64,000 nucleotides of DNA from Candidatus Cacconaster merdequi (GTDB lineage Bacteria > Bacteroidota > Bacteroidia > Bacteroidales > UBA932): the NCBI GenBank assembly GCA_018064345.1, contig JAGHVK010000033.1:1-64000 (forward strand), read 5' to 3'. The position numbers and the translations under genes are program-made. Position 1 is the first letter of the stretch, and every line of letters starts with the position of its first letter. This document shows positions 1 to 64,000 of this stretch, piece after piece. A model generated the notes under the pieces. It was not told where the DNA came from and did no database searches. It saw only the letters and a list, made by a program, of their open reading frames with translations.

Positions 1-19
1 AAAATGCGTCTGGATATCA

Positions 20-73
20 AAAACTCATTGGAAAAAGTGTGACGAAATGGCTAAAACTCGTTGAAAAAAGTGT
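20..73 (+). repeat. Two 21-nt imperfect direct repeats (20-40 and 53-73), 33-bp period, upstream of DUF4143 ATPase
   Basis: AAAACTCATTGGAAAAAGTGT and AAAACTCGTTGAAAAAAGTGT read directly from the sequence. Confidence 0.75.
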
Positions 74-102
74 ATATTTGTTGCTGGATAACATTGAAAA
101 TC

Positions 103-1536
103 ATGTTGAAAAGAAAGATTGAAGATACTCTCATCGAGTGGAAAAACAGGCCTGAGCACAAACCCCTTGTTATAATGGGCATCCGCCAATGTGGAAAGAC
201 ATTTATCGCAAAGCATTTTGCGACGGAGAACTATAAGAATGTAGTGTATATGAACTTCATCAAAGAGCCGGAGCGAATCAATGCATTTACGGGTTCAAAG
301 GACGTGGATAACATATTGCTTAATCTTTCTGCACAGATTAAAGGAGTCAAATTCCTCCCGGGAAAGACTTGCCTCATCTTTGATGAGATCCGGGAATGCC
401 CTGAAGCAAGAACCTCGCTCAAATTTTTCAAAGAGGATGGCCGTTTCGATGTGATTGCTGCCGGCTCTCTGCTGGGCGTTCTAGGCTATGGCGATGAGTT
501 AAGGAAAAGACGTCGCAAGTTGATTCATAAAGAAGATCCTGGGATAAATTCAGTTCCCGTCGGAAGCGAGGATATTATTGAAATGTATCCGCTGGATTTC
601 GAAGAGTTTCTTTGGGCAAACGGTCTTAACCCAGAAGTCATTGATGCTCTCAGGAAGTGTTGCAAGGAAGAGACACCGGTACCAGACGGGATCCATGTCG
701 CACTAAAGAGCTATCTGAATCTTTATGTTGCAATTGGTGGCCTGCCTGCTCCTATCAATGCTTTCCTGTCTACCAATAACATGAATGCCGTAAGCAAAGA
801 GTACCAGGACATCATCAAGGAATATCGCGATGATATGGTCAAGTATGCTCCGGACAAGGATAAACCACACATCAGGGAGTGTTTCAAATCAATTCCAAAA
901 CAGCTTGCCAAGGATAACAAGAAATTTCAATACAGCATAGTCAAACCCGGAGGACGTAGCGAAACATATATTGGATCTATTCAGTGGTTGGAGGATGCCG
1001 GCATCATCTGCCGTTGCTATAATACAGACATCACCGGTCTTCCGATGGAAGGGAACGCAAAGGACAATGTTTTCAAGGTGTACACGGCAGATATCGGACT
1101 TCTCATTGAAATGCTTGGTCCCGGGACACGGGCAGACATTCTGCAGGGCAATCTTGGCGGTTTCAAGGGGGCGATCTATGAGAACCTGATGGCAGACACG
1201 CTCCACAAGAAACGCCAGAATTTATACTATTTTCAAAAGGATTCGGGCCTTGAACTGGACTTTCTTGTACGAATGAAAGGAGAATGTGTACCGCTTGAAG
1301 TCAAAGCAAAATCAGCCCAAGCAAAAAGCGCACAGACAGTCTTGAAGCATCCTGACAAATATGGAGTAAAACAGATCATTAAATTCGGAGACTATAATGT
1401 TGGCCGGGACGGTCAATTGCTGACTCTCCCCTCCTATATGCAGTTCCTGCTGGATCTTGAGCCTGAAGATATAATACTTGAGCCTATCGATGTCGACGCA
1501 GTGAATGCAATGGCGAGAGAAATATTATACCAATAA
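103..1536 (+). CDS. AAA ATPase with DUF4143-type C-terminal domain
   Basis: MLKRKIEDTLIEWKNRPEHKPLVIMGIRQCGKTFIA (Walker A), LIFDEI (Walker B), C-terminal FLVRMKGECVPLEVKA; start placed at MLKRK because a -7-like TATATTTG lies at about 74. Confidence 0.88.
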   Translation: MLKRKIEDTLIEWKNRPEHKPLVIMGIRQCGKTFIAKHFATENYKNVVYMNFIKEPERINAFTGSKDVDNILLNLSAQIKGVKFLPGKTCLIFDEIRECPEARTSLKFFKEDGRFDVIAAGSLLGVLGYGDELRKRRRKLIHKEDPGINSVPVGSEDIIEMYPLDFEEFLWANGLNPEVIDALRKCCKEETPVPDGIHVALKSYLNLYVAIGGLPAPINAFLSTNNMNAVSKEYQDIIKEYRDDMVKYAPDKDKPHIRECFKSIPKQLAKDNKKFQYSIVKPGGRSETYIGSIQWLEDAGIICRCYNTDITGLPMEGNAKDNVFKVYTADIGLLIEMLGPGTRADILQGNLGGFKGAIYENLMADTLHKKRQNLYYFQKDSGLELDFLVRMKGECVPLEVKAKSAQAKSAQTVLKHPDKYGVKQIIKFGDYNVGRDGQLLTLPSYMQFLLDLEPEDIILEPIDVDAVNAMAREILYQ

Positions 1537-1670
1537 GAACGATCCTCCCCAGAAATTGATATTGGGATCCCTTTATTATCACGACTATTGGCCACATAAT
1601 TAATATCTTCAGGAAATTAGGGATTACCTAACAAAACAAGTTTTCTATTCATATCTCCAATTAAAGATTC

Positions 1671-2027
1671 CTATATTTGCTGCTTCAGCTCGTTCTCAAT
1701 CTCCTCAATTGAAGGTAGGCTATGTTTGTAGTCGTCCGGTAGGATATTGACACCTTCGAAGCCGGAAATCCCCAATGGCTGATTATAGCCTTCAAGGGAA
1801 TACTGAGCATAGACATCATCCTTGCTCTTGCAGATTAGCAGACCAATAGTCGGGTTGTCACCCTCGCGTTTGAGTAGATGATTAGCGCAGGAAACATAGG
1901 CGCTCAGTTGTCCGAGGAAAGAACCTTCAAACTTGGTTGTCTTGACTTCTACGACAACGTAACAATGCGCGAATGTATTGTAAAACAGCAAATCCACGAA
2001 ATTTCTATTTGCTCCACGCATCTTCAA
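1671..2027 (-). pseudogene. C-terminal fragment of a DUF1016/YhcG-type PDDEXK nuclease
   Basis: NFVDLLFYN...YVVVEVKTTKFEGSFLGQLSAYV matches only the C-terminal nuclease part; N-terminal half absent. Confidence 0.65.
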
Positions 2028-2076
2028 TGAGTTTCATTGCATCAGCCGTCAGCCTTTTTGATCTTGATACAGCCTT

Positions 2077-2664
2077 TCAAAATTCTTTAAGCTGTGGCTT
2101 GACGTCCTCGACCTCTTTGCTCGACTTGATTATGGACATTATGCCGGAAAAGTGGTAACTGAGCGTTTTGCTTACTTCTTCTTCCGGGAAGTCCTCCGGA
2201 TGCCTTACACAGAGTGCAGCTATGCCGCAGGCGACAGGCCACATCTGGCGGACAAGCAGATTGGCCTGTTCCGGGCTTAGGCCATAACCCTGCTCGACCG
2301 AGCCCAGACATTCCCTTGCAACGCTTTTCGCAATCTCGGGACGTGCATCTTTCCCGAGAAACAGCATCTGGAAGACATTCGGGTCTTCCTTCGCGAAGGC
2401 AACAAGTCTCAGACCGAATTCCTTGAACGCGGGGAAATAGTCCGTGACACCTTCCATTCTGGCGGTGAAGGTCTTCTCCCCCGCTGTGCGTATGGCATCC
2501 ATCACCTCGTTCATATCCTTGAACATCGTGAACATAGGGCTGGACGAGGTTCCGAGCTCCTTTCCCAGAGCCCTGGCACTGACCGCATCGAATCCGCTGG
2601 TCCTCACTATCCTCAGACCGGCGGCAACAATATCATCCTTGGAAAATCTCGGTTGTCTTGGCAT
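2077..2664 (-). CDS. TetR/AcrR-family transcriptional regulator
   Basis: N-terminal HTH SKDDIVAAGLRIVRTSGFDAVSARALGKELGTSSSPMFTMFKDMNEV; divergent from the outer-membrane gene at 2841. Confidence 0.9.
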   Translation of the reverse strand: MPRQPRFSKDDIVAAGLRIVRTSGFDAVSARALGKELGTSSSPMFTMFKDMNEVMDAIRTAGEKTFTARMEGVTDYFPAFKEFGLRLVAFAKEDPNVFQMLFLGKDARPEIAKSVARECLGSVEQGYGLSPEQANLLVRQMWPVACGIAALCVRHPEDFPEEEVSKTLSYHFSGIMSIIKSSKEVEDVKPQLKEF

Positions 2665-2768
2665 ATATCAAACAATCGTTATATAACACGATGTAAAGAT
2701 ACAATTATATCCCGGAATTATAAAATAACAAATGTAAGATAACGAGTGTTAGATTATAGAAAATATTG

Positions 2769-2776
2769 TATCTTTG
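2769..2776 (+). promoter_or_regulatory. Bacteroidota -7-like box TATCTTTG
   Basis: TAnnTTTG match upstream of the 2841 gene. Confidence 0.5.
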
Positions 2777-2804
2777 CAGCCGCTAGAAACAGATATATCG
2801 AACA

Positions 2805-2828
2805 AGAACCTGTTTTGAAATGGTTCTA
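2805..2828 (+). repeat. Dispersed palindromic element, copy a
   Basis: AGAACCTGTTTTGAAATGGTTCTA. Confidence 0.8.
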
Positions 2829-2840
2829 AAGAGAAAAGGA

Positions 2841-5189
2841 ATGAAAAAGAAGGTTTCAATGTCCTTAATAGCAGTCTTGCTGCCAATAGCCGCGTTCGCG
2901 GCCGGTGACTGGAAAGGGAAAGTGGTGGATGAGAAAGGTGAGCCCGTCCCGTTCGCAAACGTAGTAGCCGTTTCAAAGACAGATTCTACTATGACATCCG
3001 GAGCAACAACAGCCGAGGACGGCTCGTTCCGCATAGTGACAGATGCAAAGAATCAACTGCTTATGGTGTCGATGATAGGGTACAAGACTCGTTATGTGAC
3101 ACCTTCCGACAACATTACCATTACGCTTGACGATGACACTCAAGTCCTCGAAGGCGCAGTCGTATCTGCCGTTATCCCGAAGACCACGCTCTCCGGAGAG
3201 GGGCTGCAGACCTCGGTGCGCGGGACAGTACTTGAGAACGTCGGCACCGCCAACGATGTCCTGTCGCGCACTCCCGGGATAATCAGGAGCAAGGACGGAC
3301 TGCAGGTCGTGGGAAAAGGAGCTCCACTTGTATATATCAACGGCAGAAAGGTCTCGGACATAACGGAACTGGACCGTCTGCAAAGCAACGAAATCCAGAG
3401 CGTGGAAGTGATAACCGACCCTGGGGCACAGTACAGCGCGAGCGTGCACTGCGTAGTGCGTATCCGTACCATAAAGCACCAGGGCGACGGATTCGGGTTC
3501 AATGCCGGTATGACAGACGAGCAGTCTCTGCACAGCGGCTACAACGATCCTTCCGGATATCTTAATGCAAACTACCGCCATGACGGACTGGACATTTTTG
3601 CCGGCGTGAATGCGTTGAAAAACACGTCACGTCAGGAAAGCGATATGTACCAGCAGACATTCGGGACTCCTGCGTTCAAACAGGAGGGTACCTTGGATTT
3701 CGTCCAGAAGATGACACAGACAGGCGTGAACGGCGGGCTGAACTGGCAGATTTCCGACCACCATACCCTCGGAATCCGGGCAGAGGCCGGGATGAAGCCC
3801 AAAGTGGACGTACATCAGCTGATTGACGAAGACATATTTGAGGGAGGCATCCTGACGGACCATCTTACCGCTGAAGGCGACCATCACAATGACAATATGC
3901 CTTTCGGCTTATCGGTCAATGCATACTATAACGGACAAGCCGGAAAGTTGGGGATAGACTTCAATGCCGATTACTACGGTATGAGGACTTCGCAGAATGC
4001 GCACACAATGGAAAAGAGCGCTATGGGACAGGACGACGACATAAGATACATATCCCACAGCGACAGCAGAATGTATGCAGCTAAGCTCGTGATATCCTAT
4101 CCGTTATGGAAAGGTAAGCTCCAGGCCGGTACCGAGGACGTCTTTTCGCGCATGGATGATGACTACACTATCAGCAACGTCTCTGTACCTTCGTCTGCAT
4201 TAAATGTTAACGAGGACAACGTCGCTTTCTTCGCCACTTACGGTTTCTATCTGCAGAAAGTCGGGCAGTTCAGCGCGGGAGTGCGTTATGAGCACGTGAA
4301 CTACGTCTATGAAGACCTGAAAGGATTTGATGACCTGCACAGAAGGTATGACAATGTTTTCCCGACGTTTTCCTATTCCAATGCCTTCGGTCCCGTCCAG
4401 TTGCAGCTGAGCTATTCCACCAAGACCTACAGACCAGACTTCGAGTTACTGAGCAGTGCGGTGGAATACCACAGCCGATACATTTACCAGAGCGGAAACG
4501 CAAAGCTCCAGCCGCAGACCAACCACGCCCTTGGACTGAACGTAAACTGGAAATGGCTCACTATGGTGACGAACTATTCAAGGGCGGAAGACGCCTTCGC
4601 CACTTGGTCGGAACTCTACAACGACAAAGGCGTGGTGCTGGTCCACCCCGCAAACATCGACCGACCGGTAAGGAGACTGGCCTGTTTCGTGAACGCTGCT
4701 CCGACCATCGGCATCTGGACAATGAATTATACCGCCGGAGTGCAGCAGCAATGGCTTACGCTGGATATGACAGATCCGCGAGAGCCCTCCGGGAGCCGGG
4801 AAGTGTCATTCAGCGACAAGCCGATGTTCGCCGCCCGGCTGTTTAACACACTGCAGCTGAAGAATGACTGGCAGATAGAGCTCGGGGCGGAATTCTACAG
4901 CAGGTCCTATTCGCAGAACGCCGAACAGACAAACAACTATCTGGATGTCTCCGCCGCAATCCAGAAATCTTTCCTGGAGAAAGCCCTGGTCCTCAGACTG
5001 GAAGGGACCGACCTCGCAGACCTTGCCAGATACAATGTAATGACCGACTGCGGAAGCCATATCATCAGACAGACCAACCGTATGGACCGCCAGAGGATAA
5101 AGCTGTCCATCAGGTACAGCTTCAACACAGCCCAAAGCAAATACAAAGGCACTGGTGCCGGAACTGATGTAAGAAGCAGAATGAAATAG
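2841..5189 (+). CDS. TonB-dependent-receptor-like outer-membrane beta-barrel protein
   Basis: Signal peptide, carboxypeptidase-like domain (GKVVDEKGEPVPFANVVAVS), plug-like region (TPGIIRSKDGLQVVGKGAPLVYINGRKV), barrel. ORF-track start at 2820 lies inside the repeat; MKKKVSM at 2841 preferred. Confidence 0.85.
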   Translation: MKKKVSMSLIAVLLPIAAFAAGDWKGKVVDEKGEPVPFANVVAVSKTDSTMTSGATTAEDGSFRIVTDAKNQLLMVSMIGYKTRYVTPSDNITITLDDDTQVLEGAVVSAVIPKTTLSGEGLQTSVRGTVLENVGTANDVLSRTPGIIRSKDGLQVVGKGAPLVYINGRKVSDITELDRLQSNEIQSVEVITDPGAQYSASVHCVVRIRTIKHQGDGFGFNAGMTDEQSLHSGYNDPSGYLNANYRHDGLDIFAGVNALKNTSRQESDMYQQTFGTPAFKQEGTLDFVQKMTQTGVNGGLNWQISDHHTLGIRAEAGMKPKVDVHQLIDEDIFEGGILTDHLTAEGDHHNDNMPFGLSVNAYYNGQAGKLGIDFNADYYGMRTSQNAHTMEKSAMGQDDDIRYISHSDSRMYAAKLVISYPLWKGKLQAGTEDVFSRMDDDYTISNVSVPSSALNVNEDNVAFFATYGFYLQKVGQFSAGVRYEHVNYVYEDLKGFDDLHRRYDNVFPTFSYSNAFGPVQLQLSYSTKTYRPDFELLSSAVEYHSRYIYQSGNAKLQPQTNHALGLNVNWKWLTMVTNYSRAEDAFATWSELYNDKGVVLVHPANIDRPVRRLACFVNAAPTIGIWTMNYTAGVQQQWLTLDMTDPREPSGSREVSFSDKPMFAARLFNTLQLKNDWQIELGAEFYSRSYSQNAEQTNNYLDVSAAIQKSFLEKALVLRLEGTDLADLARYNVMTDCGSHIIRQTNRMDRQRIKLSIRYSFNTAQSKYKGTGAGTDVRSRMK

Positions 5190-5301
5190 CTGCTTATGTT
5201 ATAACAGAAAGACTGAATCTCAAGCCCTGGCGTGAAACGGACGCTGAGGTGCTGTTCACCCACATGCGCTCGACGTTGCCGATAGGTTATGAGCCTGGCT
5301 T

Positions 5302-6168
5302 CTAATGGACAAACATTCTTCCTTCATCAAAATCAAAAGCTACGGCTGAATTGAAAAATGGCAATCCGAGAAATCCCATCTCTTTTATTGCATTCATTTT
5401 TCCGGTCAGCCCGATGGAGACATCATCATACTCTTGCCCACAGACAGTGACGGCATCTGCATAGATACCCTGAGCCACAACATTGCCATTTGCATCGCGT
5501 GCATCCCGAGGTATGATTTTCCCCTTTCTGATTGCGTTGCTGACGCTTCTATGCTGGCTCATAAGGAAAGCCAACATCGGATTTCCGAAATCCACAATAA
5601 GATTTCCCTTGAGCACAGCCTTATTGCCTTGGGAAGATATCGCCATCTTCGCCTTCACAACGGGGAACCCTGTTTTCTTGTCAAGATGCAACTTATAGCA
5701 CTTACCTGTGTTCTCGGCCGCCTCACCGATTGACAGCCGGCCATTCAGAATGTCCACAGAGACCGTCCTGCGGCCTGACTCACCATAGAGATTCTGAACA
5801 GGAAGGCTGATTCCGTCAAAACCCTTCAGTATGAAGATGGGGCCGCAATATTTGTCCAGACCTATCTGAAGCGCTCCATTGGCCTTGTATGTAATCTCGT
5901 ACATGTTGTTGAGCAGCCTGATCCTGGCCTGGGATGGTTCAAACACCAAGTCGCCCCCGGCTAAGGCTCTTTCGTAGAAATCCTGGCCTATCAACAGAGC
6001 CGGTATTCCAGATTCAACCATTATTCCGCAACTCTCTCCACATATTGCAGCCGTCATGAACAAATGTCCGTTACGGCGGTCAAGCTCGTATGAATGGACA
6101 TTCTGACCATACGAAACAGCAAAGAAGAATAAAGAGAATACCAATGATACGATTTTTGCTCCCATCAC
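5302..6168 (-). CDS. Exported protein with retropepsin-like organisation
   Basis: Signal peptide; C-terminal MGFLGLPFFNSAVAFDFDEGRMFV resembles retropepsin ends; candidate active-site motif is ESG rather than DTG/DSG. Confidence 0.5.
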   Translation of the reverse strand: MMGAKIVSLVFSLFFFAVSYGQNVHSYELDRRNGHLFMTAAICGESCGIMVESGIPALLIGQDFYERALAGGDLVFEPSQARIRLLNNMYEITYKANGALQIGLDKYCGPIFILKGFDGISLPVQNLYGESGRRTVSVDILNGRLSIGEAAENTGKCYKLHLDKKTGFPVVKAKMAISSQGNKAVLKGNLIVDFGNPMLAFLMSQHRSVSNAIRKGKIIPRDARDANGNVVAQGIYADAVTVCGQEYDDVSIGLTGKMNAIKEMGFLGLPFFNSAVAFDFDEGRMFVH

Positions 6169-6175
6169 GTAATTT

Positions 6176-6186
6176 AGAACCTGTTT
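6176..6186 (-). repeat. Dispersed element half-site (copy g) in the leader of the 6168 gene
   Basis: AGAACCTGTTT on + strand; CAAAGTTA (TAACTTTG on -) box at 6195-6202. Confidence 0.45.
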
Positions 6187-6339
6187 ATATCGTCCAAAGT
6201 TACAAAAAACATATAAGAAGCTGTTTTACAATGAAGATTTTTTTGAATATCCGAATAAAAGGCGTAATATTGTATTGGCAAAACAGTCGTAATTGTTATC
6301 AAAATGACAACAAAAGCTGGCTTCTGAATCAACAATAAT

Positions 6340-7674
6340 ATGATTATCGAACGTAATGACTATGTGGCACGCCTGATGGCGGCGCGGCTGAACGGGAAAA
6401 TCAAAGTAATTTCCGGAATCCACCAGTCCGGGAAGTCGTTTCTCCTGACAAACCTGTACAAAGGCAGACTGATTGAAGAAGGCATTCCCGATGATTCCTT
6501 CATCGAAATCTCACTTGAGCGGAAAGCCGACATCAAGTACCGGAACCCACATAAGCTTTACGACTATGTCATAGAGCGTACTTCTGATACAGAAAGAAAG
6601 TTTTACGTTTTCATCGACGGAATAGAACTCGCACGCAAAGTCAAGAACGGAAGCGGGAGCATAAGTGAAGACCAGGTGGATGAGGAGTACATGGACCTGA
6701 TGTACACCACTGTCTATGACATCCTCAATGACCTGCTTGACAGGCCGAACCTCGACATATACATTACGGCCTCCAACTCACGGTTGATCTCTGAAAATAT
6801 AGCCGTAAACTTGAGCGGCGGAATCACTGAGATAAAGGTGATGCCTCTTTCTTTTGCCGAATACCTCTCCACCAGTCCGAACGACAGGAAAGATGCTCTG
6901 GAGGAGTATATCCGGTACGGAGGTATGCCCGCAGCAGTCCTTGAACCTGACGAAGAGAAGAAGAGGAAGTACCTTCAGACATTGTTCGACGATGTTTTCC
7001 TGAAGGACGTTACCCGACGGTACAATCTGAAGAACAATGCAATCCTCAACCCTCTGCTTGACACACTGGCATCTTCCGTAGGCTCATTGACCAATCCTAC
7101 AAAACTTGCCGGCCGGTCGGGAGTGCTGATGGAGCAGGCACCATCTCATTCGACAATAACAAGATACCTTGATTACCTTGAAGAGACTTTCCTGTTCCAG
7201 GGGGCAAGGCGTTGGGACATAAGGGGGCATCAATATTTCGACAGCATTCTGAAATATTACGCAACGGACACAGGTCTGAACAATGCCAGACTGCAGTTCT
7301 CTCAGGAAGAGAGGGCCGGCCTGCTTGAAAACGTCATCTACAACGAACTCATACGCAGAGGATACAGCGTCGATGTAGGGATAGTTGAACTGACAAGAGT
7401 CGTAAGCGGCAGACGGAAGCAGTCGCAGCACGAAGTAAACTTCGTCGTAAATACCGGGAAAACAAAACTATACATACAGTCCGCCCTAAGTGTGGACACG
7501 CCTCAGGAAAAGGAGACGGTGACCTTCGCTCTCAAGAACACTTTCGACTTCTTCCAGCGGATAGTTGTTCTGGACGGGAACGACGAACCTTGGTACGATG
7601 ACGAAGGGATAATGTATATAGGAATCATCCCATTCCTGCTGCTGCCTATGGCAGACGAGGCTCTGAAACTCTGA
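6340..7674 (+). CDS. AAA ATPase with DUF4143-type C-terminal domain
   Basis: VISGIHQSGKSFLLTNLYKGRL (Walker A), MPLSFAEYL, ENVIYNELIRRGYSVDVG. Confidence 0.88.
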   Translation: MIIERNDYVARLMAARLNGKIKVISGIHQSGKSFLLTNLYKGRLIEEGIPDDSFIEISLERKADIKYRNPHKLYDYVIERTSDTERKFYVFIDGIELARKVKNGSGSISEDQVDEEYMDLMYTTVYDILNDLLDRPNLDIYITASNSRLISENIAVNLSGGITEIKVMPLSFAEYLSTSPNDRKDALEEYIRYGGMPAAVLEPDEEKKRKYLQTLFDDVFLKDVTRRYNLKNNAILNPLLDTLASSVGSLTNPTKLAGRSGVLMEQAPSHSTITRYLDYLEETFLFQGARRWDIRGHQYFDSILKYYATDTGLNNARLQFSQEERAGLLENVIYNELIRRGYSVDVGIVELTRVVSGRRKQSQHEVNFVVNTGKTKLYIQSALSVDTPQEKETVTFALKNTFDFFQRIVVLDGNDEPWYDDEGIMYIGIIPFLLLPMADEALKL

Positions 7675-7704
7675 CACTCTGCCCGGCCCGGGCCCGGGTC
7701 AGGG

Positions 7705-9426
7705 TCAGAATGGTTTTGACAGAGGTACCGGCTCGTCGCTTACAAGGCGGAAAAGAGATGGGTCACGCATGACTGCATCCAGTTCGTATGGCTCTCCGTC
7801 AATGGTTATCTCGTGCCATATCAGCCTCGTGCCGTGACTGTAATCGGAATAGAAGTCAGCGTGACGCAGGAAAAGAGGCTGTTGCGCATGTCCGTCAGGA
7901 TGGTGCCAGCCATAGATTGCAATGTTGTGCTCGTACTGTGGGTTGCTGTCGATGAAATCGGTCTGGACCAGATCTTTCTTCAAACCTGATATGAACTGTC
8001 CGAAGTGGTATCCCTTGGCCTTGTAGAGAGCCTTGATGGCGTTATTATGGTCCTGGAACACAATCGGAAGTGAATTTCTTCCCCTCAACGGGCGGAACGG
8101 GAAAATGTCGAGCGCACCCTCTGCAACATCATTGATTCGATCGACCAGGAAAGTCGTAGGAAGAGTGCAGTTCATAGCTGAAGCCACCTTCTTTGACGAG
8201 ATGATGCCCATAGGCATTCTTACGAAATCGTCACTGGTACCCACGGCAAGGTAGTCAGGAAGAGTCCAAAAAGCGACGGTATGTCCCAGACGGTCGTATT
8301 CTATCTTCTTGAAGAATCGCAGCGAATCAGGGACATCGCCCGCAAGGAGAGCCGCGGCAGTCTTCTCTTCAAAATCCCAGAAATCCATATCGTCTATGGA
8401 CTCCACGTAATCCCAGCCCGTAAGTCCTGTACCTTTATGTTCGGCAAGATATGGCAGCGGCATAAGGCCTGCCTCCTTCACTTCGCGGCTGTTGCAACCG
8501 GCATCACAGATGTACTGCAGGTATGCTCTTTCTCCCCAGAAGGTATATCCGACACCCTCCTTGTCCGTGCCGGACCAGTTGGCATCAATGAAGCCGTTGC
8601 TTGCCACGAGCACAGTGTGGTAAATCTTTCCTTCAGGGTTCTTGATCAGCTTGAAGGAAATCCGTCCTTTCAACGCACGATACTCCTCACGCTGCTGATC
8701 CTCGTACTTCTTGAAGCGGAAAGTTCTGGAGAGGTCTTTCACCATAGCGTGACTGCGGCCCCAGGTGCCTCCCTCCTTCGATACAAGAGGCTTTCCTTCA
8801 TATATCACAGTAATATCCTCATAAGATATCACACTGAGAAAGTGGTTCCTGTCCTTGAGCCATTTCGCAAGTTTCTCCCTGTGCACCTCCTCAAGATAGC
8901 CGTATGTACTGTCAAGGAAAATGAAACGGTCTATCCTTTCATTGATGGGCGATGCAGTGCGGATATATTCGAAGAGGAAATATCCTCCTCCTGAATGGCT
9001 GCTGAGTGTCACGGACGGGTTGTACTGACCGTACATACCTGATATGTCGCTTATTATGGCCTCCAAAGTCTCAGGCAGGATATCAGCGTGACGGTGACGC
9101 CACGAAGTCCACGAGCGCTTCTTGTCCATCAGATAGACAGTTATGTAATTCTTTGACGGATCGTTGGCACGCAGGAACTTTGTCTGTGCAGAGATATGCT
9201 GGATGTCGAAGTGCCAGTCATCTTCCGGATAGCGCCACTTGCCGGCAGTCCATTCAATGCTGTTGCCGTTAGGAAGTGCATAGAAAATTATTTCCGTAGG
9301 TTTTGCAGGATCAAGCATCTGCGGAGTCTCAACGGTGACGTTCACCTCCGGATATTTGTCATTCAAGGTATAAGTGCCGAGCAGACTGGAAATTGCAACG
9401 GCAAGGGAGAACAGTAGCTGTGTCAT
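7705..9426 (-). CDS. Secreted protein with alpha/beta-hydrolase-like features
   Basis: Signal peptide; GYLEEV context and SSHSGGGYF nucleophile-elbow-like motif. Confidence 0.55.
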   Translation of the reverse strand: MTQLLFSLAVAISSLLGTYTLNDKYPEVNVTVETPQMLDPAKPTEIIFYALPNGNSIEWTAGKWRYPEDDWHFDIQHISAQTKFLRANDPSKNYITVYLMDKKRSWTSWRHRHADILPETLEAIISDISGMYGQYNPSVTLSSHSGGGYFLFEYIRTASPINERIDRFIFLDSTYGYLEEVHREKLAKWLKDRNHFLSVISYEDITVIYEGKPLVSKEGGTWGRSHAMVKDLSRTFRFKKYEDQQREEYRALKGRISFKLIKNPEGKIYHTVLVASNGFIDANWSGTDKEGVGYTFWGERAYLQYICDAGCNSREVKEAGLMPLPYLAEHKGTGLTGWDYVESIDDMDFWDFEEKTAAALLAGDVPDSLRFFKKIEYDRLGHTVAFWTLPDYLAVGTSDDFVRMPMGIISSKKVASAMNCTLPTTFLVDRINDVAEGALDIFPFRPLRGRNSLPIVFQDHNNAIKALYKAKGYHFGQFISGLKKDLVQTDFIDSNPQYEHNIAIYGWHHPDGHAQQPLFLRHADFYSDYSHGTRLIWHEITIDGEPYELDAVMRDPSLFRLVSDEPVPLSKPF

Positions 9427-9460
9427 ATTCAGTAAAGACTATATCAGTTTACAAAAAGTT

Positions 9461-10159
9461 CTATTTCTTTTTGGCAGGCTTCTCATATTCCAGCCTTACC
9501 TGATTGCTTATGGCAGCAATCTCTGCGCGACGTGAAGGCATATGGGACTTCACCCAGTCGGGAGTTCGTTTCAGAGGGTTGGGCAGGCAGCAGGCAAGGG
9601 CCGATGCGTTGACAAGAGAGACCTTCGAGGCCGGACATTTGAAATAATGCTGCGAGGCGGCCTCCGCACCATAAATGCCTGGGCCAAGCTCCACTATGTT
9701 GAAATATACCTCCAGAATACGCCTCTTCCCCCAAATCGTTTCTATCAGCACAGTATAGTAAGCTTCAAGCCCTTTGCGAACCCAGGTCCTCGAGCACCAG
9801 GTGAAACAGTTTTTTGCCGTCTGCTGGGATATGGTGCTGCAACCGCGCAGTGGACTGCCCTTCTTCTTGTGTTTCTCCTGCATCTTCTCCAGTTCCACAA
9901 GGTCGAAGCCTTTATGCTCGAAGAACCTTGCATCCTCAGAGGTTATCACTGAACTTATCAGATCCTTCGAGACATCTTCCAACGGAATCCACTTCCTTGT
10001 TGCAGCCTCGAAGAGACTGCCGGTGCCCTGCACGCTCCGCTTTATCATAAGCGGGGTGACCTTGACGGGCAGCCACTTGCCGCAGATGACAAGAAGCAGG
10101 CTGAGAGCCACGAAGCAGAGCGGCACATACAGGAAGATCAGCTTCAGAATCTTTTTCAT
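9461..10159 (-). CDS. mtgA: Monofunctional biosynthetic peptidoglycan transglycosylase
   Basis: SVITSEDARFFEHKGFD...GCSTISQQTAKN...RILEVYFNIVELGPGIYG GT51 motifs. Confidence 0.93.
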   Translation of the reverse strand: MKKILKLIFLYVPLCFVALSLLLVICGKWLPVKVTPLMIKRSVQGTGSLFEAATRKWIPLEDVSKDLISSVITSEDARFFEHKGFDLVELEKMQEKHKKKGSPLRGCSTISQQTAKNCFTWCSRTWVRKGLEAYYTVLIETIWGKRRILEVYFNIVELGPGIYGAEAASQHYFKCPASKVSLVNASALACCLPNPLKRTPDWVKSHMPSRRAEIAAISNQVRLEYEKPAKKK

Positions 10160-10244
10160 CAATGCAAATTTAGCAAATATGCTATCTATTTCAACCGTTT
10201 TGGCTAACTTTGTATCCAGAAGAACGTACAAATATATCAACGAT

Positions 10245-10856
10245 ATGACAATCAGAAAGATTACAAGAATCCTAGCCATTGCTGCCGTCCTTCTGACGGC
10301 TGTCTCTACCGCAGAGGCACAGACTTACAGATTCGGTCCGAAGGGCGGGCTCGCCATCGGATGGCTTCCCGGGACAGTGATAAACGGTGACGAATTGATA
10401 AAGCCTCATAACACATTCTACGCCGGAGTTGCTGGGAATGCAGTGTTCGGCAACGGATTCTTCATGCAGGCTGAACTGCTTTACGCAGGAAGAGGTCATT
10501 CTGACCGCGGAGAGATCGGCGGAAAATACAGCCGCACTCTCGGCTATCTCCAGCTTCCTCTGCTCTTCGGCGTAGAGGTGCTTGAGGACAAGATATTTCT
10601 TTCTGCCGGGCCTGAACTCGGTTATCTTGTGACTGACAAGATAAAGGCCGACCTTCCTTCTCTCAGCAGCGAAGCCGCAAAGTTCAACTTGTCGATTGGA
10701 CTTCAGGCCACATACCTGATCTCTGATGAGTTCGGTATTGAGCTCAAGTTCGACGGAGGTCTGAACCGCACTTTCAAGGGCACATACGGCGGTGCTGAGG
10801 ACAAGGCTCACAATATCGGCCTCCAGATTGGCATCTGCTATCTTTTTGAACTATAA
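10245..10856 (+). CDS. Small outer-membrane beta-barrel protein (porin family)
   Basis: Signal peptide ending AEAQ; GPKGGLAIGW..., alternating strands, C-terminal GLQIGICYLFEL. Confidence 0.8.
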   Translation: MTIRKITRILAIAAVLLTAVSTAEAQTYRFGPKGGLAIGWLPGTVINGDELIKPHNTFYAGVAGNAVFGNGFFMQAELLYAGRGHSDRGEIGGKYSRTLGYLQLPLLFGVEVLEDKIFLSAGPELGYLVTDKIKADLPSLSSEAAKFNLSIGLQATYLISDEFGIELKFDGGLNRTFKGTYGGAEDKAHNIGLQIGICYLFEL

Positions 10857-10950
10857 GGAGATATTCTTACAATAGGATATATTCCCAACCGATTTGTATA
10901 TTTTTGTAAACGGAAACGAAACTTGTAAACAACTTTTTATATTCTGGATT

Positions 10951-11490
10951 ATGGCAAACAAATACGCTGGTACACAGACCGAGAAGAATCTCGAAGCTGC
11001 TTTCGCAGGTGAGTCACAGGCTCGTAACAAGTACACTTATTTCGCATCAAAGGCAAAGAAAGAAGGATTCGAACAGATTGCAGAACTCTTCCTCAAGACT
11101 GCCGACAACGAGAAGGAACACGCAAAACTCTGGTTCAAGGAACTCGAAGGAATCGGGGACACCGCCCAGAACCTTGCTGCCGCAGCCGACGGAGAAAATT
11201 TCGAATGGACTGATATGTACGAAGGCTTCGCAAAGACTGCCGAGGCCGAGGGCTTCACGGAACTGGCAGCCAAGTTCCGTGGCGTTGCAGCAATCGAGAA
11301 ACGTCACGAAGAGCGTTACCGCGCACTTCTGAAGAACGTTGAGACTGCCGCCGTCTTCGAGAAGTCAGAGGTTAAGGTATGGGAATGCCGCAACTGCGGT
11401 CACATCGTGGTCGGAACAAAGGCACCGGAAATTTGCCCTGTATGTGCACACCCGAAAGCATATTTCGAGGTTCACAAGGACAACTTCTGA
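10951..11490 (+). CDS. Rubrerythrin (erythrin + C-terminal rubredoxin domain)
   Basis: [52 protein letters not shown]. Confidence 0.95.
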
Positions 11491-11514
11491 TCTGCTGAAG
11501 CACAATAACTGACG

Positions 11515-11553
11515 CAAATCGGGGGCCGGTGGAATGACCAAGCCCCCGATTTG
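11515..11553 (+). terminator. Rho-independent terminator after rubrerythrin
   Basis: CAAATCGGGGGC...GCCCCCGATTTG perfect 12-bp stem followed by TTTTG. Confidence 0.85.
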
Positions 11554-11614
11554 TTTTGTGCAGCAGGCAGAGTATGAAAGAAAGCCTCAGGGAGGCCAGG
11601 CCTCCATCAAGCGC

Positions 11615-13513
11615 CTACCGCAGATAATCGTCGAAGTAAGCGGTTACCTTATCCATAAGATGGACGCGGTCCTTGCCACGGACATTGTGCGGATGGCCCG
11701 GGTAAGGGAAATAATCGACCTGAACGCCATTCTTTATACAACTCTCAACGAAGTTGAGACTGTGCTGCCATACAACAGTGTCGTCAATCACTCCCTGACA
11801 GATAAGCAATTTACCCTCAATCTTCTCCGCCATCGGAACCAGACTCGTTGCAGCGAAGCCTTCCGGATTGGTTGCCTCGGTCTCCATATAACGCTCACCG
11901 TACATCACCTCATACCATTTCCAGTCGATGACAGGTCCGCCAGCAACCCCAACCTTGAACACTTCAGGGTAATTCGTCATAAGGGAGATGGTCATGAATC
12001 CACCGTAACTCCATCCGTGAACGCCTATCCTTGAAGAATCAATCCACGGCTGTGACATCATCCACCTCACGCCAACCATCTGGTCGGCCATCTCAGCCTT
12101 GCCGCAGAATTTGTGGATTGCCTTCTCATACTCCGCTCCACGGTTCGGCGTGCCACGGTTGTCCATCTTGAACACCACGTAACCTTTCTGCGCCATAAGG
12201 ATATCCCACCGGTTCATACCGCCCTGGAACCGGTCAGTAATCTGCTGAAGATGAGGACCGCCATACACATACAGAACCATAGGGTACTTTTTCGAAGGGT
12301 CGAAATCAGCAGGTTTCACGAGGCTGTAGTGGTTGTCGTAAAGGCCGTCGGCACTCTTGATGGTTCCCGTCTCGATGATACAGTTCACTGCTCTGTCGGG
12401 AGGCATCGGAGCACGGAACACTTCCCGTACCTTGCGTCCGTCGGCAGATATCAGTTTGGCGACTGAAGGCACATCGATGGAAGAATACTCGTCCATAAAG
12501 TACTTCCTGTCGGCACTGAAAGTGCAATTGTGCCATCCTTTGTCCACAGTAAGGCGCTGAACAGCACCTTTCTTCAAGTTCACCCTGAAAAGATGCCTTT
12601 CGACAGGAGAGACTTCGAAAGAGTAGTAATAGACGTACTTTCCGTCCTGTGCCACATATTCAACGTCGGCATCAACCTTTGTCAGGCGGATAGGCTCACC
12701 GCCCTCAACGGAGCCGATATAGAGGTTCTTGTATCCGTCGCGGTTGTCCGTGAAGTATATGAACCTGGATGAATCGTTCTTGAGGAACACGAGAGGACTC
12801 TGAGGCTCTATGAAACGGCTGTTCTCCTCCGTGAAGAGGGTTCCGAGGAATCCGCCTGTCACAGCATCATAGCAGTTCAGATGCATATGCTTCTGCTCCC
12901 TGTCGAGCACCTGGATGTAAATCTTGTCCCCGGAAGGGTTCCACGTCACGTTGGTGAGGTATCTCTCTTCATCGAAATCGGTCACTTCCAGATAGCAGGT
13001 GTTCCCCGAAGCAATGTCATAGACACCAACAGAGACAATCTCGGAAGCCATACCGTTCATAGGATACTTGATATATTTCGCGCCACCTGTGCGTGAAAAG
13101 ATATCTACCAGCGGATAATCTGTCACCCGGCTCTCATCCTTCCGGTAGAAGGCTATCCTGCTTCCGTCCGGCGAACGGAAGATACCATCCTCAATTCCGA
13201 ACTCGTGGCGGCTGACAGCCTGGCCGCATACGATATCTTCCTCTGCGCCATACTGAGTAACCGCAATTTCATTACCTTCCGGATCCTTGTAATAGAGATT
13301 ATTGCCACGGGTGAATGCAAAATCGGCGGCAGGTTCCTCAACTTTATTCTCCCCGGGAGCGAAAATATCACCGTCCCCCGTCCAATGCCATACAAACTTC
13401 TCAACGGCAACATCTTTTCCAAGCACAGCCTCCTCCATCGTCATCTTATCCTGAGCGGAAGCCATAACCACCATAATCAATGCAACAAAGATTGATGAAA
13501 ACAAATTTTTCAT
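11615..13513 (-). CDS. Dipeptidyl peptidase IV-like S9 serine peptidase
   Basis: GWSYGGFMT catalytic motif; beta-propeller N-terminus; C-terminal PYPGHPHNVRGKDRVHLMDKV. Confidence 0.93.
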   Translation of the reverse strand: MKNLFSSIFVALIMVVMASAQDKMTMEEAVLGKDVAVEKFVWHWTGDGDIFAPGENKVEEPAADFAFTRGNNLYYKDPEGNEIAVTQYGAEEDIVCGQAVSRHEFGIEDGIFRSPDGSRIAFYRKDESRVTDYPLVDIFSRTGGAKYIKYPMNGMASEIVSVGVYDIASGNTCYLEVTDFDEERYLTNVTWNPSGDKIYIQVLDREQKHMHLNCYDAVTGGFLGTLFTEENSRFIEPQSPLVFLKNDSSRFIYFTDNRDGYKNLYIGSVEGGEPIRLTKVDADVEYVAQDGKYVYYYSFEVSPVERHLFRVNLKKGAVQRLTVDKGWHNCTFSADRKYFMDEYSSIDVPSVAKLISADGRKVREVFRAPMPPDRAVNCIIETGTIKSADGLYDNHYSLVKPADFDPSKKYPMVLYVYGGPHLQQITDRFQGGMNRWDILMAQKGYVVFKMDNRGTPNRGAEYEKAIHKFCGKAEMADQMVGVRWMMSQPWIDSSRIGVHGWSYGGFMTISLMTNYPEVFKVGVAGGPVIDWKWYEVMYGERYMETEATNPEGFAATSLVPMAEKIEGKLLICQGVIDDTVVWQHSLNFVESCIKNGVQVDYFPYPGHPHNVRGKDRVHLMDKVTAYFDDYLR

Positions 13514-13550
13514 AATTCTGAAATTGTTCCGGCACGATGGCGGAACGTTC

Positions 13551-14132
13551 CTATTTCCAGTTATCCTCCTTGGCGAAGAAACGCCACTTGAAGAGTATAA
13601 GATATATGGCCCCACAGGTTATGCAGCTGTCCGCGAAATTGAAGATCGGTCGGAAAAACACTATGTGGCGGCCTCCCCAGACAGGGAATCCGGCAGGAAG
13701 GTCGGTGTCTATTATCGGGAAATAGAGCATATCCACGACTTTGCCGAACATGAACGGAGCATAGTCGAAGATTATCCCGTAGAACATACAGTCTATCATA
13801 TTGCCCGCGGCTCCGCAAAGAATTGCGGCAAGCCCGTACAGAACCCCGGCAGGGGTGTCATCCCTCTTCAGCAGCCTGTGAAGATATATGGCAATAAGCA
13901 CTATGAGCACAACTCTGAGCAGGCTGAGCGCCAGCTTGCCAATCTGACCTCCGAACTGCATTCCGAAAGCCATTCCGTTATTCTCGATGAAGAGAAGATA
14001 GAACCAGTTCCCGAAAACGCTGATGCTCTCGCCCAAGGACATGTTAGTCTTGACCAGAAGCTTCATAGTCTGGTCAATCACAAGCATCAACACGATGAAA
14101 ATCGTGATTCGAGTGCCTTTCGAAATCTTCAT
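13551..14132 (-). CDS. lspA: Lipoprotein signal peptidase II
   Basis: FIENNGMAFG...GAAGNMIDCMFYGIIFDY...FNFADSCITCG. Confidence 0.95.
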   Translation of the reverse strand: MKISKGTRITIFIVLMLVIDQTMKLLVKTNMSLGESISVFGNWFYLLFIENNGMAFGMQFGGQIGKLALSLLRVVLIVLIAIYLHRLLKRDDTPAGVLYGLAAILCGAAGNMIDCMFYGIIFDYAPFMFGKVVDMLYFPIIDTDLPAGFPVWGGRHIVFFRPIFNFADSCITCGAIYLILFKWRFFAKEDNWK

Positions 14133-14134
14133 TC

Positions 14135-14539
14135 CTACTTGTTTTCCAGCATCTTTCCCTCTACGCTGAGAGTAGCGTGAGGAACGAGTTTCAACCTCTC
14201 CTTAGGAATAAGCTTGCCGGTCACGCGGCAGATACCGTAAGTTTTGTTCTCGATGCGGACGAGTGCAGCCTCAAGATTCTGGATGAACTTGTACTGACGC
14301 TGGGCCAACTGGCTCGCCTCCTCCTTGGCCTGAGAGAACACACCCTCTTCCAACACCTTGAAAGATGGGGAAGTATCCTCAGTATCGTTGCTTCCGCTGT
14401 GGTCAATGGCACCCTTCAGCATTTTATAATCTTCCCTTGCTTTCTCCAGTTTCTCGAGAATGAGTTCCTTGAATTCTTGAAGTTCGGCATCGCTGTAACG
14501 GACTTTCTCAGGAACGGGCTCTTCATTTATTGTTGCCAT
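14135..14539 (-). CDS. TraR/DksA-family zinc-finger regulator
   Basis: ALVRIENKTYGICRVTGKLIPKERLKLVPHATLSVEGK. Confidence 0.85.
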   Translation of the reverse strand: MATINEEPVPEKVRYSDAELQEFKELILEKLEKAREDYKMLKGAIDHSGSNDTEDTSPSFKVLEEGVFSQAKEEASQLAQRQYKFIQNLEAALVRIENKTYGICRVTGKLIPKERLKLVPHATLSVEGKMLENK

Positions 14540-14592
14540 AGCTTTGACTTTTATTTTGGTAAATATAATGAAAAAAGCAAGTAATATACCAA

Positions 14593-17500
14593 CTATTTCA
14601 CCTTAGTTACAGACAACTTAATAACACCGTCGTTCCACTCCACTTCAACAGGGTTTTCGAGGTTTGAAGAGAAGCTGACAGAGTATGCGAGAGTCTGGTC
14701 GCAGACATATTGGGAGAACTGGGACATAGCGTCCGCTATCTCCTTTTCACTTTCTTCAATCACGACATTGACCCTGTCGGTAACCTCGAAGCCGCTCTCT
14801 TTCCTGACATTCTGGATGCGGTTGATGAGTTCGCGGGCAATGCCTTCGCGACGGAGCTCATCTGTAACTGTAACGTCAAGAGCCACGGTGAGAGTACCTT
14901 CGCTTGTCACGAGCCACCCCGGCATATCTTCGGAGGTTATCTGGTAATCCTCCTTGGTCAGAGCCACATCACCTCCTGCAAGGTTCAGGGTGTAATCCCC
15001 CGCCCTCTCAATGGCTGAGATCGTCTGCTGGTCCATCTGTGTGAAGAACGAGGCTATCTCCTTCATTCTGGCCCCATACCGTTTGCCAAGAGTCTTGAAA
15101 TTAGGCTTTATCTTCTTGGTGATCAAACCAGTAGTATCGTGAATAAATTCTGCTTCCTTTACGTTTACCTCGCTCAGTACAATCTTCTTCACCTTTTCCA
15201 GCTGATGTTCCACCGCATCGTCAAGAACAGGTATCACAATCTTCGCCAGCGGCTGACGCACCTTGATGTTCACCTTGCGACGCAGGGCAAGCACCATCGA
15301 ACAGCATTGCTGTGCAAGAGACATCCTTTCCTCAAGAGAGGCATCGACCTTCTCTTCGCAACATTCAGGCATACGCTCGAAATGGACAGACTTCGCAGCA
15401 GGGACAAGATCGCAGTACAGCTGGTCCATATAGAATGGAGCTATCGGAGCAGCAAGTACGGCCACCGTCTTCAATGCGTTGTAAAGAGTCTGATATGCAG
15501 CGAGTTTGGAATCAGTCATCCCACCACCCCAGAAACGCTTGCGGTTAAGACGGACATACCAGTTGCTCAGGTCGTCACATACGAAATCCTGCAGGAGACG
15601 GCCGGCGTTCGTAAGGTCATAATCCTCATAGGCTGCACGTACCTTCCTGACGAGTGTATTGAGAAGGGAAACCAGCCAGAGGTCTATCTCCTGAAGATTC
15701 TCCTTTGCCACCTCAGGGACTTCAGGATTGAAACCGTCCACGTTGGCATAGAGTGCGAAGAACGAATATGTGTTGTACAGAGTACCGAAGAACTTGCGGC
15801 GCACCTCTTCCACACCGGCCTCATCGAACTTGAGATTGTCCCAAGGCTGGGCATTGGTCAGCATATACCATCTCAGAGAGTCGGCTCCGAACTTGTCCAA
15901 AGCCTCGAACGGGTTCACGGCATTGCCGAGGCGCTTGCTCATCTTGTTTCCATCCTTGTCGAGGACAAGGCCGTTGGAGATGACGCTCTTGAAGGCGCAC
16001 TTGTCGCTTACCATAGTGTTGATGGCGTGCAGCGTGAAGAACCAGCCTCTTGTCTGGTCCACACCTTCTGCAATGAAGTCAGCGGTCTGGCCGAACTGCG
16101 GGGTACCGAGTTTTGCAAGGCCCTCCTGCGCATAAGGCATCGATCCGGAATCGAACCAGACGTCAATCAGGTCGAGCTCGCGCACCATCTTGCGGCCGTC
16201 GTCGCTGACAAGGAATATATTGTCCACATACGGACGGTGCAGATCTATCTTCCCGTAATTCTCCTTTGAGAAGTCACCTGGCACGAAGCCTTTCTCTGCA
16301 AACGGATTGGATGGCATCACACCAGCCTTGACCGCCTTCTCTATCTCTTCATACAGTTCAGCCACGCTTCCGATGCATTTTTCAACGGAGCCGTCTTCTG
16401 TACGCCATATAGGCAGAGGCGTTCCCCAGTAGCGGCTGCGGCTCAGGTTCCAGTCCTGAAGGTTCTCAAGCCACTTGCCGAAACGGCCGGAACCTGTTGA
16501 TTCAGGCTTCCAGTTGATGGTCTTGTTGAGCTCAATCATACGTTCCTGGACCGCCGTGCTGCGGATGAACCACGAATCGAGCGGATAATAGAGCACCGGT
16601 TTGTCGGTCCGCCAGCAATGAGGATAGCTGTGAGTATGTTTCGCAATATTGAAGGCCTTGCCTTGTGCTTTGAGGTCCAAGCATATATCTATGTCGAGAG
16701 TAGGTGCGTCCGGAGCAAGGGAACTGTCGTACGCATTCTTCACGTAGCGCCCTGCGTATTTGCCGTACTCGGCAATATCGACTCTCTCTTTCACGAAAGA
16801 GGCATCCATATCCTCAATCCTGTATAACTTTCCGGTACGGTCCACCATCGGCTGCTCGCTTCCGTCAGCATCGAGAACGAACATAGGAGGCACGCCACTC
16901 TGCTTTGCCACTTTGTTGTCGTCCGCACCGAAAGTAGGTGCGATATGAACGATACCGGTACCATCTTCAGTAGTGACGAAATCACCGGTTATCACCCTCA
17001 AGCCTCCTGCCGCGCACTTCACCCACGGAATCAGCTGCTCATATTCCACACCTGAGAGAGCCGTTCCGAGGAAAGGCTTCCCGACGACGGTGAAAGGATT
17101 CCTGTCGTTGAAATGAGCGCCGAGAAGAGGCAGTGCCACTACATATCTTGCCGGAGCCTTGCTGTACGGGTTCACACTGTCCACACAGACATATTCAATC
17201 TTCGGGCCCACGCAAAGCGCTGTGTTTGAAGGAAGAGTCCAAGGCGTGGTAGTCCACGCGATTATATACACCGGAAGATCCGTACCCTCGAAAAGAAATT
17301 CGCTCGTCTCATTGCGGACAACCTTGAACTGTACCACGGCGGTAGTATCCTTCACATCGCGGTAGCAACCCGGCTGATTGAGCTCGTGGCTGCTCAAACC
17401 CGTTCCGGCAGCCGGTGAGTAAGGCTGGATGGTGTATCCCTTATAAAGATAACCTTTCTTGTAAATCTCCTTGAGAAGATACCACAGGGTTTCAATGTAA

Positions 17501-17961
17501 CGGTTGTCGTAGGTGATGTACGGATTGTCCATATCCACCCAGTAACCTATCTGCTCGGTGAGCTTGCGCCACTCAGCGGTATATTTCATAACCTCACGGC
17601 GGCACGCGTTGTTGTAATCATCCACGGACACCTTCTTTCCGATATCTTCCTTCGTGATTCCGAGCATCTTCTCCACTCCGAGCTCCACCGGCAGGCCGTG
17701 TGTGTCCCAGCCGGCACGACGCTCGACGCGATACCCGGTCTGTGTCTTGTAACGGCATATCGCATCTTTTATAGAACGGGCCATAACATGGTGGATTCCA
17801 GGCATTCCGTTGGCAGAAGGCGGACCTTCGTGAAAAATGAAACGGGGAGCACCCTCGCTCATCGAAAGGGTTTCCTTGAATGTGTCATCCTTTTTCCATT
17901 TTTCCAGGATTTCGCGGTTTGTCTCCACGAGGTCGAATTTCTTATGCTCGGTGAACTTCAT
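14593..17961 (-). CDS. ileS: Isoleucyl-tRNA synthetase
   Basis: HEGPPSANGMPGIHHVMAR (HIGH-like), DKDGNKMSKRLGN (KMSKR); start at MKFTEHKKF. Confidence 0.97.
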   Translation of the reverse strand: MKFTEHKKFDLVETNREILEKWKKDDTFKETLSMSEGAPRFIFHEGPPSANGMPGIHHVMARSIKDAICRYKTQTGYRVERRAGWDTHGLPVELGVEKMLGITKEDIGKKVSVDDYNNACRREVMKYTAEWRKLTEQIGYWVDMDNPYITYDNRYIETLWYLLKEIYKKGYLYKGYTIQPYSPAAGTGLSSHELNQPGCYRDVKDTTAVVQFKVVRNETSEFLFEGTDLPVYIIAWTTTPWTLPSNTALCVGPKIEYVCVDSVNPYSKAPARYVVALPLLGAHFNDRNPFTVVGKPFLGTALSGVEYEQLIPWVKCAAGGLRVITGDFVTTEDGTGIVHIAPTFGADDNKVAKQSGVPPMFVLDADGSEQPMVDRTGKLYRIEDMDASFVKERVDIAEYGKYAGRYVKNAYDSSLAPDAPTLDIDICLDLKAQGKAFNIAKHTHSYPHCWRTDKPVLYYPLDSWFIRSTAVQERMIELNKTINWKPESTGSGRFGKWLENLQDWNLSRSRYWGTPLPIWRTEDGSVEKCIGSVAELYEEIEKAVKAGVMPSNPFAEKGFVPGDFSKENYGKIDLHRPYVDNIFLVSDDGRKMVRELDLIDVWFDSGSMPYAQEGLAKLGTPQFGQTADFIAEGVDQTRGWFFTLHAINTMVSDKCAFKSVISNGLVLDKDGNKMSKRLGNAVNPFEALDKFGADSLRWYMLTNAQPWDNLKFDEAGVEEVRRKFFGTLYNTYSFFALYANVDGFNPEVPEVAKENLQEIDLWLVSLLNTLVRKVRAAYEDYDLTNAGRLLQDFVCDDLSNWYVRLNRKRFWGGGMTDSKLAAYQTLYNALKTVAVLAAPIAPFYMDQLYCDLVPAAKSVHFERMPECCEEKVDASLEERMSLAQQCCSMVLALRRKVNIKVRQPLAKIVIPVLDDAVEHQLEKVKKIVLSEVNVKEAEFIHDTTGLITKKIKPNFKTLGKRYGARMKEIASFFTQMDQQTISAIERAGDYTLNLAGGDVALTKEDYQITSEDMPGWLVTSEGTLTVALDVTVTDELRREGIARELINRIQNVRKESGFEVTDRVNVVIEESEKEIADAMSQFSQYVCDQTLAYSVSFSSNLENPVEVEWNDGVIKLSVTKVK

Positions 17962-18042
17962 ATTAGTTTGGGATATGTATATTTTGCGTTTTGAATTTGC
18001 AAATATACTACAATTCGCTAATTTTGGATAGAATTTTATGCG

Positions 18043-18528
18043 ATGGCCACTATCGATGTAATCATACTTGTCTGCTTCCTTCCTGCGATTTATGTAGGAA
18101 TAAAGAACGGCCTTGTCAGGGAACTGATAAGCCTTTGTGTCGTGTTCGGCGGCATCAAGCTTTCGATAAAGTTCTCTCCCCAGGTTATCGAATGGCTCTC
18201 CTGCCACCTCGGAATGTCTGAATTCTGGGCAAAAGTGACCTCTTTCATCGTGATTTTTCTCGTAGTTGCCATCATTCTCTCCCTCATAGGCAATCTTATT
18301 GACAGAATAATCAAGATTTCGCTCCTCGGATGGCTCAACCGTCTGCTCGGCATCCTGCTGGCAATCGCGCTCTTCGCCATCGTGATTTCAACCGTGATTT
18401 ACTTCTTCGATATGGTCAATACACGGTTGGGCATCATTTCCGCCGAGAAAATTGCCGAATCCAAATTTGTTCCGCTGCTTCTGGACCTTGCCCGTGACAT
18501 TTTTTCCAATTTTGAGCTGAAACCGTAA
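18043..18528 (+). CDS. CvpA-family membrane protein
   Basis: MATIDVIILVCFLPAIYVGIKNGLVRELISL...; multiple TM helices. Confidence 0.85.
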   Translation: MATIDVIILVCFLPAIYVGIKNGLVRELISLCVVFGGIKLSIKFSPQVIEWLSCHLGMSEFWAKVTSFIVIFLVVAIILSLIGNLIDRIIKISLLGWLNRLLGILLAIALFAIVISTVIYFFDMVNTRLGIISAEKIAESKFVPLLLDLARDIFSNFELKP

Positions 18529-18639
18529 AATATTGATTTCAGCATTTTTCCTGCCTCCTGCAGGAAATTGTTTTTTCGTACCGTTCATTTCGGAGTGAAT
18601 GGCTGACCTTTGCATTCGGAAATCAAACCGGAGCAAACG

Positions 18640-18798
18640 ATGGAATCTTTCGAAAAAACGATAAAACCTCTGACCGACCTCGACCTGACTGCGGAATATC
18701 TTTTACCCGACACACCCGTGGTCTCTCTAATTCTCAATTATCTGATATGTCTTGCTACTGTTCTGCTGTCAATCAGGTCGGTCTTTTTATTTCTCTGA
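18640..18798 (+). CDS. 52-aa small peptide with hydrophobic C-terminal half, upstream of the peptide exporter
   Basis: MESFEKTIKPLTDLDLTAEYLLPDTPVVSLILNYLICLATVLLSIRSVFLFL; position suggests membership of the export locus. Confidence 0.45.
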   Translation: MESFEKTIKPLTDLDLTAEYLLPDTPVVSLILNYLICLATVLLSIRSVFLFL

Positions 18799-18929
18799 CG
18801 AAGGAAGGGGCCGGGTGAAGTTGGTTGTCTCAAGGGCAAGGAGACGTGTGAGGTAGATGGTCCCTTCCGTTTTCATATATCAACAACGAGCCGGGGCGCC
18901 CTCTCCGGCAAATTCCAGATAGAAACGAT

Positions 18930-20993
18930 ATGAAGAAAACTGTACGGCAACACGACATAACCGACTGTGCCTCCGCCTGCATAGCATCCATTACAAGGCA
19001 CTTCGGCAAATACATCCCTCTTACACTGATACGGGAGGCGTCAGGCACATCTTCCGCCGGAACATCAATCAAGGGAATCATTGATGCCTGCACGGCCCTC
19101 GGCCTTGTGGCAAAGGCCTACAAGTCGGACACAGGCGACATTGCAGTTCTCCGCAGCACTCCGCTGCCGGTCATTCTGCACGTACTTACAAAAGAGGGAG
19201 ACCTCCATTTCGTGGTGCTGTATGGAATCGGCAGACGGAGAGTCAGGGTTATGGACCCTGCCTCAGGAACAATGAAAAGAATGTCATTCAAGGAGCTGAA
19301 GGATATATGGAGCGGATTTGTGGTAACCGTCCACCCGTCGGACAAGTTCAAGGAATTGTCCGCAGGAAGGAAGGGCGGCTCCGTCCTCCGGTATGCCGGA
19401 CTGCTCTCCCGCAGGGAATATGCCGCTATGGTTTCAGGCACTCTGGCCTACACAATGGCAGGAATCTGCATTTCGCTCTTCCTGCAGCACATAATTGACA
19501 ACGTGATTCCGGCTCATGACCCGCATGAACTTGTCCGTGCCTGTACCCTGATGGCCGCACTTATGGTATCAGCCATACTGATGGGCTATGAAAGGATACG
19601 TTACTCCCTCAAAGTGAATATCAAGATGGATTGCAGGCTGATGCTCGGCTACCTCGACCACCTGTTCCATCTTCCCGTAGGCTTCTTCTCCCACAGAGGT
19701 GCGGGAGAACTCCATTCCAGACTGGACGATGCATCGAAGATCAGGGCGTTCCTCGCCGACGGCATAATAACCGCCGTCACGGGAATAACGATGATATGCC
19801 TTTCCTTCGTGCTGATGTTCGTCTTCCATCGCAAGCTGGCGCTGCTCATCCTGCTGTTCATTCCTGTTTACCTTTTTCTCTACTCAATCGCTGACAGAGT
19901 GAACAGAAAAGTGAACCGCGAGGTAATCGAGAGTTCTTCCGCTTTTGAGGAGAAAGTAGTGGAAGGTATCAGCGCCGCAAGGCTCATCCGGCACTTCGGA
20001 AGCGAAGGAACCATTTTCAGCGGAATAGAGAAAAAATATGTGGCTCTGTCCGACAAACTCTTCAAGGGAGGCAGATGTGTCGGAATCTTTGCCTCTGCCG
20101 CAGACGCCCTTTCAAAACTGATGACGGTAGCCCTGCTGACCGCAGGCTCCATATTCATATTCGAAGGCAGCCTGAGTATCGGAGAACTCGTATCTTTCTA
20201 TGCACTCACGGCATTGTTCGCCTCTCCCATCAGCCAGATCATCGACCTGAACGGCCGGTACACCGAGGCGAAGATTTCCGCGGAAAGGCTTGAGGACATC
20301 ACCCTGCTCTCAAGGGAGGATGCCACAGCCTGCGCCACACTCCCGTTCCGTGAAGGCGAGGATATCATATTCGAAAACGTATCATTCTCATACCCCGGAT
20401 GTCCCGCCCTGCTGGAAAGATTCAACGCAGTGATACCTCACGGAAAGATAACTGCAATACAAGGTGAATCCGGCTGCGGCAAAAGCACGCTTGCCTCACT
20501 CCTGATGCGTGACTACACCCTTCACGAAGGCAAGATATTCCTTGGTGGGACTGACATCAGCCTGATAGCTCTTGATGAATGGAGACGTGCTGCATCCATC
20601 ATACATCAGGAGCCGGAGATGCTCAACCGCAGTATTCTCGACAACATCTGCTGCCTGGAAAAATCGCCTGATATCAAAAGGGTTGCATCCATTCTTGAAG
20701 ACCTCGGCCTGCACGACTTCATAACCGCACTCCCAATGGGACTGCTGACCCCGATAGGAGAAAGAGGCTGCACCCTCTCAGGAGGCCAGAAGCAAAGGAT
20801 AGCTCTTGCCAGGGCTCTTTACCGTGACCCTGAAATACTCATACTTGACGAAGCCACATCCTCTCTTGACAACGTATCCCAGAAATATGTGCTTGACAAG
20901 ATTGTCAGGTTGCGCGATGCTGGAAAAACAATAGTGATGATAACCCACAAAACCGACAACATTGCAATTGCCGATAACATAATCAGACTATAA
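18930..20993 (+). CDS. Peptidase-containing (C39) ABC transporter for double-glycine peptides
   Basis: C39 domain VRQHDITDCASACIASI...HFVVLYG...VMDPASG; ABC domain GESGCGKSTL, LSGGQKQRIALARALYRDPEILILDEATSSLD. Confidence 0.95.
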   Translation: MKKTVRQHDITDCASACIASITRHFGKYIPLTLIREASGTSSAGTSIKGIIDACTALGLVAKAYKSDTGDIAVLRSTPLPVILHVLTKEGDLHFVVLYGIGRRRVRVMDPASGTMKRMSFKELKDIWSGFVVTVHPSDKFKELSAGRKGGSVLRYAGLLSRREYAAMVSGTLAYTMAGICISLFLQHIIDNVIPAHDPHELVRACTLMAALMVSAILMGYERIRYSLKVNIKMDCRLMLGYLDHLFHLPVGFFSHRGAGELHSRLDDASKIRAFLADGIITAVTGITMICLSFVLMFVFHRKLALLILLFIPVYLFLYSIADRVNRKVNREVIESSSAFEEKVVEGISAARLIRHFGSEGTIFSGIEKKYVALSDKLFKGGRCVGIFASAADALSKLMTVALLTAGSIFIFEGSLSIGELVSFYALTALFASPISQIIDLNGRYTEAKISAERLEDITLLSREDATACATLPFREGEDIIFENVSFSYPGCPALLERFNAVIPHGKITAIQGESGCGKSTLASLLMRDYTLHEGKIFLGGTDISLIALDEWRRAASIIHQEPEMLNRSILDNICCLEKSPDIKRVASILEDLGLHDFITALPMGLLTPIGERGCTLSGGQKQRIALARALYRDPEILILDEATSSLDNVSQKYVLDKIVRLRDAGKTIVMITHKTDNIAIADNIIRL

Positions 20994-21059
20994 GGGCGCA
21001 CTTATACAGGTAACTGCCGCCACCTGAAAGAGCGGTATAACTTAAAATCAACACCAAAA

Positions 21060-21257
21060 ATGGAAGAAACAATGATTTTGAAGGGCTTGCGAGAGGTGAC
21101 TTCTTCCGAGCTTCAGATGCGTGGAGGTGCCAAGAAAAGCACCTTTTCACAGATTGTCGACAAAATCCGCAATTTCATCGACTTTCTGTCGGATTACATT
21201 CCTCAGATAATCAAGGGGTTCACTGACGGACTCACAGGCGTTCCACTTCTCAGATAA
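21060..21257 (+). CDS. Double-glycine-leader peptide 1 (candidate bacteriocin subunit)
   Basis: MEETMILKGLREVTSSELQMRGG|AKKSTFSQIVDKIRNFIDFLSDYIPQIIKGFTDGLTGVPLLR; 23-aa leader, 42-aa mature, GFTDG = GxxxG. Confidence 0.8.
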   Translation: MEETMILKGLREVTSSELQMRGGAKKSTFSQIVDKIRNFIDFLSDYIPQIIKGFTDGLTGVPLLR

Positions 21258-21267
21258 GGAGGTTGTC

Positions 21268-21447
21268 ATGGATGGAAGATTTAACAGCGGGCTCACTCCC
21301 GTCGGAATGTCGGAATGTGCCTTCATATTAGGTGGCGTGGACAAGAGAGCGCAGGATGCGCTTTACACAATCGGTTACATCATCGGAATGGTTGTCAAAT
21401 TTGTCGTAGCTCTTTTCTCTTTCAACAAAACTAAGGAAGTACTCTAA
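21268..21447 (+). CDS. Double-glycine-leader peptide 2 (candidate bacteriocin subunit)
   Basis: Hand translation MDGRFNSGLTPVGMSECAFILGG|VDKRAQDALYTIGYIIGMVVKFVVALFSFNKTKEVL; 23-aa leader, 36-aa mature, GYIIG = GxxxG; AAGGAGG ahead of start; absent from supplied ORF track. Confidence 0.8.
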   Translation: MDGRFNSGLTPVGMSECAFILGGVDKRAQDALYTIGYIIGMVVKFVVALFSFNKTKEVL

Positions 21448-21452
21448 ACGTC

Positions 21453-21478
21453 TGGCCTTCTCCGCAGGGGGAAGGCCA
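21453..21478 (+). other. Intercistronic hairpin between peptide genes and TolC gene
   Basis: TGGCCTTC-TCCGCAGGGG-GAAGGCCA, 8-bp perfect arm extendable inward; no strong U-tract. Confidence 0.7.
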
Positions 21479-21503
21479 TTCTAACAACCATAACCAGTTT
21501 GAA

Positions 21504-22772
21504 ATGAAACTGTTTCATATTTCCTTGACACTGCTGCTCACGACGATATCAACATTTTGCTGGGCACAGGTCTGGACTCTTGACGAGTGTCTCAGACATT
21601 CGCTTGCCAACAACCGGCAGATAAAGCTGCAACGTCTGGAATCCGACCGGTTGCACACACAGGTCCGTGCCGGGTACCTTGACATGCTCCCTGCACTCTC
21701 TTTCACCTTCAGCGACAGTTTCGGGTGGAAGAAGGCCTTCTCCGGTGACAACAACCCCACATTCGACTTTACAGGCAGCCTCACACTCTTCCACGGTCTT
21801 TCCGCCCATTGGAAATGCAGGACAGCTGAAGATGCGTACGAAATATCCAGGCTCGAAGAGAGCGGAATGGAGGAGGACCTGACTATTGAGACCATCGAGG
21901 CATACCTGCAACTGGGTCAGAGTTACCAGCAGCTCGAATACGCACGGAGCGGATATGAGTCGTCCCTGCGTGAATCAGAAAGGACGAATCTTCTGGTTGA
22001 GAGCGGGTTGCAGCCATTGAGCGCACGCTATCAGATTGAATCTCAATTATCTGCTGACAGGGCCGCCGTCGTCGAAGCCGAGAGTGCCATCAAGAGCCGC
22101 ACGCTCGAACTCTGCCAGTTGATGGACGTACCATATTCTGAAAATTTCGTCATCGACCTGTACGGTCCTGAAAGTGACACCCTGGCAGCTCCCTCAACCT
22201 GTCCGTCAGGTTTCGTGGAAAAGGTTGCACTTCGGAACCCCAAATATATCGGATGCCTCACAGCCATCCGGCAGAACCGGAATCTCCACAAGCAAAGCAT
22301 CGCTATGCTGTCACCTGAGATCTCTTTTGTCGCCGGTTACTCGGCATCTCTCGGTCCATCTTCCCACAGACTCGGGGACTCTTTCGGAATAAGCATATCA
22401 CTTCCGATATGTGGAGCCTGGCAGCATCTTGCAAAGGTACAGGAAGCGAAAATCGGGATAAGGAAGGCCGAAACGGAAGCCGGGAGAGTACGAAGGGAGA
22501 TAGAATCACTTTTGGAAAAGATTACGATTGAAACGGAAAACTGCTATGGGAAAGCCTTGGCTGCACGTGATGCCCTCAAGGCGAGCGAGGAACTTATGCG
22601 GACAAGTGAGCTCAAATACAGCCGCGGGCTGATGACAGCGACCGACTATCTTCTTTCCAGAAATGAATTGGACAAGGCTCGCAGCACATTTCTCAAGGAG
22701 AAATGGCAGTACCTGTTCCGTTCAAGAATCATCGAGTACTATATGACACGTTATTGTGATGAACAAGGATAA
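21504..22772 (+). CDS. TolC-family outer-membrane channel
   Basis: VWTLDECLRHSLANNRQIKLQRLESDRLHTQVRAGYLDMLPALSFTFSDS; OEP repeat pattern. Confidence 0.92.
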   Translation: MKLFHISLTLLLTTISTFCWAQVWTLDECLRHSLANNRQIKLQRLESDRLHTQVRAGYLDMLPALSFTFSDSFGWKKAFSGDNNPTFDFTGSLTLFHGLSAHWKCRTAEDAYEISRLEESGMEEDLTIETIEAYLQLGQSYQQLEYARSGYESSLRESERTNLLVESGLQPLSARYQIESQLSADRAAVVEAESAIKSRTLELCQLMDVPYSENFVIDLYGPESDTLAAPSTCPSGFVEKVALRNPKYIGCLTAIRQNRNLHKQSIAMLSPEISFVAGYSASLGPSSHRLGDSFGISISLPICGAWQHLAKVQEAKIGIRKAETEAGRVRREIESLLEKITIETENCYGKALAARDALKASEELMRTSELKYSRGLMTATDYLLSRNELDKARSTFLKEKWQYLFRSRIIEYYMTRYCDEQG

Positions 22773-23946
22773 AAAAAAGAAAAGGACGGTATTTGCCGCA
22801 GCCATTGTCATAGCTGCTGCACTTTTATTCTTCCGCAAGGGGGACTCCGCAATCGAAGTCACTGTCTCTCAAGCGAAGAGTGGCATAATCGAGGACGCTG
22901 TCCCGGCAAGTGGGAAAGTGCGGCCCATTGTGGAGGTCAAGATATCTCCGGACGTATCCGGGGAGATTGTTGAATTGAACTGCCAGGAAGGTGACACCGT
23001 CTCGAAGGGAGATGTCATAATCCGTATCCGCGAGGATCTCTATGTCTCTCAAGTAGAGCAGGCAGAGGCTGCACTGCGGTCTATGGAAGCTGAACTCCGG
23101 CGACAGGAGGCAGAGTGTGAGCAGGCCCGGGTGAACCTCACCCGTACAGAATACTTATACAATAACAACGCTGTCTCACTTTCTGAATATGAAGCAGCTT
23201 CTGCCGAAGCGGAAGTAATGGCGGAAAGAGTGAATGCCGCAAAGTTCGGAGTCCTCAACAGTGAAGCGCAACTGCGCGAGACTCAGGAGAATCTCAAGAA
23301 AACCACCATTCTGGCCCCTATGTCAGGAATAATATCCCGGCTGTTTGTTGAAAAAGGGGAACGGGTGGTGGGAACAAGCCAGATGGCAGGGACCGAGATG
23401 CTCAGGATAGCGGACTTCAGCCGGATGGAAGCGATAGTGGACGTCGGAGAAAGCGACATTGTCCGTCTGAGGTGCGGAGACAGCGCAGAAGTCGCAGTTG
23501 ATGCCTATCCGGACAGTAAATTCCGCGGCATAGTGACACAAATTGCAAATTCGGCAAAAAATATTGGTACAACCTTCGAGCAAGTTACTAACTTTGAGGT
23601 CCGGATTGAGATAGTCGGCCGGATGTGGGGCGAAGCGCCCTCGCCGGTGCTGCTTCCCGGTATGTCAGCTACGGTATCCATCAACACGCAACCTTCTGAT
23701 GAGTGCATCACAGTACCGTTGGAAAGTGTGTTCACCGACAGAGGAAAGACTTTCGTATGGGTGGTTGGCGAAGACAGCAAAGTATCTGCGAGGCAGATAC
23801 ATACCGGAATGCAGGACCTCAACGGAATTGAGGTGAAAAGCGGAATAGAAGAGGGAGAGACCCTCGTCACCGGACCGCCTCAGGCCGTGGACAACACTCT
23901 TTCCGAAAGTTGTAAGGTTAAATTGGCAAACTCCAGCAAGAGATGA
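22756..23946 (+). CDS. HlyD/MacA-type periplasmic adaptor
   Basis: ISPDVSGEIVELNCQEGDTVSKGDVIIRIREDLY; coiled-coil hairpin; APMSGIISRLFVEKGERV. Confidence 0.9.
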   Translation: MMNKDKKKKRTVFAAAIVIAAALLFFRKGDSAIEVTVSQAKSGIIEDAVPASGKVRPIVEVKISPDVSGEIVELNCQEGDTVSKGDVIIRIREDLYVSQVEQAEAALRSMEAELRRQEAECEQARVNLTRTEYLYNNNAVSLSEYEAASAEAEVMAERVNAAKFGVLNSEAQLRETQENLKKTTILAPMSGIISRLFVEKGERVVGTSQMAGTEMLRIADFSRMEAIVDVGESDIVRLRCGDSAEVAVDAYPDSKFRGIVTQIANSAKNIGTTFEQVTNFEVRIEIVGRMWGEAPSPVLLPGMSATVSINTQPSDECITVPLESVFTDRGKTFVWVVGEDSKVSARQIHTGMQDLNGIEVKSGIEEGETLVTGPPQAVDNTLSESCKVKLANSSKR

Positions 23947-24635
23947 GTTCAAGGATATTGGCAATAGAGACAAGCACCGAATGTTGCTCGGTCGCGTTGT
24001 TTGAAGATGAACGCCTTTTGGCAAAACGCAGCAGCAATGCTCCCAAGGTACACGCGTCAATGCTTGTGCCTTTCATTGACCAGGTACTGAAAGAGGGTGG
24101 ATGCTCTGCAACAGACCTCGATGCGGTTGCCGTAAGCGAGGGACCGGGGTCATACACCGGCCTGCGCGTAGGTGTATCCACCGCGAAGGGTATATGTTTC
24201 GGCACAGGGAAACCTTTGCTTGCCATCGACACTCTTCAGATTCTTGCCCTGCGTGGAATCTCCCACGAATGTGCTCCTCAAAGAATCATCCCTTTCATAG
24301 ATGCCAGGAGGATGGAGGTCTATACCGCCATCTTTGACGGCAATGGTTCAAAACTCAGTGAAACGGCCCCTGTGATTCTGGACGAAAACAGCTTCAGCGA
24401 AGAATTGTCAAAAGGGCCTGTCCTTTTCATAGGAACCGGAGTCGAAAAGTTCCGGGGCATCTGCAAGAGTCCGAACGCCTTTTTTGTAGAATGTTACCCT
24501 ATGGCCGATTATATGGCCTCCGGTGCCTTCGCTGCCTTGAAAAAGAAAGAGTTCAAAGACATTGCGTACTTTGAACCCTTCTACCTCAAGGACTTTATGA
24601 TCGGTGTGAGCAAAAAGTCCCTTCTACAGCCTTAG
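23943..24635 (+). CDS. tsaB: tRNA threonylcarbamoyladenosine biosynthesis protein TsaB
   Basis: ILAIETSTECCSVALFEDERLLA...VAVSEGPGSYTGLRVGVSTAKGICFG; ATGA overlap with upstream gene. Confidence 0.95.
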   Translation: MSSRILAIETSTECCSVALFEDERLLAKRSSNAPKVHASMLVPFIDQVLKEGGCSATDLDAVAVSEGPGSYTGLRVGVSTAKGICFGTGKPLLAIDTLQILALRGISHECAPQRIIPFIDARRMEVYTAIFDGNGSKLSETAPVILDENSFSEELSKGPVLFIGTGVEKFRGICKSPNAFFVECYPMADYMASGAFAALKKKEFKDIAYFEPFYLKDFMIGVSKKSLLQP

Positions 24636-24657
24636 AACCTGTTTTTAAATGGTTCTA
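24633..24657 (+). repeat. Dispersed palindromic element, copy b
   Basis: TAGAACCTGTTTTTAAATGGTTCTA; contains the tsaB stop codon. Confidence 0.8.
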
Positions 24658-24661
24658 AAAA

Positions 24662-24877
24662 TCAATAGACACTGAAAGTGCCCCAATCGAGTTCGTCAGA
24701 GACGCTCTCGATTTCGATTTCCTGACCTGCGCTTGATACGTACATTCCGCTGAGAAGCGAAACCCCTAAAAAAGGCTCTTCTGTTTCAAGAAGAGAAATC
24801 ACGAGAACTGCCGTCCTTTGATACGGACGCTTGGTAACGAGTGTGTGTCCACTCACCTCATCCAACCCTACAAACAT
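24662..24877 (-). CDS. Small protein of unknown function
   Basis: 71-aa ORF with -7-like TAACTTTG on the minus strand at 24905-24912. Confidence 0.5.
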   Translation of the reverse strand: MFVGLDEVSGHTLVTKRPYQRTAVLVISLLETEEPFLGVSLLSGMYVSSAGQEIEIESVSDELDWGTFSVY

Positions 24878-24964
24878 ACTCTATTACAAGTTTTTATAAC
24901 AGCGCAAAGTTACAAAAACACTACGGAACATACAACTGTTTTTTCATTCAAAACCTTAATATTC

Positions 24965-26062
24965 ATGAAACGATTGTCATATATTCTCATACTGTTCGCA
25001 CCACTGTTCACTCTTGCAAGTTGCAGCAAGAATCCAACCCCCTCCTCCATAGTACGTTTCAGAATTGCGAGTACAGAAAGCACTGTTTCCAAAACATCGT
25101 ACTCGGGAGATATCAACCAGGACGGGCTGGAAAGAATCGACTGGACTTCCGGCGACCTGATACGGATTTTCTGCGCTGCTGCCCGGGAGCCGTCCGGCAA
25201 ATATTCAGACTACCTTGTTACAAATGTAACTGCCGAAGGAGCCAGATCATTGGCATCAATTGAGGCAAAAGACGGCGAAGGGCTCAGATGGGGCATCGGC
25301 GAGCACATCTTCTATGCCGTCTCACCCAGCCCCTCCGGTGATGGAAAATCTTCAATCAATAACGGAATCATCTCGGGAACTATCGCATCCGAACAATATC
25401 CCATAACATTGAAAACTTCCATAGACGGGACTCTGGAAGCCATTCCGGATATGATGTCACAATATATGGCAGCGAAGGTTTCCGCTCTCCCGCGAAGCAT
25501 CAGAAACGACGAAGTAGCCCTCTCTTTCATTCCTCTGACGACATCAGCACGGTTCACAATTGTAAACGGACTTGGCAACGGGGAAGATATGACAATAAAG
25601 GCCATATCGCTTCTCTCCCCTACCACTGACATCAGCGGCAGATTCACAACGGACCTCACGCTGTGGGATGGCGTTCAAAGATACCCTTCCTGCACGGCGG
25701 GAGGAGATAACGGCAGGAAGGTCACAATTGACTTTTCTTCTCTTCCCGATGACTGCGGAGAACTTCCCCAAGGGAGAGGCATAATCCTTTCCAATGGCAG
25801 AAGTCTGTGTTTCACCCTGTTTTTGCTTCCTCTCGCGCAAGTGACGGATGATATTGTGTTTCAGATAGAGCTCTCTGACGGAAGCCTGCTTTCAGCACCT
25901 CTGGTAGACAGCAGTGGAAAAGGAATATCCTTTCCGCGCTGCAAGAAAAAGGTTATTGAAGGCATCCTCGTCCGCGAAGGTATCAAGTGGAAGGTCTCAT
26001 TCAATGACGCCACCAATGTGTTGCCTTGGGAAAATGAAGAATCCTTTGCCACCGCCGAATAG
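24965..26062 (+). CDS. Fimbrillin-family-like lipoprotein
   Basis: Lipobox MKRLSYILILFAPLFTLASCSKN; Mfa/FimA-like organisation (RIDWTSGDLIRIFC). Confidence 0.7.
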   Translation: MKRLSYILILFAPLFTLASCSKNPTPSSIVRFRIASTESTVSKTSYSGDINQDGLERIDWTSGDLIRIFCAAAREPSGKYSDYLVTNVTAEGARSLASIEAKDGEGLRWGIGEHIFYAVSPSPSGDGKSSINNGIISGTIASEQYPITLKTSIDGTLEAIPDMMSQYMAAKVSALPRSIRNDEVALSFIPLTTSARFTIVNGLGNGEDMTIKAISLLSPTTDISGRFTTDLTLWDGVQRYPSCTAGGDNGRKVTIDFSSLPDDCGELPQGRGIILSNGRSLCFTLFLLPLAQVTDDIVFQIELSDGSLLSAPLVDSSGKGISFPRCKKKVIEGILVREGIKWKVSFNDATNVLPWENEESFATAE

Positions 26063-26065
26063 CAG

Positions 26066-26099
26066 ACAGGCCCGGATCAGAAATGTGATTCGGGCCTGT
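26066..26099 (+). terminator. Rho-independent terminator
   Basis: ACAGGCCCG...CGGGCCTGT followed by TTT. Confidence 0.8.
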
Positions 26100-26158
26100 T
26101 TACAATTGTAAAGAATACAGATCTGTCCGGAAATGATTGACAGAACAGCTTCTGATTG

Positions 26159-27304
26159 TTACAGTTTGCTCTTTATCAGGGCTTCGAGTTTGGCTGGTTC
26201 GAACTGGTCGCGGGCAACAACCTCTCCTTTGCGGTCGATTACGAGCATAGCTGGAATGTGGTCAATGTAATATGTCAATACAGCCGGCGACATAGTTCCC
26301 AGACCATCGTTCACATTGATGAAAGGAAGCTTCTGCTGTTTTACGATGGATGCCCAGGATGGTTTGTCGATGTCAAGGCCAATCTGGTAGATTTCCAGAC
26401 CTGCTGAATGATACTTGTTGTAGAGTGAAACAAGCTCCTGGTTGAACATTTTGTAATCGTCCTGACCAGCGCTCCAGTAAGAGAGAATGATCACTTTGCC
26501 TTCCAGATCGATCAGATTCTTTATCTCACCGTTCACGTCAGGCATTGACAGGTTCGGGAAACTGACCTGCTCGGCGGAGTCCAGACGGCTGTTGATGTTC
26601 ATACGTGACTCACGTGCAGACATTTCATCACGTAGAGCGAGTATATAGTCGCTCTTCGGATATACTGTGACAAGAGAATCGATCGTGCGGCGGAAAATCA
26701 CGGCATCAGAGTCCTCATTGAAGACCTTCAGACCATCGTTGTACTTCTGGAAGAGGACAACGGCAGAAGTGATTGAGAAAGGATTCGTAATCACATATTT
26801 CACAGCCTCACGCTTGTAGTCGATATACATTCTGCTGACAGCCTTGTTCAAATCCTTGATTTCAGATTCAGTAGGATTCTCAGGCAGAGCCTCGATTGCA
26901 GAGGTCATATTTGAAACGACTTTTGAAAATGCATCGTTCACCTGCTGCAACTTTTCAGATTCCTGTGAACCTTCTACCTTGAATGAGCCGTTTTTTGCGA
27001 TATTGACCTTCACCTTGTCTCCGTCAAGAAGCACCAATGATGCGACAGGTGACTCACCGGAGTAGATATAGTAGAAATAAGGGGCATTGCCCGTAAGCTT
27101 CACCTTGTAGTCGAAACTGCCTTCGGCATCAGTCTTTATCGTATCTATTGCCTGAAGCTTGTTGTAATTGAGTTTCTGCAGGATAACCGTGCTGTCCGCA
27201 AGACCTTCGATAGTGGCTGATATCCTTGCTGTCGGAGCGTTGCTGCAGGAAGCGGCGATAACGGCCAATGCTGCAATTATGAGTGCTTTTCTCATTATCT
27301 TCAT
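26159..27304 (-). CDS. TlpA-like thioredoxin-fold lipoprotein with DUF4369-like N-terminus
   Basis: Lipobox AVIAASCSN; C-terminal SFPNLSMPDVNGEIKNLIDLEGKVIILSYWSAGQDDYKMF; CxxC not conserved. Confidence 0.82.
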   Translation of the reverse strand: MKIMRKALIIAALAVIAASCSNAPTARISATIEGLADSTVILQKLNYNKLQAIDTIKTDAEGSFDYKVKLTGNAPYFYYIYSGESPVASLVLLDGDKVKVNIAKNGSFKVEGSQESEKLQQVNDAFSKVVSNMTSAIEALPENPTESEIKDLNKAVSRMYIDYKREAVKYVITNPFSITSAVVLFQKYNDGLKVFNEDSDAVIFRRTIDSLVTVYPKSDYILALRDEMSARESRMNINSRLDSAEQVSFPNLSMPDVNGEIKNLIDLEGKVIILSYWSAGQDDYKMFNQELVSLYNKYHSAGLEIYQIGLDIDKPSWASIVKQQKLPFINVNDGLGTMSPAVLTYYIDHIPAMLVIDRKGEVVARDQFEPAKLEALIKSKL

Positions 27305-27702
27305 AGTTTTTCGTATTCTTTTGCTATTAAATCTGCTATTTCTTTGAACCTGGACTGCGGAAGAGACTTCTTCTCTTTCTTGAAATCAAGGTCTCCCTCT
27401 GTCTGAAGAGGCACGAGATGGATATGAGTATGCGGGACTTCCATACCGAGAACAGCCACCCCCACTCTCTTGCAAGGAATCGCAGCCTTGAGGGCAACAG
27501 CTACCTTTGCCGCAAATGCCCACAATCGCGAATATGTTTCGCTGTCAAGATCGAAGATGTAATCAACCTCTTTCTTCGGTATCACGAGAGTGTGTCCCTC
27601 TGATAGCGGATTTATGTCCAAAAACGCATAAAAATCCGCGTCCTCGGCGACCTTGTATGAAGGAATCTCACCGGAGACGATTCTGGAAAATATTGAAGCC
27701 AT
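27301..27702 (-). CDS. HIT-family protein
   Basis: MASIFSRIVSGEIPSYKVAEDADFYAFLDINPLSEGHTLVIPK...VPHTHIHLVPL. Confidence 0.95.
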   Translation of the reverse strand: MASIFSRIVSGEIPSYKVAEDADFYAFLDINPLSEGHTLVIPKKEVDYIFDLDSETYSRLWAFAAKVAVALKAAIPCKRVGVAVLGMEVPHTHIHLVPLQTEGDLDFKKEKKSLPQSRFKEIADLIAKEYEKL

Positions 27703-27712
27703 AGCTGGTAAT

Positions 27713-27727
27713 TAGAACAGGTTCTAG
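27713..27727 (-). repeat. Dispersed element, short copy h, upstream of HIT gene
   Basis: TAGAACAGGTTCTAG. Confidence 0.5.
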
Positions 27728-28194
27728 ATTGATATTTCCAAAACTTCGAACTTGAGAAGGCCTGAAGGGACGTTTACCTCCACAATATCACCTTTGCGAT
27801 GTCCCATAAGTGCCCGTCCGATAGGAGTAGTGGCAGCAAGCTTGCCTTCCTTGAAATTTGCCTCGCTCTCACCGACAAGAGTGTACTCGACAACTGCATT
27901 TGTCTTGAGGTTCTTCATCTTCACCCTGTTGAGCATCTGAATCTGCTCGGTGTTGATTTTGGACTCATCCACCACCTTTGCGTTCGCGATGATATCCTGC
28001 AGTTTGTTTATCTTGAGCTCCAGGAGGCCTTGTGCCTCACGCGCTGCATCATATTCAGCATTTTCCGACAAATCGCCCTTGTCTCTTGCCTCAGCGATTG
28101 CCTTTGAAATCACAGGACGCTCCGCTATCATCGCGCTGAGCTCTTCCCGAAGTTTGTCAAGCCCCTCCTGGGTCATGTAATGTGCTTCTGACAT
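27724..28194 (-). CDS. greA: Transcription elongation factor GreA
   Basis: MTQEGLDKLREELSAMIAERPVISKAIAEARDKGDLSENAEYDAAREAQ. Confidence 0.96.
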   Translation of the reverse strand: MSEAHYMTQEGLDKLREELSAMIAERPVISKAIAEARDKGDLSENAEYDAAREAQGLLELKINKLQDIIANAKVVDESKINTEQIQMLNRVKMKNLKTNAVVEYTLVGESEANFKEGKLAATTPIGRALMGHRKGDIVEVNVPSGLLKFEVLEISI

Positions 28195-28316
28195 ATCAAA
28201 AAAGTTAAAAAGATAAAAAGAAAGGAGCCCCGCGTCCACGGGACCCTCTCATATTTCCATCATTTGCCTTACAAAGTTATTCTTTTTCGGCAAATAATCA
28301 AAAAATAATTGACACT

Positions 28317-29495
28317 CTATCGTGCGTGATAAGGCACTACAAGACCATCCTTCCTGATTGTCACGATGAACGCGTCAGGATACTTGTGCTTTACACTCTG
28401 GAGTTTATTCCTTGCCTCTTCAAGAGTATCGGCGAAAAGCACATAGCGGCGCAGGTCACCGTTCTTGTATATGACAGGATTGTCACCGTGGAAAATCTTG
28501 TCGTCCGGTGCATGCTGGTAGATTCTGAAAGCATAGATCTGAACGGCATAATCGGCAAGAGGAACTTCCGTCTCCAGAAAACCGTTATTATATACAGGTT
28601 CCTTCTCCTCTTTCACCACATATACCGTATCAACTCTTGACTCGACTCTCACTATCTGAGGAGGCACAACCGGCGCTTCGTAAGTATGTCTGCGGCGATG
28701 GCGATATTTTCCGTATCCGAAATTGAAACGCAGGGAGACTCCTGCATTCCAGATGCCTGTCGGAGCATGTTCGTATTTCTGTGGAAAATACTTGTATTCC
28801 CCGACAAGGCCGAGCGTAAGACGGCGGGACAGGTCGAACTCCATCGAGAGAATCAAAGGGATGTACCAGGCGTTGAACTGGTTCTTGTCGGTGTAGGAAT
28901 TGACGTGGGAGTGGTTCCAGATGCTCATATGCCCGTCATCCTTGGAAACGAGGTTCTCATCCACAGCCCAAGTGTATGTATGCGTGTTCCATCCGTGCAT
29001 ATATCCGGCGCCTATGCTTGTCCATATATTGAACCACTGGCTCTCGCGTTCCCTCCATATCTCCACGAAATTGATTCCGAGGGTAAGGTCCGTGGAAGCC
29101 ATATTCGTGAAGTTGCGGTTCTGGAGTCTTGAACTGTTGATTTCCAAGTCACCTATGAGTCCCTCCTTTTCCGTATTCGGGAAGATTTCTGTCCTTGGCA
29201 GCACGTTCTTGTCTGACGACTTGAGATATGTATATCCCAAATCAAGGCCGAAACGCACCCATGGACGAGGAAAGAACATCAATCCCAGGTCTCCTGAAGG
29301 AGCAATCTTCGGGGTGTCGTAGGTGTACTGGTCGTTCTGTCCGTTCATACCGTGGAACCCGGCGACACCTCCCTGGATGTAGAATCCCCAGGTACTGGTG
29401 CGGAGAGTGTCGTTGAGTTCCGGCTGAGCCTGCATTACGGCAGCTGCGCCAAACAGCATCGCAGCCACCAGGGTTATTTTTGTAAAGAGTTTCAT
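28317..29495 (-). CDS. Outer-membrane beta-barrel protein with C-terminal SPOR-like domain
   Basis: Signal peptide ending MQAQ; barrel strands; C-terminal DYAVQIYAFRIY...RRYVLFADTLEEARNKLQSVKHKYPDAFIV. Confidence 0.7.
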   Translation of the reverse strand: MKLFTKITLVAAMLFGAAAVMQAQPELNDTLRTSTWGFYIQGGVAGFHGMNGQNDQYTYDTPKIAPSGDLGLMFFPRPWVRFGLDLGYTYLKSSDKNVLPRTEIFPNTEKEGLIGDLEINSSRLQNRNFTNMASTDLTLGINFVEIWRERESQWFNIWTSIGAGYMHGWNTHTYTWAVDENLVSKDDGHMSIWNHSHVNSYTDKNQFNAWYIPLILSMEFDLSRRLTLGLVGEYKYFPQKYEHAPTGIWNAGVSLRFNFGYGKYRHRRRHTYEAPVVPPQIVRVESRVDTVYVVKEEKEPVYNNGFLETEVPLADYAVQIYAFRIYQHAPDDKIFHGDNPVIYKNGDLRRYVLFADTLEEARNKLQSVKHKYPDAFIVTIRKDGLVVPYHAR

Positions 29496-32400
29496 TATCT
29501 TATATCAGGATGTGCTGCAAGCCAGTCATTGGTGTATTTTTGAATATCTTCAGGCCAAACGCCATCATCTTCGAGCTGATCTTCATTTCCGCCGGTACCG
29601 GTAATCCATTTGTTGCTTGAATTAGTTCCTTTGTAAGGCTTGGAGAAACCTGTCTGAATACAGTAAATATATGCTTCAGGCTGGATGTATACACCTGTCT
29701 CCTTATTGTAGATATTGAATATCACAGGAATAGGAGTGGCTCCACCATTGTACCACTTAGGGTAATCCGTATGGGTGTTTGAGTAGTCAGCTTCATTACT
29801 TGGCATATCTTTGTATTCGGATATCTTCTTGCCATCCACAAAATAATCAGGGTCAGGCCCGGTTACCTGCTTGTCAGTCTTGAGATACCTTGCAGCATAA
29901 TAGTGCTGATCAGAGCCATCCACGTCATCAGTCTTGATACCATATATCATACGGAATGAGCAGACTTCGTGAATCTTGATAAGCCATATTTCCTTAGTGG
30001 ATTGGGCTTTCACCTCAACCAAAGTCTTGTTGTCAGAGTCAGTTATAGTTACGCCTGTGCTATATATCCTTCCTTCATAAGCGCGCACCCTCTTCCAAAT
30101 GGAATGGCCATGCTTGGTTGATTTGCTATAATCATATGTTGCACTGGTAATCAGCTTTCCACTGTTGTCATACGTCTGTGTGACATATTGAGTTTTGGAC
30201 GGAGCTGTCATCCTGGCCTCCATCTCGAGCAGGCTTGCAATTGCGATTTCGGTTTCAGAACTCTTGTCAGCAGCCTCACGAGCTTCAGGAGTAAGATATA
30301 TCGCAGAGTATTTACCCGCGAACTCTCCGGTTTTTATGAGCTTGGTACTATCGAGATATACACCATCCGATATTGCAAGCAATTCTTTAAGCAGATGGTT
30401 GTTGATACCGAGGAGTTCAATGATTTCCGACAAATCTACTTTGTGGTCGATCAATTGTTCAAGAATCTTGGCAATGTCCTCACCTGCGGTACCAAGACCC
30501 TCAAGAATATCTGCGGCTGTATCGTTCCCTGTCTGCAGAAGTGCCGACAGAGAAGTAGTCTGTGCACCGATTGCACTTGCAATCGTTGTTGCTCCTGCAT
30601 TGATTGCACCGACAATCGAGCCGTCAGGGCCAAGAGCAAGTACGATTGCATCGCCCTGCTTGTTGATTGCAACTTCAAGCTTTCCGCCAATCGTCTTGAC
30701 CGCCTGTACAAGACTGTCAAGGCTTGCCTTCAGGTCGGTGTCGAGCTTGAGGATTGCTTCTGTGTTGGCATCGATACTTATCTTGAGAGTATCTCTCATA
30801 CCGTTGATTGCCTTTTCAATATTCTCAAGGTTGGTCTTCGTCGCAGCAAAGCCGTTCAGGATGTTTGTCCCTATCGTTCCAAGCTTTCCGGAAAGATCTG
30901 TAAACTCAGTGGTAAGTTCTGCAGTCTGGTCATCGATGGCAACCACTATCTCACCAAGTCCGCTTTCAACCGTTGTATTGATTGCATCGATCTTGTCTGA
31001 CAAGTCACCGCTGACACTTTCAAGAGCAGCCTTCAAGTCCGCGGTATTGGCCTTGATTGCAGCCTCGATAAGTTCTCCGGATGCCTTTATCTGGAGCTGT
31101 ATCAATTCACCGTTTTCGTTGATTGCGGTAACTATCTTGTCGCCGTTGGCATCAACTTTCTGTGAGAGGGCTGTGAGTCCGCCAAGAATGTCGTCGAGGC
31201 CGTCCTTGAGTTTCTTCGCGCCATCATTGATAGCTTTCTCGAGAGCGCCCAGGTCGATTGTCAGGGTGTCGCCAAGATGGTTCACTGCTACGACTACGTC
31301 AGCAAGGCCATCCTTCAATGCCTTGCTGAGGGCATCGAACTTGGCCTCACCGGATACATTGGTGTCACCGAGGGCTTCAACTATCGCTGTTGCCGCATCA
31401 TCGATAGAAGCATCTATAAGCTCGCCGTTGGCCTTGAGCTGCAACTTGATTACTTCTCCGTTGTCGTTGATTGCCTTGACTATCTTGTCACCGTTGGCAT
31501 CAACTTTCTGTGAAAGTGAATTAAGCCCGCCGAGGAGGTCGTCGAGACCGTCCTTGAGCTTCTTCGCGCCATCGTTGATTGCTTTCTCGAGAGCACCCAG
31601 GTCGATTGTCAGGGTGTCGCCAAGATGGTTCACTGCTACGACTACGTCAGCAAGGCCGTCCTTCAACGCATCGTTGAGGGCATCGAACTTGGCTTCAAGA
31701 GAGGCGTTGTTGTCACCGAGGGCATTCACTATCGCTGTTGCCGCATCATCGATAGAAGCATCTATGAGTTCGCCGTTGGCCTTGAGCTGCAACTCGATTA
31801 CTTCTCCGTTGTCGTTGATTGCCTTGACAATCTTGTCACCGTTTCCGCCTATGGTTATATTGATTGTCTCAAGTTCTCCGAGAAGGTCATCGAGACCGTC
31901 CTTCAAATCCTTGAGGCTTCCCTGCAATGCTCCTGCAAGAGAGCCGAAGTTGAAGGTAATATGATTGTCAAGCTCGTCAAGGCTTACATTGATATCAGCA
32001 AGTCCCTTGGCAAGAGCTTCCTTCAATGCATCGAACCTTGCTTCGAGAGATGCGTTCTGGTCCTTCATCGCCTTTACGATGTCAGCTGCGCCATTGACAA
32101 CGGATGCCGAAACAAGTTTGCCGCTTGCGTCAATCTGAAGCCTGAGCGCCTCACCGTTGCGGTTCATCGCTGTCACGATGTTGTCCCCGTTGAGAGCCAC
32201 TTTGTTGCTCAGGGCGGTCATTCCATCGACAAGTTTGTCGAGTCCGGCCTTCAATGCAGCGGTATTGTCACCGAGAGCATCTTTCAATGCATCGAGATTG
32301 ATTGAAACCACATTGGTAAGACCGTCAATCTTGACAGCAATCTTGTCAAGTCCGTCACCGATTGCCCTGTTCAATGCATCAATCTTGTTCGCAAGGCTGA

Positions 32401-34864
32401 TGTTCTGGTCATCAAGGGCATCAATGAGCTTTTCGAGGGTGTCGGCAATGATTCCCAGTTCGATTGAAATCACATTGCCAAGCTCATCAATATGGAGAGC
32501 CACCTTGTTTCCGCTCTGGTCTATCGCATATACAATCCTGTCGCCGGTCTTGTAAACCTCAAGTTCGAGGGAGGCAAGAGCGCGTTCCATAGTCCTTGCT
32601 AGAGTCGTTCCAAGGTCGAAGAGTCCGGTATTCAGGTTCCTGAGCTGGAATTCGAGCTGATCGCCCACGTTGCCGAGCTTTATCTTGATGTCGGCAAGTC
32701 CTGTCGTTATCGCTGTGTTGAGGGCGTTCATCCTGTCGGAGAGAGCAAGAGTCTGGTTGCCGATTGCACGGGCGATTTCGTCTGCGGTGTCCTTCAGCTC
32801 AGCGCTGATAAGGTTGCCGGCCTCGTTGATTCTCAAAGCAATCAGCTGACCTTCAACATCTATCGCATAGACAATCTTGTTTCCAGTAGCCTCGATCTGT
32901 GAGCGCAGAGCCCTGAAACCGTCGAGCAGGGTGACGTTCATTCCATAAAGGTTGTCATTTATCTCGCCAAGTTCTGAAACTATAGCTTTGAAAGGTTCAG
33001 GGTCAATAGTAATCTTGAGATTTGCGAAACCATCGGCAATGAGTTTGTTCAGAGCGGCCAATCTCTTGTCGAGAGTATCGTTCAGATTGTTGATTGCCTG
33101 GACGAGAGCCTCTGCGGCACTGGCTATCCGGAAGGATATCAGCTGACCGTTTTCATCTATCTTCATTGCAATGGTCTCACCATTCTTGTTCAAGGCATAT
33201 ATGATGTCTTCACCGGACTCGGTGATGACCTTGCCAAGATACTCATATCCGCTGATAACGGCATTGCTCAGAGTTCCGAGCTTTTCGCAGATATTGGTAT
33301 ATCCCATATAGATAGTACCGCCAAGTTCTCCAAGTTTCACATTGACTCCGAAGAGTCCGGACTGGATGGCAGTATTGACAGCTGCTATCTGGCGTTCAAG
33401 TGAAACAGTGTTGCCGTTGATTGCTGCAACTATGTCAGATGCAGAAGCAAGCATCTGAGCGGCGAGAAGGTCACCGGTCTCATCGAGCTGGAGTGATATC
33501 ACCTCACCCTGCTTGTTGATTGCGTAGATGATACCGCCACCTGTTTCAATCATCTGCTGCTTGAGTACTGAGAAGCCCTCAAGGATGGATGTATTGATAT
33601 TTCCGAGAGCCTCGTCAAGAGCTTCGAATCCGGCAGCCAGGACGTTGTCGCTTGCCTTCATTGAAATCCTTACCTTGAGGAGTTCGCAGGTGATCGCCTT
33701 GGTCAATGCATCGAGCCTGTCGGCAAGAGGAGCAGACAAATCGTTGATGGCATCAGCAATCACTGATGCAGATTCTGCAATGGATGCTGAGATAAGTTCT
33801 CCATTCTCGTTGATTGCAAGGGTTATCACCTCTCCTGTCTCGGAAATGGCACTGACAATCTTGTTGCCGTTTTCGCTGATGCGGCAGTTGAGAACCTTGA
33901 ACCCGTTGAATACATTGGTGCTCAGTTCACCGAGAATCTTGTTCACCTTGCAGAACTGGAACTTCAATATTTCGCCGACTTCACCGACACTGACCTTCAC
34001 GTCAGCCAAACCGGTTCTGACAGCGCAGGAGAGAGCCTGTATCTTGTTGGCAAGAGAGCAGGTCTGGCTGTTTATGGCATCGGCTATCTCCTTGGCATTC
34101 GCCTCGAAGCCGGCAGCTATGAGTTCTCCGGCATTGCCGATGCGGAGGGCTATGACCTCACCGTTGGTGTTGAGAGCATATACAATGTCGTTCTTGTCTT
34201 CGGCCATCTGAGCCTTCAATGCCTCGAAACCGTTGAACAAAGTTGCATCGAGAGACTTGATTGCTGCGTTCAGATTTGAATAACTTGCGCTTATCTTGTC
34301 ACCGGCAGTGTAAGCGACAACTATCTTGGCAAGACCGGCCTCAAGGATCACGTTCAAGGAGTCGAGCCTTTCGCCCATATCACGGTTCTTGTCGTTCACA
34401 GCTGCCACGAGCTGGTCTGTCTGCGCCTTGATAGCGGCGGAAATGAGTTTTCCGTTACCGTCAATGCTCAAGGATATGAGATCGCCCTGGGCGTTGATTG
34501 CATAGACAAGTTTGTCACCGGTGTTTCCAACTACGGTCTTCAAAGCGCAGAATCCGTCCAGAAGGGCGGAAATCACACCTTGCAGGTCCGACGAGACCTG
34601 AGTGGTCTGAGCCTTGATGGCATTGGTATTGGCATCGATGGCCACGATTATGCCGTCGTAATTGTCCGACACAATCTGATTCAAAGCAGCCAGTTTGTCG
34701 GCAAGATTCTTTGCCTGCTGGACAAGAGCGGAGTAATCATTGACATAAGTCTTGTCTCCGAAATCCACTTCCGGAGAGAAAACCTCCACGCAGGACGAAA
34801 CCACTCCTCCACATAGGGAAAGTGAAAAAGCGACCAACAAAAGGCCTAACAATTTGTGTTTCAT
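29495..34864 (-). CDS. 1789-aa predicted lipoprotein with about 11 tandem ~110-118-aa repeats
   Basis: N-terminal MKHKLLGLLLVAFSLSLCGGVVSSC lipobox; recurring G[DN]KIVxAIxxxGExIxLxIxxxGELIxAxI...; stop overlaps next start (TAATG). Confidence 0.85.
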   Translation of the reverse strand: MKHKLLGLLLVAFSLSLCGGVVSSCVEVFSPEVDFGDKTYVNDYSALVQQAKNLADKLAALNQIVSDNYDGIIVAIDANTNAIKAQTTQVSSDLQGVISALLDGFCALKTVVGNTGDKLVYAINAQGDLISLSIDGNGKLISAAIKAQTDQLVAAVNDKNRDMGERLDSLNVILEAGLAKIVVAYTAGDKISASYSNLNAAIKSLDATLFNGFEALKAQMAEDKNDIVYALNTNGEVIALRIGNAGELIAAGFEANAKEIADAINSQTCSLANKIQALSCAVRTGLADVKVSVGEVGEILKFQFCKVNKILGELSTNVFNGFKVLNCRISENGNKIVSAISETGEVITLAINENGELISASIAESASVIADAINDLSAPLADRLDALTKAITCELLKVRISMKASDNVLAAGFEALDEALGNINTSILEGFSVLKQQMIETGGGIIYAINKQGEVISLQLDETGDLLAAQMLASASDIVAAINGNTVSLERQIAAVNTAIQSGLFGVNVKLGELGGTIYMGYTNICEKLGTLSNAVISGYEYLGKVITESGEDIIYALNKNGETIAMKIDENGQLISFRIASAAEALVQAINNLNDTLDKRLAALNKLIADGFANLKITIDPEPFKAIVSELGEINDNLYGMNVTLLDGFRALRSQIEATGNKIVYAIDVEGQLIALRINEAGNLISAELKDTADEIARAIGNQTLALSDRMNALNTAITTGLADIKIKLGNVGDQLEFQLRNLNTGLFDLGTTLARTMERALASLELEVYKTGDRIVYAIDQSGNKVALHIDELGNVISIELGIIADTLEKLIDALDDQNISLANKIDALNRAIGDGLDKIAVKIDGLTNVVSINLDALKDALGDNTAALKAGLDKLVDGMTALSNKVALNGDNIVTAMNRNGEALRLQIDASGKLVSASVVNGAADIVKAMKDQNASLEARFDALKEALAKGLADINVSLDELDNHITFNFGSLAGALQGSLKDLKDGLDDLLGELETINITIGGNGDKIVKAINDNGEVIELQLKANGELIDASIDDAATAIVNALGDNNASLEAKFDALNDALKDGLADVVVAVNHLGDTLTIDLGALEKAINDGAKKLKDGLDDLLGGLNSLSQKVDANGDKIVKAINDNGEVIKLQLKANGELIDASIDDAATAIVEALGDTNVSGEAKFDALSKALKDGLADVVVAVNHLGDTLTIDLGALEKAINDGAKKLKDGLDDILGGLTALSQKVDANGDKIVTAINENGELIQLQIKASGELIEAAIKANTADLKAALESVSGDLSDKIDAINTTVESGLGEIVVAIDDQTAELTTEFTDLSGKLGTIGTNILNGFAATKTNLENIEKAINGMRDTLKISIDANTEAILKLDTDLKASLDSLVQAVKTIGGKLEVAINKQGDAIVLALGPDGSIVGAINAGATTIASAIGAQTTSLSALLQTGNDTAADILEGLGTAGEDIAKILEQLIDHKVDLSEIIELLGINNHLLKELLAISDGVYLDSTKLIKTGEFAGKYSAIYLTPEAREAADKSSETEIAIASLLEMEARMTAPSKTQYVTQTYDNSGKLITSATYDYSKSTKHGHSIWKRVRAYEGRIYSTGVTITDSDNKTLVEVKAQSTKEIWLIKIHEVCSFRMIYGIKTDDVDGSDQHYYAARYLKTDKQVTGPDPDYFVDGKKISEYKDMPSNEADYSNTHTDYPKWYNGGATPIPVIFNIYNKETGVYIQPEAYIYCIQTGFSKPYKGTNSSNKWITGTGGNEDQLEDDGVWPEDIQKYTNDWLAAHPDIR
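31146..31841 (-). repeat. Two adjacent near-identical 348-bp repeat units inside the giant gene
   Basis: Two 116-aa units (about 31494-31841 and 31146-31493) with 10 aa differences by hand alignment. Confidence 0.85.
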
Positions 34865-35000
34865 AGGTATAAGATATTTGTTTTCTCAATAATAAAAAAG
34901 CGGCAGAAGGGCAATACCCGCGCCAGCTACAAAATTACAAAAAAATGAGAAAAACCAAAAAAAGTGATATTTGATTCAAATCATTTCATACCAAAACATT

Positions 35001-35024
35001 AGAGCCTGCCTTGAAATGGATTCA
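35001..35024 (+). repeat. Dispersed palindromic element, degenerate copy f
   Basis: AGAGCCTGCCTTGAAATGGATTCA. Confidence 0.6.
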
Positions 35025-35056
35025 GAGCCCGGCAAACATGAATTGACCGGGCTCTG
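35023..35056 (-). terminator. Hairpin downstream of ribF
   Basis: CAGAGCCCGG...CCGGGCTCTG perfect 10-bp stem; weak U-tract. Confidence 0.6.
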
Positions 35057-35084
35057 AAAACAAGAAAAAAAACAGGAGTTGCAG

Positions 35085-35978
35085 CTATTCGTCGAAACAA
35101 TTGACAAGAGCCTTTTCCCTGTCCTTGACCAGCTGCGATTTCAACTGGTCAAGACAAGAGAACTTCATCTCGTCGCGAAGCCGCGAAACGAACTCCACCT
35201 TGATGTCGAGTCCGTAGATATCCTGGTTGAAATCGAGAAGATGTGTCTCGACCGTGCGGGAATTGCCGCTTCCTACCGTAGGCCGTACACCGATATTGCA
35301 AATTCCCTTGTACCTGTGGCCGAGGGTATGGGCATACACGGCATACACTCCGTTGCCCGGAATCAGTTTCAAAGGCTCGTACAGCTGCATGTTGGCAGTA
35401 GGGAATCCAATCGTGCGGCCAAGGCGGTTGCCAGCCACTACGACTCCGGTCAGGCTGTAACGATAGCCCAGCATCATCTCTGCAAGTTGCACATTACCTT
35501 CTGATACAGCGTTTCTTATGATTGTGGAGCTGACTGCCGTTCCACCCTGCCGGTACTCATCAGCCATAACCGCGCGCACGCCGCACCCTTCCACGACACG
35601 GGCCATCTCTTCCGGCGATGAGAACGAGTCGTGACCAAGCCTGTGGTCATAACCTATCACGAGAGTGGATACACCGTATCGTCCGACAAGGTATTCCTTG
35701 ACGAACTGTGCGGCGGAAAGCCTGCTGAAGTCCCTGCTGAAAGGGACCACTTCGAAGCGGTCCGCACCGCAGGCAAGACACCGGGCTTTTTTTTCATCAA
35801 GGGTGGTTAGCAGACGCAATTTGTCCGCATCCATCTGCAACACGCTTCTCGGGTGCGGCCAGAAAGTGATTATCACACTCTCTTCGGCCACACTCCGCGC
35901 GATTGAAGTCATCCTGTCTATCACCTGCCGGTGTCCCAGATGGACCCCATCGAAGAAGCCTGTAGCTGCTACAGCCAT
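35085..35978 (-). CDS. ribF: Bifunctional riboflavin kinase/FAD synthetase
   Basis: ATGFFDGVHLGHRQVI...VIGYDHRLGHD...GRTIGFPTANMQ. Confidence 0.95.
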   Translation of the reverse strand: MAVAATGFFDGVHLGHRQVIDRMTSIARSVAEESVIITFWPHPRSVLQMDADKLRLLTTLDEKKARCLACGADRFEVVPFSRDFSRLSAAQFVKEYLVGRYGVSTLVIGYDHRLGHDSFSSPEEMARVVEGCGVRAVMADEYRQGGTAVSSTIIRNAVSEGNVQLAEMMLGYRYSLTGVVVAGNRLGRTIGFPTANMQLYEPLKLIPGNGVYAVYAHTLGHRYKGICNIGVRPTVGSGNSRTVETHLLDFNQDIYGLDIKVEFVSRLRDEMKFSCLDQLKSQLVKDREKALVNCFDE

Positions 35979-38900
35979 TTCACGAGTTCACAGTCCTGAC
36001 GGTGAGGCAGTTTGGTATTCCTGGCATACAGTCTCCCGGCAATTTCGTAGGTTCCGGCCATTTCAGGAACCACGGCAGCCCTGAAGGTGGCGACGCCGTC
36101 CTTGAAGTCAGCAAGGGAGAAGTCGAATCTTTCGGTGATGTGATAGTCTCCCTTTGCATTGCGCTCTGCAAGCAGAAGCTCGACTCCGACATCCTCCGGA
36201 TTCATGTCACCTATGTATGCCTTGAGTTCCGAATTGTACGCCTTGCCCAATGTAAGGGATTCCTTGACGTTGTCAGGCTTTGTGAAAGATATTATCTCAA
36301 GATGTCTCCATTCACGGCGCATACGCTTCTTCCAGAAGGCAATTTCCCTCGCAACTGCATAGTCGTCAGCAAGAAGGGACTGGCTGCGCTTTGCAAGAGG
36401 GTCATAATACTTGGCGCAGTAGTCGCTCAGCATACGGTTGGTCGTGAAGTTGCAGGCCACCTGGGCCACAGTGTTCTTGATCTGCTTGATCCACGCAGGT
36501 GAAACGCCCGAAGAGGCTTCCACATTATAGTATGCTGGTGCTATCTCATTCTCTATGATGTTGTATATGGTGGCAGAATCCAGTTCGTTCTGGAAAGACT
36601 GGTCATCATAAGTACGTTCCATCTTCAAGGCCCAGCCTGCGCCCGGTTTGTAACCTTCAACCCACCATCCGTCAAGTACGGAGAAGTGCATCACTCCGTT
36701 CATCACAGCCTTTTCACCGCTTGTTCCTGAAGCTTCCTGCGGGCGGGTAGGATTGTTCATCCATACATCAACTCCCTGGACGAGCAGCTTCGCTATTGAT
36801 ATGTCATAATTCGGAACGAACACAATCTTTCCGATGAACTGCGGCATCTTGGATATTTCCACGATGTGTTTGATAAGATCCTGTCCGGCGCCGTCGGCAG
36901 GGTGTGCCTTTCCAGCGAAGAGGAACTGTACCGGACGCTTCGGATTGTTCACTATCTCATTGAGCCTGTCAAGGTTGCTGAAAAGAAGCGTTGCTCTCTT
37001 GTAAGTTGCGAAGCGGCGGGCGAAACCGATTGTAAGAACGTCATCGCGGAGTGTCTTGCGAATCGTGACAATCTCTCTCGGAGAATAGTGCGCCGTCGCA
37101 GAAGTATCCGCCATACAATCCTTCACCGCATTTATCAGGCGGGTCTTGAGAGTTCTCCTGGTATTCCATACAACATAGTCAGGCACATTGTATATTCCAT
37201 TGAAACAGTTCTTGTCGTAGTGGTGTGTCTGGAACTCCGCACCGAATACCTCCGAATGGATCTTCTTCCACTCAGGAGCGGTCCAAGTCGAATAATGAAC
37301 TCCGTTGGTTACGGAATCCACGTGGAGTTCTTCCGGAATGTAGCCCGGCCACATCGGAGCGAATATCTTCTGGCTCACCTTGCCGTGAAGCCAGCTCACG
37401 CCATTGACTTCCTGTGAGAGATTTGCTGCGAGGAAGCTCATCGAGAACTTCTCTCCCGGGTTGTTGGCATCTATCTTGCCAAGAGCCATGAAACTCTTCC
37501 AGTCTGTCTTCATTCTCTCCGGGTAGTGAGAGATGTAGACACGGAGCAGGTCCTCGCTGAAAGCGTCGTGTCCGGCAGGGACAGGCGTATGGGTCGTGAA
37601 GAGAGAAGAGGCCCTTACGAGTTCCAACGCTTCGTCGAACGACAGGTTCTTCTCCTGTATGTATTCCATCATCCTCTCAAGCCCGCAGAAGGCGGCGTGG
37701 CCTTCGTTGCAGTGATATACGTCCACCTCGATGCCAAGAGCCCTCAGAGCGCGGATACCACCGACACCAAGCAGGAGCTCCTGTTTCAGGCGGTTTTCCC
37801 AGTCGCCACCGTAGAGCTGGTGGGTAACCTGACGGTCTTCAGGAAGATTGTCCTCATAGTCTGTATCGAGAAGATAGAGGTCGGTACGTCCGACAGCCAC
37901 CTTCCAGATGCGTGCCGAAATGTTTCGTCCCGGGAAGGCGAGGCTTATCGTAAGCCAGTTGCCCTCAGCGTCCCTGACCGGTTCGGCAGGAATCCTTGTG
38001 AAATCCTGAGGTTCATACTCCGATATCTGATTTCCTCCCGAAGAGAGTTTCTGGGTAAAATACCCGTACCGGTAGAGCAGTCCTACGGCCGTCATATTGA
38101 CCTTCATGTCGGAAGCTTCCTTCAGGTAGTCTCCTGCAAGGATTCCGAGGCCGCCGGAATATATCTTCAAAGAGGTGTCGATACCGTATTCCATACAGAA
38201 ATAGGCTATCTTCGTACCTTTGCGTTCTCCCTTGCCTGACATATAGTCGGAATACTCCTCATACACTGAATCAAGGCGTGCGAGGAAAGAGCTGTCCTTC
38301 TCAAGCTTGCGATAGAGTTTCAAAGGAATCTTGTCGAGCAGCAGAAGCGGGTTGCCGTTCACTTTCTTCCAGAGTTCAGCATCGATTCCGGAAAAGAGGT
38401 CGATGGCTGACTGGTTCCAACACCACCACAGGTTGTTTGCAATCTCTTCCAGATGTTTCAGGCGTTCAGGAAGTTCACGGCCGATGAAAACACTTGCCCA
38501 AGAAGGATGGCTCCTGTCTGCGGAATAATAGTTGGAAGGCTTGTCATCACCGAATCCCGAGAGTCTTGTCGAAGATGCGGAAACCTTGGATATCGCCTTG
38601 TCGTATGCATCTTTGTAATATACTATATTCTTGTCCCACAATGCAATACCAGAAACCTCAAGAGCATTCCTGCGGTATTCCGCCATAGTGGAGGCATCAA
38701 GCGAAGCGAGATCTTCAATCCGTCTTTCCACACCATCAACCACCGACTGGTAGTTGGAGTCGTTCCTCTCCACTACCGTGATTCCCGGGTGGGCCTTTCC
38801 GTAATGGTCTTCCACCCAAAGCCCGAAGCCTGCGAGCGAAGTGGTGACTGTCGGCACCCTGAATGCAAGCGATTCGAGCGGAGTGTAACCCCAAGGCTCA

Positions 38901-40189
38901 TAATATGATGGGAATATGGTAAGGTCCATACCTATCAGCAAATCGTAGTACTTCCTGTTGAAGATGCCATCGTCACCGTTGAGATATGTCGGGAAGAAAA
39001 GCACCTTCACGCGGGAATCTGCCGAGTTGTTCAGCCCGAGATGTCTCAGATGCTTCATCACAGCATCGTAGTCGTCCATCAGATAATGGCTTGTCTGAGT
39101 GGTGTAGCCGGAATCCGCTCCGGCAAGTTTGGCTGCAAGTTCCTTGTCAGGACCGTTGTTCCCGGAAGGAACCATTATGAGAGCCACTACCTCCTTTCCG
39201 GCATACCCCTTGGACTGCAACCTGCCGAGAGCGTCAATGAAGACATTCACGCCTTTGTTACAGTATTCATAGCGGCCGCTGATGCCCACGAGAAGAGCGT
39301 CGTCGGAGATTTTTGAGCCGGTCATTGCGGAGGCCACCTCCAGCAGCAGCTTCCTTGCTGCGGCAGCGCACTCGTCATATTTTTCAGGTGCAGGGGTTAT
39401 GCTGTTCTCGAATCCGTTCGGAGTGACTACGTCCACATCCCTTCCGAGGAAGCGGCGGCATTCCTTTGCGGTAATGTCGCTTACAGTCGTGAATACGTCC
39501 GCTACATTCGCGGCCGCCTTTTCAAGAGAATGACGGGCCTTTACTCCATACTCGGAAGCAAGGCTGTCGGCATCGTATCTTTCCAGTTTGTCGTAAAGAG
39601 GCAGGTTCTTCCCCGCAATACAGCGGCCCACGACAGTGGCGTGCGTAGTGAAGATGGTTCCGACAGGAAGTTTCCTTGACTTCAGGTAGAGAAGTCCCGC
39701 TCCGGTCATCCATTCGTGGAATTGTGCCACGGCCTTGTCGGACGGAGTCATATTGTACCTTGCGAAACTCTCTATCACCTTTCCTGAGGCATATCCGAAA
39801 AGCGCGGACTCGATATAGTCCCAGCTTCCGGTGATGGAATCCACTCCGAACTCTTTCCAGAAATCGGTCAGAATCTCATCTTTCTTGCCCATATATTGGG
39901 TGTAGTCCACAAGAATCGCAACCGGGTTGCCGGCAACGTTCCATCTTCCCACCCTGATTCTCAAACCCTCTTCGAAGGCGGAGAGCCTCCACGACTTGAA
40001 CAGGGACGGATCCTCCACAAATTCAGGATTCTGCGCGGTATCGCGCCATACGTCAGGTCCGATATGTATATGGTTCTTCTTCAGTTCTGTTGCAAGGCAG
40101 AGGGATTTCGTTGCTATCACGGTGTGTATTCCACCTACTTTGTTGCAGACTTCCCAGCTTACCTCGAACAAATAATCCGGCATCTTCAT
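35969..40189 (-). CDS. Fused GT3-type glycogen synthase (N-term) / GT35 alpha-glucan phosphorylase (C-term)
   Basis: N-term [24 protein letters not shown]; C-term [35 protein letters not shown]...[21 protein letters not shown]; junction near 38500. Confidence 0.92.
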   Translation of the reverse strand: [1406 protein letters not shown]

Positions 40190-41391
40190 TTCTTGTCTTT
40201 CTCCTTTAACTTTTCTTTTATTCTCAATTCAAAATCACTCAAAACGTTCATATAGTTGATGAATGCCTCGTAAGGCGTATCGTACGGATTGAAATAGCTG
40301 TGCACACTGCCGTCAGAGAAGAACTTGGTGCACATATAATAGAAGTGGTCGCTCTCCTGAAGCTGCCGGTACAGATGGCTCAGCTTAGGATCTGAAGCCT
40401 CTGCAACTGCCGCGCCGAGGGAATATGCCTTATGGAAAGCCTCTTCCTGCAGTTCATTTCCGAGCCAGGCACTGGTATCGCGCTCTTCGTCCGCCCATGA
40501 TATCGGGTAAGGGACGTGAAGAGGAGCCACCGGCTGATATTTTTCAGCCGCCTCGGAAGGGGTGCAGAATCCGATACCCTTTGAGAGGACGGCATCAGGC
40601 AAGGCCTTCATGAAATCGAATATTCCACTAGCCGCGTTCTGGTGCTCTCCGAAAGTCTCATAGTCCATGAAGAGATTTGCCACGTCGCTTTCCTGAAGGG
40701 ACTCAGAGAGCCACTCAGCGAACTTGCACGCATCGAGAGGCCATCCGTTCCAGCCTCTGTCGGAGAAGCGGAAAGCAATGTCGTCACTCAGGGTGAAATT
40801 ACGCAACAAAAGTTTCAGTCGCGGATTCACCGCATTGGTATATACGAAATCAGGGCTCTTCCAGCCGAGTATGTGCTTGGCTCCTTCCGTAAGCATCACC
40901 TTGTATCCCATTGATGCCACTGACTCTCCAATGGAGTCGGAGTATATGAGCTCCGTATTGCGGAACACGACTGGCTTTACTCCGAACATCTTGGTTATGA
41001 GTTCGGAATGGCTCTTCACCTGCCTTCTGAACTCTTCATCGTCAGCAAGAGAGGCCAAAGAATGGGAATAAGTCTCGGCGAGGAACTCCACGCACCCGGT
41101 TTCAGCGAGGGCCTTGAAACTGTCTATCACCTCCGGGGCATATTTTTCAAACTGCTCAATCGCTACTCCTGATATGGAAAAAGCGACCTTGAAGGCTCCC
41201 TTATAGCGTTTCACAAGTTCCAGCAACATTGCATTTGCAGGAAGATAGCACCTTGATGCGACACGCCTCAGTATGGTACGGTTGGCGAAATCGTCGAAAT
41301 AATGGAAATCGTTCCCGATGTCGAAGAAACGGAACTGGCGCAGTCGGTCAGGCTGATGCACCTGAAAATAGAAACATACTGATTTTTCCAT
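40186..41391 (-). CDS. Glycoside hydrolase family 57 protein
   Basis: VCFYFQVHQPDRLRQFRFFDIG...GCVEFLAETYSHSLA...ANLFMDYETFGEHQ. Confidence 0.9.
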   Translation of the reverse strand: MEKSVCFYFQVHQPDRLRQFRFFDIGNDFHYFDDFANRTILRRVASRCYLPANAMLLELVKRYKGAFKVAFSISGVAIEQFEKYAPEVIDSFKALAETGCVEFLAETYSHSLASLADDEEFRRQVKSHSELITKMFGVKPVVFRNTELIYSDSIGESVASMGYKVMLTEGAKHILGWKSPDFVYTNAVNPRLKLLLRNFTLSDDIAFRFSDRGWNGWPLDACKFAEWLSESLQESDVANLFMDYETFGEHQNAASGIFDFMKALPDAVLSKGIGFCTPSEAAEKYQPVAPLHVPYPISWADEERDTSAWLGNELQEEAFHKAYSLGAAVAEASDPKLSHLYRQLQESDHFYYMCTKFFSDGSVHSYFNPYDTPYEAFINYMNVLSDFELRIKEKLKEKDKK

Positions 41392-41396
41392 ATCTT

Positions 41397-42686
41397 TTAT
41401 TCTTTATTTTCGTTTATTGCTGATTCATACACTGCCTTAACCTTGACGGCGGCAGCGTCCCACTTGAGTGCATCCACCTCTTCACGGCCCTTCTCCTTGG
41501 CCACCTCAGAGATAGCCGGATAGTTGAGCAGTGCGTACATAGCGTCTGCGAGAGCATCAATATCCCAGAAATCCACCTTGATTGCATATTTGAGCACCTC
41601 AGCGACACCGGACTGCTTGGATATTATAGTAGGCACGTCGGATTTCATCGCCTCAAGTGGTGAAATACCAAAAGGCTCTGATACCGAAGGCATTACATAG
41701 ACATCTGAAAGAGCGAACATCTTCTGGACGTCGTCACCGCGCAAAAAGCCGGTGAAATGGAACCGGTCGGATATGCCGAGCCGGGCCACCTGCCGGATGC
41801 AACGGTTCATCATATCACCGCTGCCCGCCATCACGAACCTGACGTTGCTGCACACCTTCAGAACCTTGGCCGCAGCCTCGATGAAGTACTCCGGACCTTT
41901 CTGGAATGTGATTCGTCCCAGGAAAGTGATGACCTTCTCAGGAACCCCTCTCTGTACGGACATACGGTTGCGTCCGGAGAAATCAACGGCATTGTGGACG
42001 GTGACTACCTTCGAAGAAGATATACCGTACTTGTTCACCACGATGTTGCGGGTAAGATTGCTTACGGTGATGACCTTGTCGGCAGCTTCCATTCCCATCT
42101 TCTCAAGACGGAACACCTCAGGATTCACATTGGATCCACGGTCAAATTCCGTAGCGTGGACGTGTATTACCAGAGGCTTCCCCGAAACCCTCTTTGCAGC
42201 AATTCCGGCAAGATAGGTGAGCCAGTCGTGAGCGTGTATCACATCGAACTGATTCTCAGCAGCAATCGCTCCTGCCACCATCGCGTAGCGTGCAACCTCC
42301 TCCATAAGGTTCGCCCCGTACTTTCCCGAGAATTTGTATTTCTGGCGGAAATAGAACTTGAACTCCTCACTCTGATATCGTTGTTCCTTCTCCACCAACG
42401 AAGTGAACTCCTGAGGGTCGATATACGGGTGAAGGTTGGAGCCCACACGCAGGAACTGCACCTTGCTGAGGAACTCGTCCACATTATGGCAGGTGTCGTA
42501 GACAGCCACGTCACTGGCATTGATTATCCTGACTGCGCTCTGGTCTTCGTCCCCCGAAGCGGAAGGCATCACGAAAAGCACCTCCACGTCGTTCTTGGCA
42601 AGACCCTTTGTCATTCCGTAGCAGGCCGTTCCGAGGCCGCCGGCAATATGGGGAGGGAACTCCCACCCGAACATAAGTACTCGCAT
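41397..42686 (-). CDS. Glycosyltransferase family 4 (glycogen-synthase-like)
   Basis: VLMFGWEFPPHIAGGLGTACYG...VITFLGRITFQKGPEYFIEAA...SEPFGISPLEAMKSDVPTI. Confidence 0.92.
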   Translation of the reverse strand: MRVLMFGWEFPPHIAGGLGTACYGMTKGLAKNDVEVLFVMPSASGDEDQSAVRIINASDVAVYDTCHNVDEFLSKVQFLRVGSNLHPYIDPQEFTSLVEKEQRYQSEEFKFYFRQKYKFSGKYGANLMEEVARYAMVAGAIAAENQFDVIHAHDWLTYLAGIAAKRVSGKPLVIHVHATEFDRGSNVNPEVFRLEKMGMEAADKVITVSNLTRNIVVNKYGISSSKVVTVHNAVDFSGRNRMSVQRGVPEKVITFLGRITFQKGPEYFIEAAAKVLKVCSNVRFVMAGSGDMMNRCIRQVARLGISDRFHFTGFLRGDDVQKMFALSDVYVMPSVSEPFGISPLEAMKSDVPTIISKQSGVAEVLKYAIKVDFWDIDALADAMYALLNYPAISEVAKEKGREEVDALKWDAAAVKVKAVYESAINENKE

Positions 42687-42688
42687 AG

Positions 42689-44620
42689 TCAGTCCTCCTT
42701 ATATTTTTCAATCAGATATTCAACCTTGAGAATCGCAGCAACGCTGAGTGCGGAGTTGATTGCTCCGTGCGGCATATATGGAGGGTCGCCATCGTAAATC
42801 TCAGCGACAGCCCCGATGCCGTGTACGTTCATATCTTCCTGGAAATAATCAATCAGTGTCCTGGCCTTCCTTGAGAACGCCCCGCCGTAAAGTTTGAACT
42901 GAGCCTCTACGTACGGACCGAGGAGCCACGGGCGGGTACAGCCGTTGTGGGTTGCCATATCACGGTCGTACTGGTTGCCTTCGTAGCGCGAACGGTAGAG
43001 AGGGTTCTTCGGAGAAAGCGTACGGATGCCTCTCGTCGTAAGAAGTTCCCTGCTCACCGCGTGGAGAATCTCGGCCTTGACTTCTTCAGGGACAGGGCTG
43101 TATTCAAGAGAGCAGGCATATATCTGGTTCGGACGGGTGAATACGTTCTGGCCTTCCGTTCCTACATAATCGGCAAGATGACGTCGTGCATCGACCCAGA
43201 ACAGAGGCAGGAAACATTCATCAATCTTCTTGCGGATAGCAGAGCATCTTTCCACAAGGGAAGCATTCTTCCCGAACTTGCCCTCCATCTTTTCCACCAG
43301 GCATACGGCATTATACCACAAGCAGTTGGTCTCCACCTGAAAACCTTTTCTCTCATTTACTGGACGAGAGTCCACATAACTGTTCATCCAGCTTGTTGCA
43401 ACTCCTTCCTTCTCAGACCAGACAAGTCCGTTGTCCCTGAGTGTGACACCGGGACGCCCGGACAGATAACTCTCCACAATCGAGCACATCGTGCTTCCGT
43501 ATTTCTTCCAGACATTCTCCTCATCCGAGGTGAATGATGCAAGATTCTGAATCGCTTCAGCCAGACGCAAAGGTGCTTCCGTCTGGTCGCATCCTTCGAA
43601 AAGGAAGGCCCGGTTCTCGGTAATGAGGTCATCCAGTATCTTTGTAAAGAGCTTTACGTCACCTGTATTGAAGATGGTGAGCCCGGCGATGGCTATGAGG
43701 GTTTCCCTCAGACCGCCAATCTCGTGCCAGGAGAATCCGGTGCATATTCTGGTGTACGGATCCTCATAAGCTATCAGCTGGCTTGCAGCAGCCCTCAGGC
43801 ATCCGTCGAAGTCCTCGCGGTTGCCTATCGCCTTGAGCCCTCTGGTGAACTGTGCCTTGAGCGTTGCAGGGTTCTCAACCTTCGTGGATACACTCATGAC
43901 AACACTCTCACCCTTGCGGAGCGGCATTTCGAAGAATCCCGGAACAAGCAGGTCTTCAGTGCAGTCGAACCCTCTGCGGTACTCTTCGGTATAGACAACA
44001 TCCCTGTACCAGTCCGGGGAATGGACGTAGTCGTTCTGCTTGGAGAACTGTATGTACAGCATAGGGAAATCGCGGTACATACAGTAGCCGGCGCCCTGGC
44101 TGACAGGGGTGAAATGAGTGTCAGCCCCACCATTGGCTTTGGTCAGTGAATGGATGCTCCTGAATGCGAGGAAAGGCTTTATCTGAAAGAGTGTCTTCGT
44201 CTCTGCATTCTCAAGCAGAGTGTAGCGTATGAGCAGCTGTTCGCTCTTGGCCACGAAAAGCATCTCTTTCTTGAAGAGCATCCCGCCTACACGGTATGTC
44301 ACGGTCGGGACAGGAGCCATTTCGAAATCCACGATATATTTATGCCCACGAGGCTCGTAGATATCTCCATAGCAATGGATTCCCAAGTTGAAAGCCTTGC
44401 CGTGCTGAAGCAGCGTTTCATCAGCGGCGGACAAAAGGATATACCTGTGACCTCCGAACTTGCCTATCGGAACAGAAAAAAGACAGTGATACTTGCGGGT
44501 ATTGCAGCAGACTATGGTGGTATTGAGGTAGCCGCCTGCCCTGTTTGTCGCGAGCAGTTCCCTCTTGAGGGAATACTCCAGATTTACAAGTTCCGCCTTG
44601 TTGAACTTCAGATATGCCAT
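42689..44620 (-). CDS. Amylo-alpha-1,6-glucosidase (glycogen debranching enzyme)
   Basis: LLATNRAGGYLNTTIVCCNTRKYHCLFS...GFSWHEIGGLRETLIAIAGL...THNGCTRPWLLGPYVEA. Confidence 0.93.
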   Translation of the reverse strand: MAYLKFNKAELVNLEYSLKRELLATNRAGGYLNTTIVCCNTRKYHCLFSVPIGKFGGHRYILLSAADETLLQHGKAFNLGIHCYGDIYEPRGHKYIVDFEMAPVPTVTYRVGGMLFKKEMLFVAKSEQLLIRYTLLENAETKTLFQIKPFLAFRSIHSLTKANGGADTHFTPVSQGAGYCMYRDFPMLYIQFSKQNDYVHSPDWYRDVVYTEEYRRGFDCTEDLLVPGFFEMPLRKGESVVMSVSTKVENPATLKAQFTRGLKAIGNREDFDGCLRAAASQLIAYEDPYTRICTGFSWHEIGGLRETLIAIAGLTIFNTGDVKLFTKILDDLITENRAFLFEGCDQTEAPLRLAEAIQNLASFTSDEENVWKKYGSTMCSIVESYLSGRPGVTLRDNGLVWSEKEGVATSWMNSYVDSRPVNERKGFQVETNCLWYNAVCLVEKMEGKFGKNASLVERCSAIRKKIDECFLPLFWVDARRHLADYVGTEGQNVFTRPNQIYACSLEYSPVPEEVKAEILHAVSRELLTTRGIRTLSPKNPLYRSRYEGNQYDRDMATHNGCTRPWLLGPYVEAQFKLYGGAFSRKARTLIDYFQEDMNVHGIGAVAEIYDGDPPYMPHGAINSALSVAAILKVEYLIEKYKED

Positions 44621-44621
44621 A

Positions 44622-46616
44622 TCATATTCTTTTTAGTACCTGCACCGTCCTGCACGGAAGGTACAGATACAGTTGATTCCTGTCATTCTCAACCACAGTA
44701 CTGTGAAGGATGAGGTCATTGTTGCGCTCGAATCCCCCAAAAGAAGCGCTGTCGCTGTCGAGGACTACACGATAGTCTCCCGAAGCGGCATCGAATCCGT
44801 ACTGCTCAAATGAATCTTGAGGGTTGAAATTGAACGCAAAAATATACTCTCCACGTCCAATAACCAAAACTTTTTTCAATTCATCGGCGCGCAAGCACTC
44901 AACCTGCGACTTAAATATCTCATTATCAGCGAAAAGAGAAATCATCCCCTTATCAAAGGCAAGCAGCTGGCCGTAGCGCAGGGATGGATTGTCGGCAAGC
45001 GACCACTGCCTTCTTGCGTACTTGTAGGACCATCCGTTGCCCTCCCTCGGAAAATCAATCCATTCCGGATGCCCGAATTCATTTCCCATAAACGTCAGAT
45101 AACCGTCACCGGCCGTAGCGATTGTCGCCATCCGTATCATCTTGTGCAGCGCGATGCCTCTTTCAACCGTCAGGTTCCGGGAATCTTTGCTCATGGAATA
45201 ATACATTTCCTTATCCATAAGGCGGAATATCAAGGTCTTGTCACCTACCAGAGCCTGATCGTGGCACTCCGCGTAACTGACTGTCCTCTCATCCTTCCTC
45301 TTGCCGGAAAGTTCGTAGAAGACCTCACCCATACTCCAATCCCAGTCGGAGCGTTCCTTTATCCACTTTATCCAATGGTCCGCCACCCCCATACTCATCC
45401 TGAAGTCGAAACCGATGCCACCTTTCTTCAGTGGTGCAGCCAGGCCGGCCATCCCCGACATATCTTCAGCAATCGTCAGTGAGCGGGGATTCAACTCCTT
45501 GACGAGGATGTTCGCCAGTCCGAGATAAGTGATTGCGTCTTCGTCCTGGCCTCCGTTGAAATAGTCGTCATAACCGTTAAAATCGCGTTCCAGCCCGTGG
45601 TCGAGATAAAGCATGCTCGTCACACCGTCGAAACGGAAACCGTCAAGACGGTACTCCTCCATCCAGTACTTCAGATTAGACAGCAGGAAGTGGACCGTGG
45701 AGTCTTTTCCATAATCGAAGCAGCGGGACTTCCAGGCCGGATGCCATCCACGGTCACCTTCGTGGAAATAAGTCGTGTATGAGCCGTCCAGACGGCTGAG
45801 GCCTTCAGCCTCATTTGCCACGGCGTGTGAATGAACTATGTCCATAATTACGGCGATTCCAGCCCTGTGGGCGTCATCCACCAGTTCCTTGAATTCCTCA
45901 GGAGTACCGAAGCGGCTGCTGAGAGCAAACAAGTTGGAAACCTGATAGCCGAAACTGCCGTAGTATGGGTGCTCCTGCAGGGCCATTATCTGCAAGGTAT
46001 TGTATCCCAAGTCCTTGACACGTGGCAACACATTCCTGCGAAATTCAGTGAAACTTGCAACCTTCCCCTCTTCGGAACTCATTCCTATGTGCACTTCATA
46101 GATAAGAGGGTTTCTGACCTTGATCTTCCTGCGCGAGCGCCAGAGGTAAGGCTTCTCCGGTTCCCAGACCTGCGCCGCGAATATTTTGGTTTCAGGGTCC
46201 TGCACGCATCTTGTGGCATAGGCAGGCAGCCTTTCACCGCCGCCACCGGGCCACTCGACGTACCACTTGAAGAGGTCACAGTGGCTTATCCTCGATCCAT
46301 CAGCCACAAGTTCCCAGTCACCGCCGCCCAGAGGCTTCATCTCCCAGTCAGCACTCCGCTGCCATCCGTTGAAATCGCCAATGACATATATCCGTGAAGC
46401 ATTGGGAGCCCACTCACGGAAAACGTATCCGGAGCCTTCGCGATGAGGGCTGTAATACAGATGCCCGTTCACAGCACCGGCAAGGCTTCCGGAATCCCCT
46501 GCCATCTCACCCGCACGTTCAATTATGGTGCGGTTGCGACGTTCTATCACATCCTTGTAGGGTGTGAGCCAGGGGTCAAGGTCATATATCTTCTTAATCC
46601 TCCCCATCTTCTTCAA
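44622..46616 (-). CDS. glgB: 1,4-alpha-glucan branching enzyme
   Basis: FREWAPNASRIYVIGDFNGW...DGFRFDGVTSMLYLDHG...YAECHDQALVGDKT. Confidence 0.95.
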   Translation of the reverse strand: MKKMGRIKKIYDLDPWLTPYKDVIERRNRTIIERAGEMAGDSGSLAGAVNGHLYYSPHREGSGYVFREWAPNASRIYVIGDFNGWQRSADWEMKPLGGGDWELVADGSRISHCDLFKWYVEWPGGGGERLPAYATRCVQDPETKIFAAQVWEPEKPYLWRSRRKIKVRNPLIYEVHIGMSSEEGKVASFTEFRRNVLPRVKDLGYNTLQIMALQEHPYYGSFGYQVSNLFALSSRFGTPEEFKELVDDAHRAGIAVIMDIVHSHAVANEAEGLSRLDGSYTTYFHEGDRGWHPAWKSRCFDYGKDSTVHFLLSNLKYWMEEYRLDGFRFDGVTSMLYLDHGLERDFNGYDDYFNGGQDEDAITYLGLANILVKELNPRSLTIAEDMSGMAGLAAPLKKGGIGFDFRMSMGVADHWIKWIKERSDWDWSMGEVFYELSGKRKDERTVSYAECHDQALVGDKTLIFRLMDKEMYYSMSKDSRNLTVERGIALHKMIRMATIATAGDGYLTFMGNEFGHPEWIDFPREGNGWSYKYARRQWSLADNPSLRYGQLLAFDKGMISLFADNEIFKSQVECLRADELKKVLVIGRGEYIFAFNFNPQDSFEQYGFDAASGDYRVVLDSDSASFGGFERNNDLILHSTVVENDRNQLYLYLPCRTVQVLKRI

Positions 46617-46809
46617 TCAGTTTGCCAATCTCCGACTCCCCTTTGCGGATGTACTCCTTGCACCATCTGACAAGTTCCATAGCCTTCCTCACATCGGCGG
46701 AAATGCCTGTAAGGTCGCGTTTCGGGTCCTCGATTGCCGTCACAAGCGCTTCCAGCTGCGCTACAGCATCCTCGTATTTCAATTCAATATCCATATCCTT
46801 CGGATTCAT
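46594..46809 (-). CDS. xseB: Exodeoxyribonuclease VII small subunit
   Basis: YEDAVAQLEALVTAIEDPKRDLTGISADVRKAMELVRWCKEYI. Confidence 0.9.
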   Translation of the reverse strand: MNPKDMDIELKYEDAVAQLEALVTAIEDPKRDLTGISADVRKAMELVRWCKEYIRKGESEIGKLIEEDGED

Positions 46810-47978
46810 AATACCTCGACTTCCACAGTATCATCTTCAAACATAATCATCAGCCTGTCCCCGCGGCTGACCTTCGCGGCACACTCCACTCTCCGTCCAT
46901 CCTTCAGCGCAATCGCATATCCCTTCGAGAGAACAGCGCGAGGGTCCGATGAAACAACCTTTGACTCAAGGAGTTCTATCCTGCGCATCTGGTCGGAGAA
47001 ACGGCGTTCGAGGGAAGATGAGAGACGGTAGACCATCCTGTCGAGCACGGACAGCTCCTTCTCGAACTTCCCACGCAGGGCAAGCTGCAATCCCCGGGCC
47101 ATGAAGTCTATCCGCGACTCCTCTTCACAGAAAATGCCTATTATCAGATCTGCAAGGGCTGTCGGGGTCTTCACACTTGTGTGGGCCACCATATCCACAA
47201 CGTGGAAATCGTGGTCGTGGCCTATGGCCGAAAGTACAGGAAGAGGGAACTGAGCCACGTTCACTGCCATTTCGTAATCATCGAAGCACACCAGGTCCAT
47301 CGCTCCTCCACCGCCGCGAAGAATCAGCACCGCGTCGAAATCCTCGGCCCGCTGCGCAATCACGTCAAGAGCAGCTATCACGCTTGAGGGTGATTCAGTG
47401 CCCTGCATAACGGCAGGGAAGAGTTCAGTTCGGAACTCATACCCGTATTCGTTTCCGGAAAGATGCTTCAGGAAATCGCGGTATCCGGCGGCAGTGGCAC
47501 TCGTAACAACGGCGAACCGCCTTGGGAGAAGAGGCAGTTCAAGGGAAGAGTTCATTTCGAACATACCCTCGGCACGCAGCCTTTCAACGGTACGACGACG
47601 CTCGAGCTCCAGTTCACCGATGGTAAAGGACGGGTCAATGTCGGTTACGACGAGCGAAAGCCCGTAAAGTTCGGAATATTGGACTCTTACCTTAAGCAGG
47701 ACTGCCATTCCCGATGCAAGCCTGCTTCCGGTGGCGGATTCAAAGAAAGGAGCTATCAGGCGGAACTGCTGCGCCCAGATTATTGACTGCATCTTTGCAA
47801 GAAGCCTCCCGCTGTCCTGCTCCTTCTCCACAAGAGTCATATAGCAATGGCCTGAGGCGTTCTGCTTCAGTTCGCTTATCTCCGCACGCACCCAGATGGA
47901 GTCGGGAAAGCCAGTCTCCAATGTCTCACCTATCGCCTCCTGCAATTCCAGGAGCGAGATATGTTCCACACTGTCCAT
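46806..47978 (-). CDS. xseA: Exodeoxyribonuclease VII large subunit
   Basis: SIWVRAEISELKQNASGHCYMTLVE...VLILRGGGGAMDLVCFDDYEMA...LSAIGHDHDFHVVDMVA. Confidence 0.95.
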   Translation of the reverse strand: MDSVEHISLLELQEAIGETLETGFPDSIWVRAEISELKQNASGHCYMTLVEKEQDSGRLLAKMQSIIWAQQFRLIAPFFESATGSRLASGMAVLLKVRVQYSELYGLSLVVTDIDPSFTIGELELERRRTVERLRAEGMFEMNSSLELPLLPRRFAVVTSATAAGYRDFLKHLSGNEYGYEFRTELFPAVMQGTESPSSVIAALDVIAQRAEDFDAVLILRGGGGAMDLVCFDDYEMAVNVAQFPLPVLSAIGHDHDFHVVDMVAHTSVKTPTALADLIIGIFCEEESRIDFMARGLQLALRGKFEKELSVLDRMVYRLSSSLERRFSDQMRRIELLESKVVSSDPRAVLSKGYAIALKDGRRVECAAKVSRGDRLMIMFEDDTVEVEVL

Positions 47979-48054
47979 TTCTACAAATTTACAAAATTGT
48001 TCGGTATTGTCCACACATTTTTGTACTTTTGCAATGTCAAAAACCCACGATGCG

Positions 48055-48651
48055 ATGATTATCAAGCAAGCCGTCTTCGCAGGCAGCAGTCAAGACATTG
48101 AAGGTAAGCCTCAACGGGCTTTGCCGGAATTTGCCTTCATAGGAAGGAGCAACGTGGGCAAGAGTTCCCTCATCAATACTCTTTGTGCAAAGAAAGGTCT
48201 CGCGCACACTTCGGCCACACCGGGCAAGACTCAGCTGGTCAATCATTTCCTTATCAACGACCAATGGTATCTGGTGGATCTGCCGGGGTACGGCTACGCA
48301 AAAGTCGGCAAAAAAGGGCGTGAAAAGCTCGAGAAGATAATCGATGACTACATCAGCCGCTCGAAAGAGATGGTCCTTCTATTCGTGCTCCTCGACTCAC
48401 GCCACGACCTCCAGAAAATCGACCTCGAGTTCATGATAGAGCTCGGGGAGAACGGAGTCCCATTCTCGATAATCTACACCAAGTGCGACAAGTCCGGAGT
48501 GAATGTCGTCAATGCGCAGATAGAGAAGAACAACGCCGCGATGATGGAGTATTGGGAGCAGCTGCCGCCGGTATTCAAGAGTTCGTCCGAAACAGGTGCC
48601 GGCCGCGAGGAGATTCTGGACTACATCGACAGCATACTGAAAACAATATAA
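48055..48651 (+). CDS. ysxC: YihA/YsxC ribosome-biogenesis GTPase
   Basis: FIGRSNVGKSSLINTLC...TPGKTQLVNHFLINDQWYLVDLPGYGYAKV; promoter-like TACTTTTG about 48023. Confidence 0.95.
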   Translation: MIIKQAVFAGSSQDIEGKPQRALPEFAFIGRSNVGKSSLINTLCAKKGLAHTSATPGKTQLVNHFLINDQWYLVDLPGYGYAKVGKKGREKLEKIIDDYISRSKEMVLLFVLLDSRHDLQKIDLEFMIELGENGVPFSIIYTKCDKSGVNVVNAQIEKNNAAMMEYWEQLPPVFKSSSETGAGREEILDYIDSILKTI

Positions 48652-48663
48652 AACAAAAATACT

Positions 48664-49617
48664 ATGGAACAGCAATTCTTTGAGCACAGATTCAAAATAT
48701 TCGCCTGCAGAGGTTCGAAAGCACTTGCACAGAAAATAGCGGACGCACTCGGCACCCAGCTGGGCAAATCTGCGGTACTGGATTTCAGCGACGGTGAATT
48801 TCAGCCGGCATTTGATGAAAGCATCCGCGGAGCATCCGTATTCATCGTCCAGAGCACCTTCGCACCTGCAGACAACCTCATGGAGCTGCTGCTTATGATT
48901 GATGCGGCACGCCGCGCCTCAGCATACAAGGTCATCGCAGTGATGCCTTATTTCGGCTGGGCAAGGCAGGACCGCAAGGACCGTCCGCGCGTCTCAATCG
49001 GAGCCAAGCTCGTGGCAAACCTGCTCCACGCCGCAGGATGCGACAGGGTGATGACCTGCGACCTCCACGCCGACCAGATCCAGGGCTTCTTCGACTTCCC
49101 TGTGGACCACATCTACGCCAGCGCAGTATTCCTGCCATACCTCAAGAACCTCAACATCGAGAATCTTTCAATAGCATCTCCTGACATGGGAGGTGCAAAG
49201 AGGGCGAACGCATACTCGCACATCCTCGGCGTACCGATGATTATCTGTCACAAATCAAGGGAAAGGGCAAACGTGGTCGGCTCAATGACAGCCATCGGTG
49301 ACGTAGAAGGAAGGAATGTGGTCATAGTGGACGATATGGTGGACACCGCCGGTACAATCACCAAATGCGCCAATATGCTGATGGACAAGGGAGCAGTCAG
49401 CGTAAAGGCAATGTGTACACACCCTGTCCTCTCCGGTGACGCATACCGGAGGATTGCCGACTCCGCCATAGAGCAGTTCCTCGTAACTGACACCATCCCT
49501 CTCCGCACTGACGTGGACACCTCTAAATTCACCGTTCTTTCAATCGCCGACCTCTTCGCCGACGTAATCGAGAAGGTATATCATTTCAAGTCAGTGAGCG
49601 ACACTTTCGTATTCTAG
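48664..49617 (+). CDS. prs: Ribose-phosphate pyrophosphokinase
   Basis: FKIFACRGSKALAQKIADALGTQLG...RKDRPRVSIGAKL...NVVIVDDMVDTAGTI. Confidence 0.95.
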   Translation: MEQQFFEHRFKIFACRGSKALAQKIADALGTQLGKSAVLDFSDGEFQPAFDESIRGASVFIVQSTFAPADNLMELLLMIDAARRASAYKVIAVMPYFGWARQDRKDRPRVSIGAKLVANLLHAAGCDRVMTCDLHADQIQGFFDFPVDHIYASAVFLPYLKNLNIENLSIASPDMGGAKRANAYSHILGVPMIICHKSRERANVVGSMTAIGDVEGRNVVIVDDMVDTAGTITKCANMLMDKGAVSVKAMCTHPVLSGDAYRRIADSAIEQFLVTDTIPLRTDVDTSKFTVLSIADLFADVIEKVYHFKSVSDTFVF

Positions 49618-49632
49618 AAACCTACAGCCAAG

Positions 49633-50472
49633 ATGGTCCTTGAAGAGAACCTGGACATTGCTGATGTCCACGAAAAGATAGTCGGAAAGATTCGCAGCTA
49701 TTTCGCCTCCTGCGGGAAGACAAAGGCTGTGCTCGGTCTCTCGGGCGGAATCGACTCCGCTCTGGTGGCGGCACTCGCGGTCGATGCCCTCGGGAAAGAT
49801 AACGTACACGGGATACTGATGCCTTCGCCGTTCTCATCCCTCCATTCCGTATCTGATTCTGTGGACCTGGCTACAAACCTCGGAATCAGCTACGACATAA
49901 TCCCCATCGAGAAGATTTACAAGAGGGCGATGCTGGAGATGCACGACTTCTTCGAGATCGGGAAATGGAACGTGGCACAGGAGAACCTTCAGGCCCGCAT
50001 CCGGGGTACCATCCTGATGACCTATTCCAACCGTTATGACGCCTTGCTGCTCAACACCTCAAACAAGAGCGAACTCTTTATGGGCTACGGTACCCTTTAT
50101 GGAGACCTTTGCGGTGCGATGATGGTGATCGCCGACCTCTACAAACTTCAGGTTTACGAACTCTCTTCATACATAAACCGCTCTGAAACAGTGATTCCTG
50201 TTTCGATAATGACGAAGGCTCCTTCAGCTGAGCTCCGTCCCGGGCAGAAAGATACGGACTCTCTTCCAGAGTACAAGGTGCTTGACCCTGTCCTTCACGC
50301 CCTTAACGAAGAGGGACTCACACCGGAGCAGGTTATCGCGCGTGGAGTGGACAAAGAGCTTGTTGAAAGGATTGTAAGGCTCAAGAAAGGCGCTGCATTC
50401 AAGGTGATGCAGATTCCTCCTGTGATTACCGTAGGCGACAAACCGGTCGTTCCTAGGTTCAAGTGCATTTAG
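49633..50472 (+). CDS. nadE: NH3-dependent NAD+ synthetase
   Basis: AVLGLSGGIDSALVAALAVDALG...LLLNTSNKSELFMGYGTLYGD. Confidence 0.95.
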   Translation: MVLEENLDIADVHEKIVGKIRSYFASCGKTKAVLGLSGGIDSALVAALAVDALGKDNVHGILMPSPFSSLHSVSDSVDLATNLGISYDIIPIEKIYKRAMLEMHDFFEIGKWNVAQENLQARIRGTILMTYSNRYDALLLNTSNKSELFMGYGTLYGDLCGAMMVIADLYKLQVYELSSYINRSETVIPVSIMTKAPSAELRPGQKDTDSLPEYKVLDPVLHALNEEGLTPEQVIARGVDKELVERIVRLKKGAAFKVMQIPPVITVGDKPVVPRFKCI

Positions 50473-50476
50473 CCCA

Positions 50477-51109
50477 ATGGCTGACAACTATCTGGAAAAG
50501 AAATTCGAAGCGTACCGGAACGCATCCGTGCGGCGCAAGAGTGCAATATCCCTTTCCACCCTTCTCAAGAAGAACCGCAGCTACAGGGGTTACGACAAGT
50601 CCTGCAAGGTGACCGAAGCCCAACTGAGAAGGATAGCAGAGGTGAACACTCTCATTCCGTCGGCAAGGAACCGTCAGGCGCTACGTTTCAAGATTGTGAC
50701 AGCCGACAGCGGCGCTGACATCATCCTCGGAAGCATCAGACTCGGAGGCGCACTCCCCGACCTCCATCTGCCACTCCCCGGAACCGAGCCCGAAGCCTTC
50801 ATAATCATCTGTTCCACAATTCCTGAAGATAAATGGATTGGTGTGGATACGGGCATCTCAGCCCAGAGTATGCTTCTGAAAGCTACTGAAATGGGACTCG
50901 GTGGCATCTGTATAGGAGCCTTCGACAAAGAGCATATCAAAGAAGCCTTCGCTCTCCCTTATGAACCGGTTCTCATCCTTGCCATCGGCAAACCTGCCGA
51001 AAAGATAGAACTGACTCACATACACGCAGATGAGGACCACGCCTACTACCGTCGCGACGGCATCCACTACGTCCCTAAACTTTTCATAGACGACCTGCTG
51101 CTGAAGTAA
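50477..51109 (+). CDS. Nitroreductase-family protein
   Basis: KKNRSYRGYDKSCKVTEAQLRRIAEVNTLIPSARNRQALRFKIV; GMGLGGICIGAF-like segment. Confidence 0.9.
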   Translation: MADNYLEKKFEAYRNASVRRKSAISLSTLLKKNRSYRGYDKSCKVTEAQLRRIAEVNTLIPSARNRQALRFKIVTADSGADIILGSIRLGGALPDLHLPLPGTEPEAFIIICSTIPEDKWIGVDTGISAQSMLLKATEMGLGGICIGAFDKEHIKEAFALPYEPVLILAIGKPAEKIELTHIHADEDHAYYRRDGIHYVPKLFIDDLLLK

Positions 51110-51153
51110 TCCCGCTTGCAGTCTGATACCGGAACGGTATGTCCGGAACATTT

Positions 51154-51435
51154 TCAGACCGCAGAGGAATCGGAACGGAATGCGCAGCCTTCACAACCTC
51201 CTTCGGGACAGGTTGAATCAGGAGTATGGGCAGAATGCTTCCGGCGCATCGTACCTCTCTTCCCCCACAACCTGAGTTCCTCCTCCTTTGCACAGATGAT
51301 GCCTTTCTTGCGCAGTTCCTTGTTGTGGGATATCTCTCCATCGGGAAACTTGCCGTCTTTCTTCAGAAGGATGGTTACAGCCATCCCTGCCACGCCCACA
51401 GCAAGCAACAAAACAGCGAGTAGGAATGTGGTCAT
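51154..51435 (-). CDS. Small membrane protein, possibly NqrM-like
   Basis: N-terminal TM helix followed by C-terminal Cys cluster CPEGGCEGCAF. Confidence 0.5.
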   Translation of the reverse strand: MTTFLLAVLLLAVGVAGMAVTILLKKDGKFPDGEISHNKELRKKGIICAKEEELRLWGKRGTMRRKHSAHTPDSTCPEGGCEGCAFRSDSSAV

Positions 51436-51453
51436 ATCCTTGCAGTACCTGAT

Positions 51454-53385
51454 TTACAGACCGAAAGGCAACTGAATGAACTCAAGATGCCCTGTGAAAT
51501 ATAGAGCAGAGAAAGCTGCAACAAGCAGGAAGAGGATGGCAATCAGCCATTTCTTCCAGGCAGGAGTCTTCTTCTTTGCGAACGGGTCAGGAGTTATGGA
51601 AAACTTCGGGAACGATGCGGAATGTGTCAAGAACTTGCCGAACCTGGTATTTACCGGAATCGTTGTATTCACAGCCCAGCCGTTGGCATTCAGCACAGGA
51701 GCGAGGTTACGACGGCGCAGCTTGCCCCAGGCAAGGAATACCGAAGGAAGCGAGATGACCAGCATCACAGCGACTATCGAAAGAGGCATCTGCCACCAAG
51801 CCAGACTCGTAAAGCCTGTCCACAGTTTGAGGAGGAATCCACCGATATAACCGAGAGCCAGACCTATGGCAGCGAATATACCTGAGAACTTGGCTATGTC
51901 GAACGCAGGCTTCTTCACAGCTGCTTGTCCGTTCTCCTGCACATTCGCAAGGGAATCCGAGGCGGAAGCCTGAAGGTTGGCCAGTGACTTGCTCTCCTTG
52001 TCCGATGCCATCTTGTTGATCTGTTCTCCGCACCAGTTGAAGAACTTGCGGTACGGCGACCAGAAAGCCTGACGCAGATTGATAGGATTGTCCACGACCT
52101 TGACTACCGTAGCATCCCAGTCGTTCCCTTCCCTGTCATAGAAGACAGCATTCTTACCCACTCTGATGTGCCTTGTCTCGCCCTGTGTCAGAGTGGCAAG
52201 GATTGTCATCTTCTCTCCTGTATGGCGCTGCACGCAATCGCAGTAGATGAGATACATCCCGCTCAGTCCTGCCATATCGCCATGCTGCGCAATATCGTTC
52301 ACCTTGATGCACAGTTCGCAGCATCTCTGGTCTATGAAGAGCTTTCCGATGTTCACCATACACTTGTCCAAGGCGAAGTAGAGGTCCTTCACCGAAACGA
52401 AATTGCGGATGAACGAATAGATATCCCTGTAAAGGTATATGAACTTTCTGAGCGGTCCGACAAGTGCCGATTCGGCAGCGAGAGAAGAATCCATCATTTC
52501 AGCACTGCCCTTCTCCACTGATGCCAGGGCAGCTGAATAGGCATCCATCTTTGCAATGACAGACTCCCACTGTTGCTTTGTAATACCCTTTGCGTCAGGA
52601 AAATCAACATCGAACACAAGGGCCTTCAACTTCGAGAGTCCGGCCTGCCAGGCCGGGTTGATTCCCGAGTCAAGGCGAAGGACACCATCCTTTGAAGGGC
52701 GTGAGAGCGGGCAGGCTGCAATATGTTCGTCGGCAGAGGAGAGCACACCGTCCGCAAGGGCGGCCATCTTCTCCTTTGATACGTACAGGGCCTCACTGCA
52801 CTCCTCATCGAAATCCACAAGGCTGCAACGCAGGAAGTAGTCGTCAATCTTCGCTTTAAGGATTGAATAAGAGGCGAATGCATCAGCCGAGCCTTCCCCG
52901 TAAGGAGTTGCCACGTCCGTTTTTTTCATTTCCTCTTCCATCGATGCCTTGCAGCGGTCTGCCACTCCCTCGGCATACTTGTCAATATCTTCGACACTTA
53001 TTTCTGATTTGTCCAGTCCCAATGAAGCGAGTATCTTTTCGGCTCCCTCACGGAGAATCTTCCCGTCACCTTCTTCAGAGAATGCATCAAGGGCTATGGA
53101 AGAAGAGCCTTCAAGAAGAAGGTTCTTGTCCTTGAGTGCGGAAGCCACCCATCTTGCGGCTTCGGCCACCTCATTCACACGGATACGGCCGTCAGAATCA
53201 GCATCGAGCATTGACAATGAAGTCTTGTCAAAAATGAGATTTTCCACAGGACAGCTGTGAACCGTCCACAGCTTTCTGTCAAGTTCACCAAGTCTGGCGA
53301 TGTCCTCACCGTCTTTGATATCAATTCTGACCGCTCCGCCAAGCGAGCAGTATTTCGGTTCGTAAGTGTTCTTCTTTTGTTTCAT
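51454..53385 (-). CDS. Large protein with EF-hand loop and C-terminal membrane helices
   Basis: DADSDGRIRVNE matches DxDxDGxIxxxE (nt 53170-53205); TM helices in last third. Confidence 0.65.
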   Translation of the reverse strand: MKQKKNTYEPKYCSLGGAVRIDIKDGEDIARLGELDRKLWTVHSCPVENLIFDKTSLSMLDADSDGRIRVNEVAEAARWVASALKDKNLLLEGSSSIALDAFSEEGDGKILREGAEKILASLGLDKSEISVEDIDKYAEGVADRCKASMEEEMKKTDVATPYGEGSADAFASYSILKAKIDDYFLRCSLVDFDEECSEALYVSKEKMAALADGVLSSADEHIAACPLSRPSKDGVLRLDSGINPAWQAGLSKLKALVFDVDFPDAKGITKQQWESVIAKMDAYSAALASVEKGSAEMMDSSLAAESALVGPLRKFIYLYRDIYSFIRNFVSVKDLYFALDKCMVNIGKLFIDQRCCELCIKVNDIAQHGDMAGLSGMYLIYCDCVQRHTGEKMTILATLTQGETRHIRVGKNAVFYDREGNDWDATVVKVVDNPINLRQAFWSPYRKFFNWCGEQINKMASDKESKSLANLQASASDSLANVQENGQAAVKKPAFDIAKFSGIFAAIGLALGYIGGFLLKLWTGFTSLAWWQMPLSIVAVMLVISLPSVFLAWGKLRRRNLAPVLNANGWAVNTTIPVNTRFGKFLTHSASFPKFSITPDPFAKKKTPAWKKWLIAILFLLVAAFSALYFTGHLEFIQLPFGL

Positions 53386-53402
53386 GGTCTGGTATGGTGT
53401 CC

Positions 53403-54155
53403 TTATTGTTCTTTTCTTTCGTGAAGCACAGCCTTGCGGAGCTCGAAATTCTGGCCGAGATATTTCTTGCGCACTTCAGGGTTGTTCGCCAGCTGCTCCG
53501 CCGTTCCGCTCTCAAGGATAGACCCCTCATACAGCAGGTAAGCCCTGTCCGTAATGGCAAGAGTCTCGTGTACGTTGTGGTCAGTGATGATTACACCTAT
53601 GTTCTTGGTTTTCAGCTTGGCTATGATATGCTGAATATCCTCCACCGCAATAGGGTCCACCCCGGCGAAAGGCTCATCGAGAAGGATGAACTTAGGGTTG
53701 ATGGCAAGGGCTCTGGCAATCTCGCAACGGCGACGTTCACCTCCGGAAAGTTGTATGCCGAGGCTCTTGCGTACCTTCTGGAGGCCGAATTCGTCAATGA
53801 GTGACTCCACCCTCTCGCGACGGTATTCGGGAGAGAAGCCTGCCATCTCCATCACCGAAAGGATATTGTTCTCCACGCTCATCGTCCTGAATACGGAAGC
53901 CTCCTGCGCAAGGTAACCGACGCCTTTCTGCGCCCTCTCATACATCGGAAGGCCCGTTATCTCCTCTTCATCGAGGAAAATCCTGCCGGAATTAGGCTTG
54001 ATGAGGCCCGTTATCATATAGAAGCTCGTGGTCTTGCCGGCCCCGTTAGGACCAAGCAGCCCGACTATCTCACCTTGTTCCACCTCAATCGAGACATCCT
54101 TCACGACAGTCCTCTTTCCGTATTTCTTTACTAAGTTGGTGCAGAATAGTTTCAT
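53403..54155 (-). CDS. lptB: LPS export ABC transporter ATPase LptB
   Basis: GLLGPNGAGKTTSFYMITGLIKPNSGRIFLDEEEITGLPMYERAQKGVGYLAQEASVFR. Confidence 0.96.
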   Translation of the reverse strand: MKLFCTNLVKKYGKRTVVKDVSIEVEQGEIVGLLGPNGAGKTTSFYMITGLIKPNSGRIFLDEEEITGLPMYERAQKGVGYLAQEASVFRTMSVENNILSVMEMAGFSPEYRRERVESLIDEFGLQKVRKSLGIQLSGGERRRCEIARALAINPKFILLDEPFAGVDPIAVEDIQHIIAKLKTKNIGVIITDHNVHETLAITDRAYLLYEGSILESGTAEQLANNPEVRKKYLGQNFELRKAVLHERKEQ

Positions 54156-54211
54156 ATCTTCAAGTCCGGAATCCGTCCGGAAACGGTATAATATGCGGTT
54201 TTGAACCTGTT

Positions 54212-55942
54212 TTATGCGTTTTCGAGTCCCAGATCCTTGCGCATGCGCCGGAAGTCAGGAGAAGTCTTCATAAGGTAATCCACCTTGTCGGAAGGCATAT
54301 AAAGCTGGTCTCTTTCCACCTTGATTTCAGCCACATCCACAAAGAGGCGAAGGTCGTCGCAGGAGAGACGTTTCTGCAGGAAAGCCTCCAGCCTTGCGCG
54401 GCAGTTGCGGTCTATCCACTCCTTCTGGGCGGCATTGCTCACTTCAAAGTGGACACGCGTTCCATCTTCAACCGTTGGGGTGGCCTGGGATATTGCAGAC
54501 GAAAGCCTCGGCATCTTCGCTTCGCTTTCAGCAAGGGCGGTCCACGCCTCCTGCAAAGCTGCGGCATCTATCGTCACGACCTTTACGGCCTCTTTCACCA
54601 CAGGGCCTTGAGATGGCTTCTCGTCCCCTTCAGCCATCAGTTCCTTGATGGAAAGAGAAGACCTTTTCGCGGCCATCTGAGGAGCTGCGGGTGCGGAAGG
54701 TGCAGCAGGTGCTGCGGGTGCGGAAGCCGCCGGCTCTGCCTTTTCCGGTACAGGTTCAGGGGCCGCAGGTTGCTTTTCAACCGGTTTCGGAACAACTGGA
54801 ACAGGCTGTGCGGCGGCCACCGCTACGGAAGCGCCGGCAGCAGCGAAAGCCCCGCCGAGATTGCTCATCTTCATAAGAGCGAACTCTATGAGCAGACGCG
54901 GATTACCGCTTTGCTTGTAGGAAGCCTCACATTCCGAACTTATTTCGAGAGCCTCGAAGAGGAAGCGCGGAGAACATTTCTGTGAATACTCCTGATACCG
55001 CTGTGCTATGGACGGCGCGAGCTCAAGAAGAGTGGACCCGGCGCCTTTGCTGCATACAATCAAATCGCGGAAGTGCGAACTGAGCCCACCGATGAAACTC
55101 AGTGAGTTGAATCCGTTTGAGATAATCTCGTCGAAAATGAGGAGGGCAGCGGCGCAGTCTCCTGAAAGGAAGCAGTCCGTAAGGCGGAAATAGTATTCGT
55201 AATCAAGGACGTTCAGGTTCTTGACCACCTGCTCGTACGTCACCTCTTTCCCGCAGAAGGCAACTGTCTGGTCGAACAGTGTGAGTGCATCGCGCATCGC
55301 CCCATCGGCCTTCTGCGCTATGATGTGCATTGCATCGTCAGTGATGCTCACGCCCTCTGCCTGAGCTATCTGCCGGATGTTACGCACAATGTCGTCTATC
55401 GTTATCCGGTTGAAATCGTATGTCTGACACCTTGAGAGGATTGTTGGCAGAATCTTGTGTTTCTCGGTGGTTGCGAGTATGAATATTGCGTGCGCCGGCG
55501 GCTCTTCCAGTGTCTTGAGGAAGGCATTGAAGGCCGACTGCGTGAGCATATGCACCTCATCGATGATATAGACGCTGTATCTGCCTACCTGCGGCGGTAT
55601 CCTGACAGTATCGGTAAGCTGGCGGATGTCGTCCACCGAGTTGTTGGAAGCCGCATCAAGCTCGTGAATGTTGTACGAACGTCCCTCAGCGAATGAGCGG
55701 CAGGATTCACACTGCCCGCAAGGTTCCATATCAGGCCCCGGGTTGGAACAGTTGATTGTCTTGGCAAAGATTCTTGCCGCGCTTGTCTTCCCCACTCCAC
55801 GTGGCCCGCAGAAAAGGTAAGCGTGTGCCAGCTGGTTCCTTATGATGGAATTCTTGAGAGTTCTTGCTATGTTCTCCTGCCCGAGCAGTGTTTCGAAGCT
55901 GCCCGGCCTGTACTTACGTGCAGATACTATGAATTGTCCCAT
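54212..55942 (-). CDS. dnaX: DNA polymerase III subunit gamma/tau
   Basis: SARKYRPGSFETLLGQENIARTLKN...HAYLFCGPRGVGKTSAARIFAK...Ala/Pro-rich linker. Confidence 0.96.
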   Translation of the reverse strand: MGQFIVSARKYRPGSFETLLGQENIARTLKNSIIRNQLAHAYLFCGPRGVGKTSAARIFAKTINCSNPGPDMEPCGQCESCRSFAEGRSYNIHELDAASNNSVDDIRQLTDTVRIPPQVGRYSVYIIDEVHMLTQSAFNAFLKTLEEPPAHAIFILATTEKHKILPTILSRCQTYDFNRITIDDIVRNIRQIAQAEGVSITDDAMHIIAQKADGAMRDALTLFDQTVAFCGKEVTYEQVVKNLNVLDYEYYFRLTDCFLSGDCAAALLIFDEIISNGFNSLSFIGGLSSHFRDLIVCSKGAGSTLLELAPSIAQRYQEYSQKCSPRFLFEALEISSECEASYKQSGNPRLLIEFALMKMSNLGGAFAAAGASVAVAAAQPVPVVPKPVEKQPAAPEPVPEKAEPAASAPAAPAAPSAPAAPQMAAKRSSLSIKELMAEGDEKPSQGPVVKEAVKVVTIDAAALQEAWTALAESEAKMPRLSSAISQATPTVEDGTRVHFEVSNAAQKEWIDRNCRARLEAFLQKRLSCDDLRLFVDVAEIKVERDQLYMPSDKVDYLMKTSPDFRRMRKDLGLENA

Positions 55943-56106
55943 AATCTACAAAAGTACAAAAATCATTTCGTTTTGAAATACACAAGACTGAATTATTCCA
56001 ATCAGCAGTTATCTTGCTTCCCGCTGCACCATTTTGCTTGTCGGGCAAATGAATAAGAGGATTGCTAAAAAGTCCTGGAGTCCTGGAGATTTGAGGTCAT
56101 CCCCTT

Positions 56107-56322
56107 TCACTTCAGTCCTGTCAAATCCAGAGTGTAGATTTGTTCCTTAGGCAGAGGATGCCTATGGATGAACATCAACATATAGACTGGCAGGTAAATC
56201 CTCTTGTCCTTGACGGAAAGATTGTCGTTGCAGAGGACATACGCCTGAGGAATATCGTAGTTGGAGACATTCAGCACATTGTTCAGTGCATTATGACGCT
56301 CAGTTTTCTGCTTATCATACAC
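56107..56322 (-). pseudogene. C-terminal fragment resembling a DUF4143-type ATPase
   Basis: LNNVLNVSNYDIPQAYVLCNDNLSVKDKRIYLPVYMLMFI resembles the end of such ATPases; no Walker motifs upstream. Confidence 0.5.
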
Positions 56323-56396
56323 TAATCCAAGGCTGATTTGAACACTTTCTTACATTTATCCAAGGCAAAAATAGGCAAAAGCTGACATTTTTCCAA
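56316..56396 (-). repeat. Three 15-nt direct repeats at exactly 33-bp period (56316-56330, 56349-56363, 56382-56396)
   Basis: Minus strand TTGGAAAAATGTCAG, TTGGATAAATGTAAG, TTGGATTAGTGTATG. Confidence 0.8.
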
Positions 56397-56445
56397 CATT
56401 TTCAAAAAAGTACTATGCTTTGAGGGCGTATCGGTAGATTTTGTG

Positions 56446-56453
56446 TAAGTTTG
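56446..56453 (+). promoter_or_regulatory. Bacteroidota -7-like box TAAGTTTG
   Basis: TAnnTTTG match 28 nt before M16 start. Confidence 0.5.
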
Positions 56454-56458
56454 CGTGC

Positions 56459-56476
56459 AGAACTGTTTTTGAAATG
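56459..56476 (+). repeat. Dispersed element, degenerate copy j, in leader of M16 gene
   Basis: AGAACTGTTTTTGAAATG; its ATG is the proposed start codon. Confidence 0.45.
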
Positions 56477-57724
56477 AAGGAAACTACATATACATACACA
56501 TTCCCTTGCGGGATGAGTTTCGTTTTCAGGCGTTCCAAGTCACCGGTGTCATATTCGGCACTCAGCATCAAGTCCGGTACCAGAAACGAGCAGAAGGAGT
56601 GTTGCGGTATTGCTCACCTGACGGAGCATATGCTTTTCAAAGGTACTGAGAAGCGGACACCAAAGGAGATCAGCGACCGGTTGGAGAAATTGGGAGGTGA
56701 TCTCAACGCATATACCACAAAAGAGGAAACGGTACTCTATTCCACTGTCCTTAAAGAAGATACAGCAAAAGCGGTGGATCTGATGCTGGAACTTGCCTTC
56801 CATTCCACTTTTCCGGAAAAGGAGCTTGAGAAGGAGAGGCACGTGGTGGTGGATGAGATTAATATGTACAAGGATTCCCCTTCCGAATACATATTCGACC
56901 AGTTCGAAGAGATGCTCTTCGCTGGGAACACGCTTTCGCGCTCCATCCTCGGAGATGCCCGCACATTGAAGAAGATTACCTCCGCGGACCTGAAAGAGTA
57001 TGTACGTGACAACTTCCGTCCGGAAAGGATGTGCGTTTCCATCGTTGCGGACATTCCGCAGCAGAAGGCGCTCAAGATAGCATCTGATGCGATTGCCCGC
57101 CACATACCCGCCGGTTACGCGGCGGAACGCTCCTCAACGGCGTCACCTCTTTCCGACTCTCTTTCCAAAGGCACTCTCTTCACCCGCGAAATCAGCAGGA
57201 AAAACCATCAGGTGAACTGTATAGTCGGCACCACGGCGTACTCTTTCTACGACAGGGAGAGGATACCTATGATACTGCTCAACAACATATTGGGCGGGCC
57301 GAGTTCAAACTCGCGCCTCAATCAGGCCCTCCGGGAGAAGAGCGCTCTCGTTTACAGCGTGGACTCCACCTACAGCCAGTTCTCCGACACCGGCTCCTTT
57401 ATGGTATATTTCGGATGCGACAAGGGCAATCTGGAAAGATGTCTCGACCTCGTACGCCGGGAACTGAGCCGGATGCGCGAAAAAGAGATCAGCGATGCGG
57501 CTCTGAAAGCAGCAAGGAAACAACTGCTCGGGCAGCTGGCCATCTCTTCCGACAACGGTGAAAGCCAAGCACTTTCGATGGGAAAGAGTATGCTTATCTT
57601 TGGGAACGTAATGTCCGACGAACAGATACGCAACCGCATAAATGCAATAACTGCCGGAGAGTTGAACGAAACAGCCCGGAGGGTTCTCGCCGAAGACAGG
57701 CTGTCCACTCTGATTTACAAATGA
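56474..57724 (+). CDS. M16-family zinc metallopeptidase
   Basis: GIAHLTEHMLFKGTEKRTPKEI (HxxEH) ... E at EKERHVVVDEI. Confidence 0.95.
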   Translation: MKETTYTYTFPCGMSFVFRRSKSPVSYSALSIKSGTRNEQKECCGIAHLTEHMLFKGTEKRTPKEISDRLEKLGGDLNAYTTKEETVLYSTVLKEDTAKAVDLMLELAFHSTFPEKELEKERHVVVDEINMYKDSPSEYIFDQFEEMLFAGNTLSRSILGDARTLKKITSADLKEYVRDNFRPERMCVSIVADIPQQKALKIASDAIARHIPAGYAAERSSTASPLSDSLSKGTLFTREISRKNHQVNCIVGTTAYSFYDRERIPMILLNNILGGPSSNSRLNQALREKSALVYSVDSTYSQFSDTGSFMVYFGCDKGNLERCLDLVRRELSRMREKEISDAALKAARKQLLGQLAISSDNGESQALSMGKSMLIFGNVMSDEQIRNRINAITAGELNETARRVLAEDRLSTLIYK

Positions 57725-57733
57725 CCGTATGCT

Positions 57734-58363
57734 ATGACCGCTCTGGAAAAATACCTGTCCGATTTCTCCACTCCCCTTCCCGATGCGCTGCACTGGCTCG
57801 AAAGGGAGACGCACCTGCGCACCAACCACGCAAGGATGCTCTGCGGTCCTGAAGTCGGAGCGCTGCTTCACCACTTCGTGCTTATGAACTCTCCCCGCAG
57901 GGTTCTGGAACTCGGAGTCTTCACCGGTTACTCTTCAATATGCATCGCCACGGCTCTTGACGATGGTGCCGTGCTCGATGCCGTGGAAATCAACGACGAA
58001 CTCGAAGACCTTATCAGAGAAGGGTATGCACGTGCCGGCGTCACCGACAAGGTGAACCTCATCTTTTCAGATGCGAAGGAATTCTTCGATGGATGCAGGG
58101 AATCCTACGACCTGATCTACATCGACGCAAACAAGCGGGAATACATTGCATACTACCAGTCGGCTATCGAGCTGCTCCGCCCCGGAGGATACATCATTGC
58201 AGACAATGTCCTTTGGGACGGGAAAGTATATGAGGCTGAGCCGCCACGTGACGCACAGACACGCGGGATAATGGCTTTCAACGACCTCGTTGCCGGTGAT
58301 CCGAGAGTCGAGAACTTCATACTTCCGCTGCGCGACGGACTCAATATCATACGAAAGAAATGA
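57734..58363 (+). CDS. SAM-dependent O-methyltransferase
   Basis: RVLELGVFTGYSSICIATALDDGAVLDAVEINDEL...YDLIYIDANKREYIAYY. Confidence 0.93.
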   Translation: MTALEKYLSDFSTPLPDALHWLERETHLRTNHARMLCGPEVGALLHHFVLMNSPRRVLELGVFTGYSSICIATALDDGAVLDAVEINDELEDLIREGYARAGVTDKVNLIFSDAKEFFDGCRESYDLIYIDANKREYIAYYQSAIELLRPGGYIIADNVLWDGKVYEAEPPRDAQTRGIMAFNDLVAGDPRVENFILPLRDGLNIIRKK

Positions 58364-59688
58364 CCACGAAGAGTTTTTTGACCAAGGCGTTCGGTTTCGA
58401 CCCTGCAATTCACAACGTAAGGACAGAGATAGTGGCCGGTGTCACCACTTTCCTTACGATGGCCTACATCCTGGCTGTCAATCCGAGCATATTCAGCGTT
58501 CTTCCCGGAATGCCGGCGGAGTCTGTATTCACTGCCACCGCCCTTGCAGCCATCATTGCCACGACGATAATGGCTTTCTACTCGAAGAGGCCTTTCGGGC
58601 TGGCTCCCGGAATGGGAACAAACGCCTGCTTCGTCTATACAGTGTGTATGACAATGGGTTACAGCTGGCAGTTTGCCCTGACCGCCGTGCTGATTGAAGG
58701 GACGGTAATGGCTGTCCTCACACTCACCAAGGTACGGACCAGGATCGCGGATGCATTCCCTGTATCAATCAAGAATGCAATCGGCTCGGGCATAGGCCTG
58801 TTCATAGCTTTCGTCGGTCTGCAGAACGCCGGGATTGTCGTTGACAGCGAGAACACACTCGTCGCTCTCGGCGACATCACCCACGGCACCGGACTGCTGG
58901 CGATGATAGGACTGGTCATTTCCTGCTCGCTCGTAATGCTCCACGTCAGGGGCGGTCTGCTCATCGGAATCCTTGCAACGACCATAATCGGGCTCTTCAT
59001 AAAGGACCCGGCAACCGGTATGGCACTGACAAGATTCAACGGAATAGTATCTGCTCCCCCGAGTGTAGCTCCGATTGCCTTCAAGTTCGATTTTTCGCAT
59101 ATTTTCTCGGCAGATATGCTTACAGTCGTGCTGACTTTCCTTTTTATCGACATTTTTGCAGCCATGGGCTCTGTCATCGGAGTTTCACAGAAGGCTGGTT
59201 TTATCAAAAATGACGGCAGCATCGACCGAATTGACAGAATATTTCTCGCCGATTCAATAGGCACTATCTCAAGTTCCCTGCTCGGAACCTCTTCCACCAC
59301 CACATACGTCGAGAGTTCCGCCGGAGTGGGTGCCGGAGGGCGCACCGGGCTGACAGCATTCAGCACAGCCGTATGTTTCGCCCTTGCACTGCTGTTCGGT
59401 CCGCTCTTCCTTGCAATTCCGGGTGCAGCCACCGCACCGGCGCTCATCATTGTGGGTATGATGATGCTGGAGCCTGTCGCCAAAATCAAATGGCTGAACT
59501 ACCGCGAATCCATACCGGCGTTCCTCACCCTGATACTTATGCCTATGGCTTACAGCATCTCGGACGGCATCCTGATAGGAATGATAGCCTACGTGCTGCT
59601 TTTTGCCCTTTCAGGGAAGCACAAGGAGATTTCGCCTGCAATGTGGATACTTGCGGCTGTATTCATTCTGAAATACATCTTTATGTAA
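58360..59688 (+). CDS. NCS2-family (AzgA-like) purine permease
   Basis: EIVAGVTTFLTMAYILAVNPSIFS...GLAPGMGTNACFVY...SSTTTYVESSAGVGAGGRTGLTA. Confidence 0.93.
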   Translation: MTTKSFLTKAFGFDPAIHNVRTEIVAGVTTFLTMAYILAVNPSIFSVLPGMPAESVFTATALAAIIATTIMAFYSKRPFGLAPGMGTNACFVYTVCMTMGYSWQFALTAVLIEGTVMAVLTLTKVRTRIADAFPVSIKNAIGSGIGLFIAFVGLQNAGIVVDSENTLVALGDITHGTGLLAMIGLVISCSLVMLHVRGGLLIGILATTIIGLFIKDPATGMALTRFNGIVSAPPSVAPIAFKFDFSHIFSADMLTVVLTFLFIDIFAAMGSVIGVSQKAGFIKNDGSIDRIDRIFLADSIGTISSSLLGTSSTTTYVESSAGVGAGGRTGLTAFSTAVCFALALLFGPLFLAIPGAATAPALIIVGMMMLEPVAKIKWLNYRESIPAFLTLILMPMAYSISDGILIGMIAYVLLFALSGKHKEISPAMWILAAVFILKYIFM

Positions 59689-59704
59689 GAACCGGCTCTG
59701 AGAG

Positions 59705-60772
59705 TCAGCGGATTGAGCCCCGGTAGAGGCATCCGCCGATGTTGTCACGCGAAGCTCCGGTCACCGAAGCCAGACAGTTGGCCTGCCCCGCCATATAGAG
59801 TGCTCCGAGGAATGCAAAGATGAGGGCCTCCTTGAAATTGACCGTCAGCCTGTCGGGCACGACATACTCCGCATCAGGTTTGTTCGCCTGCATCCTTTCG
59901 AGAAGATATTTGTTGAGCGCTCCTCCTCCTGTGACGAGGACCTTGCCTCCTTCAACATTCGCAGCAATCTGCCTGGCTATATGTTCCACGAAAGTCGCAA
60001 GAGAGTCTTCAGTGCTCAGGCTGAAAGATTCCATCAGAGGGAACACTTCTTTCTCCACCCATTCCCTTCCCAACGACTTCGGACCGCCTTTATGGTAGAA
60101 GTCAAGAGCATCCAGACGTTGCAGCAGTTCTTCGCAGATACGTCCGCTGCGGGCCATCTTTCCATCCTCGTCATACTCCTTTCCGGCACGACGTGCATAT
60201 TCGTTAAGTACGTAATTCACAGGTGAAATGTCGTATGCAATGCGCTTTTCTCCTTTTGTGAAGGAGATGTTTGAGAACCCTCCGAGATTGAGGCAGTAAC
60301 CATACTCTCCGAAGAGTTCACGGTCTCCAACCGGTACAAGCGGTGCGCCCTGCCCGCCGAGAGCCACGTCAGTCGTCCGGAAATCACAGATTGTATCCAC
60401 GCCTGTCTCTGCCGCAATACCGGCACCTGAGCCTATCTGTCCGGTAAACCTGATTGAAGGCTGATGGAAGATGGTCTGCCCGTGGGACGCCACGAAATCG
60501 GGCTTTATACCGCGTTTCTCTATGAATCCCCGCACTTGACGGCCTATGAACAGGCCATAGTCCGAATGAAGCCTTGCATACTCCAATGCGCTCATATCCT
60601 GAGCCGTGGCAAGAGCCTCGTGAAGAGACTCCGGATACTCCACACTGTCGGCATCAAGCATCCTGTAGCTCCACCTGCCATCTTCATATATGAAGTTTAC
60701 ATAACAGATGTCAAGGCCGTCGAGGGAAGTCCCCGACATAAGACCTATTGCATTGTATTCCAATTTTGCCAT
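59705..60772 (-). CDS. anmK: Anhydro-N-acetylmuramic acid kinase
   Basis: AIGLMSGTSLDGLDICYV...SHGQTIFHQP...LNLGGFSNISF...KVLVTGGGALNKYL. Confidence 0.95.
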   Translation of the reverse strand: MAKLEYNAIGLMSGTSLDGLDICYVNFIYEDGRWSYRMLDADSVEYPESLHEALATAQDMSALEYARLHSDYGLFIGRQVRGFIEKRGIKPDFVASHGQTIFHQPSIRFTGQIGSGAGIAAETGVDTICDFRTTDVALGGQGAPLVPVGDRELFGEYGYCLNLGGFSNISFTKGEKRIAYDISPVNYVLNEYARRAGKEYDEDGKMARSGRICEELLQRLDALDFYHKGGPKSLGREWVEKEVFPLMESFSLSTEDSLATFVEHIARQIAANVEGGKVLVTGGGALNKYLLERMQANKPDAEYVVPDRLTVNFKEALIFAFLGALYMAGQANCLASVTGASRDNIGGCLYRGSIR

Positions 60773-60813
60773 ACTATTCAAGTGCGCCCGGAAGCCGGAC
60801 GCTTATACAGTTT

Positions 60814-61275
60814 TTACGGTTGATAAGTAATTATGACAGGATAATCAACTCTCACTCCATCGAGGAACCACTTCTGCCTGGCAGACACCGTCAAGCAGTT
60901 CACTCTTCTGTCGTAATGGAGTGTCCTCGATGTTCCATCCGGAAACCTGATTATGAAGTCATCATCATAATTGTCAGCCCCGTCAAGTTCGCCGAAGCGG
61001 GCACAGTATTTTCCCACCAGGTTGTCCTTTTCTATTATCAATCCATAGAACACCGGCAGGTATGTCTTTGTGGGGATTGAGTACACGTATTCATTTCCTT
61101 TGTACGACAAGCTGATATCATCCCCGATGAACGATTCCGAAGCCGGGTCCAAAAGATCGTTCCCCTCAGAATCCACTATGTAGAATGAGACTGTGACAGG
61201 GTACCAGTCCACTTCCTTCGCACAGCCGGCACACAACAGTACAGCCAGTATAATGAGAATCAGACTTCTTTTCAT
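60814..61275 (-). CDS. Predicted lipoprotein of unknown function
   Basis: Lipobox ILAVLLCAGCAKEVD. Confidence 0.7.
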   Translation of the reverse strand: MKRSLILIILAVLLCAGCAKEVDWYPVTVSFYIVDSEGNDLLDPASESFIGDDISLSYKGNEYVYSIPTKTYLPVFYGLIIEKDNLVGKYCARFGELDGADNYDDDFIIRFPDGTSRTLHYDRRVNCLTVSARQKWFLDGVRVDYPVIITYQP

Positions 61276-61336
61276 AACGATACAAAAATAGGGATTATTA
61301 TTGAAAACAGAATGTAATTATCGTATCTTCGCTTTC

Positions 61337-61360
61337 AGAACCAGTTTTGAAATGGTTCTA
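61337..61360 (+). repeat. Dispersed palindromic element, copy c
   Basis: AGAACCAGTTTTGAAATGGTTCTA. Confidence 0.8.
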
Positions 61361-61380
61361 ATAACGTGGAGGAAATAACT

Positions 61381-61893
61381 ATGAGTTTTCTTGGATTAGC
61401 GACAGACCGGTATTCCGTCAGAGAGTTCTCTTCAAGACCTGTGGAGGATGAAAAGATTGAAAAGATCCTCAAGGCAGCAAAGGTGGCCCCCACGGCCGTC
61501 AATTATCAACCTCAAAAGCTCTATGTCGTCAAGAGTCCGGAGGCAGTGGAGAAGCTTGCCGGAATCCGGAACCTTTTCGGAGCTCCCCTGGCTGTCATAA
61601 TCTGCTATGATGATGCCCTTTCCTGGAAGAACGGCAAGGACAACGGCCACGACAGCGGAGAGGTCGATGCCTCCATTGTAACAACCCACATGATGCTACA
61701 GGCTTGGGAACTGGGGATAGGCAGCTGCTGGATAGGGTCTTTCAATCCAAAGGAGGTCTCTGAAGCTTTCGAGATCCCGGCGAATGAGCATCCAGTTGCA
61801 ATTCTCCCACTCGGATACGCTGCTGAAGGATGCAAGCCATCAGAAAGGCATACTGCATTCAGGCCGGATGATGAAATGGTACGGTACAAATAA
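61381..61893 (+). CDS. Nitroreductase-family protein
   Basis: DRYSVREFSSRPVEDEKIEKILKAAKVAPTAVNYQPQKLYVV...LGIGSCWIGSFNP. Confidence 0.92.
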   Translation: MSFLGLATDRYSVREFSSRPVEDEKIEKILKAAKVAPTAVNYQPQKLYVVKSPEAVEKLAGIRNLFGAPLAVIICYDDALSWKNGKDNGHDSGEVDASIVTTHMMLQAWELGIGSCWIGSFNPKEVSEAFEIPANEHPVAILPLGYAAEGCKPSERHTAFRPDDEMVRYK

Positions 61894-61915
61894 GAAGGCC
61901 TCAGCCGTAAAATAA

Positions 61916-61999
61916 CCTTCCAAACGAAAGTGCGTTTGAAGGGCTTCTGCGTGAGGTGAGTTTGGAAGGTCTCCAGTTGCAGAAGGAGACCTTCCAAAC
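61916..61999 (+). other. Tandem hairpins with cross-complementary arms
   Basis: CCTTCcAAACG/CGTTTGAAGG (61916-61942) then GTTTGGAAGGTCTCC-10 nt-GGAGACCTTCCAAAC perfect 15-bp stem (61960-61999). Confidence 0.75.
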
Positions 62000-62087
62000 A
62001 TACCCTAGCTGCAGGTGCTTCAAGAGGGATATGCCTTGGAAGTCCCTTTTCACATCTTACTGTCGTATTGCAAAAGCATGCGGGCAA

Positions 62088-62111
62088 AGAGCCTGTCTTG
62101 AAATGGTTCTA
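62088..62111 (+). repeat. Dispersed palindromic element, copy d
   Basis: AGAGCCTGTCTTGAAATGGTTCTA. Confidence 0.75.
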
Positions 62112-62223
62112 GGTTTTTGACAAAGATTTATGCTTGCAGGAGTACTTTGTAAGGATATTTTTGCTTACTTAGCGCTGATATTGGAGTGGTTTGAGCTGGT
62201 GATGTCGTTCATCAAGGTGGCTG

Positions 62224-62502
62224 ATGTTGAATCCGGACGGCTTTGAAGGGGAGCTGGCCAATTCATACGCAAATGATGCTGCATTGGCTGACGCCGGTAA
62301 TCTCGTCTTCCTTCCCGCTGCGGGTTACCGCAAGGGTTCCGATGTCTTCAGTGACGGCGACGAAGGCTACTATTGGTCATCTACCGCGCTCGATGAGTAC
62401 GACGCGTACGACGTGTACTTCAATGGCAGCAGCGTCGGCCCTGGCGACGACGACACCCGCAGCTACGGCTTCAGTGTCCGTCTCATTACAGAATGTCAGT
62501 GA
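62224..62502 (+). pseudogene. 5'-truncated C-type-lectin/FISUMP-like domain with DGR-variable-region-like C-terminus
   Basis: LVFLPAAGYRKGSDVFSDGDEGYYWSSTALDEYDAYDVYFNGSSVGPGDDDTRSYGFSVRLITE; in-frame stop at 62200; no signal peptide. Confidence 0.6.
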
Positions 62503-62546
62503 GAGTCGAGCGCAGAGCCAAGCTTGCTTGAGCTATAAAAACCACA

Positions 62547-62584
62547 AACCACGCAGTTCCCGATACAGGGAGCTGCGTGGTTTT
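62547..62584. terminator. Bidirectional rho-independent terminator
   Basis: ACCACGCAGTTCCC-GATACA-GGGAGCTGCGTGGT flanked by A- and T-rich tracts. Confidence 0.85.
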
Positions 62585-62610
62585 GTAATAGGAGCAAATG
62601 GAGAGAAGGA

Positions 62611-62790
62611 TTATTTTGCAGGCTCCCACTTGCAGCGGACAGGGGATACTATCCCACCGTCTTTCTTGAGCTCGGCAAAAGCCTTGTCCACTTCTTTTCT
62701 GTCAATTCCGGAAATAGTGGCAACTTCACCGGCAGAAAGAGGTTTTCCAGCTTCTGTCATTGTCTTCAGGACGATTTCTTTTGCACTCAT
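62611..62790 (-). CDS. 59-aa winged-helix-like protein
   Basis: MSAKEIVLKTMTEAGKPLSAGEVATISGIDRKEVDKAFAELKKDGGIVSPVRCKWEPAK. Confidence 0.7.
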   Translation of the reverse strand: MSAKEIVLKTMTEAGKPLSAGEVATISGIDRKEVDKAFAELKKDGGIVSPVRCKWEPAK

Positions 62791-62800
62791 AATCGGGTAG

Positions 62801-63364
62801 TTATTTCTTGAAATATCGGTTGAAGAGACCCTGGAACCCAGCTCCGTGACGAGCCTCGTCCTTGGCCATCTCGTGAACACTGTCGTGGATGGCATCAAGG
62901 TTGAGCTGCTTTGCAACCCTGGCGATATCCATCTTGCCTGCGCAAGCACCTTCCTCAGCCATCATCCTCTTCTCGACATTGGTCTTTGTATCCCAAACCA
63001 CTTCCCCGAGCATCTCGGCAAAACGTGCTGCATGATCAGCCTCTTCGTATGCATAGCGCTTGAAGGCCTCTGCAATCTCAGGATATCCTTCGCGGTCTGC
63101 CTGACGGCTCATTGCGATGTACATACCTACCTCTGTGCACTCTCCAAGGAAGTGGTCCTTAAGGCCTTGACGCACAAAATCCCCATCAGCGCCTGCAGGG
63201 ATAGCGCCTGCTATTCCAAGCTCATGCTCTGTTACAAACTTAAGACCCTGTCCTTCCTCTACCAAGTTGAACTTACTTCCCGGTACCTCGCACATCGGGC
63301 ATTTCTCTGGTGCTGCGTCACCTTCGTGAACATATCCGCAGACTGGGCAAATCCATTTAGCCAT
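62801..63364 (-). CDS. Reverse rubrerythrin (N-terminal rubredoxin + C-terminal erythrin)
   Basis: [29 protein letters not shown] at N-terminus; [17 protein letters not shown] and DEARHG later. Confidence 0.9.
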
Positions 63365-63412
63365 AATCTTAATCTTTTAAAATGCAGTTATTGTAATCAC
63401 TTTTAATTGGTA

Positions 63413-63443
63413 CGAATCCAAAAACCATTTTTGGAATGGTTCG
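63413..63443 (-). repeat. Dispersed palindromic element, divergent copy e
   Basis: Minus strand CGAACCATTCCAAAAATGGTTTTTGGATTCG in leader of reverse rubrerythrin; -7-like TATATTTG at 63449-63456 (-). Confidence 0.55.
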
Positions 63444-63632
63444 AAGGACAAATATACGGGTATTTATCTTTACTGAATAATAATAACCGGTGATTTTAAG
63501 GAAAATTCAGGCATAATAAATGGTTTCCATACTTCAAATGCCGGAATTTGCCATTATTCATTTATCTTTGCCCTTAAGTCCGACCAGTTTCCAGACTATG
63601 GAGACATAAGGCTGGTTCTGAAGCACATAAGT

Positions 63633-64000
63633 ATGGTTGATCTGCACATTTTTGAATTTCCGCTGTCATTGATACTGGCGCTGGCGCTTGTGGTTTGCAT
63701 ATTCATCTTTTGCAAATATCTTACAGGCAGATTTCCTGCTTTCAGACAGATATCTTTGATTCTTATGCTGACATTGTCAGTACTTCTCGCGATCGAAGGC
63801 AGTTGGAGCATCGGTATCTTCCACCATTGGACATTCATAACGGTCATTGTCCTTGTGATTATTGCCCTCGGTCTCACCTCAATCAATGATTTTTCCCATA
63901 AATCACTTTCTGCATTTCTGAGCCACTCTGGGCTGTTCCTTGTCCTGGCAGGGGGTCTGTTCGGAGCACCCGACTCAACAGACGCTATGATGAAAGTCTA
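63633..64000 (+). CDS. Multi-TM protein, ResB-like cytochrome c biogenesis (partial, runs off window)
   Basis: Hand translation MVDLHIFEFPLSLILALALVVCIFIFCKYLTGRFPAFRQ...LSHSGLFLVLAGGLFGAPDSTDAMMKV. Confidence 0.6.
   Translation, partial: MVDLHIFEFPLSLILALALVVCIFIFCKYLTGRFPAFRQISLILMLTLSVLLAIEGSWSIGIFHHWTFITVIVLVIIALGLTSINDFSHKSLSAFLSHSGLFLVLAGGLFGAPDSTDAMMKV

What the first reader, a model, noticed from the sequence alone, without database searches (positions are those of the whole stretch)
21060..21447. Candidate two-peptide (class IIb-like) bacteriocin or signal from a Bacteroidales-type genome
Two tandem tiny ORFs 10 bp apart lie directly behind a C39-peptidase ABC exporter and ahead of TolC and adaptor genes. 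Each has a 23-aa leader ending in GG. Predicted mature peptides are 42 aa (AKKSTFSQIVDKIRNFIDFLSDYIPQIIKGFTDGLTGVPLLR) and 36 aa (VDKRAQDALYTIGYIIGMVVKFVVALFSFNKTKEVL). Both are net positive by simple charge count, have hydrophobic helix-prone cores, and contain a GxxxG motif (GFTDG, GYIIG), a hallmark of class IIb two-peptide bacteriocins best known from Gram-positives. Peptide pairing and activity are inferences.
Basis: partly seen in the sequence, partly recalled or inferred. Interest (0 to 1): 0.88.

Follow-up and report, generated by a model that had tools for sequence, protein, structure and literature searches.

The report
Core two-peptide bacteriocin-like operon, Bacteroidales
A family of Bacteroidales-type bacteria carries, at a fixed chromosomal site, an operon for a pair of small exported peptides built like the two-part peptide antibiotics of lactic acid bacteria, with an undescribed folded RNA just in front of the first peptide gene; whether the peptides kill or signal has not been tested.

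Summary
Both ORFs follow a homologous C39 exporter in all 36 genus loci where the stretch is readable, and across most sampled genera of the family at one site (ileS-cvpA-...-tsaB). In 79 aligned pairs the most conserved mature positions are the GxxxG glycines (A: 100%/99% G; B: 82% G/18% A and 100% G). The A profile resembles plantaricin J; the B profile resembles plantaricin K and lactococcin G-alpha; no crossed matches. Also missed: an RNA element between exporter and peptides, a hairpin plus H-type pseudoknot with strong covariation, no Rfam match, one copy per genome. Best reading: a class IIb-like two-peptide bacteriocin exported by a C39-ABC/adaptor/TolC route, its output set by the RNA. 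Killing, synergy and immunity are untested. Near-universal vertical inheritance without diversifying selection is unusual for a bacteriocin and leaves a self-directed or signal role open.

The parts
18605..18612 (+). conserved TTTGC element (like the -7 box of Bacteroidales promoters), about 27 nt upstream of gene X
   Evidence: CTTTGC kept in nearly all of 23 aligned genus loci; promoter role inferred
18640..18798 (+). gene X: 52-aa protein with one C-terminal TM segment; candidate immunity or accessory protein
   Evidence: conserved in 34 of 37 genus loci and several sister genera; pooled pN/pS 0.52; no Pfam hit
18930..20993 (+). C39-peptidase ABC exporter (cuts at GG and exports)
   Evidence: PF03412, PF00664, PF00005; homologues in 161 of 300 family genomes at E<=1e-120
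20991..21004 (+). hairpin P1 of the RNA element; begins at the exporter's stop codon
   Evidence: all 5 pairs show changes on both sides across 28 sequences; no Rfam match
21007..21037 (+). H-type pseudoknot: S1 21007-21011 with 21022-21026, S2 21015-21020 with 21032-21037; ends 22 nt before the pepA ATG
   Evidence: covariation 0/500 shuffles; same architecture in most other genera; one copy per genome
21060..21257 (+). pepA: 65-aa precursor, leader 1-23, mature 42 aa with GFTDG
   Evidence: predicted helix 28-59
21268..21447 (+). pepB: 59-aa precursor, leader 1-23, mature 36 aa with GYIIG
   Evidence: predicted helix 26-58 with core pLDDT 93-95
21504..22772 (+). TolC-type outer membrane channel
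   Evidence: PF02321 E 7e-37
22756..23946 (+). periplasmic adaptor (RND_mfp / MacA-like)
   Evidence: TIGR01730 189.5 bits, above the 94.9 cut-off
23943..24635 (+). tsaB, housekeeping gene on the downstream border (not part of the system)
   Evidence: TIGR03725 E 4e-51

Best explanation
The locus encodes a secreted two-peptide, class IIb-like bacteriocin. Both precursors are cut at GG by the C39 domain and leave the cell through the ABC exporter, probably with the neighbouring adaptor and TolC. In a target membrane the helices of A and B pair through their GxxxG motifs and permeabilise the membrane, as described for plantaricin JK. Gene X, or a CPBP protein in one sister genus, protects the producer. 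The hairpin and pseudoknot in front of pepA set peptide output relative to exporter output. Shown: gene order, conservation, selection, GG and GxxxG conservation, RNA covariation. Inferred: cleavage, export route, pairing, killing, immunity and RNA function.
For: Tandem pair behind a C39 exporter in 36/36 readable genus loci and in most sister genera. The GxxxG glycines are the top-conserved mature positions although whole precursors fall to 11-30% identity with the window's in distant genera. The A profile scores plantaricin J above all 3000 shuffles and ranks it 7th of 177,635 PDB sequences (E 1.1); the B profile scores plantaricin K and lactococcin G-alpha above all but 1 of 3000 shuffles each; no crossed matches. 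A CPBP gene (PF02517, E 1.5e-15) lies between pepB and TolC in all 8 loci of genus g22, none of which has X; CPBP/Abi proteins are known class IIb immunity proteins (PMC6957408). Mature regions are predicted as single helices. PlnJ and PlnK interact through GxxxG and permeabilise membranes (PMC4985602). RNA element with strong covariation, one per genome.
Against: No activity data. The operon is near-universal in the genus, vertically inherited and shows no diversifying selection (pN/pS about 0.22 against 0.18 for the exporter), unlike typical patchy bacteriocins. No candidate immunity gene was found in genera g16 and g12, and X is missing in 3 of 37 genus loci that keep the peptides. No member passes a curated bacteriocin model. 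In g9 and g24 the TolC and adaptor genes sit beside tsaB without C39 or peptides, so they may not be dedicated to this export.
Confidence: 0.6

Rival explanations
1. A two-peptide signal or self-directed system: the peptides act on the producer's own population (communication, autolysis, biofilm or membrane adjustment) and are kept as a core trait.
For: Core presence at one syntenic site, purifying selection and strong conservation of pepB in the genus. Gonococcal Nap peptides are bacteriocin-like GG peptides that drive autolysis and do not kill competitors (PMC11798529). Several genera lack an immunity candidate.
Against: No sensor kinase or regulator in the operon; the CPBP gene in g22 and single-TM X in other genera fit a need for protection; GxxxG in both chains fits a membrane-inserted pair.
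Confidence: 0.22
2. Exported peptides with another role, for example acting on the animal host or as structural surface peptides, without membrane killing.
For: Function is untested; all genomes with the locus seen here are known only as sequence.
Against: Plantaricin J/K-like chain pairing, CPBP neighbour, and conserved mature glycines at the helix-pairing motif.
Confidence: 0.1
3. The RNA element is a DNA operator or an incidental repeat, not a working RNA structure.
For: The P1 centre GTGCGCAC is palindromic and nearly constant, as an operator would be; there are no expression data.
Against: Both pseudoknot stems covary (12 of 14 pairs of the whole element changed on both sides, 0/500 shuffles, slid controls far lower) and the architecture persists with different sequence in most other genera.
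Confidence: 0.08
4. Chance ORFs or annotation artefact.
For: Short ORFs with no family hits in Pfam or NCBIfam above cut-offs.
Against: Conservation across many genera, purifying selection, fixed order and spacing.
Confidence: 0.01

Closest known systems
Plantaricin JK (class IIb two-peptide bacteriocin, Lactiplantibacillus plantarum)
   Same: Two short helical peptides with GxxxG motifs; A shares KGFxDG with PlnJ, B shares IGYxxG with PlnK; profile matches are chain-specific.
   Different: Gram-negative host, adaptor and TolC next to the exporter, longer mature A, no induction-regulation genes seen, syntenic core locus, pseudoknot RNA; the similarity is too short to prove common descent.
Lactococcin G / enterocin 1071 (NF038034 and its alpha partner)
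   Same: The B profile matches lactococcin G-alpha (1/3000 shuffles); three A members give weak NF038034 hits (best E 0.0012).
   Different: The one hit inspected lies far below the curated cut-off (13.5 against 37 bits); no LagC-type immunity protein seen.
Bacteroidetocins (PMC6671954)
   Same: Bacteroidales, GG leader, C39 ABC exporter, about 42-aa mature peptide.
   Different: Bacteroidetocins are single peptides with four cysteines plus a thiol oxidoreductase and a five-TM protein, and have no immunity protein; here a pair whose mature parts lack cysteine, and none of those partners.
CPBP/Abi class IIb immunity proteins (PMC6957408)
   Same: The g22 gene has the EXXXR and FXXXH motifs and a further histidine, and sits next to the peptide pair.
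   Different: Not present in the window's genus, which has X instead; immunity not tested.
Gonococcal Nap peptides (PMC11798529)
   Same: Gram-negative GG peptides with a C39 peptidase and bacteriocin-like features.
   Different: Horizontally acquired island, several peptides, autolysis role, different export channel.

Membership tests
Class IIb two-peptide bacteriocin | two different peptides encoded side by side | tested here: met
   79 curated loci with the tandem pair
Class IIb two-peptide bacteriocin | double-glycine leaders with a C39 ABC exporter | tested here: met
   cleavage itself not observed
Class IIb two-peptide bacteriocin | GxxxG or GxxxG-like motif in both mature peptides | tested here: met
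   A G 100% and 99%, B G or A 100% and G 100%; loci that failed the script's filter show it too
Class IIb two-peptide bacteriocin | short cationic, helix-forming mature peptides | tested here: met
   42 and 36 aa, net +2 each; helices predicted, single-sequence models
Class IIb two-peptide bacteriocin | dedicated membrane immunity protein in the operon | tested here: inconclusive
   X in most genera, CPBP in g22, nothing in g16 and g12; protection untested
Class IIb two-peptide bacteriocin | both peptides needed for antibacterial activity | not testable with these tools
   needs peptides and indicator strains
Class IIb models in NCBIfam/Pfam | match above a curated cut-off | tested here: not met
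   window peptides; family members:
Bacteroidetocin | four cysteines in the mature peptide plus thiol oxidoreductase and five-TM gene | tested here: not met
   no cysteine in either mature peptide; neighbours differ
Known RNA families (Rfam 15) | match to any of 4227 models | tested here: not met
   no hit over the element

The most novel reading that the evidence does not exclude
A GxxxG-paired two-peptide system that is part of the core genome of a Bacteroidales-type genus and its relatives, expressed under a dedicated pseudoknot RNA, and used for kin-level or self-directed membrane control rather than ordinary competition, with X as a new type of immunity or regulatory protein.
Probability: 0.2. 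Interest if true: 0.85.

Novelty: new variant of a known kind. Interest (0 to 1): 0.72.

Why it matters
Class II bacteriocins have been predicted in Bacteroidota by large-scale mining (PMC12648078), but I found no paper on a two-peptide GxxxG system of this kind there. If active, it would be an antibacterial pair that a whole lineage carries as a core trait, with exchangeable immunity types and an RNA element not found in Rfam. GxxxG, X, CPBP and the pseudoknot each give a clear handle for a genetic test.

Tried and rejected
The search for related loci in genome contigs gave one true relative (L038, a 'Bacteroidales bacterium' MAG) and one plain ABC hit. Order-wide search: the 15 outside-family loci read showed no such tandem pair, some having single GG-leader ORFs. 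Pfam and NCBIfam scans of the peptides, and Pfam of X, gave nothing above cut-off. PDB profile searches with genus-only alignments A3 and A4 were uninformative (the armadillo hits are repeat artefacts). Rfam hits in the window and related loci (IRES_Hsp70, RsmY, MtlS, IRES_Bip) were below gathering scores and treated as chance. A -33 promoter box did not fit the spacing and is not claimed. Prediction of the A-B complex was not available, so the peptides were folded singly.

Full report
What is there. The two ORFs are at 21060-21257 and 21268-21447, 10 bp apart, each with a 23-aa leader ending in GG, behind a 687-aa C39-peptidase ABC exporter and ahead of TolC, an adaptor and tsaB. The peptides match no Pfam or NCBIfam model above its cut-off. 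The window lies in a 1.9 Mb draft genome, 84% complete, in 120 contigs. Its genus and family are not named by the tools; the one named record with the locus is a 'Bacteroidales bacterium' MAG (L038).

Is it real. The exporter is found in 37 of 40 genus genomes, one match each at E<=1e-120 (own genome included). Two of the three without it, G217 and G251, lack a proper tsaB match, so the region is probably missing from the assembly; the third, G275, is 51% complete. In every genus locus where the stretch downstream of the exporter is readable, both peptide genes are present: 36 of 36, one more being cut by a contig end. Close pairs of loci show purifying selection: pooled pN/pS 0.23 for A, 0.22 for B, 0.18 for the exporter, 0.52 for X.

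Family-wide conservation. The order ileS-cvpA-exporter-A-B-TolC-adaptor-tsaB is kept across most genera sampled. Genus g16 partly lacks TolC and adaptor at the site. Genera g23 and g17 have cvpA and tsaB adjacent with nothing between, the empty site. Genera g9 and g24 have TolC and adaptor but no exporter or peptides. So the movable unit appears to be exporter plus peptide pair, with X where present. In 79 aligned pairs the most conserved mature positions are the two GxxxG glycines of each chain (52-row alignments). The script that collected pairs asked for a loose GxxxG-like spacing; four of the loci that it rejected or mispaired (L082, L086, L087, L118) were read by eye and also have the motif.

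What it resembles. Profiles of the mature peptides were scored against eight class IIb peptides and 3000 shuffles of each. A matched plantaricin J (0/3000); B matched plantaricin K and lactococcin G-alpha (1/3000 each); crossed combinations did not match. In an open search of PDB sequences the A profile placed PlnJ seventh, with an E-value of 1.1, which alone is not significant. The shared stretch is short, so this shows likeness of design, not proven descent. AlphaFold single-sequence models give one helix per mature peptide.

Immunity candidates. In all eight loci of genus g22 a CPBP/Rce1-like gene (PF02517, E 1.5e-15) stands between pepB and TolC. Abi/CPBP proteins are a known class of immunity protein for two-peptide bacteriocins (PMC6957408). 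No X was found in the g22 loci. Most other genera have X, a protein of about 46-60 aa with one C-terminal TM segment, upstream of the exporter (window 18640-18798). X is missing from three genus loci (L022, L025, L030) and from genera g16 and g12, so it is a candidate only.

The RNA element. Between the exporter stop and pepA lies a hairpin (20991-21004) followed by an H-type pseudoknot (21007-21037), 22 nt before the pepA start. On 28 genus sequences 93% of cells pair, 12 of 14 pairs show changes on both sides, and none of 500 shuffles reaches any measure; slid controls fall to a covariation score of at most 0.13 against 0.48. The structure was derived from these sequences, so the slid control leans in its favour; the shuffles and the double changes do not depend on that. 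A descriptor scan finds the same architecture upstream of pepA in most other genera with unrelated sequence; g22 lacks it. It is rare upstream of other starts: score 24 or more in 56 of 79 pepA leaders, 2 of 79 pepB leaders and 4 of 58 long ORFs of the window. A covariance model (without the pseudoknot stem) finds one strong copy per genome in 37 of 40 genus genomes, in each case at the coordinates just behind the exporter. Rfam has no matching family. Its role in setting peptide output is inference.

Reading. A class IIb-like two-peptide bacteriocin is the most likely explanation (0.6). A self-directed or signal role (0.22) is kept open by the core-genome, vertically inherited, non-diversifying pattern. 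Activity, synergy, export route and immunity all need experiments.

Noticed in passing
window 29495-34864, - strand: ORF of 1789 aa made of many similar repeats; tandem DNA repeat of about 348 bp at 31106-31984.
   Followed up: no
L071, L072, L078, L092, L093: Further C39 exporters without the tandem pair; some of these loci have other GG-leader small ORFs nearby.
   Followed up: no
L137, L140: TolC and adaptor genes next to tsaB without exporter or peptides, suggesting that these two genes predate the peptide module at the site.
   Followed up: partly
L049-L055: g16 loci with exporter and peptide pair directly before tsaB; TolC and adaptor not at the site.
   Followed up: no
L099:6846-7031: This pepA member gives a weak hit to NF040841 (AMEP412 elicitor family, E 0.044, 14.1 against a cut-off of 45 bits); the best among all members is E 0.00041.
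   Followed up: no
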